From Glycocaulis sp. (lineage in GTDB: Bacteria > Pseudomonadota > Alphaproteobacteria > Caulobacterales > Maricaulaceae), in assembly GCA_022565665.1 (NCBI GenBank), contig JAIUMI010000007.1, forward strand, positions 1-64,000: a stretch of DNA of 64,000 nt, in the 5' to 3' direction. Below the pieces are notes generated by a model. That model did not search any database, was not told where the DNA came from, and saw only the letters and a list, made by a program, of their open reading frames with translations. How positions within the stretch are numbered: the first letter of the stretch is position 1; each line of letters begins with the position of its first letter. The position numbers and the translations under genes were made by a program. This document shows positions 1 to 64,000 of this stretch, piece by piece.

Positions 1-2
1 CC

Positions 3-46
3 GGCCCGGCTCGCTTGAGCTACGCGCAAGCTCCGCTCACCGGGCC
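3..46. repeat. GC-rich hairpin at window edge
   Basis: Seven-base arms GGCCCGG (3-9) and CCGGGCC (40-46) enclose a second short inverted repeat, GAGCT (17-21) and AGCTC (29-33). No T-tract follows. It may be a terminator for a gene left of the window or part of a dispersed repeat; the window cannot decide this. Confidence 0.3.
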
Positions 47-107
47 TTGACCAACCACATCAACCCAGAAAGAAAGGCGAACAGACTCTACTAACTCACG
101 GCCCGGA

Positions 108-572
108 TCAGGGGGCTGGGTCACCGCGAAAGTCTGAACCGGCCGAGATGCTCAGTAGATTGTGAAGCTTCAGCAGCACGCCAGTGTTGCCCAGCGCGAC
201 GTCCGCACAAAGTGGATTTTCAACAGGCCTAACGGGCTGATTTGTTTGAGCCCTAAACGGCCCCCACCATTCAAGGAACTTATCGCGTAGCCTAGGGTAG
301 AGGCGCTGCCGCCCCTTATTCGACTCGATCCTCTCGTCCACCAACCCTAGGAGTTCTCCAGCTCCCAATGCGTGGCTTTTTGCGTCTGCCCAGAATGCGC
401 CGTGAAAATCGCCTCCTCCCCCCTTTTGCCCTTCGTCCCGTCTAATCGAATCGCGAATATCGCTCCGAAGCGCGCTATCAAGGCTGCGGCCACGAAGCAT
501 GCAGAACTTGAGTGCTTTGCGAAGATGGGGATGATGAACAGGCATAATTACCCTCGAGTCTAGAGGGCCCAT
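108..572 (-). CDS. Hypothetical protein, unrecognised
   Basis: A 154-residue ORF beginning at an ATG preceded by a weak purine-rich stretch; a second ATG lies 9 codons in (MPVHHPHLRK). The N-terminal third is basic (HPHLRKALKF), the middle has a Gly-rich patch (KGGGGD) and a charged RQRLYPRLRDKFLEWW segment. There is no signal peptide, membrane segment or motif I can name. The surrounding DNA is visibly less GC-rich than the rest of the window, which suggests acquired or decaying accessory DNA. It could be a truncated remnant of a longer protein or a chance ORF. Confidence 0.4.
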   Translation of the reverse strand: MGPLDSRVIMPVHHPHLRKALKFCMLRGRSLDSALRSDIRDSIRRDEGQKGGGGDFHGAFWADAKSHALGAGELLGLVDERIESNKGRQRLYPRLRDKFLEWWGPFRAQTNQPVRPVENPLCADVALGNTGVLLKLHNLLSISAGSDFRGDPAP

Positions 573-795
573 TTACATGATTCTCTTCGGATGATCGAAT
601 CGAGTCGGATTATAGGTTTCGAAATTCGTGTTCCACGGCATTTGACTTGAGTTTAGAGAAGATGGTTTTCGTGAAGGGGACGTGCTTCCCGCATCCCCCA
701 CTGGCATTTCCCGCCCGCTGCGCTAGACAGGCCCTCCACCCTTGAGACGGTGTGCCGCAGAGCGCGCGCGCCCGATTTGCGCTTGTAAGGGGCCG

Positions 796-2481
796 ATGAG
801 CCATCCTGCCCTCAATGCTGATGACAAGGCCCGGCTGGGCGCGCTGCTGACCGGCTGGGGCCGGGCGGGCGCCGCGCCATCGCGTCTGGCGAGCCTTGCC
901 GGCATTGCGCAATACGCCCTTTTCATCGGCTTTGCCTGGCATGCCGCCGGGGCCGTTGCGGCGCTGGTGGACGGCGCGCCCGTGCTGGGTCCGCTCCTCT
1001 GGGCGGCCGGGTTTGCGGCGCTGCGCGCGATCGCTCAGGCCATCGAGACCCGCGCCGGGTTCGAGGCCTCCGCCCGCGTGCGTACCCATGTGCGAGGGCT
1101 CGCGGCCGCCGGCATTGCCGCGCGCGGCCCCGCCTTCACCGAGCGCCACGAGACCGGCGCGCTCGGCTCTGCCCTCATTGATGCGGTCGAAAAGCTCGAT
1201 GGCTATTACGGACGCTACCGGCCCCTGCTCCCCGTCATCGCGGGTGCGCCGCTGATCATGACGCTCGCCGCCTTCACGCAGAGCTGGATCGCGGGAATGA
1301 TCTTCCTCGTCACCGCGCCTCTACTGCCGCTCTTCATGGCGATTGTCGGCGGGGCGGCGGCCGCGGCCAGCAAGGACCAGCTCGCCGTGCTCGCGCGCCT
1401 GGCCGGCCGGTTCAATGACCGGCTGCAGGCCTTGCCGCTTCTGAACGCGTTCAACGCGGCGGAGCGGGAGGCGGAGGGTTTGCGCGCGGCAGCCGAAGAC
1501 TTCCGGGTGCGGACGATGAAGGTGCTCCGGCTCGCCTTCCTCTCCTCGGCGATCCTGGAATTTTTCGCCGCGCTCGCCGTGGCCGCGATGGCGATCTATG
1601 TCGGCTTCTCTTTGCTCGGCGAAATGCCTTTTGACACCGGGGAAACAATAACCCTGCACCAGGGGCTATTCGTGCTGATCCTGGCGCCCGAGTTTTACAT
1701 GCCGCTCCGGCGCCTCTCGGCGGCCTATCATGACCGCGCCGATGCCGAAGCCGCCGCGGGCGTACTGGAACCGGCGGTTCCGGTAGGTGAATCCGGGGGT
1801 CAGAAACCTGTAAATCCGCCCTTCCGGCAGGCGCCCGGGATCAGCCTTGTAGGCGTAAAGACGGTCTATGAGGATGGGCGGACCGGATTGCCGCCTGTCT
1901 CGCTTGTTCTGAAAAGCGGTGCTATATCAGTCATTTGGGGGCCTTCGGGTTGCGGCAAGTCGACCCTCTTGAAAATGCTGATGGGCTTTGCGCCTTTGAG
2001 CGCCGGAGAGCGGCGGATAAATGGTGAAGTTCTGTCTGAAGGTCTGGCCGCAAGGGCCGGATGGATAGGGCAGAATCCGCGCCTCTTTCACGGAAATATC
2101 AGGGATAACATCACCCTGCATGACCCCTCGATCAGCGAGGCGAAGGTGGTCGAGGCGGCGGAGCTGGCGGGTCTCAGCGCCCTTTTATCCAGTCTTCCCA
2201 AGGGGTTGGACACGCCGGTGGGCGAGCGGGGCTTTGGCCTGTCGGGCGGGCAGATCCAGCGCGTCGCTCTCGCCCGTGCGCTCGCACGCGATATGTCATT
2301 GATTTTAATGGATGAACCGACCGCCCATCTTGATGGCGAGGCCGAGGCCCGCTTCCTGCAGGCGCTGCGTTCCATCGCCCCTGGCCGCACCCTCATCATC
2401 GCCAGTCATAGCCCGGCGGTGCGCGAAATCGCCGATGAACTGATCGATCTCGCCGCCCTGGTGCGGGAGGCAGGCCAATGA
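796..2481 (+). CDS. cydD: Thiol reductant ABC exporter subunit CydD
   Basis: One half of the CydDC heterodimeric exporter, which in the known family moves glutathione/cysteine (and possibly haem) to the periplasm and is needed to assemble cytochrome bd. The 561-residue protein has an N-terminal six-helix ABC domain (about 20-330) and a C-terminal nucleotide-binding domain: Walker A GPSGCGKST near 382, signature LSGGQIQRVALARAL near 482, Walker B LILMDEP near 502. I chose the ATG at 796 because GTAAGGGG lies just upstream; an in-frame extension to 742 has no better site. It overlaps cydC by 4 bases (ATGA), so the two are co-translated. No cydAB genes lie nearby. Confidence 0.9.
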   Translation: MSHPALNADDKARLGALLTGWGRAGAAPSRLASLAGIAQYALFIGFAWHAAGAVAALVDGAPVLGPLLWAAGFAALRAIAQAIETRAGFEASARVRTHVRGLAAAGIAARGPAFTERHETGALGSALIDAVEKLDGYYGRYRPLLPVIAGAPLIMTLAAFTQSWIAGMIFLVTAPLLPLFMAIVGGAAAAASKDQLAVLARLAGRFNDRLQALPLLNAFNAAEREAEGLRAAAEDFRVRTMKVLRLAFLSSAILEFFAALAVAAMAIYVGFSLLGEMPFDTGETITLHQGLFVLILAPEFYMPLRRLSAAYHDRADAEAAAGVLEPAVPVGESGGQKPVNPPFRQAPGISLVGVKTVYEDGRTGLPPVSLVLKSGAISVIWGPSGCGKSTLLKMLMGFAPLSAGERRINGEVLSEGLAARAGWIGQNPRLFHGNIRDNITLHDPSISEAKVVEAAELAGLSALLSSLPKGLDTPVGERGFGLSGGQIQRVALARALARDMSLILMDEPTAHLDGEAEARFLQALRSIAPGRTLIIASHSPAVREIADELIDLAALVREAGQ

Positions 2482-4208
2482 AAACACTGGCTTTTTTCCT
2501 TGCCCTCGCCCGGCCCGACCGTTGGTGGCTGCGCCTTGGCGCGCTGCTCGCCGTGATCACGCTTCTCTCCGGCATCGGGCTTCTATCCCTGTCGGGCTGG
2601 TTCATCACCGCTGGCGCAATTGCCGGCGCGGCCGGAATGGGTAGACAATTCAACTTCTTGTTCGCTTCCGGGGGTGTGCGCGGCTTTGCCCTTACCCGCA
2701 CGCTGGGCCGCTATGCCGAACGGCTGGCGACCCACGAGGCGACGTTCCGGATTCTCGCCCGGCTGCGCCTGTGGGTCTTTGAAAAATCAGCACCTTTGGC
2801 CCCTGCGCGCCTCGGCACGATGCGCTCCGGCGACCTGCTTTCGCGCGTCACCGGCGATGTCGATGCGCTGGACGGACTATACCTGCGTCTTGTCACCCCG
2901 GTCATCGCGGCGGGGGCGGGCGCTATCTGTGTTATTTTATTGCTGGTTTTTACCGCTCCTGCGGCGATTCCCGGCATTATGGGCCTGTTTGTGCTGGCAG
3001 GGATCGGCCTGCCTCTGCTGGCGGCGAAACTCGGCACAAAGCCGGGCGACATGATCGCTGCGGCCCAGAGCGCAGCGCGGGCAGAGAGCGCGGACCTAGT
3101 GGCCGGGATCACCGAACTGAAGGCCTATGGCGCTGAAAATACGGTCCTTTCAAGACTGGATGCAGCCAGCACGCAATGGGTAACGGCCCAACGCCAGCTG
3201 GCCCATCTGGCGCTTCTGAATGGGGCCTTTCTGGCTCTTTCCGGCCCGCTCAGCTTTGTTGCAGGCTTCGGTCTCGCGGCCGCCTCAGGCGCACCGCCCT
3301 CTCTGGCCGCACTGGCAGGCTTTGTCGGCTTTGCGCTCTTTGAAGCCGCCGCTCCTCTGGTGCAGGCGGGCGAGCTCTACGGGCGTACGCTTGCCAGTGC
3401 CAAACGCCTGAAAGAGCTTGATAATATCGCCCCTGCCGTTTGCGTGCCCGCCATGCCGGAGCCGCTATCAGAGCGCTGGGATATTCAGTTGGACGATGTG
3501 CGCTTCACCTATCCGGGCGCCGCCACGCCTGCGCTGGGCGGCGTCTCGCTGAGCTTGCCGGAAGGCGGGCGGTTGGCGCTCGTCGGTGCGTCGGGCTCAG
3601 GAAAGTCCAGCCTTGTCAGACTGTTGATGGGTTTCTACGCGGCGGATTCCGGCGAAATCCGCCTTGGCGGCGTGCCGCTCTCCCGGCTCGATCCGGCGGC
3701 GGTACGTACCCGCCTTGCCCTTGTGGATCAGCGCGCGGACCTGCTCTCCACCACGGTGCGGGCCAATCTGGCGCTCGCAAACCCTCACGCCAGCGAAGAG
3801 GATATGTGGGCGGCCCTCGAACAGGCCAGAGCAGCCGATTTCGTGCGCGCCTTGCCCGATGGATTGCTGACCTGGATCGGGGAGGAAGGGCGTCTGGTAT
3901 CGGGTGGTCAGGCGCGCCGCATTGCGCTGGCACGCGCCTTCCTCAAAGGGGCGCCCATCCTCTTGCTGGACGAGCCGACAGAGGGGCTGGATGCGGCCAC
4001 GGAAGCGGAGTTTCTGGACGCACTGGACGCCTGGCTGGGCGCTGATCCGCGCCGCTCGGCGCTGATTGTCACCCACCGGGCCGCCCTGCTTGTCCGGGCG
4101 CGCGAGATCGCCGTGCTGGATGAGGGCCGGATCGTGGAGCAAGGCAGCCTCGGCGCCCTCAAGGGCGCAGGCGGCGCATTTGACCGCCTGTTCAGCGCGG
4201 GGCTCTAG
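2478..4208 (+). CDS. cydC: Thiol reductant ABC exporter subunit CydC
   Basis: The second half of CydDC, 576 residues. The N-terminal transmembrane domain (about 15-320) begins with the Gly/Leu-rich first helix typical of CydC. The nucleotide-binding domain has Walker A GASGSGKSS near 370, signature VSGGQARRIALARAF near 474, Walker B ILLLDEP near 495 and a switch His in VTHR. Its start codon overlaps the cydD stop. The stop codon TAG shares CTAG with the stop of the convergent frameshifted gene on the other strand. No terminator separates the two. Confidence 0.9.
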   Translation: MKTLAFFLALARPDRWWLRLGALLAVITLLSGIGLLSLSGWFITAGAIAGAAGMGRQFNFLFASGGVRGFALTRTLGRYAERLATHEATFRILARLRLWVFEKSAPLAPARLGTMRSGDLLSRVTGDVDALDGLYLRLVTPVIAAGAGAICVILLLVFTAPAAIPGIMGLFVLAGIGLPLLAAKLGTKPGDMIAAAQSAARAESADLVAGITELKAYGAENTVLSRLDAASTQWVTAQRQLAHLALLNGAFLALSGPLSFVAGFGLAAASGAPPSLAALAGFVGFALFEAAAPLVQAGELYGRTLASAKRLKELDNIAPAVCVPAMPEPLSERWDIQLDDVRFTYPGAATPALGGVSLSLPEGGRLALVGASGSGKSSLVRLLMGFYAADSGEIRLGGVPLSRLDPAAVRTRLALVDQRADLLSTTVRANLALANPHASEEDMWAALEQARAADFVRALPDGLLTWIGEEGRLVSGGQARRIALARAFLKGAPILLLDEPTEGLDAATEAEFLDALDAWLGADPRRSALIVTHRAALLVRAREIAVLDEGRIVEQGSLGALKGAGGAFDRLFSAGL

Positions 4209-5747
4209 CCCGTCTGGCGGAGGGTCTTGCGAGCCAGGCTGCGCATCCGCTTTGCCGTCCAGCTTGCCGCGTATCTGATTTGCCCGCGGACCTCGGGATC
4301 TGCCAACGCGACCGCGACCAGCAGTACCATGAGCGGAACTGCATGAAACATCATGCGGTTACCTGAATCGCCGCCCCCATACCGGTAAGGGCTGCCACGT
4401 ACATAGGCGAGCAGAATCCAGACCAATGCAAATGCGGTGACCGGCATCCGAAGGTAGGCGCTGTGGGGAATGCGGATCAGGGCGAGGGCCATCACGAACG
4501 CAAACAGAAGCAATCCCCAGGACGGCCCCCAGAACCAGTTCAGATTACGCCAGGTGACGTCCGCTGTAGCCAATAGATTGGACGGGTCGCGCCAGACAAG
4601 CGCTATGAGAAATGCCAGTAACGCGCCCTCGAGCAGACCGAGCCAGATCAGCGGGCGGCGGGGAGAAAAGCTTGAGGTAAAGCAGCGGTGAGGCGGCTAT
4701 CGCTGTCAGGCCAAGAGCGAAGTAGACGACGCTGGATGAGGCGTTGCGCGCACGTACTCGCGAGCCGCTTTCCAGAAACGCAAAAATATTGACCCCCCGA
4801 GCGTCGTAAATACCCAGCACAAAGGCATTCCAGCCGATGATGGCTGTGCCGGTGACGGCGAGTAATGCCACCCTCGCATGGGCGGGAACGTTGCTATTGA
4901 GAAGGGTTGGCGCGAGAGCGATTACAGCGATTATCGCGCCTTCCATACGGGTCAGCACCAGCGTGACGGCAGCAAGCGCCTGTAATACCACCAGCGCCGG
5001 TACGTCCTTCACGCCCGGGCGTGCCATCAACCATCCCGCACCTGCGATCGCCATCACGCACAGGGCAAACAGCATATGGCTGTTTACGTAGAAGGCGTGC
5101 ATCACAAAGCGATTGAAGGTGATGAGGAAGAGGACAAAAAAGGCGATGGCGAGCCAAGTGTTGGCCTGACTGACACCCGTTCGGCGCAAGACAAAAGCGC
5201 CGGTGGTCAGCACCCCCAGAGCAGTGAATGGGTGCACCAGAACCAGGTAGTATCCGTCCCAGAGATTTGCGATCGAATATAGTGACGGTATGGAGAGCAT
5301 GCGTGCTTGCAGCTGCCCTAAACCAACCCCCTGTTGCAGAGTGTCGTGATAGAGCATGCCGGCGATTTGCATGTACCGGAAAGAGTCACTGTGCGTGATC
5401 ACCGTATACTGGTTGATCACAGGAAAGAGCAGCCAGAAGATTAGTCCTGCGGTGGCTGTGCCGGCTGCAATCCAGACCAGATCGGCAACGGAAAATCGCC
5501 GCCAACGCAAAGCAAGTGGCAGAAGAAGCGCAAGAAGGCCCACCGCTGCGGTCGCCAGCAGCAGCTTCACCGGGTCAAAAGCCAGAGGCGAAACGGCCAT
5601 CGCCAGCGACAGGGCCATGTAAATGCCTATCCCTGCAAGCGGAGACAGCAATACGGCATCCAGACGCCTCAGGCCGGCGCCGTTCATGACCAGACTGCCC
5701 GTCAGGACAAACAGCGATACAATTGCGGCTTCACTCAGGGCAATCAT
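4205..5747 (-). pseudogene. Frameshifted polytopic membrane protein (paralog of 7449-8906)
   Basis: Two adjacent reading frames together match the intact protein at 7449-8906. The 5' part (from ATG 5747) carries the shared motifs HSDSFRYMQ and NRFVMHAFYVNSHMLF. The 3' part carries DSGNRMMFHAVPLMVLL, matching DTFNRMAIQLVPLAVLL in the paralog. The frame changes at a GGGG run (plus strand 4660-4663); removing one G restores LFSRRPLIWLG, which lines up with LFARPLALLAA in the paralog. The whole would be about 513 residues with some 12 membrane helices. It overlaps the upstream gene by ATGA. It is either a recent pseudogene or a one-base sequencing error. The family is unrecognised; GT-C-like membrane glycosyltransferase is an inference. 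Confidence 0.75.
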
Positions 5748-6733
5748 CGGGCGTCTCCTGAAGCCCGGGGATCGATGCTTATCGAGCCGATGCGGATCTG
5801 TCGGCGTGCTACCCGGGCGTTTGCGCCGAGGCGCACGGAGTGCGTACCTTCCGGCAGGTCGGCAACATCAATGCGACCACGGATGGTTGTGACGCCGGTC
5901 AGTTGGGCAGTACGACGCGTCCGGGTCTGCCCGATGCCGATACGTCGCCCGTCTGAGTCCAGAGCTACCCACCGCACCGAGACGCGGCCCCGGTCGTTGC
6001 GGGTCCTGACACCGTGTGTGCGAAACTGTATGCGGACGTTAAAGCTTTCATGGCCTGCAACTTCGAACGGTACCGCCTGAAGTATGTCCACATCGTCGCG
6101 AAAAATGTCGATGGCGTTACGGAAGTCGGGATCGCAACTGGCAGCGTCGACGCGGCGGTCCCGTCTCAACCGCGGCAAGTCCGACACGGCCATTGGTTCT
6201 TCACCGATATAGCTGGTCCAGTCCAGAAGCGGTGAACGGAAGAAATTGCGGGGTAGCAGGGCCTGGTCAACGAACCGCAGACGGTTTGGGCCGTTCATCA
6301 TGAATACGAGGCGTTCGGGGCGCTCGCTGCCAAGTATCAGCTCGAAGCTGCTTCCTCGACCGAATGGCCCTTCAATGACTGCGTGGGCTGAGCCGGAATA
6401 ATCCGCGCTGCACACCGGGCTGTAGCGCAGGCGCTGGTAGCCCGATATCCGGGCCAGCCCGAACATGTTGTGCTGGAAGTTGTTCGACATCGGATCGCCT
6501 GGGTATCGGTTGAACGGCCGGACGATCACAGCGCCTGGTGCATGCTCGGCCATCGAAAATAGCAGTTCGCGCTGGCTCCGGGGGAACCTGTCCGAAAGTG
6601 GTGTCGTGGTCCACGTGCTGAGCGCTGCCCAGCGCCCACCGAGCCGGCTTTCTGCCATATGGAAAAAGACGGCGTTGACCGCGATGACGGACAACGCAAT
6701 AGCAGCGAGAACAAGAATACGAGCACTCAACAA
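5744..6733 (-). CDS. Membrane-anchored periplasmic protein, cassette partner (copy 1)
   Basis: A 329-residue protein starting at TTG 6733 (AAGGGCGGG upstream; a second TTG follows directly). One N-terminal membrane helix (about 4-24) leads to a periplasmic domain. Segments HAPGAVIVRP, FQHNMFGLAR and RFVDQALLP correspond to HAPGSTIIVP, FRNQMLSFGR and IFADTALLP in the protein at 6874-7449, so the two are paralogs. This copy has about 150 extra C-terminal residues rich in beta-type alternation (roughly 190-329) that the other lacks. It overlaps the next gene (4205-5747) by ATGA and is probably its functional partner. Function unknown. Confidence 0.7.
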   Translation of the reverse strand: MLSARILVLAAIALSVIAVNAVFFHMAESRLGGRWAALSTWTTTPLSDRFPRSQRELLFSMAEHAPGAVIVRPFNRYPGDPMSNNFQHNMFGLARISGYQRLRYSPVCSADYSGSAHAVIEGPFGRGSSFELILGSERPERLVFMMNGPNRLRFVDQALLPRNFFRSPLLDWTSYIGEEPMAVSDLPRLRRDRRVDAASCDPDFRNAIDIFRDDVDILQAVPFEVAGHESFNVRIQFRTHGVRTRNDRGRVSVRWVALDSDGRRIGIGQTRTRRTAQLTGVTTIRGRIDVADLPEGTHSVRLGANARVARRQIRIGSISIDPRASGDAR

Positions 6734-6873
6734 TTAGCCCGCCCTTAACGCAGAGATTGCGGTAGATGACCGAGCGTCTTTAGACCGCTTTTTTGCGCCC
6801 CGCCACCTTGATCGAGCCATTGCCAGCGGACGGGCGGGCTATATGCTGGCGCCAAATGCGTGATGCGGGGAGC

Positions 6874-7449
6874 ATGATGACGGGCGAAGAGGCACAACCT
6901 GCGGGCCGTCCGCCATTACCAGCCCTTGTGCTGCTGGCGGGCCTCGCCTGTTTTCTCATCTACAACATGGCCAATTTCTTCGTGCTCGATTCGCGGGTGA
7001 GCGACCGCTATAGCGCGCTGCATCGCTACCATACCGGGGACATGCTCGAGGTATGGCTGGTAACGGTCTCGTCCACGCCGGGCGTCTATCGTGGCCGTTT
7101 TGCTGCGGGCTGGATGCTGGGCCGTCACGCACCGGGCAGCACGATCATTGTGCCGGATTCCGGCGGGCCCCATAGCGGGCCGCGCTTCCGCAACCAGATG
7201 CTCAGTTTCGGGCGGGCACGCGAAGTGGAGCGCCGCCGCTATAACCAGCGGCGGCTCGCCGCCGATATTGACTTCGAGCCCTATATTGTCGCCGTCGGCA
7301 CCAGCGGCGAACGCCGCAATCGCCGTCATTACCGGCTGGCCCTGTCTGACCGGCCATCGGGCACAATTATCGCCCTGCGCCGCGGCCGTCAGGAGATCTT
7401 TGCCGATACCGCGCTCCTGCCGGACGGATGGGAGGCGGGGCCGGACTGA
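6874..7449 (+). CDS. Membrane-anchored periplasmic protein, cassette partner (copy 2)
   Basis: A 191-residue paralog of 5744-6733, divergently transcribed from it. I chose ATG 6874 because GCGGGGAG lies just upstream; in-frame starts further up (6856, 6793) lack one. One membrane helix (about 16-36, PALVLLAGLACFLIYNMANF) precedes a basic periplasmic domain with HAPGSTIIVP and ADTALLP, where the similarity to copy 1 ends. The stop codon overlaps the start of the next gene (TGATG), the same coupling as in copy 1. No known fold or enzyme motif was recognised. Confidence 0.7.
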   Translation: MMTGEEAQPAGRPPLPALVLLAGLACFLIYNMANFFVLDSRVSDRYSALHRYHTGDMLEVWLVTVSSTPGVYRGRFAAGWMLGRHAPGSTIIVPDSGGPHSGPRFRNQMLSFGRAREVERRRYNQRRLAADIDFEPYIVAVGTSGERRNRRHYRLALSDRPSGTIIALRRGRQEIFADTALLPDGWEAGPD

Positions 7450-8906
7450 TGATCATCGAGCTTGCATTCCTCGCCGCCTGGTTCGTAGCGGGCCTTGTTA
7501 TCGTTCACAGTTTCGGCATGGGGCCGGTAGGCGCTGCCGTGACGGGCTGGCTGGCCGGGCTTTGCCTTTATGTCGTGCTGGCGGTGCCGTTCCTGCTTCT
7601 GGGCCTGCCGGTCTGGCCCGCGTTCATCACCTGTCTGGGTCTTGTGATCGCGGCTGGCGTTGTGCTGTGGCGGCGGCCTTCGCGCGAAAGCTGGCTGAGC
7701 CTGCTGCTGCCCTCGGGCGCCGCGCTCGCCGTCATTCTGGTGATCACCGTGTTCACGCACATGGTGCACCTGGCCAAATGGCATACTGACAGCTTCAGCT
7801 ACATGCAGGTCGGAGCCCTCATCCATTCCGGCCATTTTGATCTGGTCGCTGCCGGCATGCTCAATCTGCGTCTGATTGCTCTGCCGCTGCTGCATACGTC
7901 CGCCAATCTGTCAGGCGACATGTATCTGCGGGCTCTCGCTCCGCTGACGGCGGCAAGTGCGGTCATGATGACGGGCTGGTTCTTTGCGATGGCACGCGGA
8001 GGTGTGCAGTCACTCAAGGACAGTGCCGCGCTTGCGGTGCTGCTGCTGGCCCTTCTGGTGATGATCTCCACCAACCGGTTTGTCTGGCACGGCTTTTACA
8101 TCAATGGCCATCTGCTGTTCGGCGTCCTGGTGCTGGCGATTGCCGGGGCCGGTTTTCTCATGGCGCGCCGGCCCAAGGCCGATCATCGCGCCTTGTGGGC
8201 CCTGCAGCTGGTGTGTGTGCCGGTACTGGTCTTCCTGCGGCCGGAGGGCTTTCTCGGCGCGGCTGTGGCCATTGCGCCGACGCTCGTGATTGCCGGTGTG
8301 AACTGGCGCTATCGTGCGGCGCTCCTCGCGGTGCTGGGCGTGGCCATCCTTGTCTGGCAGGGTTATCTGGCGCTGCGCGTGCTGTCGGCCGGCAATGAGC
8401 TTGTCTGGCGCGCCTATATTCCGCTCCTGCTGGGGCTGGTATGTGTGCTGGCTGCGCCTTTGATGGCGGTGCGTGTGCTGTTTGCGCGCCCGCTGGCCCT
8501 GCTGGCGGCGATGGAAGCGGTCACCGCCGCCCTGTTCGCGCTGATGGTGCTGCGTGACCCGGAAAAGTTCCAGGCCAGCTTCGAGGCGATTGCGCATAAT
8601 CTCGGCGGCAGCGGGGCCTGGGGCTTCGCACCGGTCCTCTACGTGCTGCTGGTCGTGTTCGTGATCGCCGGATGCCGGGAGCAGGCGGTCAGCTGGCTGC
8701 GCGCGCCGCTCGTGGCCTCGGCCCTGCTCTTCCTGTCGATACCGGGAATCCGCAATGATCCCTTCCGGATCGGTGAAGGCGACACCTTCAACCGGATGGC
8801 GATCCAGCTGGTGCCGCTGGCTGTCCTGCTGATCGCGCTGGCCGCGGCCTCGCGCCAGTGGGACTGGCCCTGGCGGAGCGGCAAGCGCCCGCCGGCGATG
8901 CCCTAA
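7449..8906 (+). CDS. Polytopic membrane protein, GT-C-like candidate (copy 2)
   Basis: A 485-residue protein with about 12 hydrophobic helices. A conserved loop after the fourth helix reads HTDSFSYMQ, followed further on by NRFVWHGFYINGHLLF and, near the C-terminus, DTFNRMAIQLVPLAVLL. All three are kept in the frameshifted paralog at 4205-5747, so these are the constrained sites. An acidic motif in the first large extracytoplasmic loop of a polytopic protein is typical of lipid-sugar-dependent GT-C glycosyltransferases; this is inference only. The start at 7449 is set by the TGATG overlap with 6874-7449. An envelope-glycan role is suggested by the neighbouring glycosyltransferase genes. Confidence 0.75.
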   Translation: MIIELAFLAAWFVAGLVIVHSFGMGPVGAAVTGWLAGLCLYVVLAVPFLLLGLPVWPAFITCLGLVIAAGVVLWRRPSRESWLSLLLPSGAALAVILVITVFTHMVHLAKWHTDSFSYMQVGALIHSGHFDLVAAGMLNLRLIALPLLHTSANLSGDMYLRALAPLTAASAVMMTGWFFAMARGGVQSLKDSAALAVLLLALLVMISTNRFVWHGFYINGHLLFGVLVLAIAGAGFLMARRPKADHRALWALQLVCVPVLVFLRPEGFLGAAVAIAPTLVIAGVNWRYRAALLAVLGVAILVWQGYLALRVLSAGNELVWRAYIPLLLGLVCVLAAPLMAVRVLFARPLALLAAMEAVTAALFALMVLRDPEKFQASFEAIAHNLGGSGAWGFAPVLYVLLVVFVIAGCREQAVSWLRAPLVASALLFLSIPGIRNDPFRIGEGDTFNRMAIQLVPLAVLLIALAAASRQWDWPWRSGKRPPAMP

Positions 8907-8931
8907 AACCTTTATGAGTACAGGCCCTAGC

Positions 8932-9159
8932 CTACCAGAAGCGCCACCACGGATCGGGTTCGGGCTGGTGAATGCCCAGCCATTCGCGCACCTGCGCAAT
9001 GGCGGGTGCCAGTCTTTCCCAGGCGGGCACATGACTGATGATCCAGGCATCGGCTGCCGGCCAGAACACCGACAGTACGAAAGCCCCCACAAACACCGTG
9101 ACCAGTATGGTCACGATGGGGCGCAGCACGTCGGCGATGAACTTGAACAGGCCCCCCAT
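8932..9159 (-). CDS. Small membrane protein, unrecognised
   Basis: A 75-residue ORF with GAGGGAGGAACCCG directly before the ATG, a strong ribosome-binding site that supports it as real. One or two hydrophobic stretches (about 12-36, PIVTILVTVFVGAFVLSVFW) are followed by a soluble tail ending PDPWWRFW. It lies between the membrane cassette and the large glycosyltransferase on the same strand as the latter, 75 bases downstream of its stop. No family recognised. Confidence 0.55.
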   Translation of the reverse strand: MGGLFKFIADVLRPIVTILVTVFVGAFVLSVFWPAADAWIISHVPAWERLAPAIAQVREWLGIHQPEPDPWWRFW

Positions 9160-9234
9160 CGGGTTCCTCCCTCAAAACCGCATGAGGCAGTCTAGCCGGA
9201 GCGGACCTGAACGGCGAGTGAAAACCCGGCCCCG

Positions 9235-11871
9235 TCAGCCCGGTTTTCCTGCAAAGGCGCGCCGCGCCTCCAGAACACTCCGGTAGAGCGCGGCATACTG
9301 GCTGGCCATGGCGGCGACCGTGGCGGCGTGGCCGGCGGGCCTGAACAGGCTGGGCTGCTTGTCGGGCCGGGTCCAGGCCTGTTCCCGGGCGATCTCCGTG
9401 AACTGCGCATGCAGGCGCGCGCCAAGTCCGTCCGGTTCGGGATCGGCCAGCCATCCCGGCCCTTCCCCGCCCACCCGCTCGGCCATCGCGCCGAGGCGCA
9501 GTGCCAGCACTGGCAGGCCCGCAGCCCACATCTCGCTGAGCGTGTGCAGATAGGTTTCCGGCCAGATGGAAAGCGCCGCGCCGATGTGGGGATTGATACT
9601 GCGGACATGGGTCTGGAAATCCTCGCGCTGATACGCGCCATGGATCACCGCATCGTCGGGTTCCAGCGGAAAATCGCACGTGCCGAGGATGTGAAATTCC
9701 AGCTCCCCTGCCTGGTCGAGCGCCTTGACCTCGCGGATCAGCGCCGCGCCCTTGGCCTGCGTGACATGGCCCGCCAGCAGTATGCGCAATGGCGTGCCCG
9801 GTGCCAGCTCCGGCGGCGCGCGGTGTGCCGGCGCGGGCAGGTCACGCCCGTGCACGATTACCTCAAAGCGCCGTGACGCCAGCGCGGGAAAGACATCAAG
9901 GATGAGGGCGCGCGCGGCCGGGCTGGTGGTCACGAACGCGTCGCACTCGCCCAGCGCCTGCGAGAAATTGGCCCGCCAGTCATGCAGCCAGGCGTTCTTC
10001 AGCGGCGGGGTCTGTGTGCCGACCCACAGATCGGGAGCGCAGTCGCGTGTGCCCTGCGGCGTGCAACGCCCGGCACAATAGCGCCCGTCCCCGTCCACCA
10101 GCTTCACCGTGGGGCAGGCGGCATAATAGTCGTGGAAGGAATGGATCACGGGGATCGCAAGGCGCCGGGCGGTCCCCGGCAGGCCCAGCCCATGCCAGGC
10201 CAGATGGCGGATATGGACCAGTTCCACCCCGTAGGCGGTCAGCCATTCGGCGACAATCCGGTCATACTCGCTGGAGCGGTGGGAGACCGGATCGATCCGC
10301 TCTGCCAGCCGGTGCCGGTCCAGCTCCTCCTCGCCCTGTGCGGTGATGCGCTTGAGCGTGAGATCACGGGAATCACATTGCAGCAGCAGGGTGTCATACC
10401 GGTCCTGCAGACCGGCCATCAGATCGGCATTGGTGCTGGCCGTGCCGCCTTCACTGACGGAAATGACGAAGAGGATGCGCGGGCGTGGCCGGGCCTGTGA
10501 CGCCCGGGCCGCACCGAGCGCATGGCCGAACCGGGCCCGCGCCAGCCGCTCGGCAGGCCGCAGGGCTTCAGAGGGCTGACCGGGAGCGATGACGGTGCGG
10601 TCATCCACGACATGATACCAGCCCATAGTGCGCGCGCGCGCTTCAAGCGTGTCCAGCGGCTGGTCGCCCGAGAACGGTCCTGCGGAGTCCAGGCAATCCC
10701 TGCGGACATAGACGCAAGGCGTACTGATCTGACGGGTTTCCGGCCAGAGCAGGCCCGAGCCCTGCATGGCCAAGCGTGCCATATCGGTCATGGTCCAGTC
10801 TGGCGGTAGATCGAAGGGCGCGGCAAGCGTGCTCGCCAGTCCGGTATCGGGGCCCGTATGGGCCGCCAGTTGCAGGTTCTCCAGCCAGCGCGGGCCGGGC
10901 CGGGCCTGCGCCCCCAGCACGACGATATCGTTCTGCGGATGAAGTCCGGCAGCGCGGTTCAATTCCTCGCCCAGCGTTGCGTCCTTGCGTTCCGGCGCCA
11001 GCACCGTGACGTCCGCGCCGTCAGGCTTTCCGGCCAGCAATACAAGGCGCGCGGGCAAGCTGGTATGCAGCCGGACAGCCTCCTGACAGGCCCTGATATC
11101 GCTATCGCTGCCCGGCAGGATGATGATGGTCACGGGCGGGCGCTCATCCAGCGCCACCATGGCCCCGGCAAGGTTCGCCGCGCTGTCGGCGCGCTGGGGC
11201 GCGGCAAGCTCCAGCGCGGCTTCGGGCTGCCCAATGCGCCGGGTCAGGCGCGCACGCACCGTGCTGGCCTTTGCGCCCGATACCGAACAGGGCAGGCGCA
11301 GGTCAAACCGGCATCCCCAGCCCGCGCCTTCACCTGCCGCGCGCTCAGGGTCGGCCATGACGAGGGGCTGGCGGCCGATCAGCCAGCCATCGGCGAGTAT
11401 TTCCACACTGACCGGTTCGGGCGGTGCGGGCGCGCTCACCAACCCGTCCAGCTGACCCGCCCCCGATGAATGCATGGAGACCGCGAACTCGGCATCCACG
11501 CTTGCCCGCATACGGGTGACAGGTGCGTCGTGCGCCATAAGGGTGAACTCGGCCGACCCGTCCTTCATTAGCGCGCGCAGCGCGTCGAGAGTCCCTGCAG
11601 GTAGCGCGTCGTAATAGACGGTGAAGCCGGTATCGGGCCGGTCGGCAAAGCCGGCACCCATCACATCAGGGCGTGGCTCGGGGGCGCCCAGCGGCAGGCG
11701 CAGCGTATCATTGACCAGCAGATGGAAATGCTGGCGCTGCCGGTCATCCGGCGACCACGCCCAGCCGGAAATGCGCAGCGATGTCACCTTGTCGATCGAG
11801 CCGGCCGCCGGACCGTTTCCGGATGGGCCTGCCGCGTCTTTCAGCCAGGTTTTCAGGCGTTTCATGACCAT
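9235..11871 (-). CDS. Multidomain glycosyltransferase (sugar-type repeats, GT2-like, GT4)
   Basis: An 878-residue protein. The N-terminus has two related beta-rich modules (about 20-125 with SGWAWSPDD, and about 135-245), of a kind seen in front of other glycosyltransferases. A GT2-like region follows (about 250-450, PPVTIIILPGSDSD) with no clear catalytic DxD. The C-terminal half is GT4-like: PRPRILFVISVSEGGT near 465, the donor-site stretch ETYLHTLSEMWAAGLPVLAL near 800. I chose ATG 11871 (MVMKRLKTW) with AAGGTCC upstream; the frame stays open to 11964. It is transcribed divergently from the fusion gene at 12039 across about 170 bases. It probably adds sugars to a surface polysaccharide; the substrate is unknown. 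Confidence 0.75.
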   Translation of the reverse strand: MVMKRLKTWLKDAAGPSGNGPAAGSIDKVTSLRISGWAWSPDDRQRQHFHLLVNDTLRLPLGAPEPRPDVMGAGFADRPDTGFTVYYDALPAGTLDALRALMKDGSAEFTLMAHDAPVTRMRASVDAEFAVSMHSSGAGQLDGLVSAPAPPEPVSVEILADGWLIGRQPLVMADPERAAGEGAGWGCRFDLRLPCSVSGAKASTVRARLTRRIGQPEAALELAAPQRADSAANLAGAMVALDERPPVTIIILPGSDSDIRACQEAVRLHTSLPARLVLLAGKPDGADVTVLAPERKDATLGEELNRAAGLHPQNDIVVLGAQARPGPRWLENLQLAAHTGPDTGLASTLAAPFDLPPDWTMTDMARLAMQGSGLLWPETRQISTPCVYVRRDCLDSAGPFSGDQPLDTLEARARTMGWYHVVDDRTVIAPGQPSEALRPAERLARARFGHALGAARASQARPRPRILFVISVSEGGTASTNADLMAGLQDRYDTLLLQCDSRDLTLKRITAQGEEELDRHRLAERIDPVSHRSSEYDRIVAEWLTAYGVELVHIRHLAWHGLGLPGTARRLAIPVIHSFHDYYAACPTVKLVDGDGRYCAGRCTPQGTRDCAPDLWVGTQTPPLKNAWLHDWRANFSQALGECDAFVTTSPAARALILDVFPALASRRFEVIVHGRDLPAPAHRAPPELAPGTPLRILLAGHVTQAKGAALIREVKALDQAGELEFHILGTCDFPLEPDDAVIHGAYQREDFQTHVRSINPHIGAALSIWPETYLHTLSEMWAAGLPVLALRLGAMAERVGGEGPGWLADPEPDGLGARLHAQFTEIAREQAWTRPDKQPSLFRPAGHAATVAAMASQYAALYRSVLEARRAFAGKPG

Positions 11872-12038
11872 GGGCGGACCTTGTGGCGGGGCGGCACCGG
11901 CAATGTGCTTGTCCATTTCAAGCCGAATTTGCCTTCGAGCGCAAAGCTGCTGCGGACGTCCCAAGCACAGGGGCCTGCGCGCTTGCCATTTCGGCAGGGT
12001 TTGACATTATGCCCGCGCCCTGACGGGGGTCTGCCGTG

Positions 12039-15000
12039 ATGCTGAATGAAAAAGGACGCGACGTGGACGACGCGAGCAAGCAGGACGTGCGATCGGGACC
12101 TGCCTTCACACCCGATTCTGGCGACGCAGCGGACGCCGCTGCCGAGGCAGAACGCGCCGTGGAGCGTGCCCGCCTGAGGGCGCTGGAAACCGAGATTTCC
12201 ACCCTGCGCGACACGATCAATACCGAGCGTTCCGTCCGTGAGCAGGCCGAGGCGGAGCTCAAAGCCCGTCTCAATCAGGTCCGCTCCCTGCTGACCAGCA
12301 CCTCCTGGCGCGTGACCGCGCCATTGCGCCACGCTGTGTCCATCGCCCGTACCGGCAAGATGGCGCCCACCACTGCCAGTCTTGTGGCTGAGCTCAATAC
12401 GCTTTTGACCGCGCCGGAGGCAGACGCCGCGCTGGCCGGACTGGCGAGCGAGGATCTGCGCAAGCAGGCCCATGCGCGTGTGCGCCACGTCAAGGCACGT
12501 CTGCTTGAACACGGGTTCCGCGAGCGGGCTCTGACCGATTTCGAGGCACTGGCCAATACACCGGACGACCCCTATCTGCGCGCCCTTGCTTCATGGGAAC
12601 TGGCGGTCTGGCACGCCAACCAGGCCGAACCCGGCCATGCCGCGCACTGCCTGCGTTTCCTGGCCGCTGCTGCATCCATGGAGTTGCCTGAGGTCACCGC
12701 GCAGCGCATCGCCATCCTGAAGGCCGAGAGCCTGGCTCTTACCGGCGCCGCCGATGAGGCGCGCGCCGTACTGGAGGGCATGACGGCGCAGCTTGGTGAT
12801 GCGGATCTCTATCTGTGTCTGTCGCGTCTTGAGGACAGTCTTGAGGCCAAGACCGCTCTCATCAACAAGGCACTGGGGCTGCGCGGTGTCGCGCCGGTGG
12901 CGTTCACGGCCGACGGCGCAACGCCCTATGACCGGCTGTCTGCCGAGGTGGAGCCGGAGGAGGAGTGCCCACTGACCGTCACGGTCATCGTGCCGGCCTA
13001 TAATGCGCAAGCCATGCTGGAGACCACGCTGCGTTCGCTCGCTGCGCAGAGCTGGACCAATCTGGAAATCCTGGTGGCCGACGATTGCAGCACCGATGGC
13101 ACGGCCGCGCTGGTGGAGGCCTTTTCCCGGCGCGATCCGCGGGTGCGCCTGGTGCCTGCCAAGGCCAATTCCGGGCCTTATGTAGCGCGCAATCTCGCGC
13201 TGATGGAAGCGCGCGGCTATTTCGTCACCTGCAACGATTCCGATGACTGGTCGCATCCCGAAAAGATTGCCCGGCAGGTGCGCCACCTGCTCGCCAATCC
13301 GTCTGTCGTTGCCAATACGTCCCAGCAGGCGCGTGCTCATGAGGACATGCGCTTTTCCCGGCGCGGCAATCCGGGTTTCTACATCCAGCCGAACATGTCC
13401 TCGCTGATGTTCCGCCGCGAAATGGTCGTCGAGCGGATCGGGTATTGGGACTCGGTGCGCTTTGGCGCGGATTCGGAATATACCCGCCGGATCAAGCGCG
13501 CTTTCGGCGATGCGGCTCTGGTTGATGTGGAAACAGGCCCGCTCTCCTTCCAGCGCCAGACGCCCACCTCGCTGACCGGTTCACGCGAGTTCGGCTATCA
13601 CGGCTTCAAGATGGGCGCGCGGCTGGAATACGAGAATAATCACCGCCGCTTCCACAAGAAGAACCGCACCCCCTATATCGGTTTCCCGCTGACCGAGCGC
13701 CCCTTCACTGCGCCCGAACCCATGTGGCCGCAGCGAGAGGCCGCGCAGGACGGCGTGCGCCATTTCGACGTGATCATCGCGTCCGATTTCCGCCTGCCCG
13801 GCGGCACCAACATGTCCAATCTGGAAGAGATCAAGGCCCAGCGCCGCTTTGGCCTGAAGACCGGCCTTGTCCAGATGTCTCGCTATGATGTGAGCCCGGA
13901 CCGGAAGATGAATGACCAGATTGCCGCCCAGATTGACGGCGATCAGGTCCAGCTCGTGGTCTATGGGGAGAAGGTGACGTGCGACCTGCTCGTGGTGCGT
14001 CTGCCCTGGGTGCTTCAGGAATGGCAGGAATGCCTGCCGCAGGTCGATGCGGGCGCCGTCAAGGTGATCGTCAACCAGCCCCCGAAGCGCGATTACGGAC
14101 CCGATAGCGAGTACATCTATCACCTCCAGCGCTGTCTCAATCACCTCAAGCGCCATTTCGGCAGCTCCGGCACCTGGCACCCGATCGGGCCGCTGGTACG
14201 CGAAGCCCTGCTTACCCACCACAAGGAGGAGATGGCGGGTATCCAGCTTGGCGAGAACTGGCCGAACATTATTGATGTCAGCGAGTGGCGCCGCCCCTTC
14301 CGCCCTGCACGCGGCGAACGCATCCGCATCTGCCGCCACTCCCGCGACCAGTACGTGAAATGGCCCTCTTCGGCCGAAGAGCTTCTGATAATCTATCCCG
14401 ACGATCCACGCTACGAGGTCCACATACTGGGCGGCGCGGACACGCCCAAGGCCCTGCTTGGCGGCAAGCTGCCGAAGTATTGGCGCGTGACGGGCTTCGG
14501 CAAGATGAGCCCGAGGCGGTTCCTGTCGAAGTTCGACGTCTTCGTCTATTACACCCACCCGGACTGGGTGGAGTCCTTCGGCCGGGTCATCTTCGAGGCC
14601 ATGGCGGTCGGGCTGCCTGTCATCCTGCCGCGCGTCTACGAACCTCTCTTCAAGGATGCGGCGATCTATGCCGAGCCGGACGAGGTGCTTGCGCGCGTGG
14701 ACGAGCTGATGGCCGACGATGATCTCTATGATGCGCAGGTGGCAAGGGCCCTTGCCTATGTGGAGACCCATTTCGGACATGGCGTGCATGCGGCCCGGCT
14801 GGCCCCGGATCTGGACCGCAGGATCGGGGCGGGTCTTTCCGTGCCGGGCCTCGGGCAGAGCGAGGCCTCCATCCGTTTCGACACCAAGGCCTATGCGAGC
14901 TTCGAGGCAGCCCCGCTTGAGGGCTTCTGCGAGGCGCTCGCGTCCTCCAGCCGGTCAGCCCCGGCCCGCCTGGCCCGCACGCTGCTGGGCGAGGCGGACG

Positions 15001-16049
15001 AGGCGATGGCGCGCGGACCCTATTCCGTCGTGGACAAGACCACATTGCCGCCCAGCGGTGACCGGCATGATTACTGGCACCCGGCGCCCTACTGGCATCC
15101 CAATCCGGAAACGTTCAACGGCCTGCCCTATATCCGCAAGGACGGGGTGCGGGTTCCCGGTACGCTGATGTACGAGCCGGAAAGCGACAAGTATGACCGC
15201 ACCCGGCTGCAGATGCTGTTCGATGACAGCACTCTGCTGGCGCTGGCCACCCGGCTGACCGGGCAGCAGGCCTATGCCGAACGCGCTGCCGCGCATCTGC
15301 GCCACTGGTTCCTCGACCCCGCCACGCGCATGAACCCGCATCTGAAGTTTGCGCAGGTCAAGCCGGGCCATAATGGCAATAAGGGTTCCAGCAGCGGTGT
15401 GATCGAGATGAAGGATTTCTACTATTATCTCGATGCGGTCCGCCTGATGATCGAAGCGGGAGCACTTTCAGAGCGCGATCAGGCGGGTTTGCGCGCGTGG
15501 CTGCGCGATTATGCCATGTGGCTTGCCACCTCAGAGCAGGGCGTGGCGGAGCGCAGCTCGGTCAATAATCACGGGCTCTATTATGATATCCAGGCCTGTG
15601 CCATCGGCCTGTTCCTCAATGAGAAAGCGCTGGTATTCCGCGCGCTCAATGATGCAGTTGCACGGATTGGCCATCATTTCGCGCCTGACGGATCCCAGCC
15701 CGAAGAGCTGACGCGTACGACCACGGCGCATTATTGCTGCTTCAACTTTCAGGGCTGGGCGAACATGGCACGTCTCGCCGCGCAGGCCGGTGTCGATCTG
15801 TGGCGCTACGAAACGCCGGACGGGCGGAGCCTGCTCAAGGGCGCGCAATGGCTGGCGGACCATGCAGGCAAGCCCTGGCCCTATCAGCAGATCGATGCGT
15901 TTGATGCCGAGCGCTTCATTCCCGCCTGGCATGGCGTGCCCGAAGCGTTGCGCCCGGAACGGCCGCACGCCATTCCCGCCAGCCCGTTTGGTGTGAAGCC
16001 GCGCTTTCATCCGCATGATGGTGTACGGCCCTACTGGAATCTGGGATGA
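12039..16049 (+). CDS. GT2 / GT4-like / alginate lyase-like fusion protein
   Basis: A 1336-residue protein. In order: an acidic coiled coil (about 30-85) ending in SWRVTAPLR, a signature found before glycosyltransferase domains; a helical repeat region (110-300); a GT2 domain (308-520) with VTVIVPAYNAQ, DDCSTDG near 342 and the metal site NDSDDW near 398; a GT4-like domain (576-900) with SFGRVIFEAMAVGLPVIL near 845; and a C-terminal alginate lyase/heparinase-type alpha toroid (about 990-1336) with PPSGDRHDYWHPAPYW, NGLPYIRKDG and NNHG at 1176-1179. I see no signal peptide, so the lyase domain appears cytoplasmic. The ATG at 12039 was chosen; GTG 12036 and GTG 12063 are alternatives. A polymer-making and polymer-cutting activity in one chain is unusual. 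Confidence 0.85.
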   Translation: MLNEKGRDVDDASKQDVRSGPAFTPDSGDAADAAAEAERAVERARLRALETEISTLRDTINTERSVREQAEAELKARLNQVRSLLTSTSWRVTAPLRHAVSIARTGKMAPTTASLVAELNTLLTAPEADAALAGLASEDLRKQAHARVRHVKARLLEHGFRERALTDFEALANTPDDPYLRALASWELAVWHANQAEPGHAAHCLRFLAAAASMELPEVTAQRIAILKAESLALTGAADEARAVLEGMTAQLGDADLYLCLSRLEDSLEAKTALINKALGLRGVAPVAFTADGATPYDRLSAEVEPEEECPLTVTVIVPAYNAQAMLETTLRSLAAQSWTNLEILVADDCSTDGTAALVEAFSRRDPRVRLVPAKANSGPYVARNLALMEARGYFVTCNDSDDWSHPEKIARQVRHLLANPSVVANTSQQARAHEDMRFSRRGNPGFYIQPNMSSLMFRREMVVERIGYWDSVRFGADSEYTRRIKRAFGDAALVDVETGPLSFQRQTPTSLTGSREFGYHGFKMGARLEYENNHRRFHKKNRTPYIGFPLTERPFTAPEPMWPQREAAQDGVRHFDVIIASDFRLPGGTNMSNLEEIKAQRRFGLKTGLVQMSRYDVSPDRKMNDQIAAQIDGDQVQLVVYGEKVTCDLLVVRLPWVLQEWQECLPQVDAGAVKVIVNQPPKRDYGPDSEYIYHLQRCLNHLKRHFGSSGTWHPIGPLVREALLTHHKEEMAGIQLGENWPNIIDVSEWRRPFRPARGERIRICRHSRDQYVKWPSSAEELLIIYPDDPRYEVHILGGADTPKALLGGKLPKYWRVTGFGKMSPRRFLSKFDVFVYYTHPDWVESFGRVIFEAMAVGLPVILPRVYEPLFKDAAIYAEPDEVLARVDELMADDDLYDAQVARALAYVETHFGHGVHAARLAPDLDRRIGAGLSVPGLGQSEASIRFDTKAYASFEAAPLEGFCEALASSSRSAPARLARTLLGEADEAMARGPYSVVDKTTLPPSGDRHDYWHPAPYWHPNPETFNGLPYIRKDGVRVPGTLMYEPESDKYDRTRLQMLFDDSTLLALATRLTGQQAYAERAAAHLRHWFLDPATRMNPHLKFAQVKPGHNGNKGSSSGVIEMKDFYYYLDAVRLMIEAGALSERDQAGLRAWLRDYAMWLATSEQGVAERSSVNNHGLYYDIQACAIGLFLNEKALVFRALNDAVARIGHHFAPDGSQPEELTRTTTAHYCCFNFQGWANMARLAAQAGVDLWRYETPDGRSLLKGAQWLADHAGKPWPYQQIDAFDAERFIPAWHGVPEALRPERPHAIPASPFGVKPRFHPHDGVRPYWNLG

Positions 16050-16175
16050 TAACGGTTATGGGCCGGGCAAGGCCCGGCGCGGTCTTGCCACAGGTGCACG
16101 CAAGGCTTGTCCCAAACCATCACCGGTTGCCATAAATCCCGTCCCTCCCGCGGGCTGGCCCGCACTGCGCAGGAC

Positions 16176-16817
16176 ATGCGAATGCCTCTCTCATTCTCCG
16201 GCAGCGACAAGGTCACTCCGCTCATCATTGCCGGCCGTCCCAGAGCCGGTACGCGCTATCTCACCGATGTGCTGAACCGGTTTGAGGATGTCGCGATACA
16301 GAGCGAGATACCCAATCCCGTCATGGCCGCGATCCACCGCTTCCACCGGGACACGGATAATTACTATCGCGGAGCCGGTGACAGCGAGGAGCGCGGCGAA
16401 CGCGGACCCGGCGAGCTGGCGGCCTGGCGGTCCAAGAAGACAAGCCTGATGTTCGCGCTCTGGATCGGCGGCGCGCAGGCCAAGCCAAAGGGGCTCGACA
16501 AGCCGCTGCGCTATTTCGGCTATAAACGCCCCAAGCATGAGGACTATTTCGACTTCTACGAGAAGGTCTTCGACCAGAGTCCGCCGGTCCACATCTTCTG
16601 CGTACGCAATTTCGTGGACAATTACCTGTCCATCTCCTCGCGCTGGCCGGGGCGTGGTGTGGAGGAGGTCGCGGACGAGTATCTCGCCGCGCTGGCGGTC
16701 TACCGGCGCACGCTGAACGAGGCCGAACAGGCCTATATCGCCACGCGCCCCAAGCTGTTCTCCGAATTTGCCGCGCTGTGCGCCCACCACGAGCCGGCAG
16801 GCGCACCCAACCCGTAG
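16176..16817 (+). CDS. Sulfotransferase family protein
   Basis: A 213-residue protein with the PAPS 5'-phosphosulfate loop variant IIAGRPRAGTRYL near the N-terminus and a 3'-phosphate-binding type motif, CVRNFVDNYLSISSRW, near residue 145. The family moves sulfate from PAPS to sugars or other acceptors. It is short for the family (usually 250-300), with a brief C-terminus. ATG 16176 (MRMPLSF) has AGGAC upstream; the frame is open from 16107. It lies 126 bases downstream of the glycosyltransferase/lyase fusion on the same strand, so its likely acceptor is the polysaccharide made by that locus (inference). Confidence 0.7.
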   Translation: MRMPLSFSGSDKVTPLIIAGRPRAGTRYLTDVLNRFEDVAIQSEIPNPVMAAIHRFHRDTDNYYRGAGDSEERGERGPGELAAWRSKKTSLMFALWIGGAQAKPKGLDKPLRYFGYKRPKHEDYFDFYEKVFDQSPPVHIFCVRNFVDNYLSISSRWPGRGVEEVADEYLAALAVYRRTLNEAEQAYIATRPKLFSEFAALCAHHEPAGAPNP

Positions 16818-16819
16818 CG

Positions 16820-16839
16820 CGGGCGCTGCCTAGCGCCCG
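16820..16839. terminator. Bidirectional hairpin between convergent genes
   Basis: Perfect 8-base arms CGGGCGCT (16820-16827) and AGCGCCCG (16832-16839) with loop GCCT. It lies just after the sulfotransferase stop and includes the stop codon of ugd on the other strand. There is no T-tract on either side, so termination strength is uncertain. Confidence 0.5.
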
Positions 16840-18131
16840 ACGCTGATGTAGGAGAAACCGGCCTCGGCCATTTCTTCGGGGTCGTAGATATTGCGCAGAT
16901 CGACCACGACAGGGGCTTTGAGCGCAGCCTTCACCCGGTCGAGATCCAGCGCGCGGAACTCGTTCCACTCGGTAATGATCACGGCCACGTCCGCACCTTC
17001 CAGCGCCAGATAGGGCCCCGTGGAGTACTCCACGTCCTTCAGCAGCTTCTCGGCTTCCTCGATCCCGGCCGGATCATAGGCGACGATGCGGGCACCGGCG
17101 GCCTGCAGGGCAGGGATGATGTCAAGGCTCGGGGCCTCGCGCATATCGTCGGTATTGGGCTTGAAGGTCAGGCCCAGAACGCCGACCGTCTTGCCCTTAA
17201 CCGAGCCGCCACACGCCTTTATCACCTTGTCGGCCATGGCGCGCTTGCGGGTATCGTTCACCCTCACCGTGGCTTCGACCAGCTGCAGGGGCGCGCTGGC
17301 CTCCTGCGCGGTGCGCACCAGCGCGAGCGTATCCTTGGGGAAGCACGAACCGCCATAGCCGGGGCCGGCATGGAGAAATTTCGAACCGATCCGGCCATCA
17401 AGCCCTATGCCCTTGGAAACTTCCTGCACGTTCGCGCCCACAGCCTCGCACAGATCAGCGATCTCGTTGATGAAGGTGATCTTCAGGGCGAGGAACGCGT
17501 TGGCCGCGTACTTGATCAGTTCAGACGTCCGGCGCGCGGTGAACACGATCGGCGTCTCGTTCAGGAAGAGCGGGCGATAGAGATCGCGCATCACCTCGCG
17601 GGCGCGCGGATCATCGGTGCCGACCACCACCCGGTCAGGGCGCTTGAAATCGTCAATCGCCGCGCCTTCGCGCAGGAATTCGGGATTGGAGACGACAGCA
17701 AAATCGCCATCGGGGCGGGCCTTGCGGATAAGGGCTTCCACCTCGTCACCGGTGCCGACCGGCACGGTCGACTTGTTCACCACCACCGTGAAGCCGTCCA
17801 TAACCGAGGCAATTTCCTCAGCAGCCGCATAGACATAGGACAGATCGGCATGGCCATCGCCCCGGCGGGAGGGTGTGCCCACCGCGATGAAGACAACATC
17901 CGCCGCACGCACCGCTTCGGTCAGGTCAGTGGCAAAGTCCAGCCGCCCCTCACGCACATTACGCTGGACCAGGAGGTCGAGGCCCGGCTCATAGATCGGC
18001 ACCCCGCCCGAGCGCAGCAGCGCGATCTTGTCCTCATTCTTGTCGATGCAGGTCACCTGATGGCCGAAATCGGCAAAACAGGCTCCAGATACCAGGCCGA
18101 CATAGCCTGTCCCGATCATCGCCACGCGCAT
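16830..18131 (-). CDS. ugd: UDP-glucose 6-dehydrogenase
   Basis: Oxidises UDP-glucose to UDP-glucuronate with two NAD+, supplying acidic sugar donors for surface polysaccharides. The 433-residue protein has the N-terminal Rossmann motif GTGYVGLVSG at residue 7, a central helix and the catalytic-cysteine motif GGSCFPKD in the second half, then the C-terminal UDP-binding domain (TFKPNTDDMREAPS). ATG 18131 (MRVAMIG) starts exactly at the Rossmann strand; the open frame extends further upstream without reason. It is the last gene of a probable glmS-galU-ugd transcription unit. Confidence 0.93.
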   Translation of the reverse strand: MRVAMIGTGYVGLVSGACFADFGHQVTCIDKNEDKIALLRSGGVPIYEPGLDLLVQRNVREGRLDFATDLTEAVRAADVVFIAVGTPSRRGDGHADLSYVYAAAEEIASVMDGFTVVVNKSTVPVGTGDEVEALIRKARPDGDFAVVSNPEFLREGAAIDDFKRPDRVVVGTDDPRAREVMRDLYRPLFLNETPIVFTARRTSELIKYAANAFLALKITFINEIADLCEAVGANVQEVSKGIGLDGRIGSKFLHAGPGYGGSCFPKDTLALVRTAQEASAPLQLVEATVRVNDTRKRAMADKVIKACGGSVKGKTVGVLGLTFKPNTDDMREAPSLDIIPALQAAGARIVAYDPAGIEEAEKLLKDVEYSTGPYLALEGADVAVIITEWNEFRALDLDRVKAALKAPVVVDLRNIYDPEEMAEAGFSYISVGR

Positions 18132-18204
18132 GAGTATAATCCCTGTTGGTAAATCGCCTGCGGGGTAATGGCCCCAAAGGGCCTGCGGATGCAAGTCCTG
18201 CCGG

Positions 18205-19083
18205 TCAGCCTTTCAGCAAGGTTTCCAGAATCTGCCGCACCTCCGCGCCATGTTCCGGGTCTGCCAGGCCATAGGCGACGGTGGCGCGCAAGTAACCGGT
18301 CTTGGAGCCTGTATCGAGCGTCTGACCTTCAAAACGCATGGCGTGGAAGGGGCTGGTTTCCATCAGTTTCAACATGGCGTCGGTGAGCTGGATTTCCCCG
18401 CCTGCGCCGGGCTTCTGCTCCTCGAGAGCATCGAAAATCTCCGGCTGCAGGATATAGCGCCCTGAAATCATCAGGTTTGATGGCGCGTCCTTCACGGCGG
18501 GCTTTTCTACCATGCCCCTCATCTCGATGAGATCGCCCTTCGTCGCACCGGGCGCGATAATGCCGTAGGAGCTGACCTTGTCCATCGGCACTTCTTCCAC
18601 CGCGATGACATTGCCGCCGGCGGTCTCATAGGCCCGGTTCATCGCCGCGAGGAACGGCACCGGCGAGCGCATCAGCATGTCGGGCAGCAGAACGGCAAAA
18701 GGCTCATCGCCCACAATGTCGCGCGCGCACCAGACGGCGTGGCCAAGACCCAGCGGGGCCTGCTGGCGCACAAAGCTGCATGCTCCGGGCGCGGGCAGAT
18801 CGCCGCGCAATTCGTTCAGCAGGGCGGTCTTTCCCTTGGCTTCCAGCGTGGCTTCCAGTTCGAAGGCGCTGTCGAAATAGTCCTCAATGGCGGCCTTGTT
18901 GCGCCCCGTCACGAAGACGAAATGTTCAATGCCTGCTGCACGCGCCTCATCGACCACATAATGAATGGCTGGCCGGTCGAACACGGGCAGCATTTCTTTC
19001 GGCATGACCTTGGTGGCAGGAAGGACGCGCGTTCCCAGCCCGGCAACGGGCAGGACGGCCTTGCGGACCGGTTTGAAGGGCAT
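18205..19083 (-). CDS. galU: UTP-glucose-1-phosphate uridylyltransferase
   Basis: Makes UDP-glucose from glucose-1-phosphate and UTP, the substrate of the ugd product 73 bases downstream. The 292-residue length is normal for bacterial GalU. The nucleotide-binding motif GLGTRVLPATKVMPKEMLP lies at residues 15-33 and the remaining fold elements are conserved (FVTGRNK, LLPDML, DTGSKTGYL). It follows glmS by 24 bases on the same strand. Confidence 0.93.
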   Translation of the reverse strand: MPFKPVRKAVLPVAGLGTRVLPATKVMPKEMLPVFDRPAIHYVVDEARAAGIEHFVFVTGRNKAAIEDYFDSAFELEATLEAKGKTALLNELRGDLPAPGACSFVRQQAPLGLGHAVWCARDIVGDEPFAVLLPDMLMRSPVPFLAAMNRAYETAGGNVIAVEEVPMDKVSSYGIIAPGATKGDLIEMRGMVEKPAVKDAPSNLMISGRYILQPEIFDALEEQKPGAGGEIQLTDAMLKLMETSPFHAMRFEGQTLDTGSKTGYLRATVAYGLADPEHGAEVRQILETLLKG

Positions 19084-19107
19084 CAGGTAAGTCTCCGGTA
19101 AAGCTGG

Positions 19108-20928
19108 CTATTCGACCGTTACGGACTTGGCCAGATTGCGCGGCTGATCGACATCGGTGCCCTTGTAGACCGCCACATGATAGGCAAGCAACTGTATGGC
19201 GGCCGCGATCAGTAGCGGGCTGGTCAGCCGCCCTGCGGCGGGCAGTGTGATCAGGCGGTCCGCTTCCCCCTTCAATGCCTTGGCCCCTTCCGGATCGGTG
19301 ATCGCGATGACATGGGCGCCGCGGCTAGCGACCTGCTGGATGGAGGAGCGCGTCTTGTCGAACAGGGCATCGTGCGGCGCAATGACAATGACCGGCACAC
19401 CTTCCTCCACAAGAGCGATCGGGCCGTGTTTGAGCTCGCCTGCGGCATAGCCCTCGGCGTGGATATAGCTGATTTCCTTCAGCTTCAGCGCCGCCTCCAG
19501 CGCCATCGGGTAATACTGGTTGCGCCCCAGATAGAGCACGGTCGGATGAGCGGCGATCTCGTGGGCAAGGGTCTCGATGGCGTCTTCGGTTTCCAGCGCG
19601 CGTACCATCTGGCCCGGCGCGGAGAGCAGGGAGGCGACATGGCCGGCTTCTTCTGCCCGGTCCAGCGCGCCGCGTTGCCGCCCTGCCAGTATGGCCAGAC
19701 ACGCCAGCGCCGAAAGCTGACAGGTAAAGGCCTTGGTGGACGCCACGCCGATCTCCGGTCCGGCAAGGGTCGGGACCACAAGCGAGGCTTCGCGCGCCAT
19801 GGTGGAATGGGGTGTGTTGACCAGTGCGAGCGTGGGCAGACCCGCCTTCGCGCACAGGCGCAGCGCTTCGAGCGTATCGGCCGTCTCCCCCGACTGGGAG
19901 ATGAACAGCGCCATATCCCCTTTCAGGAAGGCCGGATCGCGATAGCGAAATTCCGAGGCGATATCGACCGCCACCGGTAGTCCTGCAAGGGCTTCGAACC
20001 AGTAGCGGGCGATTTCGCCGGCATAGGCCGCGGTTCCGCAGCCTACGATCAGCAGGCGCGACACGCCGGAAAAATCCAGCCCCTCAATGGCACGTACGCC
20101 GTTATCAAACGTGTCGGCATAGTGGGAGATGGTGCGGCCGATCACTTCGGGCTGTTCATGGATTTCCTTTTCCATGAAATGGCGGTGATTGCCCTTCTCG
20201 GCCAGCACGTGGCTGGTCTCGGCGGGTACGGCAGGCCGGTCGGCGGGCTTGCCGGACCGGTCCAGCACGCTCACATTTCCGGCGCGGATCACGGCCATAT
20301 CCCCGTCTTCCAGGAAGAGGATGCGCCGGGCGTGCCCGGACAGGGCCAGCGGGTCGGAGCCCAGATAGGCTTCGCTGTCCCCCAGACCGGCGACCAGAGG
20401 TGCACCCTTGCGTGCCCCGAGGATCAGGCCGGGCTCGCCTTCTACCATCACGCCCAGCGCGAATGCGCCCTCAAGGCGCGGCAGGACGGCCGCAAGGGCC
20501 TTTTCCGGCGTGCCTTCTGCCTCCAGCGCAAGGTCAATGAGATGGGCCACAACCTCGGTATCGGTCTGGCTGGTGAACTGGCGTCCGGCGGCGATGAGTT
20601 CCTCACGCAACGGTTTGAAGTTCTCGATAATGCCGTTGTGCACGACGAGCACCCGCCCGGCCTGATGGGGGTGGGCATTGGCATCGTTGGCAGCGCCGTG
20701 CGTGGCCCAGCGCGTATGGCCGATGGCCGTGACCCCGCCCAGCCCTTCGCGCACCAGCCCGGCCAGCGCGGCCACCTTGCCGGCGGCGCGCAGCCTGTGC
20801 AGTGCGCCGTCGCGCGTCAGAACCGCCATGCCGGCGGAGTCATAGCCGCGATATTCAAGCCTGCGCAGGCCGTCGAGAATGAAGGTTTCTGCCGCGTCAT
20901 GGCCTACCACGCCTACAATGCCGCACAT
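19108..20928 (-). CDS. glmS: Glutamine-fructose-6-phosphate aminotransferase (isomerizing)
   Basis: Makes glucosamine-6-phosphate from fructose-6-phosphate and glutamine, the first step toward UDP-GlcNAc for peptidoglycan and lipid A. 606 residues, standard. MCGIVGVVG gives the N-terminal nucleophile Cys of the glutamine amidotransferase domain (1-230). Two SIS domains follow, with SQSGETADTLEAL and STKAFTCQ, and the C-terminus DQPRNLAKSVTVE is canonical. It is the first gene of the glmS-galU-ugd unit, divergent from lptD. I see no glmS ribozyme upstream, as expected for a proteobacterium. Confidence 0.95.
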   Translation of the reverse strand: MCGIVGVVGHDAAETFILDGLRRLEYRGYDSAGMAVLTRDGALHRLRAAGKVAALAGLVREGLGGVTAIGHTRWATHGAANDANAHPHQAGRVLVVHNGIIENFKPLREELIAAGRQFTSQTDTEVVAHLIDLALEAEGTPEKALAAVLPRLEGAFALGVMVEGEPGLILGARKGAPLVAGLGDSEAYLGSDPLALSGHARRILFLEDGDMAVIRAGNVSVLDRSGKPADRPAVPAETSHVLAEKGNHRHFMEKEIHEQPEVIGRTISHYADTFDNGVRAIEGLDFSGVSRLLIVGCGTAAYAGEIARYWFEALAGLPVAVDIASEFRYRDPAFLKGDMALFISQSGETADTLEALRLCAKAGLPTLALVNTPHSTMAREASLVVPTLAGPEIGVASTKAFTCQLSALACLAILAGRQRGALDRAEEAGHVASLLSAPGQMVRALETEDAIETLAHEIAAHPTVLYLGRNQYYPMALEAALKLKEISYIHAEGYAAGELKHGPIALVEEGVPVIVIAPHDALFDKTRSSIQQVASRGAHVIAITDPEGAKALKGEADRLITLPAAGRLTSPLLIAAAIQLLAYHVAVYKGTDVDQPRNLAKSVTVE

Positions 20929-21127
20929 GCCTGTTGGCTCCGCTGTCTGCTCTGCTCCGGCCGGTTAGTGGCAGGCGCAGGCAGGACACGCAAGCGCCAT
21001 GCCGATCACGCTTGGTCAGCTTTTGTGACAGCGCCGGTTATGGCGCAGCCGCGCCGATGGACGCCCCCAGCGCGATAGGCTAGGACTTCAATGGTTAAGC
21101 GAGGGGTCAGATCGGAGCGGGACAGGC

Positions 21128-23308
21128 ATGAAGCTGCCGTTCACGACAGCTTGCGCGGCAGCCGCGCTGTTATGGGGGATGGGTGAACCCGTGCTCGCGC
21201 AGGGCGATGGGCGCAGCGATGATCCCGTCTATATCGATGCAGCCGATATCGAGCAGGACCGCGAGAACGCGGTCCTCTACGCACGCGGCAATGTGCAGAT
21301 GCAGTCCGGCGACCGCCTGCTCTTTGCCGACGAGGTGGAGTACCGCACGGAGGAAGGCCGGGTCATTGCGCGCGGAAATGTGCGCCTGCATGACGGGGCA
21401 GGGTCGGCCCAGACCGCTGACGAGATCGAACTGGCCAATAACTGGACAGAGGGCATAGCGACCGGCTTTGCGATGCTGCTGGAAAGCAATGGACGCGCGG
21501 CCTCCGCCTATGCGGTGCGCCGTCCCACGGGCGTGGTGAACCTGATCCGGGCCTATTACACGGCGTGCAATCTCTGCGAGGACGGCTCGCGCCGTCCGAC
21601 CTGGCGCATCGCCGCGAGCGAGGTGACGCAGGACCCTGAGTCGGAGATGATCTATTATCGCGACGCCCGGCTGGAAGTGCTGGGTGCGCCGATTATCTAT
21701 TCGCCGGCCTTTGCCCATGCCGACCCGTCCGCGCCGCGCAAATCGGGCTTCCTGATCCCGTCCGTCGATCTCTCGAACCGGCTGGGTTTCTCCTACCAGC
21801 AGCCCTATTACTGGGCGATATCCCCCCATCATGATGTGGTGATCGCCCCGAAATACATGGCCAATTACAATCCGATCGTGCGCTTCGATTACCGGCGGCG
21901 CTTCTGGTCTGGTGAAATGCGCCTGCGGGGCAGTTTCACCAACGAGACCGAGTTCGACCGCGATGGCCGGTTCGGTGACCAGGAATGGCGCGGCCATCTC
22001 ATGGCCAGCGGCGGGTTTGACATCACGCGTGACTGGCGCTGGGGCTTCAACATCCAGCAGGTCAGTGATCCGCTCTATCTCAACCGCTACGGCCTGTTGG
22101 GCGAGATGGACCGGCGCTCGACGCTGGGCCGCCTCAACCGGCGCCGCATCCTGCCGAGCGAGGCCTTCGTGCTGGGCCGCACGGACCGGTATTTCTTCAA
22201 CGCCTCGACCATCCGCTTCCAGTCCCTGCGGCGCAATGTAAGCGACTCCACCCTGCCCTTCATCGCGCCGATGGTGGAAGCAGAATACCGCGTGCCGCTG
22301 CCGGCCTGGGCAGGCAATTTCAATCTGAAAGGGTCCGGCGTCTGGTTCACCCGCGATATCGGCGAGGACTATGCCCGCGCGACCGGCCAGATCGACTGGT
22401 CGAGAGCCTTCACCCTGCCTGGCGGGGTCAGGGCCATACCCTTCGCCACCGCTCGCGGCGATCTTTACCGCTATACCGTCACCAGCGGCGGCAATACCGA
22501 GACGATCGAGTTTGACCGCTCCTTGGCCAGCGCGGGGATGGATATTTCTTGGCCGTTCGTGCGGCCTGGGGCCTGGGGCGATATCGTGCTGGCCCCGCGC
22601 GTGCAGCTGGTCGCGTCCACCGGCGTTGATGCCGACGCGATTGCGCCGGGTGAGGATAGCGTGGGGCTGGAGCTGAACGCGACCAACCTGTTCGCCCGCA
22701 ACCGTTCCAACGGCTACGATATCTGGGAGGAGGGCACGCGCGTGAATGCCGGTCTGACAGCCAGCTTTCACACCGCCACGCCCGTTCTGCCGGATGTCAC
22801 CGCCTTTGCCGGGCGCAGCTACCGTATTGCGGGCGATGCCTCGTTCGGGCCGGGTTCCGGCCTTGACGCTGAAGAGTCCGACTGGGTGGCCAATCTCGAC
22901 GTGAATTTCGGTGACATGTTCACGATGGGTACGCAGGCGCGCCTCGACAGCGTTACTGGCGAAACCAACCGGGTGGACTTTTACTCCACGGTGGCCGCCT
23001 GGCGTGTCACTGCCAGCGTGACCTACTCGCTAGTGGACGATGTCAGCGTGGTCAGCCCGGTGCGCGAATCCATGACCGTTCGCGGCAGCCTGCAGCTGGC
23101 GGACAACTGGTATGTCGGCTATCGCGGCACGCGCGATCTGGGCCGCGGCGTCACCCGGCGTCAGGATCTGAGCCTCATCTATCGTGATGAATGCACCGAT
23201 GTGCGCATCGTCTACGACGCGCGCGACTTCGATATCGGAAATCTGGGTGAATCCCGCGCGATCTCGATCCGCGTGACCCTGTTCACGCTCGGCTCGATAA
23301 CGGACTAG
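21128..23308 (+). CDS. lptD: LPS-assembly outer-membrane protein LptD
   Basis: The outer-membrane barrel that, with LptE, inserts LPS into the outer leaflet. 726 residues with a signal peptide (cleavage likely after VLA near 24), an OstA/LptA-like N-terminal jellyroll (about 35-150: VLYARGNVQM, GRVIARGNVRL), then the barrel domain. Cys pairs in TACNLCEDG and a C-terminal Cys in DECTDV match the known disulfide pattern. GGGACAG before the ATG is an acceptable ribosome-binding site. In many alphaproteobacteria lptD sits with surA/pdxA; here it stands alone, convergent with the phosphohexomutase gene. Confidence 0.9.
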   Translation: MKLPFTTACAAAALLWGMGEPVLAQGDGRSDDPVYIDAADIEQDRENAVLYARGNVQMQSGDRLLFADEVEYRTEEGRVIARGNVRLHDGAGSAQTADEIELANNWTEGIATGFAMLLESNGRAASAYAVRRPTGVVNLIRAYYTACNLCEDGSRRPTWRIAASEVTQDPESEMIYYRDARLEVLGAPIIYSPAFAHADPSAPRKSGFLIPSVDLSNRLGFSYQQPYYWAISPHHDVVIAPKYMANYNPIVRFDYRRRFWSGEMRLRGSFTNETEFDRDGRFGDQEWRGHLMASGGFDITRDWRWGFNIQQVSDPLYLNRYGLLGEMDRRSTLGRLNRRRILPSEAFVLGRTDRYFFNASTIRFQSLRRNVSDSTLPFIAPMVEAEYRVPLPAWAGNFNLKGSGVWFTRDIGEDYARATGQIDWSRAFTLPGGVRAIPFATARGDLYRYTVTSGGNTETIEFDRSLASAGMDISWPFVRPGAWGDIVLAPRVQLVASTGVDADAIAPGEDSVGLELNATNLFARNRSNGYDIWEEGTRVNAGLTASFHTATPVLPDVTAFAGRSYRIAGDASFGPGSGLDAEESDWVANLDVNFGDMFTMGTQARLDSVTGETNRVDFYSTVAAWRVTASVTYSLVDDVSVVSPVRESMTVRGSLQLADNWYVGYRGTRDLGRGVTRRQDLSLIYRDECTDVRIVYDARDFDIGNLGESRAISIRVTLFTLGSITD

Positions 23309-23323
23309 GCTGCTACAGCCTAG
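23305..23323. terminator. Bidirectional hairpin holding both stop codons
   Basis: Arms CTAGGCTG (23305-23312) and CAGCCTAG (23316-23323) with a 3-base loop. The TAG of lptD lies in the left arm and the stop of the opposing phosphohexomutase gene in the right arm. There is no clear T-tract. Confidence 0.5.
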
Positions 23324-24846
23324 ATCTCCTGATCGAAGCTGCCGACTTCCGGATGGCTTGAAAGCTCGTCCTTGATGGCGCGAAAAATAGCGCGCACATC
23401 ATCCGTCGACGACAGGCTTTCCACCACCACAACCAGGTTGGGTGTGTTGGAAGAAGCCCGGATCAGGCCCCACGCCCCGTCCGCGAAGGTAAAGCGCACG
23501 CCATTGACCGTGTTGATATCGGCAATCTCACGCCCGGCGACCTTTTCGCCCGCCTCCTTCTTCGCGTTGAAATTCGCGATGATGCGGTCAACGACGTCGT
23601 ACTTCACCTCGTCCGGGCAGGAGGGCGACATGGTGGGCGAGCCATAGCTGACCGGCAGGTCGCGTTTGAGATCGGCCATGGACTTGTCCGGGTTGCCGTC
23701 CAGCATGGCAATGACACAGCGCGCTGCTGTCAGCCCGCAATCATAGCCCTTCCCGACAGGCGGCTGCAGGAAGAAATGGCCGGACTTCTCAAAACCGGCC
23801 AGGGCCCCCAGATGGTGAGAGCGGCGCTTGATGTAGGAATGGCCGGTCTTGAAGTAATCGGTCGTCGCGCCGTTTTCTTTCAGCACCGGATCAGTCGCAT
23901 AGAGTCCGGTCGATTTCACGTCGACGACGAAGGTTGCGTTCCTGTGGCGGGCCGATAGATCACGGGCGAGCATCAGCCCCACCTTGTCGGCGAAAATCTC
24001 GTCACCCTCATTATCGACCACGCCGCAGCGGTCTCCGTCGCCATCAAAGGCAAGGCCGACATCGGCCTTGTGCTCGCGCACGGCTTCGGCCAGCGCGTGC
24101 AGCATCTTCATGTCTTCCGGGTTCGGATTATAGCGCGGGAAGGTGTGATCCAGCTCGCAATCCAGCGGCACCACCTCCACACCCATCGCCTCCAGCGCGT
24201 CCTGCGCAAACGCGCCAGCCGTACCATTGCCGCAGGCAGCGACCACTTTGAGTTTGCGGGTGGCCCGGAAGTCCCCAACAAGATCGGCGATATAGCGCTC
24301 ACGCACGCCATGCTCGCGGACATAGCCGCCGCCCGGACGGGCCTTGCCAAGGCCGTCCAGTACGATGGCTTTAAGACGGCTCATCTCGTCCGGGCCAAAG
24401 GTCAGCGGGCGCTCCACGCCCATCTTCACACCGGTCCAGCCGTTCGAGTTATGGCTGGCCGTGACCATGGCAACGGCGGGCACATCGAGGTCAAACTGGG
24501 CGAAATAGGCCATCGGCGAAAGCGCAAGGCCGATATCGTGCACCGTGATCCCGGCCTGCATCAGGCCCACTTCCAGCGCCTGCTTCACCGAGAGGGAATA
24601 GCTGCGGAAATCATGGCCGGTGACGATAAGGGGCGGCACGGACAGCTCGTGCATCAGCGTGCCGAGGCCCAGCCCTAGCGCCTGCACACCATAAAGATTG
24701 AGCTCGGGCGCCTTGTCGGAACCGGGATGGCCGAACCACCAGCGCGCATCATACTCGCGAAAGCCTGTTGGCTTTATCAGGGCCTGTGTCTCGAAATCCC
24801 AGCTATTGGGTTTGAGGTCTGCGCGCGGGCGGAAGCTGTCGGTCAT
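23320..24846 (-). CDS. Phosphomannomutase/phosphoglucomutase
   Basis: Interconverts hexose-6-phosphate and hexose-1-phosphate, feeding GDP-mannose and UDP-glucose synthesis. 508 residues. The phosphoserine loop is MVTASHNSNGWTGVKMG, the Mg site is FDGDGDRCG, and the sugar-binding loop is FEKSGHFF; the C-terminal phosphate-binding domain ends the protein. I chose the ATG at 24846 (MTDSFRP); the frame extends upstream to 24891 with a less likely leader. It follows kdsD by 83 bases on the same strand. Confidence 0.9.
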   Translation of the reverse strand: MTDSFRPRADLKPNSWDFETQALIKPTGFREYDARWWFGHPGSDKAPELNLYGVQALGLGLGTLMHELSVPPLIVTGHDFRSYSLSVKQALEVGLMQAGITVHDIGLALSPMAYFAQFDLDVPAVAMVTASHNSNGWTGVKMGVERPLTFGPDEMSRLKAIVLDGLGKARPGGGYVREHGVRERYIADLVGDFRATRKLKVVAACGNGTAGAFAQDALEAMGVEVVPLDCELDHTFPRYNPNPEDMKMLHALAEAVREHKADVGLAFDGDGDRCGVVDNEGDEIFADKVGLMLARDLSARHRNATFVVDVKSTGLYATDPVLKENGATTDYFKTGHSYIKRRSHHLGALAGFEKSGHFFLQPPVGKGYDCGLTAARCVIAMLDGNPDKSMADLKRDLPVSYGSPTMSPSCPDEVKYDVVDRIIANFNAKKEAGEKVAGREIADINTVNGVRFTFADGAWGLIRASSNTPNLVVVVESLSSTDDVRAIFRAIKDELSSHPEVGSFDQEI

Positions 24847-24929
24847 CAGGAATACCCGTTCTGATAAGGTCGGTGACGCGGCAGGAAACATTCCCGCCCG
24901 GCGGAATCAAGCGTTATCAGGCCCGAGCC

Positions 24930-25931
24930 CTAGCTCAGCCCGGCCCGCAGAAGGTCGTGGATATGGAGAATGCCGAGCGGCTTGCTGGCCTCGTCGCAGA
25001 CAAACAGGGCGAGGATCTTGCGTTCTCCGGCTGTCATCTGGCGCAGCGCATCGGCGGCCAGCGCGTCCGGCCCGATCGTGATGGGCGAGGGCGTCATGAC
25101 CGATTCCACCGTGCGCGCGGTCAGGTCTGCGGCCATGTGGCGGCGCAGATCTCCGTCCGTGATGATGCCGTTGAGCGCTCCGGCCGGGCTCGTGACGCCG
25201 ATACAGCCAAACCCCTTGGCGCTGATCGTGATCAGGGCCTCGGCCATCAGCGTGCCTTCGCTGGCCAGCGGCGCGTCGGTGTGCATCAGGTCACGGGCCT
25301 TGAGGAAAGCCGCGCCCAGCGTGCCGCCGGGATGGAAGGTGGCAAAATCGGCTGCGGTAAAGCCGCGCGCCTCGATCAGGGCCACGGCCAGCGCATCGCC
25401 ATAGGCCATCATCAAGGTGGTGGAGGTGGTCGGCGCGCGCGTCTCGCCTGCCGCCTCGGGCGCATTGGGGATGAGCAGTACATGGTCGGCGGCCTTGGCC
25501 AGCGCACTGTCCCTGCCTGCGGTCAGCGCGATCAGCGGCACGCCGAAACGGCGGCAATAGGCGGTCAGATCACCCAGCTCGCGCGTCTCGCCGGATTTGG
25601 ACAGCGCCAGCACCGCGTCGCCTGCCGTGATCATGCCGAGATCACCATGGCTCGCTTCAGACGGGTGGACATACTGGGCCGGGGTGCCCGTGGAAGCGAG
25701 CGTGGCTGCGATCTTGCGCGCCACATGGCCGGATTTGCCGACTCCTGCGCAGATGAGCCGGCCCTTCAGCGTGGCCAGGACCGACACCACAGCGACCGCG
25801 CTTTCATCCAGCGATGCTTCCAGCTGCTGCAGCCCGTCGCGCTCGATCTTCAGCGTGCGGCGCATGGCCTCCAGCAGACGGCCGGTATCCAGACGGGCCG
25901 TTTGGCGCACGAGGCGGTCAGTGTCGGACAT
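24930..25931 (-). CDS. kdsD: Arabinose-5-phosphate isomerase (SIS and tandem CBS)
   Basis: Converts ribulose-5-phosphate to arabinose-5-phosphate, the precursor of Kdo in LPS. 333 residues: SIS domain (about 45-190) with CAGVGKSGHVARK, EASHGDLGMI and SKSGETREL, then FHPGGTLG and two CBS domains (about 215-333) ending HIHDLLRAGLS. All family signatures are present. It lies upstream of the phosphohexomutase gene and in a stretch of LPS/sugar genes. Confidence 0.93.
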   Translation of the reverse strand: MSDTDRLVRQTARLDTGRLLEAMRRTLKIERDGLQQLEASLDESAVAVVSVLATLKGRLICAGVGKSGHVARKIAATLASTGTPAQYVHPSEASHGDLGMITAGDAVLALSKSGETRELGDLTAYCRRFGVPLIALTAGRDSALAKAADHVLLIPNAPEAAGETRAPTTSTTLMMAYGDALAVALIEARGFTAADFATFHPGGTLGAAFLKARDLMHTDAPLASEGTLMAEALITISAKGFGCIGVTSPAGALNGIITDGDLRRHMAADLTARTVESVMTPSPITIGPDALAADALRQMTAGERKILALFVCDEASKPLGILHIHDLLRAGLS

Positions 25932-26025
25932 GGGGAACGCTCATTCTGGCCGCGCGCGGGAGTTTGGCGCGCCTTGAGCGCTTTAGCAGTGAGCGGACGG
26001 GTTTTCCACCCGTCAGAGCGGCAGG

Positions 26026-26253
26026 TCAGAGCACGTGGCCACCCAGATGCGGCGCAACGAAGGCGATGAACCGGTCCAGCGTTTCCTGGGTCTCGGTCTC
26101 GATAATGCGCACCTGCTCATCCAGCCCCGGCTCGCTCATATAGAACATGCACTCGCTGGTGCGGGCGGCCAGTTCCTCGGTGAAGCTGGCAACCAGCCTG
26201 TCGAGCAATGCGGCCTCGTCTCCATTGGCCGGGGTCACGGTCTTGCGGATCAT
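26026..26253 (-). CDS. Small conserved-looking protein, unrecognised
   Basis: A 75-residue ORF starting at ATG 26253 (MIRKTVTPANGDEAALLDRL); the open frame reaches 26373 but the extra N-terminal part is Arg-rich and unlikely. Acidic and helical, with no membrane segment. It lies 94 bases upstream of kdsD on the same strand and may be co-transcribed. The 260 bases between it and gpmA must hold divergent promoters, but I could not pick out hexamers with confidence. Confidence 0.5.
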   Translation of the reverse strand: MIRKTVTPANGDEAALLDRLVASFTEELAARTSECMFYMSEPGLDEQVRIIETETQETLDRFIAFVAPHLGGHVL

Positions 26254-26513
26254 GCCGGCGTCCCCCCTCGCTTCTCGTGTCTGCCTCGTCTGCAGCGCGC
26301 TTTTCTTGCGCGGCCGCCAGACATTGCCTGTCTTTTGGCCGCACACTTTGCGCCTGGGTGCCCGACCATGCAAGCCGCAGGCCGGGTCCGTCCTGCTTAC
26401 TTTGCGTTAAGGTGTGGCATTTGTGCCGGTGAACCGGGCTTGCCGGTGGCCAAACCCGCCCGGCCACGCTATGCGCTGCTGACAGTCCGTGCCCATCATG
26501 CCAAGGAGCGCCG

Positions 26514-27239
26514 ATGACCCGCCTTGTTCTAACCCGTCATGGCCAGAGCCAGTGGAATCTGGAAAACCGGTTTACCGGCTGGGTGGATGTCAATCTCACC
26601 GAACGCGGCGAGGGCGAAGCGCGCAGGGGCGGGGAGCTGATGAAGGCGGAAGGCTTTGCGCCCGATATCGTCTTCACCAGCTATCTCAAACGCGCCATCC
26701 GCACGGTCTGGCTGGGGCTGGAGGCGATGGACCGGGTGTGGACGCCGGTGATCAATGACTGGCGGCTAAATGAACGCCATTACGGCGCGCTGACGGGTCT
26801 GAACAAGGCCGAGACAGTAGCGGCCCACGGCGAGGATCAGGTGCTGGTCTGGCGGCGCTCCTTTGATGTGCCGCCGCCCCCGCTTGACCCCTCTGACGAA
26901 CGTCACCCCTCACACGACCCGCGCTATGCCGGGCTTGATCCCGCGCTCCTGCCCGCCACGGAAAGCCTGAAAGAGACACTTGTAAGGGTGCAGCCCTGCT
27001 TTGATACGCACATTGCGCCGCGCCTGAAGGGCGGGGAGAGCGTGCTGATTTCCGCCCATGGCAATTCGCTGCGCGCGCTGGTCAAGATCCTGTTTGACGT
27101 CAGTGATGGCGATATCCTCAAAGTCGAAGTACCGACCGGCAATCCGCTGCTGATCGAGCTCGATGGCCTGACGCCCGTATCGGCGCGTTATCTCGATGAA
27201 GCCCGCGCCGAAGCCCTGCCCCCATGTCCGGCGCGCTGA
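26514..27239 (+). CDS. gpmA: 2,3-bisphosphoglycerate-dependent phosphoglycerate mutase
   Basis: Glycolytic/gluconeogenic enzyme interconverting 3- and 2-phosphoglycerate through a phosphohistidine. 241 residues, normal length. The catalytic motif is [10 protein letters not shown] (His9), followed by [24 protein letters not shown] and the second active-site His in [20 protein letters not shown] precedes the ATG. Its last 16 bases overlap the start of the ribD-like gene in another frame, so the two are co-transcribed. Confidence 0.93.
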
Positions 27240-27811
27240 CAGCCAATGATCTGCGCCTGATGGATGTGGCGCTGGCTCGCGCCTTTTCCGGGCTTGGTAC
27301 TACCGCGCCGAATCCGTCTGTCGGTTGCGTTATCGCCAAAGAAGGCCGGGTGATTGCGACCGCTGTGACCGCGCCGGGGGGGCGTCCCCATGCCGAAGCG
27401 CAGGCGCTGGAGACGGCTGGAGAGGCCGCGCGCGGCGCAGATGTCTATGTCACGCTGGAGCCCTGCTCCCATCACGGCCACACCCCGCCTTGCGCAGAAG
27501 CGCTCATCAAGGCGGGCGTGGCGCGCGTATTCATAGCCTGCACAGATCCTGATGCGCGTGTCTCCGGGCGCGGCGTGGCCATGCTGCGCGAAGCCGGGAT
27601 CGAGGTGATCGAAGATGTGCGCCGGAAAGAGGGTGAGGCCGTCAATGCCGGCTTCTTTACCCGTGTGCGCACCGGCCTGCCGCTGGTCCTGCAGGATCGC
27701 CGCCCGGGCCTGTTCGATGCCGATCTCGTTCCCGGTCCCCATGAGAGCCTCGATGCCGCCCTCCAGCGTCTGGGGCGTGAGGGCATGACGCGGGTGCGGC
27801 TGGCGCTCTAA
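27224..27811 (+). CDS. ribD: RibD-like deaminase lacking most of the reductase domain
   Basis: The N-terminal domain is a clear RibD pyrimidine deaminase (second step of riboflavin synthesis): [10 protein letters not shown] near 28, zinc ligands in HAEAQAL and [13 protein letters not shown]. Full RibD is about 360 residues with a C-terminal NADPH reductase; here the protein is 195 residues. After [14 protein letters not shown], where the reductase should begin, only about 40 residues remain. Their end, [18 protein letters not shown], resembles the late reductase segment, so an internal deletion is likely. The reductase step must come from another gene or the strain lacks it. The gene overlaps gpmA at its start, and its stop overlaps the convergent glycosyltransferase stop. 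Confidence 0.8.
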
Positions 27812-28896
27812 CCCCGCCGCCTGAGCCGCCTCAGCCGCCGCCAGAAGCGCTTGCGCTCCGGGCGGGGCTGGGGCTTCAGATTAGCCACGAACTGCTCCGT
27901 ACAGGCCCTCCAGGAGTTCTTTTCGGCAAAGGCGCGTGCATCTTCGCGGCTGATCTCCAGCGCTTTCAGGCAGGCCTCTTTCAGGTCGTCCGAGATCACG
28001 CCGGCGTTGGAGCCGGGAATGATGTCCTTCGGGCCGGGCGCGATAAAGGCCGCCACCGGCGTGCCGCAGGCCATGGCCTCCAGGATGACAAGGCCGAACG
28101 TGTCGGTGAAGCTGGGGAAGACGAACACATCGGCGTCGGCAAAATGCTGCGCCAGCTCGTCGCCGGACTTGCCGCCGGTAAAGTGCACATTCCGGTACTT
28201 GCGTTTCAGCTCTTCCAGCTGTGGGCCCGGTCCGACCACGATCTTGGAGCCGGGAAGATCGAGATCAAGGAAGGCCTCGATATTCTTCTCCACCGCCACC
28301 CGGCCGACATAGGCGAAAACCGGTTTGGGCAGATCCTTGTAAACCCCGCCATCAATCCCGCGCTTCGAGGGGTGGAACTGCTCGGTATCGACGCCGCGCG
28401 ACCAGGGCGAGAGATTGTTGAAGCCGCGCTTTTCCAGCGTCTGGCGGACCGTTTCAGTCGCGACCATGATGCCGTTACCGGCATTGTGGAAACGGCGCAT
28501 GAAGGCATAGCCCGCCGCGAGCGGAATGAAGGGGAAGCGGGCGTGCACATATTCGGGGAACTGGGTGTGGTAGCTTGTCGTGAAAGGCAGCTTCCAGTTC
28601 AGGCAGATGCGCCGCGCGACATGGCCCAGCGTGCCTTCTGTGGAGATGTGGATGGCTTCCGGCTCGAACGCCTTGAAGCGTGCTTCGAGATCTTCGCGCG
28701 CGCCAAGCGCCAGCTTGATATCGGGATAGGTGGGCAGGGGGATGGTCCTGAAGCCGAGCCCCGGATGGATGATCTCCACCTCATGGCCCATGGCCCGGCA
28801 CTCATCCACCGTACGCGCCAGCGTGCGCACCACACCGTTCACCTGGGGCTCCCAGGCATCGGTAACCAGCAGTATGCGCAAGGGCGTATTGTCCAT
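27808..28896 (-). CDS. Glycosyltransferase family 4 protein (MgtA/SqdX-like)
   Basis: A 362-residue retaining GT-B glycosyltransferase. The N-terminal acceptor domain opens with LRILLVTDAWEPQVNGVVRT and has TSYHTQFPEYV, typical of the diacylglycerol/mannolipid branch. The C-terminal donor domain has GRVAVEKNIEAFL and the EX7E region DTFGLVILEAMACGTPVAAF near 275-295. The extreme C-terminus is strongly basic ([16 protein letters not shown]), which suggests membrane contact. The likely product is a glycolipid or LPS-linked sugar; the acceptor is unknown. It is convergent with the ribD-like gene (4-base stop overlap) and divergent from putA. Confidence 0.8.
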   Translation of the reverse strand: MDNTPLRILLVTDAWEPQVNGVVRTLARTVDECRAMGHEVEIIHPGLGFRTIPLPTYPDIKLALGAREDLEARFKAFEPEAIHISTEGTLGHVARRICLNWKLPFTTSYHTQFPEYVHARFPFIPLAAGYAFMRRFHNAGNGIMVATETVRQTLEKRGFNNLSPWSRGVDTEQFHPSKRGIDGGVYKDLPKPVFAYVGRVAVEKNIEAFLDLDLPGSKIVVGPGPQLEELKRKYRNVHFTGGKSGDELAQHFADADVFVFPSFTDTFGLVILEAMACGTPVAAFIAPGPKDIIPGSNAGVISDDLKEACLKALEISREDARAFAEKNSWRACTEQFVANLKPQPRPERKRFWRRLRRLRRRG

Positions 28897-29056
28897 CTTC
28901 CACTCCGGATTGCGGGGCAGGGCAGGCCGATAAAGCCGTGCCTCTTAGCGCGTTTTTCCCCGATAGCGAAGGGCAGCAGTGCTCCCGCCTTGCCCGGACG
29001 CGTCCGATATGGCCAATGTCCCTGTGCTGTATCGAGCCTTCACATGGAGACTGCTC

Positions 29057-32000
29057 ATGGCCCGCCCCGCTGCTATCGCCCCTGCCGTGCCGTTGCTGGA
29101 CTGGGACGGGCTGGATGATGGGAAGTTTGCCCCCGAAGGCGAGCGGGTAAAGGCGCTGAACAAGGCAGCGGGCCTGTCGCCCGAGGCGCGTTCCAGGGTG
29201 TCTGCAGCGGCGATCGATCTGGTTGAGCGCGCCCGCACCTCCACCCGGCAGACCGGGCTGATGGAATCCTTCCTTCAGGAGTTTGGCCTCTCCAACAAGG
29301 AAGGTCTCGCCCTGATGTGTCTGGCCGAAGCGCTGCTGCGCGTGCCGGATGCCAAGACCGCCGATGCGCTGATTGCGGAGAAGATCGGGTCGGGCGCGTG
29401 GGGCGAACATGCCTGGAAGTCGGAGAACTGGCTGGTCAATGCCTCTACGCTGGGCCTCATGCTGTCGGGCTCGCTGATGGAAGTGGACCCGGCAGCACGT
29501 AAGGATCCGGGCGATTATTTCCGCGCCGTGGCAGGCCGGGTGGGCGAGCCGGTCATCCGGGCCGCCACCCGTCAGGCCATGCGCATTCTGGGCGAACAGT
29601 TCGTGCTGGGCCGCAACATCAAGGCCGCGATTCGGCGCGGGCATGGCTGGAAAGTGCCGGCTGGCCATTATCCGCTTTTCTCGTTCGACATGCTGGGTGA
29701 GGGCGCGCGCACGGCCCATGACGCGGCGCGCTATCACCAGCGCTATATGGATGCGATCGCCGCCGTGGCCGCTGCCCGGCAGGACGGGCCGGTGGAGGCG
29801 GTGGACGGGGTGTCGGTCAAGCTCTCCGCCCTGCACCCGCGCTATAACGTGCTGAAAAGCGACCGGCTCTGGACCGAACTCTATCCCAAAGTGCTAGAAC
29901 AGGCCGAGGCCGCCAAGGCGGCCAATATCGGCTTCTGTCTTGATGCTGAAGAATCAGACCGGCTCGTCATCTCGCTGATGATCCTGGAGCAGTTGGCGCA
30001 CGAACCCTCGCTCTCGGGCTGGAACGGGCTCGGACTGGCCCTGCAGGCCTATCAGAAGCGCGCTCAGGGCGTGATCGCGAAGCTGGCGGAGCTCGGCCGC
30101 GCCAGCGGGCGCAGGCTCATGGTGCGCCTCGTGAAGGGCGCCTACTGGGATACCGAAATCAAGTTTGCCCAGATGAATGGCTGGCCGGATTTCCCGGTCT
30201 GGAGCACCAAGGCCGCGACCGATCTCAATTATCTCGTCTGTGCCCGCGCACTCCTGTCAGAGCCGGCCAGCATCTATCCCCAGTTTGCGACCCATAACGC
30301 GCATTCGCTGTGTGCCGTGCGCGAGATCGCGGCGGAACTCGGCAATGATGCCTACGAGTTTCAGCGCCTGCACGGCATGGGCGAGCCGCTCTACAACGCG
30401 GCAGCGGACGCGTTCGACTTAAGACCGGTGCGCGTCTATGCGCCCGTCGGCAGCCATGAGGATCTGCTGCCCTATCTGGTGCGCCGGCTGCTGGAGAACG
30501 GGGCGAATACCTCCTTCGTCCACTCTTTTCTTGATCCGGACGTGCCGGCTGCCGATGTAGCGCGCGGACCGTTCGAGGGTGCGGACAGTATTGACCGCCA
30601 CCCCTTCATCGCCGCTCCGCCCCAGATTTACGGACCTGCCCGAATGAACGCCAAGGGCACCGACCTCACCCAGGCGCGCGTGCGGGCAGAGCTCGCCAGC
30701 GCGCAAGCCATTTTCGACAAGGCCATGCCGCACAGCTGCGGTCCGCTCATTGCCGGCAAGGAGAAGGCGGGCAGCACCCGCGAGCTCGTCTCACCTGCCG
30801 ATCTCTCTGTTATCGTAAGCAAGGTCAGTGAAGCCGATGAGGCGATGGTCAATGCCGCCTTTGAAACCGCTCACGAGGCGTTTGAGGGCTGGGACGGCAA
30901 GGGCGGCCCGGCCCGCGCAGCCATTCTGCGCAAGATGGCGGACGCCCTGGAGGCAGAGACGCCGCGCTTCATGGCGATCCTGACCCGCGAGGCGGGCAAG
31001 ACGCTGGGTGATGGCGTGGCAGAAGTGCGCGAGGCGGTCGATTTCCTGCGCTATTATGCAGCCGAGGCCGAGACCAAGTTCGGCCATGCGGACCGGCTTC
31101 CCGGGCCGGCGGGGGAAACCAATCATCTCGAGCTGGCGGGCAAGGGTGTCTTTGCTTGCATCAGCCCGTGGAACTTCCCGCTGGCAATTTTTACAGGTCA
31201 GCTCGCGGCCGCGCTGGCAGCGGGCAATACAGTGGTGGCCAAGCCCGCAGAGCAGACGCCGCTGGTCGCCTGTGAAGCCGTAAAGCTCTTCTTCAGGGCT
31301 GGCCTTCCCAAAGACGTGCTCCAGCTGGTGCCCGGTGATGGCAAGGTCGGCGCGATGATGACCAGCCACCCGCTGCTGGCAGGTGTCGCCTTCACCGGCT
31401 CCACCGACGTCGCGCGGATCATCAACCGGACGCTGGCGGAACGTGACGGTCCGATCCTGCCGCTGATTGCCGAGACGGGCGGGCTCAACGCCATGTTCGT
31501 CGATACCTCGGCCCTGAAAGAGCAGGTGATCGATGATGTGATCGTTTCCGCCTTCGGTTCGGCGGGTCAGCGCTGCTCGGCCCTGCGCATCCTCTTCGTG
31601 CCGAATGAAACCGCAGACAGCCTGATCGAGGGCCTGAAAGGCGCGATGGATGCGCTCGATATCGGCGATGCGGCCAATCCGGCGAGCGATGTCGGCCCGG
31701 TTATCGACGAGGATGCGCTGGCCATGCTCAAAGCCCATGAAGCCCGCATGGAGGCCGAAGCGACGATCCTGCATCGCGCGCCCATGGCGCCGGATGTGGC
31801 GGGCAAGGGACATTTCTTCGCTCCGCTTCTGGTCGAGCTCAGATCCATCGACACGATGGAGCGCGAGGTGTTCGGCCCCATACTCCATGTTGTACGTTAC
31901 AAGCGCTCGGAGTTGCCGAGGCTCGCCCGCGCACTCGCCGCCAAGGGCTATGGGCTGACGCTGGGTGTGCATTCGCGTCTCCAGCGATTTCTTGATTCGG

Positions 32001-32212
32001 TCCGCGAGGCCGTTCCGGCGGGCAATACTTATGTGAACCGGAACATGACCGGTGCGGTCGTCGGGGTGCAGCCCTTCGGCGGCGAGGGCCTGTCCGGGAC
32101 GGGCCCGAAAGCCGGGGGACCGCACTATCTCTACCGTTTCGCCGCAGAGCGGGTCGTCACGGTGAATATCTCCGCGCAAGGGGGCGATCCCGAACTGCTG
32201 AATCTGGGGTGA
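29057..32212 (+). CDS. putA: Bifunctional proline dehydrogenase / P5C dehydrogenase
   Basis: Oxidises proline to glutamate in two steps, passing electrons to quinone through FAD. 1051 residues from ATG 29057 (MARPAAIAP, GGAGAC upstream); the frame is open from 28979. The proline dehydrogenase barrel spans about 90-450 (RLVKGAYWDTEIK), and the aldehyde dehydrogenase about 500-1040 with FACISPWNFPLAIF, the general-base Glu in ETGGLN and the catalytic Cys840 in GQRCSALR. There is no N-terminal ribbon-helix-helix, so this form does not repress its own gene. Divergent from the GT4 gene. Confidence 0.93.
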   Translation: MARPAAIAPAVPLLDWDGLDDGKFAPEGERVKALNKAAGLSPEARSRVSAAAIDLVERARTSTRQTGLMESFLQEFGLSNKEGLALMCLAEALLRVPDAKTADALIAEKIGSGAWGEHAWKSENWLVNASTLGLMLSGSLMEVDPAARKDPGDYFRAVAGRVGEPVIRAATRQAMRILGEQFVLGRNIKAAIRRGHGWKVPAGHYPLFSFDMLGEGARTAHDAARYHQRYMDAIAAVAAARQDGPVEAVDGVSVKLSALHPRYNVLKSDRLWTELYPKVLEQAEAAKAANIGFCLDAEESDRLVISLMILEQLAHEPSLSGWNGLGLALQAYQKRAQGVIAKLAELGRASGRRLMVRLVKGAYWDTEIKFAQMNGWPDFPVWSTKAATDLNYLVCARALLSEPASIYPQFATHNAHSLCAVREIAAELGNDAYEFQRLHGMGEPLYNAAADAFDLRPVRVYAPVGSHEDLLPYLVRRLLENGANTSFVHSFLDPDVPAADVARGPFEGADSIDRHPFIAAPPQIYGPARMNAKGTDLTQARVRAELASAQAIFDKAMPHSCGPLIAGKEKAGSTRELVSPADLSVIVSKVSEADEAMVNAAFETAHEAFEGWDGKGGPARAAILRKMADALEAETPRFMAILTREAGKTLGDGVAEVREAVDFLRYYAAEAETKFGHADRLPGPAGETNHLELAGKGVFACISPWNFPLAIFTGQLAAALAAGNTVVAKPAEQTPLVACEAVKLFFRAGLPKDVLQLVPGDGKVGAMMTSHPLLAGVAFTGSTDVARIINRTLAERDGPILPLIAETGGLNAMFVDTSALKEQVIDDVIVSAFGSAGQRCSALRILFVPNETADSLIEGLKGAMDALDIGDAANPASDVGPVIDEDALAMLKAHEARMEAEATILHRAPMAPDVAGKGHFFAPLLVELRSIDTMEREVFGPILHVVRYKRSELPRLARALAAKGYGLTLGVHSRLQRFLDSVREAVPAGNTYVNRNMTGAVVGVQPFGGEGLSGTGPKAGGPHYLYRFAAERVVTVNISAQGGDPELLNLG

Positions 32213-32377
32213 GACGGGTTTCGTGCGGCCGCTGCGATTTCCACATTTAATGTCAGCAGGGCTATCGCCCCGAAAGCGTTAAAGAGTCCGGCTACGGACC
32301 GGTTTGTGGTAAGGGTTCGTTAACTAAAAAGTTGGCTCCGGACGCTTTAGGGGCGTTGACGCTTGGCAGGACCCTCA

Positions 32378-32424
32378 GCACTATATGTTGCGGTTTCCGG
32401 GGGAAGCCACACAGCATGTATAGG
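32378..32424 (+). promoter_or_regulatory. Candidate tandem NrdR boxes upstream of nrdA
   Basis: Box 1 (32378-32393) contains CACTATATGTTGCG, which matches 12 of 14 core bases of the NrdR-box consensus ACACTATATATTGTGT as I know it. Box 2 (32409-32424, ACACAGCATGTATAGG) is weaker, 8 of 16. Their centres are 31 bases apart, three helical turns, which is the spacing typical of NrdR box pairs in front of ribonucleotide reductase genes. The start codon of nrdA is 80 bases downstream. Confidence 0.55.
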
Positions 32425-32503
32425 ATTCTGTTAAGGCAGCGCGCTTTTCACTGGCCCTGCGCCAAGGACTTTTGCGCCCTGTTATCAAGGAGCGGTTTGC
32501 ATC

Positions 32504-34384
32504 ATGACGCCGTTTGACTCTGCCCCGATGTCCGGCACCGCCACGCAAGGCGCGCAGCGTTCGCGACGCGGCAAACCCAAGGCCGTTACCCTGCGCCTTG
32601 TGGAGAGCGTGAAGACCGATCCGTCGCGCGATGCGCTGCTGACCGATTTCGGCAAGAAGACGCTCGTTGACCGCTATCTGCTGCCGGGCGAATCCTATCA
32701 GGACATGTTTGCGCGCGTGGCCATCGCCTACGCTGACGATCTGCCCCATGCCCAACGGCTTTACGACTACATGTCGCGGCTCTGGTTCATGCCCGCCACG
32801 CCGGTTCTCTCCAATGGCGGGGCCGAGCGCGGTCTGCCGATTTCCTGCTTCCTGAACTCGGTGGGTGATTCGCTCGACGATATCGTCTCCACCTGGACGG
32901 AGAATGTGTGGCTGGCCTCCAATGGCGGCGGTATCGGCACCTATTGGGGCAGCGTTCGCTCCATCGGCGAGAAGGTCGGCCAGAACGGGCAGACCTCGGG
33001 CATCATCCCCTTCATCCGCGTGATGGATTCGCTGACCCTCGCGATTTCTCAAGGCTCGCTGCGCCGCGGTTCGGCGGCTGTCTATCTGGACATCCACCAT
33101 CCCGAGATCGAGGAATTCCTTGAGATCCGTAAGCCCAGCGGCGATTTCAACCGCAAGAGCCTCAATCTCCATCACGGCCTCAACATCACCGATGAGTTCA
33201 TGGAAGCGGTGCGCGAAGACGCCGATTTCCCGCTCATCTCTCCGAAATCGGGCGAGGTGGTGAAGTCCGTCTCCGCGCGCAAGCTCTGGCAGAAAATCCT
33301 GGAACTGCGCCTGCAGACCGGCGAGCCCTACATCATCTTCTCCGATACGGTGAACAACGCCCTGCCGGCCTTCCAGAAGAAGCTGGGCCTGAAAGTGCGC
33401 CAGTCCAATCTGTGCTCGGAAATCATGCTGCCGACCGGCGTCGACCATCTCGGGCGCGACCGCACGGCGGTGTGCTGCCTGTCCTCGGTCAATGCGGAGA
33501 AATTCCTGGAGTGGAAGGACGATCCGCTCTTCATCGAGGATCTGTTCCGCTTTCTGGACAATGTGCTGCAGGACTTCATCGACCGCGCGCCGGACGAGAT
33601 GGACCGCGCCACCTATTCGGCCTGGCGCGAACGCTCTGTCGGCCTTGGCCTGATGGGCTTCCATTCTTTCCTGCAGGCGCTCAATATTCCGTTTGAATCG
33701 GCCATGGCGGCCAGCTGGAACCGCAAGCTGTTCAAGCATTTGCGCCAGGGTGCGGACCGGGCATCGGTGAAACTCGCCGAAGAGCGCGGGGCCTGCCCGG
33801 ATGCAGCCGAAAGCGGCATCAAGGCGCGCTTCTCCCACAAGCTCGCCATTGCGCCGACAGCGTCGATCTCGATCATCTGTGGCGGGACGAGTGCCGGCAT
33901 CGAGCCGATTCCGGCCAACGTCTACACCCACAAGACGCTGTCGGGCTCCTTCACGGTGAAGAACCCCTATCTGGAAAAACTCCTTGAGGAGAAGGGCATC
34001 AACACGCCCGCCACCTGGAACTCCATCCTCGAGCATGAGGGCTCTGTCCAGCATCTCGACGCGCTCAGCCAGGACGAGAAGGACGTGTTCAAGACCGCCT
34101 TCGAACTCGACCAGCGCTGGGTGATCGAGCATGCCGGTGACCGTACGCCCTTTATCTGTCAGGCCCAGTCGCTGAACATCTTCCTGCCGGGTGATGTCGA
34201 TAAGTGGGACCTGCACATGCTGCACTGGACGGCGTGGGAAAAGGGCATCAAGTCGCTCTATTACTGCCGCTCCAAATCGGTTCAGCGCACCGCCTTTGCC
34301 GGCGCCGAAGGCAAGGATGGCATGGACAGCGCCATGCAGGCGGCCGTGCGTACCGAATATGAGGAATGTCTGGCCTGCCAGTAG
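32504..34384 (+). CDS. nrdA: Class I ribonucleoside-diphosphate reductase, alpha subunit
   Basis: Reduces ribonucleotides to deoxyribonucleotides with a radical supplied by NrdB. 626 residues; AAGGAG lies 12 bases before the ATG. The substrate-site motif is FMPATPVLSNGG, the paired redox cysteines are in PISCFLNS and CCLSSVN, a further conserved Cys motif is NLCSEI, and the C-terminal shuttle pair is EECLACQ. The barrel motif APTASISIICGGTSAG is present. There is no N-terminal ATP-cone, so the usual dATP off-switch is missing from this chain. No nrdB gene is adjacent; it must lie elsewhere. No cobalamin riboswitch precedes it, in line with class I. Confidence 0.88.
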   Translation: MTPFDSAPMSGTATQGAQRSRRGKPKAVTLRLVESVKTDPSRDALLTDFGKKTLVDRYLLPGESYQDMFARVAIAYADDLPHAQRLYDYMSRLWFMPATPVLSNGGAERGLPISCFLNSVGDSLDDIVSTWTENVWLASNGGGIGTYWGSVRSIGEKVGQNGQTSGIIPFIRVMDSLTLAISQGSLRRGSAAVYLDIHHPEIEEFLEIRKPSGDFNRKSLNLHHGLNITDEFMEAVREDADFPLISPKSGEVVKSVSARKLWQKILELRLQTGEPYIIFSDTVNNALPAFQKKLGLKVRQSNLCSEIMLPTGVDHLGRDRTAVCCLSSVNAEKFLEWKDDPLFIEDLFRFLDNVLQDFIDRAPDEMDRATYSAWRERSVGLGLMGFHSFLQALNIPFESAMAASWNRKLFKHLRQGADRASVKLAEERGACPDAAESGIKARFSHKLAIAPTASISIICGGTSAGIEPIPANVYTHKTLSGSFTVKNPYLEKLLEEKGINTPATWNSILEHEGSVQHLDALSQDEKDVFKTAFELDQRWVIEHAGDRTPFICQAQSLNIFLPGDVDKWDLHMLHWTAWEKGIKSLYYCRSKSVQRTAFAGAEGKDGMDSAMQAAVRTEYEECLACQ

Positions 34385-34394
34385 GCCGGTCAGC

Positions 34395-34429
34395 CAGGAC
34401 AACCGGGCCGGAAAAGCCCGGTTGTCCTG
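34395..34429 (+). terminator. Strong hairpin terminator after nrdA
   Basis: Fourteen-base perfect arms CAGGACAACCGGGC (34395-34408) and GCCCGGTTGTCCTG (34416-34429) with loop CGGAAAA, starting 11 bases after the nrdA stop. The following CTCTTCGC is only weakly T-rich, so it may act as a 3'-end stabiliser as well as a terminator. Confidence 0.75.
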
Positions 34430-34582
34430 CTCTTCGCGTGCAACCCTTTGTGTTAAAATGAGGATTTGTGCGTTCATCGCACGTTAAGCCCGGCTGGCCG
34501 AAAAGTAAGGCAACAAGACGCGGAACGCGCTATACTGCTTTTGCGTATTCAAGGTGACGACAACGGCCTGGGGAGCGCCATC

Positions 34583-35491
34583 GTGACCACAACACGGACC
34601 CGTCTCTGGAGTGCCAAGCGCCGTCTGGCCAGTGCCGGACCGGTCGCTGCGATAATTGCGCTCCTTGCCGGTCCTGCGCTCGCGCAGAGCGAGCTTCCCG
34701 CGATCGAGCCGGACAATCTGATCATTGCGCCCCTGCTGGAAGAAACGGCCGATGCTCCGCTTCCGTCGATTGGCTTCATGTGGGCCGAAGGCGAAGAGGG
34801 CTGGCGTATTGGTGATTCGACTGCCGGTGACGCCTCCTTCATCGCCCGCAATGTGCTGACCAGCCGGGCGCCGATAACGGTGCGCCGCTCGCTGGGCGTG
34901 TTTTCCGCGCCTCAGGCGGTCATCGCCCGCACCGCCAGCGGCGGCTATGTCACCGTTTCGGTGCTCGACAGCGAACGGCCCAATGCGATCACCGCGGCGT
35001 TGACGCCTGATGGCATCGATATGCCGGCCTGGGCTTTCTCCGCCCAGCGTGACCGCCACCGTTCCGTCGCCCTGCGCTATGAAGGCCGGTTTGACAGCTA
35101 TGGCGGTGTTGACGGGCTGGATGTCGGCATCCGCCCGCGCGCCGGTCTGGCGATGGGCGACCAGGGTTCGGCAACCGAGTTTGGTGCCACCATCCGGCTC
35201 GGCCAGTATCTCGATAGCAGTGACGATGCGCGCAGCGGCTGGTGGTTCTTTGCCGGTGCAGACCGCCAGGCGGTGATCATCGAACCGGGCCAGCGCTTTG
35301 ATCTGCGCTCGGCGCTGACTCTCCAGCCTTACGCCATGGTGGGCGATGCGCAGGCCGGTCTTGCAATGCGGCTTTACGGCGCGGATCTCTCACTGGCCTA
35401 TGTCCGCCGGGAAACCAGCTGGTCCATGCCGGCCCAGTCCTGGGACACGGCCGAGGACTTTGCCGCCTTCTCGCTGACCTTCCGGCGCTAG
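34583..35491 (+). CDS. Exported outer-membrane barrel candidate (LpxR/DUF2219-like C-terminus)
   Basis: 302 residues from GTG 34583, chosen because GGGGAG precedes it and a good signal peptide then begins (basic TRLWSAKRRL, hydrophobic PVAAIIALLAGPALA, cleavage before QSEL). The frame is open from 34466. The mature part alternates hydrophobic and polar residues as in a beta-barrel. The last third (SGWWFFAGADRQAV, VGDAQAGLAMRLYGADLSLAYV, ending in SLTFRR) resembles the C-terminus of DUF2219/LpxR lipid A deacylases. I see no clear catalytic residues, so an enzyme role is uncertain. Convergent with the methionine operon. Confidence 0.6.
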   Translation: MTTTRTRLWSAKRRLASAGPVAAIIALLAGPALAQSELPAIEPDNLIIAPLLEETADAPLPSIGFMWAEGEEGWRIGDSTAGDASFIARNVLTSRAPITVRRSLGVFSAPQAVIARTASGGYVTVSVLDSERPNAITAALTPDGIDMPAWAFSAQRDRHRSVALRYEGRFDSYGGVDGLDVGIRPRAGLAMGDQGSATEFGATIRLGQYLDSSDDARSGWWFFAGADRQAVIIEPGQRFDLRSALTLQPYAMVGDAQAGLAMRLYGADLSLAYVRRETSWSMPAQSWDTAEDFAAFSLTFRR

Positions 35492-35503
35492 CCAGCCTTC
35501 AGG

Positions 35504-36658
35504 TCAGACGGCTTTCAGGGCCGCGTCGAGATCGCGCCAGAGATCGCCCTCATCTTCCAGTCCCACCGACAGCCTGACCAGCGTATCGCTTATGCCTGCG
35601 CCCGCGCGCGCTTCCGGCGTCATGGCGGCATGAGTCATCAGGGCCGGAATGCACACAAGGCTCTCCGCGCCACCGAGCGACTGGGCGAGGGTGAACAGCT
35701 CCAGCCGCTTCACAAAGGCGCGCGCATCGCTCCTGATCTCCAGTGCCAATAACGGCCCGAAGCCCGATTGCTGACGCACCGCGATTTCATGGCCGGGATG
35801 ACCGGGCAGGCCGGGATAGTCCACCCGGGTCACTTCCGGGTGCGCCGCGAGGCGCTTCGCAAGCACCAGCGCCGTTGCGGACTGTGCTTTCGCGCGCAGC
35901 GGCAAGGTGCGCAGCCCCCGCATGGCGAGAAACGCATCAAACGCGCCAAGCCCTGTCCCCGCGGCATTCATCCACCAGTGATAGCGCTCATGAGCTTCAG
36001 GAGAGGCCGCACACAGCGCGCCGCCCACCATGTCGGAATGGCCGTTGATCAGCTTGGTCAGCGAGCTCACCACCACGTCGGCGCCCAGCGCCAGCGGGCG
36101 CTGCAGGGCCGGAGAGAGGACGGTGTTATCCACCGCCACCAGCGCGCCCGCCGCCCGGCCAAGCGCCGCGGCTCTTTCCAGATCGGTGATCCGCAGGCGG
36201 GGATTGGAGGGCGTCTCCAGAAAGAGCAGCACCGCCCCCGGTTGCAGCGCGGCTTTCAGCGCTTGTGTGTCGGTCGCATCGGCATAGACCAGATCGAACC
36301 GGCCATGGGCGGCGCGGGCGTTGAACAGGCGCTGCGTGCCGCCATAGCAGTCATGGGCGGCTACTACACGCGCGCCCGGCGGCAGATCATTGAGCAGCAG
36401 GTCTATGGCCGCCATGCCCGAAGCAGTAAGGCAGGCCCCGGCCGCCCCTTCCAGCTCCGCGACCGCTTTCGCCAGCAGAGCGCGCGTCGGCGTTGACGTG
36501 CGCGCATAATCAAATGCGCCGGGACGGCCCGCCTCGGCGCGCACATAGGTCGCTGCCACGCTGATCGGGGCGACGACGCCCTCATGGCCGGGATCGGCAT
36601 TGATACCGGCGCGCGCTGCGCGCGTGGCAAGGCCGTGTGTGTGATCCTTCTCGCTCAT
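35504..36658 (-). CDS. Trans-sulfuration family PLP enzyme (MetB/MetC/MetZ type)
   Basis: 384 residues of the Cys/Met metabolism PLP family. It has YARTSTPTRALLAKAVAELE, the cofactor-stacking region GACLTASGMAAI, VDNT, and the Schiff-base lysine in SLTKLINGHSDMVGGA. As the last gene of a hom-metX operon it most likely uses the acylated homoserine made by MetX, as cystathionine gamma-synthase or as a direct sulfhydrylase; motifs alone do not separate these from cystathionine beta-lyase. The start overlaps the metX stop by ATGA, so the genes are translationally coupled. Confidence 0.8.
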   Translation of the reverse strand: MSEKDHTHGLATRAARAGINADPGHEGVVAPISVAATYVRAEAGRPGAFDYARTSTPTRALLAKAVAELEGAAGACLTASGMAAIDLLLNDLPPGARVVAAHDCYGGTQRLFNARAAHGRFDLVYADATDTQALKAALQPGAVLLFLETPSNPRLRITDLERAAALGRAAGALVAVDNTVLSPALQRPLALGADVVVSSLTKLINGHSDMVGGALCAASPEAHERYHWWMNAAGTGLGAFDAFLAMRGLRTLPLRAKAQSATALVLAKRLAAHPEVTRVDYPGLPGHPGHEIAVRQQSGFGPLLALEIRSDARAFVKRLELFTLAQSLGGAESLVCIPALMTHAAMTPEARAGAGISDTLVRLSVGLEDEGDLWRDLDAALKAV

Positions 36659-37608
36659 GGGGCTTTCAGGAAGGCGTTGACCTTGCCTGTCTCCTTCAGG
36701 AAGGCGTCATGGCCGTAGAGGCTGGAAATGCGGGTCAGCTGCGCGCCGGGAATACGCCCGGCAAGATCAGCGATATCGCTTGCCGGCACCAGCCGGTCTT
36801 CGTCGACCGCGAGAAGGCGTGTCGGCGCGCTGATCGCGCTGACATCCACCGCCACCGCGTCCATGGAATGCGATAGCGCCAGAAAACGCTCCGGGCGGGT
36901 GCGGGCGGCATAATCGCCGCCACGCGCGGCCAGATATGCTTCCACACCGTCGCCATCGCGCGAGCCGGGCTCGGGGTTGCGAAAGCGTGCGGCAAACTCA
37001 TCAGCCGTCCTGTAGGTCGTCATGGCAATGCGCCGGGCCAGATCAACGCCGCCGGCGCCATCACCGCGCGAAAGGCCGAAGCGCACGATATCGCGCTGGA
37101 TTGCCCTTAAGGCGGTACTCATCGGGTGCGGCCGGTCAGCCGCGCACAGCACGTCAAGGCGTGTCACACGCGCGCCGGCTTTCGCAGCCAGCGCCATCGC
37201 GATCATGCCGCCATAGGACGATCCCACCACGCGGAAGCGGTCAATGCCGGCCGCATCGGCCAGCGCCAGCAGGGCCTCGGCCTGATCATCCACTGTGGGA
37301 AAGGGCGCAACCTCTTCGGCCAGAAAGTCGAACGCCAGCAGGCGGGTTTCCAGCGGGTCAAGCGCATGGCCGGGTCCGGCCACGCCCGGGCACCAGCCTT
37401 CCCGCTCGGCATGATCGCCCAGCAGGAAACGATGGGCCGAAATACCGCCCAGCACGATCACGGCAGGTGCTCCCACCGGGCCGTAAACGCGCCCGCGCGT
37501 CTCCACCCACGCGCCGGAGCTCAGCTCCAGCGCACAGATATGATCCTCGGTGACGATATCAGGGGAAGATGCCGGACACTCGGCCTCCAGCGGGGATGCA
37601 CTGGTCAT
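36655..37608 (-). CDS. metX: Homoserine O-acyltransferase, MetX family
   Basis: An alpha/beta-hydrolase that activates homoserine with an acetyl or succinyl group in methionine synthesis. 317 residues, a little short for the family (usually 340-380). The nucleophile elbow is VVGSSYGGMIAMALAAKAG (Ser in the middle), the catalytic Asp is likely in LAVDEDRLVP, and the His is in SLYGHDAFLKE near the C-terminus. The start overlaps the hom stop (TGATG) and the stop overlaps the next start (ATGA). Acetyl versus succinyl specificity cannot be read here. Confidence 0.8.
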   Translation of the reverse strand: MTSASPLEAECPASSPDIVTEDHICALELSSGAWVETRGRVYGPVGAPAVIVLGGISAHRFLLGDHAEREGWCPGVAGPGHALDPLETRLLAFDFLAEEVAPFPTVDDQAEALLALADAAGIDRFRVVGSSYGGMIAMALAAKAGARVTRLDVLCAADRPHPMSTALRAIQRDIVRFGLSRGDGAGGVDLARRIAMTTYRTADEFAARFRNPEPGSRDGDGVEAYLAARGGDYAARTRPERFLALSHSMDAVAVDVSAISAPTRLLAVDEDRLVPASDIADLAGRIPGAQLTRISSLYGHDAFLKETGKVNAFLKAP

Positions 37609-38588
37609 CAGCGCCGCTCCGCAAGCAGCCTTCTGATGTCTCCGATCATGCTGGCCGCTGTCGGCACACGCCCTGCGCCCTTGCCGGTCAGCACGATGCC
37701 CGGCGCGTCCTGCAGCTGGATCACGACCGCATTGCCTTCATCGCGCGTGCGGTAAAACACGCTGTCGGCGTCAACAAGGTCGAGGCGGATTGCGGCGTGC
37801 ACGCCGCCACCGGAACGGGCCAGACGCGCCACTTGGCGCAGCTTGCGGCCCTCACGCGCTGCCTTGGCGGCAAAGCCCGGAGCCAGATCGCGGATGGACT
37901 GGCGGGCGATCGTGTCCGGATCGATCTCAATCCCCCAGGCCGTGCGCGCGATGAGCGAGAGCTTGGCCGCCGCATCATCGCCATCCAGATCGGCGCTGGG
38001 ATCGGCCTCGGCAAAGCCGGCTTCCTGCGCCGCCTTCACCGCTTCGTCCAGCGATTGCCCGCTGGCCAGCCGGTCGAGCACGAAATTGGAGGTGCCGTTG
38101 ACGACGCCCTTGACGCCGATGATCTCGCGGCCCTTCCCGCGGGCAGCGGCCAGTGTTTCCAGCACCGGCACGCCGCCGCCCACTGCAGCGCTGTAAAGCA
38201 CCCGCCGCCCCTTGGCGCGCGCGGTCTCCACCAGATCGCCCCGGCGTGCCAGAACGGCCTTGTTGGCGGATACTACGTGCGCGCCCTGATCAACCGCGCG
38301 CTCGATGACCTGTTCGGCCAGTGCGCCGCCTGGAAGGGCCTCGATCACCAGATCGGGCTTCAGGGAGAGTGCCTCGGCAATGTCGGTGAAAACCGGAACG
38401 CCTTTCGGGCAGGCATCGCGGCGCGTGCGCACCACGATGGCCTGAAGCGCGACACCGACCGGCAGGCGCTCGGCCACGCCGCCGCCGACCACGCCATGAC
38501 CGATCAGCACCGCGCGCATGGTCCTGCCGGCCACATTGGGCCGGATGGCGGCATGGGGGGCGGGGCTGAGAGCGGCGAAGGCGGTCAT
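37608..38588 (-). CDS. hom: Homoserine dehydrogenase without ACT domain
   Basis: Reduces aspartate semialdehyde to homoserine. 326 residues from ATG 38588 (MTAFAAL), with AAGGG at 38596-38600 as ribosome-binding site; the frame is open to 38696. The Rossmann motif is LIGHGVVGGGVAERL, the substrate region VKGVVNGTSNFVLDRL, followed by AGFAEADPSADLDGDDAAAKL. Usual bacterial enzymes are about 430 residues with a C-terminal ACT domain that senses threonine; here the protein ends after the catalytic domain. With metX and a transsulfuration gene coupled behind it, it looks like a methionine-dedicated copy. A second hom with an ACT domain may exist elsewhere. Confidence 0.85.
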   Translation of the reverse strand: MTAFAALSPAPHAAIRPNVAGRTMRAVLIGHGVVGGGVAERLPVGVALQAIVVRTRRDACPKGVPVFTDIAEALSLKPDLVIEALPGGALAEQVIERAVDQGAHVVSANKAVLARRGDLVETARAKGRRVLYSAAVGGGVPVLETLAAARGKGREIIGVKGVVNGTSNFVLDRLASGQSLDEAVKAAQEAGFAEADPSADLDGDDAAAKLSLIARTAWGIEIDPDTIARQSIRDLAPGFAAKAAREGRKLRQVARLARSGGGVHAAIRLDLVDADSVFYRTRDEGNAVVIQLQDAPGIVLTGKGAGRVPTAASMIGDIRRLLAERR

Positions 38589-38600
38589 GACGAAACCCTT

Positions 38601-38617
38601 TTCCGTGGGGCACGGAA
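38601..38617 (-). promoter_or_regulatory. Leader hairpin abutting the hom ribosome-binding site
   Basis: On the minus strand TTCCGTG and CACGGAA form a perfect 7-base stem with a CCC loop, directly followed by AAGGG, the ribosome-binding site of hom. It could modulate translation start. It does not match the SAM-II riboswitch or other SAM riboswitch consensus I know. Confidence 0.35.
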
Positions 38618-38767
38618 AGCAAATGCGGGCGCCATTCTGCCTGAAAGACGGGCAAGGACTGTATGATACGAGCCGCCCGGCGGGCGGAATTTTCACTGTC
38701 CCTGCTTCGCTTTAGCCGCATTTGTTCCGCGCCCGCAAGCTGAAGCTTAAATCGGCGCATATAGTCG

Positions 38768-38785
38768 TATAAAGATATCTTTATA
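38768..38785. promoter_or_regulatory. 18-base perfect palindrome between hom and the lipoprotein gene
   Basis: TATAAAGATATCTTTATA is an uninterrupted perfect palindrome in an otherwise GC-rich divergent intergenic region, 180 bases from the hom start and 65 from the lipoprotein start. From memory it resembles operators proposed for SahR-type (ArsR-family, S-adenosylhomocysteine-responsive) regulators of methionine genes in proteobacteria. Control of the hom-metX operon is the likely role. Confidence 0.6.
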
Positions 38786-38849
38786 TCGGGTCAAGCGCGA
38801 TCTGCGTCAGGCGGGTGCCGCGCCGTTTCAAGCGGTCTAGAGTGCGCTC

Positions 38850-39287
38850 ATGCGCGCTCTTGTTCTTCTCGCCACCCTGCCCGTTCTGGCCAGCTGCACC
38901 GTGCCAAGCCCGATTGGTGATCCGCGTGAGCGGGGCCCGTTCGTGCCGCAGTCACAAATGCCGCTAATGCCCAATATTACCCGCGCCGCGCCCAGCGAGG
39001 GTTGTGAGGGCGAGCCGCTGAGCGCGCTGCAGGCGCCCTTGCCGGACTATCCCCGCCGGGGCTGGGTCCGGGGCGAGCACGCTTGGTCCATCGTGCAGTT
39101 CGATGTGGCGCAGTCGGGCGCGGTGGAGAATGTACGCATCGCGGATGGTGTGCCGGGGCGTTATTTCGACACCGAGGCGCGCAATGCCGTGCGACAATGG
39201 CAGTTCGCTGAGCTGAGCGAGGGCGCCCATCTGACCGGGTGCACGGTGATGTTCGAGTTCGTTCTGGGGCGTGTGAGAATCCGCTGA
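38850..39287 (+). CDS. Lipoprotein with TonB C-terminal-like domain
   Basis: 145 residues. The lipobox LASC ends a short signal sequence (Cys16), so the mature protein should be lipid-anchored. Residues about 60-140 form a TonB-C type fold: LPDYPRRGWVRGEHAWSIVQ, then FDVAQSGAVENVRI, YFDTEARNAVRQWQF and a final strand. Unlike true TonB it has no N-terminal inner-membrane helix or Pro-rich spacer, so it is not an energy transducer by itself. Role unknown; it stands between the methionine operon and divL. Confidence 0.7.
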   Translation: MRALVLLATLPVLASCTVPSPIGDPRERGPFVPQSQMPLMPNITRAAPSEGCEGEPLSALQAPLPDYPRRGWVRGEHAWSIVQFDVAQSGAVENVRIADGVPGRYFDTEARNAVRQWQFAELSEGAHLTGCTVMFEFVLGRVRIR

Positions 39288-39397
39288 CCGGCAATGGTCG
39301 CGCTCGGATTCACCTTCCGTTAAACTGCCGATTCGCTAGGGGGCCTTGACCGCAATCGTGCGCCCGTCAAGGGGCTGGCAGGGAAGGGGAATTAACC

Positions 39398-41905
39398 ATG
39401 ATGGCCGCCGCCGAGCCGGTACAGCTCGCCACGCTTATCGTGACAGGCGGCGCGGTCGCGTTCGCGGTGGCGACGGCTGTGTGGGCGTGGCGGCTGACCG
39501 AGGGTGTGCGTTCGGCACGGTCGCACTGGCGCAGACGGGTAGCATGGCTGGAAGACCGGCTGGCGCGCGCTGATGGTGTGTTCGGTGCCCATCCCGGCCT
39601 GGTGCTGGTCTGGGAGACCCCGCCTGAACCCCATGGCGAAGGCTGGTCCAATCCGCGCGTATACGGCTCTGCCACCGCACTGGCCGCGATGGTGCAGTTT
39701 GCTGATCTTGGCCCCGGCGTGATGCAGGACGCCAATCCGGCAGCGGCGCTTCTTGATGGCATAGCCGATTACGAGGCCCGTTCTGCAGGCGGTGAGGAGA
39801 CGAACCTGCGCCAGCGCATGGCCACCCTCATGTCCGAGGGCAAGCCCTTCTCGCTGACCTTGTCCGGCCCGTCCGGGCGCTTCATCGAGGCTGACGGGCG
39901 CGCCGCAGGTTCGCAGCTTGTGCTCTGGCTGTCGGATTCCACCATTCGCGGCCTTGAGGAATCCGGTGCGCGCGGGCGGCTGGAAGAAGCCCGTTCTCTG
40001 GTGGCCGAAGACCCGCTGGCCTTTCTCGACATGTTGGGCCGTGCGCCCTTCCCAGCCTGGCGGATGACTGCTTCCGGCCGCATTCACTGGGTCAACAACG
40101 CCTATGTGGAAGCCGTGGAAGGCAAGAGCGCGGTGGATGTCATAGAGCGCCAGCTATTGCTGGAGGCTGGTATTCCGCTGCAGGCCGGAGAGGCGCTCAA
40201 AGAGGCCAAGCCGGTCAGCGCCATTCGCGGCGCAGTCGTAAAAGGCGAACGCCGGGCGATGGAAGTCGCGCTCTTCCCGGTTTCGGGTGGCGCGGCGGGG
40301 GTGGCGTTCGATATCACGCGGGGCGAGGAAGCGCGCGTGGCGCTCAAGCGCTTCCGCGAGGCGCATGACGAGACGCTCAACCACATGGCCGAGGCGGTGG
40401 CGATCTTCGACCGCGCCAAGCGGCTGATCTTCTACAACAACGCCTTTGCCCGCCTGTTCTCGCTGGAAGAGGCGGTGCTCAATGAACGCCCTGCCCATGG
40501 CACGCTGATGGACCGGCTGCGTGAGGACAAGCTGTTGCCCATCGCGGCGACGGCCGATTACGCGACATGGAAGACGGCCGAGCTGTCCCATTATGAGCGC
40601 CCGCCGGGCACCGAGACACCGGACGAGCTCTGGCCGCTGCCCGATGGCCGCACGCTGCGCGTGGCCCGCCAGCGCCATCCGCTGGGCGGCGTGCTGCTCA
40701 TTTTCGAGGACATGACCGACCAGCTGGCCCTGCAGGCCCAGTACAACACGCTGATCAAGGTGCAGCGCGCCACGCTGGACCGCCTGCATGAGGCGGTCGC
40801 GGTGTTCGGGCCGGATGGTCAGCTACAGCTCCACAATGCGGCGTTTGAAAAACTCTGGAAGCTTGAAGGGGCAGAGCTGGATGGTGCGGGCTTCGCAGCC
40901 ATTGCCGAGGCGTGTCACGCCCTGCATCCCGATCCTGAAGCCTGGGGCACGCTCAAGGCGCGCATTACCGACCCGTCCCCGGAGGCGCGCACGGCCAAGA
41001 CAGGCGAGATACGCCGCTCGGACGGTTCGGTCCTGACCTGGCTGACCCGGCCTCTGCCTGATGGCGCGACGCTGATCGCGTGGGATGACATAACTGACAG
41101 CCGCCGCGTGGAGGACGCCCTGCGCGAGCGGGCCGAGGCGCTGGAAGATTCCGAGAAGATCAAGACCACTTTCGTCAGCCATGTCAGCTATCAGCTGCGT
41201 ACCCCGCTCACCACCATTGGCGGTTATGCCGATCTGCTGGCGGGCGGGTTCGCCGGGGAACTCACCGCGCGCCAGAAGGAACCGGTGGCCGCGATCCAGA
41301 CCGCATCAGGCCAGCTGGCCAAGCTGATCGACGATATTCTCGATATTGCCGCCATCGATGCTGGCCAGCTGGAACTGGACCTTGGCGATGTGCATTTTGA
41401 CAGCCTGATCGGCGAGGCGGCCGGGCTGGTGGAGATGCGCGCCGAGCATGCGGGGGTCAAGCTGGCAACCAAGTCCGGCACGCTGTCCGGACCGGTCCGG
41501 GCCGACGGCGCGCGCCTGAAACAGGTGCTCTACAACCTGCTGACCAATGCGCTCGATCATGTTGACCAGGGTGGCAAGGTGGAGGTCGGCGCCGAGGTGA
41601 AGGGCGAGGAGGCGCGGCTCTGGGTGTCGGACAATGGTGCCGGTATCGACAAGGACAAGCAGGCCAGCGTGTTCGAACGCTTCGAGCGCGGCACGACCAC
41701 ACGGGCCGGGGCGGGTCTCGGCCTGGCACTGGTCAAGGAGATCGTGCGCCTGCATGGCGGCTGGGTGGAGCTGGATTCCACGCCCGGCCGCGGCACCCGT
41801 GTGACCTGCCACCTGCCGGTCAGCGCCGCCACCGAACATGCTGCGCCGGAACTGGCCCTGCCCTCCTCTGCCCGTGCCGCGAAAAAGCCCGCCAGGCAGA
41901 CCTAA
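39398..41905 (+). CDS. divL: DivL-type cell-cycle sensor kinase with tyrosine in the H-box
   Basis: 835 residues; GAAGGGGAATT precedes the ATG. One N-terminal membrane helix (about 9-29), a long PAS-rich region (about 200-560), a DHp domain, then a HATPase domain with N-box LYNLLTNALDHV, G1 WVSDNGAGID, F-box FERFERG and G2 GAGLGLALVKEIV. The H-box reads HVSYQLRTPLTT, so the phosphoacceptor is Tyr598 instead of His. This replacement and layout are the hallmark of Caulobacter DivL, which controls the CckA-CtrA pathway by binding DivK. Its length is slightly above Caulobacter DivL (about 770). Confidence 0.9.
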   Translation: MMAAAEPVQLATLIVTGGAVAFAVATAVWAWRLTEGVRSARSHWRRRVAWLEDRLARADGVFGAHPGLVLVWETPPEPHGEGWSNPRVYGSATALAAMVQFADLGPGVMQDANPAAALLDGIADYEARSAGGEETNLRQRMATLMSEGKPFSLTLSGPSGRFIEADGRAAGSQLVLWLSDSTIRGLEESGARGRLEEARSLVAEDPLAFLDMLGRAPFPAWRMTASGRIHWVNNAYVEAVEGKSAVDVIERQLLLEAGIPLQAGEALKEAKPVSAIRGAVVKGERRAMEVALFPVSGGAAGVAFDITRGEEARVALKRFREAHDETLNHMAEAVAIFDRAKRLIFYNNAFARLFSLEEAVLNERPAHGTLMDRLREDKLLPIAATADYATWKTAELSHYERPPGTETPDELWPLPDGRTLRVARQRHPLGGVLLIFEDMTDQLALQAQYNTLIKVQRATLDRLHEAVAVFGPDGQLQLHNAAFEKLWKLEGAELDGAGFAAIAEACHALHPDPEAWGTLKARITDPSPEARTAKTGEIRRSDGSVLTWLTRPLPDGATLIAWDDITDSRRVEDALRERAEALEDSEKIKTTFVSHVSYQLRTPLTTIGGYADLLAGGFAGELTARQKEPVAAIQTASGQLAKLIDDILDIAAIDAGQLELDLGDVHFDSLIGEAAGLVEMRAEHAGVKLATKSGTLSGPVRADGARLKQVLYNLLTNALDHVDQGGKVEVGAEVKGEEARLWVSDNGAGIDKDKQASVFERFERGTTTRAGAGLGLALVKEIVRLHGGWVELDSTPGRGTRVTCHLPVSAATEHAAPELALPSSARAAKKPARQT

Positions 41906-42010
41906 CCAGCCTTCGCAGCACCCGATGCGGCCTCCGGGCTGCGGGTGCCGATTTCGTCACATGCCAGTAAAGTGCGCGGAGCAGTGCGCCTGCTTGACGT
42001 GCCTATGTCA

Positions 42011-42029
42011 TGTTATAATGTTGCGCAAC
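42011..42029 (+). promoter_or_regulatory. Extended -10 promoter with overlapping palindrome
   Basis: TGTTATAAT (42011-42019) is a perfect extended -10 element; a TTGACG lies 14 bases upstream, short for a -35. The palindrome GTTGCGCAAC (42020-42029) covers the predicted start of transcription and could be an operator. TGTTATAATGTTGCG also matches 11 of 15 bases of TGTTATAATATAACA, a Zur-type site, which would suit the ZnuD-like receptor downstream. Confidence 0.5.
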
Positions 42030-42085
42030 TTTATTCAGAGCCCTGTCAGGGCCACTCCCCGACCATCTGTATTGGAGCTTTCCCG

Positions 42086-44323
42086 ATGCCGCGTTCCTCC
42101 CGCCTTTTGCGCACCTTGCTATCCGCCTCCATTCTTGCCCCGCTGGCTGTTCCCGCAGCACTCGCAGACGCCAATATCCAGCAGCGCGGTGATGCGGCGC
42201 TGGACCGGATCGTAGTGACCGCAGGTCCGCTCGGCCGGCGCTATGTGGACGAGATGATCCAGCCGGTGAGCGTGCTCCATGGCGAGGAGCTGGCCCGCCG
42301 CATGGCTGGTTCGCTGGGCGAGATGCTGGACGGCATGCCGGGTGTGACCAATGCTGATTTCGGCCCCGGTGTCGGGCGCCCGGTGATCCGCGGCCAGCAG
42401 GGCTCCCGCGTGATGGTGCTTGATGACGGCCTCCCGGTGGCGGACGTATCGGGCGAGGGCGTGGATCATGCCGTGGCCATTGATGCGCGCGGGGCCAGCC
42501 AGATCGAGATTTTCCGCGGGCCGACCACCTTGATGTTCGGGTCCGGCGCCGCGGGCGGTGTCGTCAATGTGCGCAGCCAGCGTTTCCTGCCAACCTTTGC
42601 CGACTCTCCCTTCCTGGAGATGGACGCCAGCTACTCACCCAACGGTAATGACCGCCAGCTGGACCTGACCGGGGAATATCAGCTCGGCAACGGCTTCGCC
42701 CTGCGGGCCAGCGGTGGCATCCGCCGCACGAATGATTTCGACATTAATGGCTTCCAGGAAGACGATCAGACCGAAGGGTTTGAGGGCCGCTTACAGAACA
42801 GCTCGATCAAGACCGAGCTCGCCTCGCTGACGGGCATTTCGGCCGGTGACTGGGGTTTTGCGGCTCTGTCGGCCAGCTACTGGTCAACCGATTACGGCAT
42901 TCCGGAAGTCTTTGATCCCATGCGCATCCGGGGCGATGGCTCTGACCATATCGAGCGCGTCACGGCGGATTATGTGCGCTTCGATTTCCGCAGCGAGCTG
43001 AATAATCCGCTGCCCGGCTTCTCCCTGGCCCGCCTGGCGGCGGCCTGGACCCGCTATGACCAGGACGAAACCGAGCTGGAGTTCAGCCGTACAGATGGTT
43101 CGTTCGAGGAGGCCGTTGTCGAGGCGACGTTCGAGAACAAGGAGTTCGAGGCGCGCGCAGACCTCCTTCACGAGCCCGTCGCCGGCTGGGAAGGCGTGAT
43201 CGGGCTTCAGTTCACCAACCGGGATTTCTTCGCCGATGATCCGCGCGGCGCTGACCGGGGCTTCTATGTCCGCCCGAACCAGACGCGCACCTTTGCCGGC
43301 TATGTGATAGAGGAGCGCCGCTTTGGCCCCGCCGTGATCGAGCTGGGCGCACGTGTGGAGCACACGCGCAGCGAAAGCGATCCCGTCATCGCCTCGCGCG
43401 TGCCGGGCGTGACCCTGCCGGATGGCAGCTTCCTCCCCCAGCCGGAGCAGATTGCGGATCGCAACACGACCGCCGTGAGCCTGTCCGCAGCGACGATCAT
43501 CGATATCGGGCCGGATTATCACCTGCGCTTCGGCCTGACCCGCGCCGAGCGTACGCCTTCGCCCGAACAGCGCTATGCCTTTGGCCGTCACTCAGCGGCA
43601 GGCACGTGGGAGGTCGGCAATCCTGATCTCGATACCGAGCGCTATCTCAATTTCGAGGCTAGCATCGAACGCCATACCGGCCCGCTGCGTTTTGACCTGA
43701 CCGCCTTCTACAACCGCGCCGACAACTACATCTTCCTCGCCTCGGAGGATGACGGCACGGGCAATCCGGTCTTCGTCAACGATATCGGCAACCGGGAAGG
43801 CGAAGGCGCGGCTGCGGGCTGTCTGCCGGGTGATGGCGGTCTTTGCCGCCTACGCAACCAGCTGGTCTTCAACCAGCAGGACGATGCCCATTTCTATGGT
43901 GCGGAGCTCGGTGGCAGCTGGGAGGTGGTGGAAGGCGATATGCCCGTCACCCTGCACTTCACGGCTGACTATGTACGCGGCTCGCTGCGTGATGGCGGCG
44001 ACCTGCCGCGTATCTCGCCCTGGCGCTACGGCCTGGGGGCCTCCACCCGGCTGGGTGATCTCTCGCTGCGCGCCGACTATCTGCGCGTGAATGCCCAGAA
44101 CCGCGTTGCCGAGGCCGAAAGCGAAACCAGCGGGTATGATCTGGTCTCGTTTGATGCCAGCTATGCCCTCCCCTTCGAGGGGCTGGACGCTTCGCTCTAT
44201 CTGAAGGGCCGCAACCTGCTCGATGAAGCGGGCCGCCGGCACACTTCCTTCTTCAAGGATGAGGCCCCGATCATCGGCCGGGCCATCTATTTCGGCGTGC
44301 GTGCCCGCTTTGGCGGCAATTAG
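42086..44323 (+). CDS. TonB-dependent outer-membrane receptor, ZnuD-like
   Basis: 745 residues from ATG 42086 (GGAG upstream); the frame is open from 41945 but only this start gives a signal peptide (RLLRTLLSASILAPLAVPAALA). The plug domain (about 40-160) has SLGEMLDGMPGVTNADFGPG, VIRGQQGSRVMVLDDGLP and IEIFRGPTTLMFGSGAAGG. The phrase DHAVAID before the last motif is typical of the ZnuD zinc-receptor branch. A 22-strand barrel follows, ending YFGVRARFGGN. The predicted substrate is zinc, possibly haem or another metal complex. Confidence 0.75.
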   Translation: MPRSSRLLRTLLSASILAPLAVPAALADANIQQRGDAALDRIVVTAGPLGRRYVDEMIQPVSVLHGEELARRMAGSLGEMLDGMPGVTNADFGPGVGRPVIRGQQGSRVMVLDDGLPVADVSGEGVDHAVAIDARGASQIEIFRGPTTLMFGSGAAGGVVNVRSQRFLPTFADSPFLEMDASYSPNGNDRQLDLTGEYQLGNGFALRASGGIRRTNDFDINGFQEDDQTEGFEGRLQNSSIKTELASLTGISAGDWGFAALSASYWSTDYGIPEVFDPMRIRGDGSDHIERVTADYVRFDFRSELNNPLPGFSLARLAAAWTRYDQDETELEFSRTDGSFEEAVVEATFENKEFEARADLLHEPVAGWEGVIGLQFTNRDFFADDPRGADRGFYVRPNQTRTFAGYVIEERRFGPAVIELGARVEHTRSESDPVIASRVPGVTLPDGSFLPQPEQIADRNTTAVSLSAATIIDIGPDYHLRFGLTRAERTPSPEQRYAFGRHSAAGTWEVGNPDLDTERYLNFEASIERHTGPLRFDLTAFYNRADNYIFLASEDDGTGNPVFVNDIGNREGEGAAAGCLPGDGGLCRLRNQLVFNQQDDAHFYGAELGGSWEVVEGDMPVTLHFTADYVRGSLRDGGDLPRISPWRYGLGASTRLGDLSLRADYLRVNAQNRVAEAESETSGYDLVSFDASYALPFEGLDASLYLKGRNLLDEAGRRHTSFFKDEAPIIGRAIYFGVRARFGGN

Positions 44324-44393
44324 ACAGCAAGGGAGTTCCCTCCCCATCATTCCCCTGCTGCCTGCCGTCAGGCCTGACCACGCGTGAAGGAAG

Positions 44394-44426
44394 CCGCCGG
44401 TTCCCTAACGGGACCGGCGGTTTTTT
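44394..44426 (+). terminator. Rho-independent terminator after the receptor gene
   Basis: CCGCCGGTTCCC (44394-44405, one bulged T) pairs with GGGACCGGCGG (44410-44420) and is followed by TTTTTT (44421-44426). It is the only textbook intrinsic terminator with a T-run in this part of the window. Confidence 0.85.
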
Positions 44427-44522
44427 CGCGCCTGACCTGCGCCGTGATCGGGATAGGGTTGGGATAAGTCGAGAACCGGGCTTATCAGCGCCGCGCCATT
44501 CCGTCTAACCCATTGAAAGAAA

Positions 44523-44599
<77 letters not shown>

Positions 44600-44787
44600 G
44601 TCGGCCACCCTCTTACAGGCCAAAGATGAAAGGTTCAATGGTGCCGGGCTGCGGGCCGGAAAGCCTCTGGCAATTGCTCCGGAGGGACGCTTTGGAGCCG
44701 TCCCTTGCGGCAATCACACCCCCAGGGCCGGCATAATCGCGCAAGCCGCTTCCGCGAGGGGCAAGGTCCGCCTATATCGTGTTCATC

Positions 44788-46788
44788 ATGGAAACAGCGG
44801 AGCTGATCTTGCTGGCTGCGGCCGGCCTTGTGCTGCTGGCGATTGCGGGGGCCGCCGCAACGCGCCAGGCCGGTGCGCCCCTGCTCCTGATCTTCCTCGT
44901 GATCGGCATGCTGGCCGGGGAGGAGGGGCCGGGCGGCATTTCCTTCCACGCCCATGACACGGCCTATCTCTTTGGTTCGCTGGCGCTTGCGCTGATCCTG
45001 TTCGATGGCGGGCTGGGCACCAAGCTGCGCCGTCTGCGCGCCGTGCTGCGCCCGTCCCTCAGCCTTGCGACCGTCGGTGTGCTCATCACGGCGGGGATAA
45101 CGGCCATTGCCGCGAAATACCTGTTCGGCCTCAGCTGGATAGAAGCGGCCCTGATGGGCGCGATCGTATCCTCCACCGATGCTGCCGCCGTGCTCATGCT
45201 GATCGCGGGCAAGGATCTCAAAGCCCGCCCGCGCGTGGCCACCACGCTGGAGGCCGAGTCCGGTTTCAATGATCCGATGGCGGTGATCCTCGTGGTCACC
45301 TTCGTCGAATGGCTGTCGGGCAGAGGCGCGCCCGACCCCGTGATGGCCGGGCTGATGATCATCTGGGCGATTGCCGCAGGCGGCCTGATCGGCTGGTTTG
45401 GCGGCCGCGCGATTGCCTTTGTGGAGCGCCAGATCGGCCTGCCCATCGGGCTCTATCCGATCTTCGCGGCCGCCGCCGCGGTGTTCCTGTTTGCCTTTGC
45501 GCAGGTGATCGAGGCGTCTGGCTTCCTGGCTGCCTATCTGGCGGGGGTGGCGATGGCGTCCGCGCCCAAGCGCCGGGCTGCCGAGGCCACGGCGCGCTTT
45601 TCAGACGGCCTCGCCTGGATCGCGCAGATCGGCCTTTTCCTCATGCTGGGCCTTCTGGTGACGCCCAGCCATGCCGCCGAAGTCGCGCTCCCGGCCCTCG
45701 GGCTCGCTTTCGTCCTGATCCTGATTGCGCGCCCTGTGGCGGTACTGATCTGTCTGGCGCCGGAGCGCTACCGGCTCAATGAGCGCGCCTTTATCGGCTG
45801 GATGGGGCTGAGGGGTGCGGTGCCGATCTTTCTGGGCGCCTATCCGGTGCTGGCCGGGGTGGAGAATGCGAATCTCTATTTCTCGGCGGCCTTCGCGGTG
45901 GTGATCGCTTCGCTGGTCATACAGGGCTGGACGGCAGGGCCGGTGGCGCGCCTGTTTGACGTGGCCCCGCCTCTGCCGCGCGGGGGCAATCTGGCCAATG
46001 CCGGCGCCGTGGCGGCCGTGGCGGTCGGTTTTACGCTGGCCAGTGCCGCCGTCTCGTTTGGCACCGCAGAGCGCAATCGCGAACCCGCCCCTATCACCCC
46101 GCTCAATGTCCGCGAGCTGATTACGGCGCTTGGTCAGGACGAGGCAGGCCGGGCAGTACGCATTGAGAGCTTTCCATCCGACTGGGCAGAGCTGGACCCG
46201 GCGGAGCGGCGTGACGTGTTTGCCCGGGTCGCCGCCGGCCTGGTGGCCGCGCAGAACGAACGCATCCTTGCCGAGCGCGAGAGCCTGCTGGTCATGCGCG
46301 CGCAGATCGAGGCGGGCATTCCCCTGACCCTGCCCCAGCAGGCACGGCGCGACAGCCTCGCGCGGCGCTATGGCGGGCGGTATGAGGATCTCGATGATCT
46401 GCTGGCGCGGGTGGACATCGTCCCGCCTTCGCTGGGCGCAGCGCAGGCCGCCCTTGCTACCGGCTGGGGCTCGAGCGAGGCGGCCCTTGCCCGCAACACC
46501 CTCTTTGGCCGCACGCCGCGCGGGGCGTCCGGCTTTGACAGCCTCGGGGCCGCGGCGGGCGAATATGTGGACGTGCTCAACAGTCACCGGGACTTTGCCA
46601 GCTTCCGCGCTGAACGCGCGCGGCTGCGGGCCGAAGGGCAGGCGATCACGGGCCTCGCCCTGGTGGGCGAGATCGGGCCTTACGCATCAAGCGGAGAGGC
46701 CTACGCAGCCCAGGTCCGCTCCGTCCTCACCAGCGCGGACCTCGCCCGCTTCGATCCCAATACAGCTGCCGGCACGCAATCTATGTGA
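44788..46788 (+). CDS. CPA1 cation/proton antiporter fused to Bax-like glucosaminidase domain
   Basis: 666 residues from ATG 44788 (GTG 44779 is an alternative). Residues 1-390 form a CPA1 antiporter: LILFDGGLGTKL, VSSTDAAAV and the ion-binding ESGFNDPMAV, then GLRGAVPIFLGAYP. An extra membrane helix (about 398-420) should put the rest in the periplasm. Residues 440-660 match the Bax/GH73 fold: LLARVDIVPPSLGAAQAAL, GWGSSEAALARNTLFG, LNSHRDFASFR and GEAYAAQVRSVL. At the catalytic Glu position of that family (QAANESAWG type) this protein has Ala557 (QAALATGWG), so the domain may bind rather than cut peptidoglycan. Related antiporters usually carry TrkA-C or cytosolic tails instead. Its stop overlaps the convergent gene by 8 bases. 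Confidence 0.8.
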   Translation: METAELILLAAAGLVLLAIAGAAATRQAGAPLLLIFLVIGMLAGEEGPGGISFHAHDTAYLFGSLALALILFDGGLGTKLRRLRAVLRPSLSLATVGVLITAGITAIAAKYLFGLSWIEAALMGAIVSSTDAAAVLMLIAGKDLKARPRVATTLEAESGFNDPMAVILVVTFVEWLSGRGAPDPVMAGLMIIWAIAAGGLIGWFGGRAIAFVERQIGLPIGLYPIFAAAAAVFLFAFAQVIEASGFLAAYLAGVAMASAPKRRAAEATARFSDGLAWIAQIGLFLMLGLLVTPSHAAEVALPALGLAFVLILIARPVAVLICLAPERYRLNERAFIGWMGLRGAVPIFLGAYPVLAGVENANLYFSAAFAVVIASLVIQGWTAGPVARLFDVAPPLPRGGNLANAGAVAAVAVGFTLASAAVSFGTAERNREPAPITPLNVRELITALGQDEAGRAVRIESFPSDWAELDPAERRDVFARVAAGLVAAQNERILAERESLLVMRAQIEAGIPLTLPQQARRDSLARRYGGRYEDLDDLLARVDIVPPSLGAAQAALATGWGSSEAALARNTLFGRTPRGASGFDSLGAAAGEYVDVLNSHRDFASFRAERARLRAEGQAITGLALVGEIGPYASSGEAYAAQVRSVLTSADLARFDPNTAAGTQSM

Positions 46789-47398
46789 TCGACAGCGCCA
46801 GGAGGAAGCCGAACAGGCCGCCTGCTGCCATCAGGCCCCAGAACCACCAGCGCATGCGCGGCTTGGACATCTGGCCGGCATCCGCACCATCCTCGGCGAG
46901 GTCAGGTTCCAGATCCGGCATCGTCCACGCCAGATAGGCGGTCGGCAAGGTGAAGCTGTAGAGCAGCACACCCCAGAAAATGGTGTTCCAGTGCTCATAG
47001 CTCTGCGGCGCCCACAAGGTGAGGCGCGTCTGGTCATTGGCGACTGCCAGATAGAAGATCCCGGCGGCCGCCAGACCTGTGAGCACCTGGTAGGCAAAGG
47101 TAAACGCCTTCTGGCGCAGATCGCGTTCGAGATCATCAAGCTCGCAGACCTGCTCGCCCACAATGCGCTGCATGTAGGAGGGCGCGATGTAAAAGAAGGT
47201 CAGCACCGACAGGGCCATCACGGCGAGCCCGGCAATGCCCGTAATGAAGGCGGGCGCGCCATCCCCGGCCAATCCTGCGTTAAGGGCGATCAGTCCGCCG
47301 ATGGGGTAACCGGCCAGGATCACGCTGGTGGCGATGCGCATGGAGGCGCGGTTGCGATTGGGCACACGCCCGCTGGAAGTGCGCAGGTAAAAGGACAT
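46781..47398 (-). CDS. Membrane protein paired with XRE regulator
   Basis: 205 residues with five or six hydrophobic helices (about 22-42, 50-72, 105-123, 137-160, 183-203) and a charged stretch RIVGEQVCELDDLERDLRQK between helices two and three. It begins one base after the stop of the XRE regulator gene, so expression is coupled. Small XRE regulators with membrane partners are common two-gene units; the function of this one is unknown. MRIATSV, 19 codons in, is an alternative start. Confidence 0.65.
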   Translation of the reverse strand: MSFYLRTSSGRVPNRNRASMRIATSVILAGYPIGGLIALNAGLAGDGAPAFITGIAGLAVMALSVLTFFYIAPSYMQRIVGEQVCELDDLERDLRQKAFTFAYQVLTGLAAAGIFYLAVANDQTRLTLWAPQSYEHWNTIFWGVLLYSFTLPTAYLAWTMPDLEPDLAEDGADAGQMSKPRMRWWFWGLMAAGGLFGFLLALSIT

Positions 47399-47399
47399 C

Positions 47400-47645
47400 T
47401 TACTGATCCCGCTGGGTGGCGATCCGCGATAGCGGCTCGAAAGGTTTCAGGGAGAAGATCATCTCGACGGGCAGCTCGAAATATTCTGACAGCTTCAGCG
47501 CCAGCTCGAGCGAGGGCGAGTAATCGCCGCGTTCGAGATAGCCGATGGTCTGGAAGTTCACGCCCACCGCATCGGCCAGCGCCTTGCGTGACAGGCCGCG
47601 TTCGGCGCGCAGGACGGGCAGGCGGTTGTGAATGGGTGAACTCAT
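47400..47645 (-). CDS. XRE-family helix-turn-helix regulator
   Basis: 81 residues from ATG 47645 (MSSPIHNRLPVLR); the frame opens at 47678. A single Cro/CI-type HTH covers about 8-60: LPVLRAERGLSRKALADAVG, VNFQTIGYLERGDYSPSLELALKLSEYFELP, then the typical tail VEMIFSL. It resembles the small YozG-like regulators. It probably controls its own promoter and the membrane gene behind it through the palindromes at 47715-47745. Confidence 0.85.
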   Translation of the reverse strand: MSSPIHNRLPVLRAERGLSRKALADAVGVNFQTIGYLERGDYSPSLELALKLSEYFELPVEMIFSLKPFEPLSRIATQRDQ

Positions 47646-47714
47646 GGTTCTGCTGTCCGGGCGTCTGGCGCCGTCCAAACGCGGCGCACAATGGGTATGC
47701 CGCGTTTAGAAGCA

Positions 47715-47745
47715 GATTGCAATCGTTTTGTTGTATATGTATAAC
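47715..47745. promoter_or_regulatory. Candidate operators of the XRE regulator
   Basis: Perfect palindrome GATTGCAATC (47715-47724) and near-palindrome GTTGTATATGTATAAC (47730-47745, 6 of 8 paired bases), about 70-100 bases upstream of the regulator start in an AT-rich stretch, where its promoter should be. Confidence 0.45.
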
Positions 47746-47776
47746 ATTTAATCAGCGGGCGGCGGAGGATCGTCTG

Positions 47777-48073
47777 TCAGACGTCGAAATTATCATCCTC
47801 GCTGCGGCGTCCTCCGCTCCGGCCTTTGCCAAAGCCCAGCCCGGTCATGTAGCTGTCGCCGTGCCCGCCTTCGGGGTGCCGGGGATGAAACTCGGCGCCC
47901 ATCATCCAGCGAAAAGCGATAAGCGCCGCGGCAAAGGCAGCCAGGCCCAACCCGGCCAATGCCATCCAGCCGGCCGTTGAATCCGGGCGGATATGGAAGA
48001 TGATCAGGAGCGCGGCCAGAAGGCCCATACCCGACAGCGTTCCGGCACCCAGTGCCTTGAAAAAGCGCATCAT
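47777..48073 (-). CDS. Small two-helix membrane protein
   Basis: 98 residues from ATG 48073 (GGAGG upstream). Two hydrophobic helices (about 8-26 and 34-55) are followed by a hydrophilic Gly/His/Arg-rich tail ending SEDDNFDV. It starts 34 bases after the stop of the ABC ATPase gene and is probably co-transcribed with it. It is too small to be the missing ABC-2 permease. No family recognised. Confidence 0.6.
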   Translation of the reverse strand: MMRFFKALGAGTLSGMGLLAALLIIFHIRPDSTAGWMALAGLGLAAFAAALIAFRWMMGAEFHPRHPEGGHGDSYMTGLGFGKGRSGGRRSEDDNFDV

Positions 48074-48107
48074 CGCGTCTTTTCCTCCGTGTCTGCGGTG
48101 TGGCAGG

Positions 48108-49091
48108 TCAACTGGCGATTCCAGTCTCCCGCCGCTGGCCATTCTGCCCGGCATTATAGGTCAGGGCCAGAAAAACGTCCTCAAGGTCCGGTTCCTCGGT
48201 TCTCAGATCCCGGATTTTCTCACCTGTCGTGTTGAAGCGTTCGATAAGATCGCCCACCGAGGCAGTGCCGGACTTGTAGGTGATGGCGAGCGCGCCATCG
48301 CGCAGTTCGGCGTCCACATCCTCGAACCCTGCGGGCACGGCCTGCAGGCGGTTTTCAGCCTCGATGATCAGTGTCTTGCGGTCCAGACGGCGCAGCAGGC
48401 GGTGCTTGGGCTCGCTCGCCACGACCCGGCCTTCATCGATGATGGCGATCTCGTCGCACAGCTCCTGGGCTTCCTCGAGGTAATGCGTGGTGAGGACGAT
48501 GGTCACGCCCTGCTGGTTGAGCTTCACCACATATTCCCAGAGCTGGCGGCGCAGCTCGATATCAACGCCGGCGGTGGGCTCATCCAGCACCAGGACCGGC
48601 GGATTGTGGACAAGAGCCTTCGCGATCAGCAGGCGCCGCTTCATGCCGCCGGAGAGCTGGCGCACATAGGCATCGCGCTTGTCGGCCAGCCCCATCACCT
48701 CCAGGAGTTCGTCAGAGCGCCGCTCGGCCTTGGGCACGCCGTAAAAGCCTGCCATCAGTTCGAGCGTCTCAAAGGGCGTGAAGAACACGTCCATGTTGAT
48801 TTCCTGGGGCACCACGCCAATGGCCGCGCGCGCGCCGCGCGGATTGGCGTCAATATCAATGCCCCAGATACTGGCCTTGCCGCCCGTCTTGCGGGTGAGG
48901 CCCGCCAGGATGTTGATGAAGGTGGACTTGCCTGCGCCATTGGGGCCCAGCAGCCCGAAAATCGTGCCGCGCGGCACGGTCAGATCAATGCCCTTGAGGG
49001 CCTGTTTGGGCGCGCGCTTCTTCGACCCGCCATAGGTCTTCTCAAGGCCGGTGGCGGCAATCGCATGTTCGGGCAGGGCAGAGGATGTCAT
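48108..49091 (-). CDS. ABC-2 type transporter ATP-binding protein
   Basis: 327 residues from ATG 49091 (MTSSALPEH). Walker A is GLLGPNGAGKST near 46, Q-loop GVVPQEINMD, signature RQLSGGMKRRLLIAKAL near 145, Walker B VLVLDEP, then LTTHYLEEAQELCD. This is the DrrA/NodI/YadG-type subfamily that works with a separate ABC-2 permease, yet no permease gene adjoins it in the window; only the small membrane protein follows. The exported substrate is unknown. Confidence 0.85.
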   Translation of the reverse strand: MTSSALPEHAIAATGLEKTYGGSKKRAPKQALKGIDLTVPRGTIFGLLGPNGAGKSTFINILAGLTRKTGGKASIWGIDIDANPRGARAAIGVVPQEINMDVFFTPFETLELMAGFYGVPKAERRSDELLEVMGLADKRDAYVRQLSGGMKRRLLIAKALVHNPPVLVLDEPTAGVDIELRRQLWEYVVKLNQQGVTIVLTTHYLEEAQELCDEIAIIDEGRVVASEPKHRLLRRLDRKTLIIEAENRLQAVPAGFEDVDAELRDGALAITYKSGTASVGDLIERFNTTGEKIRDLRTEEPDLEDVFLALTYNAGQNGQRRETGIAS

Positions 49092-49257
49092 CGCGCGCCT
49101 TTTATGGCTTGAAGGTGGCCGCGCTGCGCGCCGCATTGACGGGCCGCGCGGTCAAAACTAAAGCATGGGATCAAGGTAAGGGGGCTTGGCGTCTGCGTCC
49201 ATGGCCGCGCCCCGGTGCCTTGCATGCCCGGTCACTGCCGTCGAAGGATCTGCACTC

Positions 49258-49494
49258 ATGGCCCGCGCCCGCGAGAAAGCTGCCAAGTCAAAGACCGCCG
49301 CGCCCAAGGCGCCGGTGGCCGCCTTTGCGCCGCCCGAGGTGATCGAGGTCACATCCAAGCGCGTCATGTGTGATGGCGGCGGCGGTGCGCTCGGCCATCC
49401 GCGCGTCTGGTATGATATGGGTGATGAGGACTTCGTGGAGTGCCTCTATTGCGACCGGCGTTTCGTGCTGAAACCCGGTTCGGACGGACACTAG
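49258..49494 (+). CDS. CHCC-type zinc-finger domain protein
   Basis: 78 residues from ATG 49258 (AAGGATC upstream). A basic Lys/Ala-rich N-terminus precedes the zinc-finger: VMCDGGGGALGHPRVWYDMG, then VECLYCDRRFVL, giving ligands Cys, His, Cys, Cys. This is the alphaproteobacterial relative of mitochondrial complex I subunit NDUFS6. A role in complex I assembly is inferred from that homology; here it stands alone between an ABC ATPase and a transporter. Confidence 0.85.
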   Translation: MARAREKAAKSKTAAPKAPVAAFAPPEVIEVTSKRVMCDGGGGALGHPRVWYDMGDEDFVECLYCDRRFVLKPGSDGH

Positions 49495-49597
49495 TTCTCC
49501 GTTCACACCCGCCCTGTTGCCCTGACAATACCAAACCGGCTTAACTGCGCTCTCACAAGCGCCCGCAAGCGGCGCAGAGGTTTGCGGGAGGAATAGT

Positions 49598-51115
49598 ATG
49601 GCGAAGGGCTGGACCGCCCGGCGGATAGGTCTTGTCACCGGGATCACGCTGGCGGTCATCGTTCAGCTCATCCCCGTGCCCGAAGGCGTCTCGCGCGAAG
49701 CCTGGCTGTGCCTGTCGCTTGCCTTGATGATGGCCAGCTGGTGGGCCACCGAGGCCATTCCCATAGCTGCCACGGCCCTGATCCCGGTTGCGCTCTTTCC
49801 CTTTCTCGGCATTGTCAGTGTGCGCGAGGCGGCGGTGCCTTACGCCGACCCTATCGTGCTCCTGCTGCTCGGCGGGTTCATCATCGCGCTGGGGATAGAG
49901 AAGTGGAATCTCCATGCGCGCATCGCGCTCAATGTCGTGGCGTGGTTTGGCTCGCGCCCCTCGCTCATGCTGCTTGGTTTCATGATCGCGTCGGGCGTGC
50001 TGTCCATGTGGATCTCCAATACGGCAACCACGCTGATGATGATCCCCATCGCGCTGAAAGTGGCCGAGGCCGTGCAGAAGGAAGGCGTCGATTCCAAAAT
50101 GTTCGCGCCTGCGCTGGCGCTGGCAATCGCCTATTCGGCCTCGATTGGCGGGCTCGCCACACCCGTCGGCACGCCCTCCAACCTTATCGCCATGGGCTAT
50201 CTGCAGCGCACCACGGAACGCGTCATCAGTTTTCCCGAATGGATGATGGTCGGTCTGCCTGCAGCTGCGCTCATCATCCCGGCCGCCTGGATCATCCTTA
50301 CCCGCTTTGCCTTCAAGGTGCCCTCTCGCGCCGGCAGCGGGGAAGGCCATGCGCTCATTCTGGAAGAACGCGCGGCGCTGGGGCGGATGACGACGCCGGA
50401 AACGCGCGTGGCGCTGGCATTCGGCACTGTGGCGCTGTTGTGGATGGGCCGGGAATTGCCGGGCGCCCTGATCGGTATGCCAGACATCAGTTTTGGCTGG
50501 AATCCGCTTCTGGCGTGGCTGGCCGCGGCCATGGCCCTGCCTGTGACGCCCGCCTTGTCGGACATGCAGATCGCGATGGCCGGTGCGCTGGCCATGTTCC
50601 TGATCCCGGCCGGAGGAAAGGGCAATGGCGGCAAGGCGCTGATGGACTGGGAGACTACCCAGCGCCTGCCCTGGGGCGTGCTGATCCTGTTCGGGGGAGG
50701 GTTGTCACTGGCCTACGCAATGGACGCAACGGGGCTGTCAGGCTGGATCGGCTCTCACCTTGCCATTGTGGCGGCTCTGCCATTGCCCATTGTGGTGCTG
50801 ATCCTCGCCTTCATGGTTGTATTCCTGACGGAGCTGACATCCAACGTCGCCACGACCACCGCCTTCCTGCCCGTGCTGGGCGGGGTGGCAGCAGCGGCGA
50901 ATGTGCCGCCAGAACATCTCATCCTGCCGGTGGCGCTGGCGGCGAGCTGTTCCTTCATGCTGCCGGTAGCGACCGCGCCCAATGCCGTGGTCTATGCCAG
51001 CGGGGCGGTCACGATGGGGCAGATGATCAAGGCGGGCTTCCGGATCAATATCGTGGCCGCGCCGCTGATCGCCATGCTGGCAAGCTTCCTGGCCCCTCTG
51101 GTCTTTCCTGCCTGA
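49598..51115 (+). CDS. DASS/SLC13-family anion:sodium symporter
   Basis: 505 residues and about 12 hydrophobic helices. Two SNT-type substrate/sodium motifs are visible in inverted repeats: WISNTATTLMMIPIAL near 130 and TSNVATTTAFLPV near 410, plus the signature SIGGLATPVGTPSNLI near 180. The family imports dicarboxylates, tricarboxylates or sulfate with sodium; substrate not readable. Its stop is directly next to the stop of the convergent regulator gene. Confidence 0.85.
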   Translation: MAKGWTARRIGLVTGITLAVIVQLIPVPEGVSREAWLCLSLALMMASWWATEAIPIAATALIPVALFPFLGIVSVREAAVPYADPIVLLLLGGFIIALGIEKWNLHARIALNVVAWFGSRPSLMLLGFMIASGVLSMWISNTATTLMMIPIALKVAEAVQKEGVDSKMFAPALALAIAYSASIGGLATPVGTPSNLIAMGYLQRTTERVISFPEWMMVGLPAAALIIPAAWIILTRFAFKVPSRAGSGEGHALILEERAALGRMTTPETRVALAFGTVALLWMGRELPGALIGMPDISFGWNPLLAWLAAAMALPVTPALSDMQIAMAGALAMFLIPAGGKGNGGKALMDWETTQRLPWGVLILFGGGLSLAYAMDATGLSGWIGSHLAIVAALPLPIVVLILAFMVVFLTELTSNVATTTAFLPVLGGVAAAANVPPEHLILPVALAASCSFMLPVATAPNAVVYASGAVTMGQMIKAGFRINIVAAPLIAMLASFLAPLVFPA

Positions 51116-51412
51116 TCACTCGCCGACCAGCTTTTTCAGGTCATCGAGATAGGCGATCCAGGCCTTGCGACCCAGCGCGGTGAGGCTGGCATCGGTGCGC
51201 GGGCGCCGGTCGACGAACCGCTTGGTGATGGCGACATAGCCGGTATCTTCCAGCTTGCGCAGATGGGTGGACAGATTGCCGTCGGTTGCCCCGGTCCGCT
51301 CCTTCAGCTCGGCAAAGCTCGCGCTCTCCACGCCGGCCAGATACGCTATCAGCCCGAGCCGCATCCGCCCGTGGATGACATCATCGAGATCGGAGGAATT
51401 GAAGTCCGCCAT
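51116..51412 (-). CDS. Winged-helix transcriptional regulator
   Basis: 98 residues with a single winged-helix domain: RMRLGLIAYLAGVESASFAE, recognition helix region TGATDGNLSTHLRKLEDTGY, and wing VAITKRFVDRRPRTDASLT, followed by a C-terminal helix. It is of the type often found next to small membrane proteins whose expression it controls. It begins 4 bases after the stop of the membrane gene, so the two form one unit. The likely operator is the palindrome at 52098-52114. Confidence 0.8.
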   Translation of the reverse strand: MADFNSSDLDDVIHGRMRLGLIAYLAGVESASFAELKERTGATDGNLSTHLRKLEDTGYVAITKRFVDRRPRTDASLTALGRKAWIAYLDDLKKLVGE

Positions 51413-51416
51413 TGAT

Positions 51417-52043
51417 CTAGACCAGCTCGCGGGGCTCTCGGGCCATCAGGAAGAAGCCGGGGACGAAGGTTCCAAGCAGCATGGCACCCGCCGCCACCAG
51501 ATAGACCCAGTGCGTCATCACCAGCACTGCACAGGCAAGGCACGCTATCAGGGTAATGAATGCCGGTACCAGCAGGGTCTTCTGGCGGGAGAGCAGCGCA
51601 TCGATCGTCCAGCCCGTCCCGTAGACGAGCAGCGCAACGGGAAGCATGGTGTTGATGAATACCGCGTCCACAATACCTGCCAGCATGCCCACAGTCAGAC
51701 CGGCATAGTAGAACAGTATTCCCCCGCCCAGTACCGGCCACATCACGCTCTGCACCCGGTTACCCATGGAACCGGCGCCGGGCTTGTTCCGGATCGTGCG
51801 GCCGAGAATCGCGCTGCCCAGTGAGCCTGTCACGATATAGCCCAGCCAGAGCGGCCAGAGCGCGCTGGCTCCAAGGGCCAGAACACCTGTGATGACAAGC
51901 CAGTGCACTATCAGGACCGTGCCTGTCAGTCCGCCCCACAGGATCATGAAGCGCCCGCCAAGCAGCGGCGCTGCGGCTCCCGCTTCGGCCATTTCGCGCA
52001 AATATGCGATGTCCGATGCCGCAGATCGCGATCTGGTATTCAT
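51417..52043 (-). CDS. Membrane protein paired with winged-helix regulator
   Basis: 208 residues from ATG 52043 (MNTRSRSAASDIAYLREMAE). Six hydrophobic helices (about 30-50, 57-78, 100-122, 124-145, 157-173, 176-198) follow a soluble N-terminal segment with AYLREMAEAGAAAPLLGGRF. It is transcribed ahead of the regulator gene 51116-51412. No transporter motif or known family recognised. Confidence 0.65.
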   Translation of the reverse strand: MNTRSRSAASDIAYLREMAEAGAAAPLLGGRFMILWGGLTGTVLIVHWLVITGVLALGASALWPLWLGYIVTGSLGSAILGRTIRNKPGAGSMGNRVQSVMWPVLGGGILFYYAGLTVGMLAGIVDAVFINTMLPVALLVYGTGWTIDALLSRQKTLLVPAFITLIACLACAVLVMTHWVYLVAAGAMLLGTFVPGFFLMAREPRELV

Positions 52044-52097
52044 GTCAGGCCTCCCATGGCTCGTTGAGATCCTATCACTGATGACACAAAACAAATC

Positions 52098-52114
52098 ACT
52101 TTGCAATACAAAGT
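52098..52114. promoter_or_regulatory. Inverted repeat upstream of the membrane/regulator pair
   Basis: ACTTTG (52098-52103) and CAAAGT (52109-52114) with a 5-base spacer, in an AT-rich patch 55 bases upstream of ATG 52043. It is a candidate operator for the winged-helix regulator. The rest of the 241-base gap to xerC shows nothing recognisable. Confidence 0.45.
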
Positions 52115-52284
52115 TTCGAAGCAGGCAGCCAGACTTTTCAAGGAGATGGGCAGTGACTGGTATGCCCGATCCAGAGGGTGGGCTGCCAAAGACGGAGAGT
52201 GCGGCGTGAAATGTACGTGGGCCGGCCGCGATTTATGCACGGCAGGATACCGGCGTGTGTTCGACGCTCTTGCCTTCCGGTCTA

Positions 52285-53229
52285 CTAGCCTCCTGTCCGC
52301 ACAGCCCGCCTCGCCCGTGGATGGGTAGCGGCGTGCAGGGAGAGAAGCCGGGCAGTGTCCACCTCGGCATAGATCTGCGTGGTCGAAAGCGATGCGTGAC
52401 CCAGCAGTTCCTGTATCGCGCGCAAATCCCCGCCATGGGCGAGCAGGTGCGTGGCGAAGGCGTGGCGCAGGGCATGGGGCGTAGCGCTTGAGGGCAGGCC
52501 GAGCGCCCCGCGCAAGGCCTCTACCGCTCTTTGCACTTCGCGGGCATTGAGCGCCCCGCCGCGTACGCCCCTGAAGAGCGGTCCATCAGCTTCCAGCGGG
52601 AAGGGGCAGGCTTGAGTATAGGCCTCGACCGCCACGCGCACGGGTTTAAGCACCGGGACCAGCCGGGTTCGCCCGCCCTTGCCGGTAACGCGCAAGGCAT
52701 CGGGCAAGGGGTGGTCGCGGCCCTTGAGCGACAGGGCTTCGGAGATACGCAGGCCCGCCCCGTAGAGCAGGGCCAGTACCGCCGCATTGCGCGCGCCGAC
52801 CCATGGCTCGCCCTGACGCGTTTGCGCCGTTGCAAGCATGGATTTGGCGGCCTGTTCGCTGACCGGGCGGGGCAGGCGGCGGGGGGCTTTTGGGGCCTCG
52901 ACCAGACCCAGCGCCGGATTATCGAGCCCCGCCCTGGTGCGGCCCCAGGCATAGAAGCTGTTCACGGCCGACAAGGCGCGCTGCAGTGTGCGCGGGCCAG
53001 CGCCCTCGCGCCGCCGGTCGGCCAGCCAGGCGCGCCAGTCGGTTGCGGTAAGGCGGTTGAGATCAGCGTTCGAAGGCGCACGGCCAAGATGGCGGCTCAG
53101 AAAGCCCAGCCAGCCTGTCAGGTCGCTGCCATAGGCTTTGATTGTATGCGGGCTATAACGCCGCTCCCCCTCCAGATGGGCGAGGAAGCGCGCTGCAAGC
53201 GCGTGGGGGCTCTCCTGCCCGTCAGCCAT
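52285..53229 (-). CDS. xerC: Tyrosine recombinase XerC
   Basis: Resolves chromosome dimers at dif together with XerD and FtsK. 314 residues: SAM-like N-terminal core-binding domain (about 8-95, ERRYSPHTIKAYGSDL) and catalytic domain with Arg in GAGLRISEAL, Lys in VTGKGGRTRLVP, His-x-x-Arg in HALRHAFATHLL, His in LGHASLSTTQIY and its nucleophile Tyr. It overlaps the DUF484 gene by 8 bases; that order (DUF484 then xerC) is the normal one and supports xerC over a mobile integrase. Confidence 0.88.
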   Translation of the reverse strand: MADGQESPHALAARFLAHLEGERRYSPHTIKAYGSDLTGWLGFLSRHLGRAPSNADLNRLTATDWRAWLADRRREGAGPRTLQRALSAVNSFYAWGRTRAGLDNPALGLVEAPKAPRRLPRPVSEQAAKSMLATAQTRQGEPWVGARNAAVLALLYGAGLRISEALSLKGRDHPLPDALRVTGKGGRTRLVPVLKPVRVAVEAYTQACPFPLEADGPLFRGVRGGALNAREVQRAVEALRGALGLPSSATPHALRHAFATHLLAHGGDLRAIQELLGHASLSTTQIYAEVDTARLLSLHAATHPRARRAVRTGG

Positions 53230-53923
53230 TATCCAACAGGATGCTCAGCCGTTTTTCGACGGCGCGGGCGAGGAAGTGGACTAGATCGGCCGCATCGCCG
53301 CAGCGGAAGGTATGCTCGTCGCGTGCGCCAAGACAGATCAGGCCGGCAAACCCCTTGCCCTCCAGCGCGATCACGGCTTCAGACGCGATGCGTGCGGCCT
53401 GCGGGCCGTAAAGCGCAGGCGCAAAGCGCGGATCAGGCGCGCCCATGCGGTCGGAGGCTTCGCCCAGTAAAGCGGCTTTCAGGCCCGGTGCGGCGGGCAG
53501 GATCGCCATGGGGCGCGGCAGGGGCGTCTGGCCTTCAAGGCAGACGCGCACGGCCTCCACGCCCAGCGCGCTGGCGACAGGACCTGCCAGTTCACGGTCG
53601 AGGGCAGCCAGCGTCGGTGTGTCGATGATTTTCAGCACAGCCGAATGTGCGCGCGCCTGCGCGGCGAGATTATTGCGGGCAATGGTGATGAGCGTGTCAT
53701 TGGCCGCTTTCAGGCGGCGAATTTCGCGTTGCAGCCCTTCGCGGGCTTTCGCGCCGATATCGCTCATGCCTTCTGGACTACCCAGCAGCGCGTTCATCAG
53801 GGCCGGGTCGCCCAGAATGATGGCCGGGTCTTCGATCGCCGCCTCGCGCCAATCCGGTGCGGCGATTGTCTCTTCCTGACGCTTTGCCGATTGCGCACGC
53901 ATACGTTTGCCAAGCCCGATCAT
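53222..53923 (-). CDS. DUF484 family protein
   Basis: 233 residues. A short N-terminal segment with EDPAIILGDPALMNALLG is followed by a coiled coil (about 65-90, GLQREIRRLKAANDTLI) and a GAF-like domain ending GLICLGARDEHTFRCGDAADLVHFLARAVEKRL. All are typical of DUF484. The family is usually encoded just before xerC, as here (8-base overlap). Its function is not established. Confidence 0.8.
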   Translation of the reverse strand: MIGLGKRMRAQSAKRQEETIAAPDWREAAIEDPAIILGDPALMNALLGSPEGMSDIGAKAREGLQREIRRLKAANDTLITIARNNLAAQARAHSAVLKIIDTPTLAALDRELAGPVASALGVEAVRVCLEGQTPLPRPMAILPAAPGLKAALLGEASDRMGAPDPRFAPALYGPQAARIASEAVIALEGKGFAGLICLGARDEHTFRCGDAADLVHFLARAVEKRLSILLDNG

Positions 53924-54064
53924 GGGGTCCCCTCATCCTTTGTCACCCGCGCCTGCCTTTCTTCATGTGAAGGCATGGCGTCTGACACCGCTTATGGCAT
54001 GGCGCCTCTTCCGTTTCGGTTAACCGGCCTGTATCGCGCCCCCCCAATCGATAGAGTGCGGGCC

Positions 54065-56266
54065 ATGAGCGCGAATCGCGAACTCTTCACTGACGGGCCA
54101 GCCGGGCACATCGCCACGGTGCTGCTGCCCATGCCGCTTCCCGAAGCGTTTGACTACGCCGTGCCGGAAGGCTTGACACTGGCCGAGGGCGATCATGTCG
54201 TGGTGCCGCTCGGCAAGCGGCTGGTCAATGGCGTGGTGTGGGGGTTACGCGACGGGGCGGGCGGCAACCGCCCGCTCAAGCCCGTCGCCGAGCGTCTGGA
54301 TGCGCCGCCCTTGAGCGCGGCCACCCGCCAGTTCGTCGACTGGACGACACGCTATCTCGCTGAGCTTCCCGGCAATGTGCTGCGCTCGGTTCTACGCAGT
54401 CAGGGCGCGCTCCAGCCCTCTCCGGTAGAGGTGGTCTACCGCGCGTCAGGAACGCCGCCAGAGAGGCTTACAGCGGCCCGTGCGCGCGTTCTGGAAGTGG
54501 CTGCTGGCGAACCCCTCACCGCGGCAGAACTCGCCCGCAGGGCGGGGGTGTCAGCCGGCGTGGTGAAGGGGCTTGCCGATGCTGGCGCGCTGCTGGCCGA
54601 GGAACGCGCGGTCGATCCGCCCTTTGACGCGCCCGACCCCTATCGCGATGGCCTTGCGCTCAATGACGGGCAGGAGGCGGCCTCCGCCCAGCTGCGCCGC
54701 CTGATCGCGGCAGGCGGGTTTCAGGCCGCCCTGCTTGATGGTGTGACCGGCTCCGGCAAGACGGAAGTATATTTCGAGGCCATCGCCGAACTTCTTCGCC
54801 GCGAACCGGATGCGCAGGTGCTGGTGCTGCTGCCGGAGATCGCGCTGACACAGGCGGTCACGGCCCGCTTTGAAGCGCGCTTTGGGGCCGAGCCTGCCCT
54901 GTGGCACTCTGCGCTTGGCGGTACCGGCAGACGGCGGGCCTGGCGGGAGATCGCAGCCGGACGGGCGCGGATCGTTGCGGGCGCTCGCTCGGCCATCTTC
55001 ATGCCGTTTCGCAATTTGCGCCTGATCATCGTCGATGAGGAGCATGACCCGACCTACAAGCAGGATGACGGCCTGACCTATCAGGCGCGCGATCTGGCCG
55101 TCGCGCGCGGCAAGCTGGAAGGCGCGTGCGTCATCCTTGCCAGCGCCACCCCGAGCCTTGAAAGCCTCGTCAATGCGCGTGCCGGGCGCTACGTCCATAT
55201 CCGGCTGGAGGCCCGCGCCGGGACGGCCATGCTGCCCGTAATCGAGACGCTGGACCTGCGCGAGTTTCCGCCCGAGCCCGGCCACTGGCTCTCCGAGCCG
55301 CTGGTGCGCGAAATGGCCGAAACGCTAGTCCGGGGTGAGCAGGTATTGCTCTACCTCAACCGGCGCGGCTATGCCCCGCTGGTGCTGTGCCGGGCCTGTG
55401 GCCACAAGATGAAAAGCCCCGACACCGACCGCTGGCTGGTCGAGCACCGCTATACCGGCCGCCTCATCTGCCACACGACCGGGTTTTCCATGCCCAAGCC
55501 ACGCGCCTGCCCGGAGTGCGGGACGGTTGATTCGCTCACCAGCGTCGGCCCCGGCGTGGAGCGCGTGGCCGAGGAGGCGGCGCTTCGCTTTCCGGATGCC
55601 GTGGTGGAGGTCTTCTCTTCCGACACCGCGATGGGGGCGGAAGGGGTGCGTGAGCTGGTGGCGCGCATGGAGCGCGGCGAGATCGATATTCTGGTCGGCA
55701 CCCAGATCGCGGCAAAGGGTCACAACTTTCCCAATCTGACGCTGGTTGGTGTGGTGGACGCCGATATCGGCCTTTCGGGCGGTGATCTGCGCGCCGGCGA
55801 GCGCACCTACCAGACCCTCGTTCAGGCCGCAGGCCGGGCCGGGCGCGCGGACCGGCCGGGCAAGGCGATATTGCAGACCCATGATCCCGACCATGAAGCC
55901 ATCGCCGCTCTGGTGGCGGGCGACCGGGAGGCTTTCCTGTCGCTGGAAACCCTGATGCGCGAACAACTCGGCCTGCCGCCCTTCGGGCGCATGGCGGCGC
56001 TGATCCTCTCCGGCATGGATGAGGGCTTGCTGGTCACAACAGCGAAGGCGGCTGCGGCTGCGGCGCCCTTGAGCGACGATGTGAAACTCTTCGGCCCGGC
56101 CGAACCGCCTCTGGCCGTCGTGCGTGGCCGTCACCGGCGGCGCTTCCTCGTGCAGGCGGGCCGCAATGTCGATGTGTCCGCCTTCATGGCGACCTGGATG
56201 GCGCGCTTCAGATTGCCCTCCTCGATCCGCGCGCGGGTGGATATCGAGCCGTACTCGTTTCTGTGA
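54065..56266 (+). CDS. priA: Primosomal protein N' (PriA helicase) with degenerate second zinc site
   Basis: Restarts collapsed replication forks by loading the replisome. 733 residues from ATG 54065 (MSANREL); the frame runs open from 53645. N-terminal 3'-end-binding domain (about 15-110), Walker A GVTGSGKTEVYFE near 230, DEEH motif in VDEEHDPTYKQDDGLTY, helicase motifs GTQIAAKGHNFPN and QAAGRAGR. In the zinc region Cys442/445 and Cys482/485 are intact, but the middle pairs read SPDT (451-454) and CHTT (469-472). From the known E. coli/Klebsiella layout the outer pairs bind one zinc and the inner pairs the other, so the second site is probably lost. Confidence 0.88.
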   Translation: MSANRELFTDGPAGHIATVLLPMPLPEAFDYAVPEGLTLAEGDHVVVPLGKRLVNGVVWGLRDGAGGNRPLKPVAERLDAPPLSAATRQFVDWTTRYLAELPGNVLRSVLRSQGALQPSPVEVVYRASGTPPERLTAARARVLEVAAGEPLTAAELARRAGVSAGVVKGLADAGALLAEERAVDPPFDAPDPYRDGLALNDGQEAASAQLRRLIAAGGFQAALLDGVTGSGKTEVYFEAIAELLRREPDAQVLVLLPEIALTQAVTARFEARFGAEPALWHSALGGTGRRRAWREIAAGRARIVAGARSAIFMPFRNLRLIIVDEEHDPTYKQDDGLTYQARDLAVARGKLEGACVILASATPSLESLVNARAGRYVHIRLEARAGTAMLPVIETLDLREFPPEPGHWLSEPLVREMAETLVRGEQVLLYLNRRGYAPLVLCRACGHKMKSPDTDRWLVEHRYTGRLICHTTGFSMPKPRACPECGTVDSLTSVGPGVERVAEEAALRFPDAVVEVFSSDTAMGAEGVRELVARMERGEIDILVGTQIAAKGHNFPNLTLVGVVDADIGLSGGDLRAGERTYQTLVQAAGRAGRADRPGKAILQTHDPDHEAIAALVAGDREAFLSLETLMREQLGLPPFGRMAALILSGMDEGLLVTTAKAAAAAAPLSDDVKLFGPAEPPLAVVRGRHRRRFLVQAGRNVDVSAFMATWMARFRLPSSIRARVDIEPYSFL

Positions 56267-56285
56267 GGGGCCAAAGAAGCGACAC

Positions 56286-56319
56286 GATCTGACATTTTGT
56301 GTATCATTCATGTCAGATC
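56286..56319. promoter_or_regulatory. Operator of the parDE operon
   Basis: Perfect 10-base inverted repeat GATCTGACAT (56286-56295) and ATGTCAGATC (56310-56319) with a 14-base AT-rich spacer that contains TATCAT, a possible -10. It ends 12 bases before the antitoxin start. ParD-type antitoxins bind such repeats to repress their own promoter. Confidence 0.75.
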
Positions 56320-56331
56320 ATGGAGGCGAAC

Positions 56332-56586
56332 ATGCATATTTCCCTGACCGAGACGCTGGAAAAATGGGTCCGCGACAAGGTGGAAAGCGGGCTCTATTCC
56401 AATGCCAGCGAGGTGATCCGCGAGGCATTGCGCGAACGCATCCGCGCCGAACGCACCGAAGCGGAAGATATCGAAGCCCTGCGCGCCCAGATCGATATCG
56501 GCCTGCAACAGGCCGAACGCGGGGAGCTGCTTGACTGGACCATGGACGACATAAAGTCCCGCCTGCGCGAAGAGCGTAATGGCTAG
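56332..56586 (+). CDS. parD: ParD-family antitoxin
   Basis: 84 residues from ATG 56332 with GGAGG 5 bases upstream. N-terminal ribbon-helix-helix DNA-binding part (MHISLTETLEKWVRDKVESG, YSNASEVIREALRER) and a charged C-terminal tail that should wrap the toxin (LQQAERGELLDWTMDDIKSR). It overlaps parE by 8 bases. It neutralises ParE and represses the operon through the repeat at 56286-56319. Confidence 0.85.
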   Translation: MHISLTETLEKWVRDKVESGLYSNASEVIREALRERIRAERTEAEDIEALRAQIDIGLQQAERGELLDWTMDDIKSRLREERNG

Positions 56587-56872
56587 GTGGCGCCTTTCCC
56601 CTGAAGCGGGGGAAGATTTGCTGGAGATTGGCCGTTACACAACGCAGGAATGGGGAGAGGCGCAAAGCGAGCGCTATCTGGACCGGCTCAACGACACCTT
56701 TCACCGGCTGGTTCTGATGCCCGGCCTTGGCAGGGCCCGCGATGATATCCGGCCGGGCGTGTTCAGCTATCCGGCGGGCCGGCACATGGTCTGGTACCGG
56801 CCGGTGGAGACGGGAATCGAAATCCTGCGCGTCCTTCACACCCGCCAGCGCAGCGAGGACGCACTGCCCTGA
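56579..56872 (+). CDS. parE: ParE/RelE-superfamily toxin
   Basis: 97 residues, normal for ParE. N-terminal helices with LSPEAGEDLLEIGRYTTQEWG, ERYLDRLNDTFHRL, then GRARDDIRPGVFSYPAGRHMVWYRP and ILRVLHTRQ. ParE toxins poison DNA gyrase; RelE-like members cut mRNA. The DDIRPG and RVLHTRQ features favour ParE. The pair lies between priA and the ATP synthase operon and may be a recent insertion. Confidence 0.85.
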   Translation: MARWRLSPEAGEDLLEIGRYTTQEWGEAQSERYLDRLNDTFHRLVLMPGLGRARDDIRPGVFSYPAGRHMVWYRPVETGIEILRVLHTRQRSEDALP

Positions 56873-57074
56873 TACGCACCTCCCTGCGCCGTTTGCGCGC
56901 GGGCGGGTTGCCGCCCCCAAGCCCCTGTGCTAGGTGAGCGCCGGACTGGCTGGGGCGTCAGGCCGAACCCTCTCTGAAGCCCCAAAAAAATCTAAATTTC
57001 TCAAGTGCTTGGATCGCGCCTAACCCGCCGGTCCGTAACGGGCACTCACCAGGATCAGGAAGCGGGCTTAAGCG

Positions 57075-59179
<2,105 letters not shown>

Positions 59180-59211
59180 GGCCAGAGGCAAGGGTTAGCG
59201 AGGCATAGCCA

Positions 59212-61612
<2,401 letters not shown>

Positions 61613-61619
61613 GCGTAAC

Positions 61620-61826
61620 ATGGCCTCTGGCCGCCCCACGCTGCGGATCGAGGAATGCGTCAATGACGTGTGTCCATGGTCCGGAAAGCCGGTGAGCGCC
61701 GATTCGCTCACTGTCTATCGCGGGGCGGTCATGGGCTTCTGCAATCCCGGCTGCCGGGACAAGTTTGAAGCGGCGACCGGCGCGTTCGACAGCGCGCTTG
61801 CCGCAAGGGACGATGACAATGGCTGA
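61620..61826 (+). CDS. YHS/TRASH-like small cysteine protein inside the ATP synthase operon
   Basis: 68 residues, starting 7 bases after the atpD stop and overlapping atpC by 8 bases, so it must be translated with the operon. Four cysteines: Cys13, Cys18 (EECVNDVCPWSGKPV) and Cys41, Cys45 (GFCNPGCRDKFEAA). The pattern CPxxGxxV, 20-odd residues, FCxxxCxxKF is that of YHS/TRASH-type metal-binding domains. It has no membrane segment or signal. It could be a metal- or haem-sensing accessory of the ATP synthase, or a small metallochaperone; nothing in the sequence settles this. Confidence 0.65.
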   Translation: MASGRPTLRIEECVNDVCPWSGKPVSADSLTVYRGAVMGFCNPGCRDKFEAATGAFDSALAARDDDNG

Positions 61827-62226
61827 CAAGCTGCAATTCGATCTCGTATCGCCCGAGGCGCGCGTGTTCTCCGGCGAGGTGGACATGGTCGTCGTGCCCG
61901 GCAGCGAAGGTGATTTTGGCGTCCTTCCCGGCCACGCGCCCTTCATGAGCACGATCCGCACCGGTACGATCGACGTTCATGCCGAAAACGTGGTCACCCG
62001 CATCTTTGTCTATGGCGGTTTTGCCGAGGTCACCCCGCAGGGCCTGACCATTCTGGCCGAGGAAACCGCCGAACTGGCGACCCTCGACGCGGCTGACATC
62101 CGTAACCGGCTGGAAGCGGCCCATCTGCGTGCAAAGGATGCGGCGGATGACCATGCGCGCGAGACCGCAGAAGCCGAGATCGTGAAGCTTGAGACCATGC
62201 AGGCCGCCATGGAGCTTGCCCACTAG
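61819..62226 (+). CDS. atpC: ATP synthase F1 epsilon subunit
   Basis: Rotor subunit that also inhibits ATP hydrolysis. 135 residues from ATG 61819 (MADKLQFDLV), with AAGGGA 8 bases upstream; ATG 61813 is too close to that site. N-terminal beta sandwich (SPEARVFSGEVDMVVVPGSEGDFGVLPGHAP) and C-terminal two-helix hairpin (LDAADIRNRLEAAH). Last gene of the operon. Confidence 0.95.
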   Translation: MADKLQFDLVSPEARVFSGEVDMVVVPGSEGDFGVLPGHAPFMSTIRTGTIDVHAENVVTRIFVYGGFAEVTPQGLTILAEETAELATLDAADIRNRLEAAHLRAKDAADDHARETAEAEIVKLETMQAAMELAH

Positions 62227-62244
62227 ACTGGCGTCTCTGCCATG

Positions 62245-62261
62245 AGCCGCCTAGCGGTTTT
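62245..62261 (+). terminator. Weak candidate terminator after atpC
   Basis: AGCCGC (62245-62250) pairs with GCGGTT (62254-62259, one G-U pair) around a CTA loop, followed by TT. The stem is short, so efficiency is doubtful. Confidence 0.3.
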
Positions 62262-62323
62262 GGCTTGATGGGCCGATACACTCTCCCCTAGGCTTCAAAA
62301 GCGATAGCCGGGGAGCCTCGACC

Positions 62324-62947
62324 ATGACGGAGACTACGCTGCCGCCGTCTGACGACCGGTCGCCCGACCCTGTACCTGTCCTCTCGCCCTCGGAGCGCTT
62401 CTTTGCGCGGATGGCCCTCGCCCAGACCGTCACCGCTTTCGTGGCGGTACTGATTTCCTGCGCCGCCATGTATGCGACGTGGGAGCAGGCCCGCGCGGCG
62501 CGCATACAGACAGAGGCGCAGGTCTGGCCGCGCATCGTCAGCTACGTGAACATGAATAGCGGTGCGGCCGGTACCGAGCGCTTCGAGGCCGTCGTGGCCA
62601 ATCACGGGGTGGGTCCGGCGGAAATCCGCGCGATGCGCGTCATGCTGGACGGTGAAGCCATCACGACCTTCCAGGAGATTTTCGACCGGATGGGCGAAGC
62701 CTCCGGAACCGAACGCTCCTACAGCTATGTCGCGGGCCGGATATTCGCTCCGGGCGAAGCCGCCGCCGTGATATCCGTGCAAGGGGCAGAGGATGTCGCG
62801 CGCCTGCTCCGGGTGATCGGATCGATGCAGCCGGAGCTGTGCTATTGCTCCATACTGAACCAGTGCTGGCTGGCGCGCGAAGAGCTCTATGAAAGCGTGG
62901 CGCAATGCCCTGATTATGGTGCCGAGCAGTTCAGGAACCAACCCTAG
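62324..62947 (+). CDS. Single-pass membrane protein, unrecognised
   Basis: 207 residues. A Pro/Asp-rich cytoplasmic N-terminus (about 1-28), one membrane helix (about 32-55, LAQTVTAFVAVLISCAAMYA), then a domain with VVANHGVGPAEIRAMRVMLDG and FAPGEAAAVISVQG, the pattern of an Ig-like beta sandwich. Four clustered cysteines near the end (CYCSILNQC, then SVAQC) may form disulfides. Its stop TAG shares CTAG with the rppH stop. No function assigned. Confidence 0.65.
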   Translation: MTETTLPPSDDRSPDPVPVLSPSERFFARMALAQTVTAFVAVLISCAAMYATWEQARAARIQTEAQVWPRIVSYVNMNSGAAGTERFEAVVANHGVGPAEIRAMRVMLDGEAITTFQEIFDRMGEASGTERSYSYVAGRIFAPGEAAAVISVQGAEDVARLLRVIGSMQPELCYCSILNQCWLAREELYESVAQCPDYGAEQFRNQP

Positions 62948-63441
62948 ACGGCGAATTTCGCGAACTGGCGGGCCACTTCCTGATACACGGCGCGCTTCCA
63001 CGGAATAATCATTTCCGGCACGCGCCCCAGTTCCTCCCACCGGAAAGCTTCAAATTCCTGCGGTGGCACCGCGGTCAGGTCGAAATCGGAATCGGTGCCA
63101 AGGAAGCGATAGGCGAACCAGCGCTGACGCTGGCCTTTCCAGTTCTTCTTCCTCAGGGCCAGCACTTCGGGCGGGAAGTCATAGGCCAGCCAGTCTTCGA
63201 TACTGCCCAGCAGATCTACCTGTTCAGCGGGTATGCCGGTCTCCTCGTACAGCTCGCGCAGGGCCGCTTCGGCGGGATCTTCGCCCGCATCCATGCCGCC
63301 TTGTGGAAATTGCCAGACCCATGGGCCCGTCTCGCGATAGCGCCGGCCGATCCAGCACAGCCCATCCCGGTTGAACAGCACGATGCCCGCATTGGGACGG
63401 TAATAGGCCAGCTCGTCTGCCGGCAGGACGGGCGCACTCAT
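62944..63441 (-). CDS. rppH: RNA pyrophosphohydrolase
   Basis: Removes pyrophosphate from mRNA 5' ends to start decay. 165 residues from ATG 63441 (MSAPVLPADE); the frame is open to 63531. N-terminal YYRPNAGIVLFNRDGLCWIG, WQFPQGGMDAGEDP and the Nudix box with AALRELYEETGI, then KGQRQRWFAYRF, all RppH-like. It overlaps the deacetylase gene by 4 bases, which is the usual ctpA/deacetylase/rppH order in alphaproteobacteria. Confidence 0.9.
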   Translation of the reverse strand: MSAPVLPADELAYYRPNAGIVLFNRDGLCWIGRRYRETGPWVWQFPQGGMDAGEDPAEAALRELYEETGIPAEQVDLLGSIEDWLAYDFPPEVLALRKKNWKGQRQRWFAYRFLGTDSDFDLTAVPPQEFEAFRWEELGRVPEMIIPWKRAVYQEVARQFAKFAV

Positions 63442-64000
63442 GTGTCCTGGTCCTCGCCTCCATTGCGCAGGCGGGCGAGATGGGAGGCCGGCACCAGCTG
63501 ATAGCCGCGCGAATCCAGCCCCTGTACCCATCGCTGCAGGGCGGTCACGGTAACAGGATAGGCAAAGCCGGACCCCAGCGCTGTGCCGTTCTGAAGGGCC
63601 AGCGCCTCCAGCTCCAGCAGGCGTTCATCAATCGCGCGCGCGCTGGGATTGGTGTCTAGCAGCCGGTCGGCATTGACGAGAGGCAATCCTGCGCGCCGGG
63701 CGGCGTTCTCCGCCGCGCCGCGCCGTCCGGTGCCATCGTGGAAGACAGCCAGGCCGCGGCCTGACAATTCCTGATAGACGGCCGCCAGAGCGGTTTCGGA
63801 CGTGACGAGCCGTGCGCCGAGATAGTTTGTGACACCGAAATACCCCGCCCCCCGCGACAGCAGCCAGTGCAGGCGGCGTGTATTCTCTGCCGGGTTGGCA
63901 TCGGCCATCAGCGTATGCGGGCCGGGATCGTTGTTGGGATAGTCGAACGGCTCCATGGGCAGCTCGAGCATCACCTCGTGGCCTGCCGCGCGCGCGCGGT
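63438..64000 (-). CDS. Divergent polysaccharide deacetylase family protein, 5' end outside window
   Basis: The C-terminal portion (about 187 residues) of a PF04748/YibQ-type protein; the frame stays open to the window edge with GHEV directly before LELPMEPFDYPNNDPGPHTL, the family signature. Further motifs: RGAGYFGVTNYLGARLVTSE and GSGFAYPVTVTALQRWVQGL. The family looks like an exported NodB-type deacetylase that has lost normal metal ligands; its role is unclear. Co-translated with rppH. Confidence 0.85.
   Translation of the reverse strand, partial: RARAAGHEVMLELPMEPFDYPNNDPGPHTLMADANPAENTRRLHWLLSRGAGYFGVTNYLGARLVTSETALAAVYQELSGRGLAVFHDGTGRRGAAENAARRAGLPLVNADRLLDTNPSARAIDERLLELEALALQNGTALGSGFAYPVTVTALQRWVQGLDSRGYQLVPASHLARLRNGGEDQDT

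Follow-up and report, generated by a model that had tools for sequence, protein, structure and literature searches.

A CPA1 K+/H+ antiporter fused to a Bax-type cell-wall hydrolase domain lacking the catalytic Glu in Glycocaulis and related genera

Results

Gene and domain organization of the locus

The window analyzed here, namely the whole stretch of 64,000 nucleotides from contig JAIUMI010000007.1 of a Glycocaulis sp. assembly, carries an open reading frame in which a CPA1 antiporter is followed by an additional membrane helix, a variable linker, and a Bax-type domain without the catalytic Glu (Table 1). An earlier note, made from the letters of the window, had proposed such an antiporter-Bax protein, and it is confirmed here as a real fusion, both parts being matched by profiles and BLASTP and the same combination recurring in 30 genomes.

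Table 1. Features of the fusion gene and of its surroundings, numbered along the window.
Feature	Positions	Strand	Basis or remark
1337-aa ORF	12036-16049	+	GT2 glycosyltransferase, GT1-like region and alginate-lyase domain
tRNA-Arg (CCG), just upstream of the antiporter gene	44523-44599	-	
Fusion ORF, 666 aa, single continuous open frame	44788-46788	+	ATG start; GTG at 44779
CPA1 K+/H+ antiporter core, YcgO/CvrA (NhaP2) type, residues 1-395, 13 membrane helices	44788-45972	+	Profile matches, AlphaFold2, Foldseek, BLASTP
Additional (14th) membrane helix, residues 401-429, predicted periplasm-directed	45988-46074	+	AlphaFold2 helix, hydropathy, K+R counts
Variable linker, residues 430-470, short helix at 441-448	46075-46197	+	AlphaFold2, dN/dS
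Bax-type GH73 (lysozyme-like) domain, residues 471-655; stretch short at the GH73 beta-lobe position	46198-46752	+	Profiles, BLASTP, fold (Foldseek weak)
Ala557 codon, GH73 catalytic Glu position	46456-46458	+	Alignments, E. coli Bax BLASTP, census
C-terminal tail (661-666 low confidence) plus stop codon	46753-46788	+	Frame, model
205-aa ORF without Pfam match	46781-47398	-	Hydrophobic by eye; overlaps the antiporter gene end by 8 bases
Small HTH_3 regulator, adjoining the 205-aa ORF	47400-47678	-	

The core was matched by Na_H_Exchanger (PF00999) in a profile search (E 9.7e-54) and scored above the cut-offs of the NCBIfam potassium/proton antiporter model NF003715 (478 bits; cut-off 309) and of NF003716 (404 bits; cut-off 355), and under that of NF003714 (371 bits; cut-off 471); E. 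coli CvrA/YcgO shared 48% identity with it over 353 aa. At the C-terminus, residues 472-643 matched the Bax model NF007681 (E 8.8e-21) at 74 bits, far under its equivalog cut-off of 193, and E. coli K-12 Bax aligned at 32% over 184 aa (BLASTP, E 2e-29); all 39 domains of alignment A4 matched NF007681 as well. The Glucosaminidase profile PF01832 scored 26.4 bits over residues 541-648 in the protein scan (E 1.2e-5), under its cut-off of 30.2, and 30.3 bits in the genome scan, barely above it, this cut-off being passed in 21/30 fused genomes. The same genome holds two further PF00999 exchangers.

Between positions 44350 and 47000 the promoter scan found none (0.2 expected), and four terminator-like sites were detected, all within the antiporter gene. 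Stretches like the tRNA-Arg lie upstream of the antiporter gene in several relatives. Elsewhere in the window, the 1337-aa ORF perhaps makes and cuts one polysaccharide in a single chain.

Distribution and origin of the fusion

A frameshift or an assembly join in the source had been raised in the earlier note as a threat to its claim. In the search of other genomes the same fusion was found in 30 genomes, distributed in nine genera and three families, and the identical frame was open in all of them, including single-contig assemblies and named strains. Consequently, an artefact of frameshift, assembly or annotation, in favor of which no point was found, has a negligible probability.

In the family of the window itself, the C-terminal region was matched in 21 of 137 genomes, 20 of which, in six genera, carry the fusion. 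Locus L023 (genome G025; E 8e-4) was removed from the fused count as a chance match, its frame resembling that of a secreted zinc protease. Every match was fused in two related families (9/62 and 1/105 genomes), as were all 28 matches, in 28 genomes, of an order-wide sample of 398 genomes, where at most seven first-look candidates were scored per genome and a further domain could have gone unnoticed. The stricter test for additional domains was a PF01832 scan of the 30 fused genomes, in 29 of which the fused protein was the only match at E <= 0.01, the thirtieth (G024) having one further weak match (E 0.0025).

Moreover, among the best 80 of 352 loci from a scan of named genomes, 13 were fused and 67 free-standing. 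One of the two patterns used held the Ala motif, so that the scan favors fused copies; the finding of Glu in all free-standing domains, described below, runs against that bias. Named carriers include Glycocaulis albus, G. profundi, Alkalicaulis satelles, Oceanicaulis MAGs, Marinicauda pacifica, Euryhalocaulis caribicus, and Parvularcula oceani. Carriers share one order in the genome collection used, and NCBI places Glycocaulis in Maricaulales and Parvularcula in Parvularculales.

A wider search covered 385 class-level and 299 phylum-level genomes, from which 55 loci (L135-L189) and ten others picked for long frames (L190-L199, 526-750 aa) were read; none of the 66 domain frames in these 65 loci had an antiporter core, and all of them had the Glu. 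Among the matches listed, the only frames longer than 600 aa were that of the window and one of 750 aa without antiporter (G478). In a plasmid search 95 records matched, none of them covering over 80% of the protein. Three free-standing alphaproteobacterial Bax proteins with intact Glu (L190, L191, and L192) present N-terminal extensions of about 350-500 residues, which are proline-rich and have, by eye, an N-terminal hydrophobic stretch. Tandem Bax-type frames, with Glu in both, were seen in Oceanibacterium hippocampi (L104:4440-6630).

In a midpoint-rooted tree of 30 fused and 38 non-fused cores, one of which (NF_L240) was a partial row, all fused cores fell to one side of a branch supported at 100/100. 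For two loci (L016 and L021) the reading began at a later in-frame start, and alignments A1 and A3 lack their first residues. The 30 fused copies thus stand for a single evolutionary event, the fusion having probably arisen once.

Topology, ion site and the missing control region

The full-length AlphaFold2 model, built from alignment A3 (mean pLDDT 87.9; pTM 0.83), comprises 13 core helices, a helix at residues 401-429, and a helical domain from residue 471. The earlier note had counted 12 helices in the core, a figure corrected by this model and by that of YcgO, which has 13 helices plus RCK and CorC domains (PMC11808508), so that the extra helix is the fourteenth. The helix 401-429 block reached a pLDDT of just 67-70, of moderate confidence, and the domain blocks reached 88-97 up to residue 650. 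PaNhaP and MjNhaP1 were among the top Foldseek matches of the whole model. Folded alone, the Bax-type domain had a pLDDT of 96.1, and its first three PDB matches were the GH73 enzymes Auto, AtlA, and LytB, all weak, with rmsd above 12 (E 0.012, 0.047, and 0.30; probability 1.00, 1.00, and 0.80; TM by query 0.43, 0.45, and 0.32, respectively).

Over the 30 fused proteins, helix 14 showed a mean hydropathy of +1.45, and K+R averaged 2.97 before it (net charge +1.43) versus 1.33 after it (net -1.03), a bias that fits the positive-inside rule and is weaker in the f5 and f2 sequences. E. coli YcgO was assigned an N-out/C-in orientation with a cytoplasmic C-terminal region by cysteine accessibility (PMC11808508). 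A 13-helix core of this orientation, continued by one more helix, would leave the Bax-type domain in the periplasm. Regarding the periplasmic placement that had been put forward in the earlier note, the extra helix is seen in the model, and the location itself, consistent with helix count and charge bias, is a prediction. In the core, residues T130, D131, E155, E157, N161, D162, and R342 of the ion site, with its ND motif and acidic residues, were invariant in 30/30 fused proteins, and on this conservation the transporter is expected to work.

No match to RCK (TrkA_C) or CorC_HlyC was found in the fusion protein by profile scan. Thirty non-fused relatives have about 195-244 residues beyond the core, and among eight non-fused relatives scanned TrkA_C was found in three and CorC_HlyC in three, with at least one of them in four (one below both cut-offs) and neither in the other four, one of which is core-only. 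The cytoplasmic RCK and CorC region of YcgO is the interaction site for unphosphorylated PtsN (PMC11808508), and the fusion protein, with no match to either domain, thus lacks this point of PtsN action. We infer that this tail was replaced by the helix and the Bax-type domain, rather than lost earlier. Core-only CPA1 antiporters were also observed in eight genomes of the same family (L220-L227; frames of 395-439 aa, with 6-21 residues past the matched core), and together these make up a separate, long-branched clade.

Loss of the catalytic glutamate

The earlier note had read Ala557 at the position of the catalytic Glu, and the alignments bear this out. In BLASTP, Ala557 faces the Glu of the AAAESGWG motif of E. 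coli K-12 Bax, and in the match to Listeria Auto (3fi7), a weak one at E 0.28, the opposite residue is likewise a Glu. For the census of this site, 217 domain frames were reduced to 158 distinct stretches (128 free-standing and 30 fused) with no row dropped and the E. coli yardsticks omitted: Glu was present in 128/128 free-standing Bax-like domains, whereas the general-acid Glu of the E-S/T-G-W-G motif was absent in 30/30 fused ones, which have Ala (28), Thr (1), or Ser (1). Relatives carrying an intact Glu in free-standing genes, regarded in the earlier note as counting against its reading, do exist, and all those examined are free-standing, with every fused relative examined being Glu-less. 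A fused relative with intact Glu was sought and found neither among the fused proteins nor in the 65 class- and phylum-level loci.

In AtlA-gl and in other listed GH73 enzymes, replacement of this Glu by Ala is reported as inactivating (PMC7170848), and hydrolysis has thus very likely been lost in the fused domain. That the domain is still an enzyme, because another acid took over or because it acquired a different activity, is very unlikely. Acids are indeed enriched in the fused set at residues 592 (25/30 fused versus 1/15 free-standing), 522 (27/30 versus 6/15), and 637 (22/30 versus 5/15), and yet none of these candidate replacements is invariant there, nor is any other acid that is common in fused and rare in free-standing domains. 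In FlgJ, E184 is the Glu on the central helix and the second Glu, E223, lies on a beta-hairpin, a conserved second acid in GH73 being described as elusive (PMC4752226). The stretch corresponding to E223, which we placed as the beta-lobe between G574 and F583, is short in 27/30 fused domains (5-10 residues, with 14-19 in the other three) and spans 13-28 residues in 15/15 free-standing domains, a point that may also count against a surviving enzyme.

Conservation and selection in the fused domain

Of the 63 positions that show conservation of 80% or more across 15 free-standing domains, the fused set keeps 34, partly keeps 12, and has lost 17, the latter including, besides 557, W520, N596, S633, and E634; the cleft may therefore not bind the usual glycan any more. 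On the other hand, P546, Q553, the G559-W560-G561 triplet, N570, G574, and R607 were invariant in 30/30 fused proteins, and residue 632 was Tyr in 27/30 and Phe in 3/30, a pattern from which we infer that a ligand cleft has been retained. Loss of the Glu together with a preserved fold and cleft motif leads us to expect binding without cutting.

In 13 chosen pairs (Nei-Gojobori), dN/dS of the Bax-type domain was 0.06-0.21 in 12 and 0.54 in the remaining pair (L017/L018), with an overall median of approximately 0.12, values that are rough given the high dS (0.4-1.4) in the core and in this domain. The domain is under purifying selection and is being maintained rather than decaying. A functionless leftover of the fusion event, in line with dN/dS values about 1.7 to 9 times those of the core (median approximately 0.04) and with the single pair at 0.54, is accordingly highly improbable, considering that the domain is of full length in all 30 genomes of three families and that its dN/dS is low in nearly all pairs.

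A passive role is unlikely, although not to the same degree: the domain may merely tether the antiporter to the sacculus, place it in the cell, or stabilize its dimer, with transport being constitutive. This would agree with a fast-changing linker (dN/dS up to 0.48), with an antiporter that is otherwise intact, and with the eight core-only family members, as they indicate that the core can exist without a tail. However, the invariance of GWG, N570, and G574 represents more constraint than an anchor obviously needs.

Genomic neighborhood

The downstream neighbor of the antiporter gene lies on the opposite strand. Among 13 relatives compared, a downstream ABC ATPase was common to seven, and most other neighbors were common to fewer. 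The 205-aa ORF and the HTH_3 regulator were both seen at L027 and L028, and the regulator alone at L037.

These comparisons bear on a scaffolding or regulatory role, in which the dead Bax domain would dock an active autolysin or a wall synthase and bring wall remodeling beside K+ efflux. A precedent comes from another alphaproteobacterium, Caulobacter, whose DipM, a LytM protein without catalytic activity, is reported to bind several autolysins and to stimulate two of these (PMC10336132), and the retained fold and purifying selection are also in keeping with such a role. Nevertheless, no wall-enzyme gene was seen adjoining the fusion gene in the 13 loci compared, where most neighbors change, and docking leaves unexplained why the partner is an antiporter. 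On balance, we consider the scaffold doubtful.

Discussion

How bacteria keep turgor, which depends mostly on K+, in step with the wall's state of growth is to our knowledge an open question, and direct molecular links are few. In the protein described here, a K+/H+ antiporter and a Glu-less wall-hydrolase fold are parts of a single chain, the latter at the place where YcgO has its cytoplasmic control region, and a specific hypothesis on turgor and wall becomes testable in a single protein. It is also a clear-cut example from nature of a pseudo-enzyme linked to a domain fusion. Each part belongs to a known family, and the combination and the Glu-less state are apparently undescribed, no description of either having been found in the open-licence literature as judged by titles and the first part of abstracts.

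That the Glu is missing from all fused copies examined points to a domain that senses the wall or grips it without cutting, and wall or turgor sensing by this domain is plausible. We propose that the cytoplasmic RCK/CorC tail gave way, probably once, to a helix and a Bax-type GH73 domain, and that the domain would face the periplasm with its fold kept. The motif of the glycan cleft appears largely preserved (GWG, the Asn-x-x-x-Gly element, and the Tyr of the YA(S/T)D-like region) and the general-acid Glu is gone, so that the domain should bind and not cut. Its ligand might be strands of peptidoglycan, fragments of the wall, or a wall enzyme or other wall protein, and by holding this ligand the domain might adjust K+/H+ exchange or place the antiporter. 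To this reading, a periplasmic binding or regulatory module that modulates or positions K+/H+ exchange, we assign a probability of roughly 0.5.

A more specific form of it, a wall-gated antiporter of single origin, is offered tentatively, as a possibility. In this form, the dead Bax domain would gauge the periplasmic peptidoglycan by its strand density, its stretch, or its turnover fragments, and would set K+/H+ exchange accordingly. If this were true, turgor would be set from outside through the wall, and not from inside through RCK, CorC, and PtsN. The sequences cannot separate a binding module from a scaffold for wall enzymes or from a passive anchor.

Comparison with known systems

The closest parallel of the antiporter part is the YcgO/CvrA (NhaP2) antiporter, known from E. 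coli and, as NhaP2, from V. cholerae, which has the same 13-helix core, with E155, E157, and D162 identically numbered and with D133 of YcgO corresponding to D131 of the fusion protein. The difference lies in what follows the core, YcgO having cytoplasmic RCK and CorC domains (PMC11808508), whereas the fusion protein has a fourteenth helix and a Bax-type domain. Free-standing Bax (PRK10356/NF007681, a putative glycoside hydrolase) is homologous to this domain over 184 aa; it bears the Glu in all distinct free-standing copies counted, in contrast to the fused domains, which are Glu-less and in most cases shorter between G574 and F583. The GH73 glucosaminidases FlgJ, Auto, AtlA, and LytB have the lysozyme-like fold in common with it, with weak Foldseek matches, and differ in their general-acid Glu, replaced by Ala, Thr, or Ser in the fused domains.

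Finally, LytM factors of the DipM type, which include EnvC and NlpD, are not known to be part of an ion transporter. DipM resembles the fusion protein in retaining an inactive wall-hydrolase domain for regulation (PMC10336132), and LytM factors differ from it in that this domain is a LytM endopeptidase domain and not of the GH73 family.
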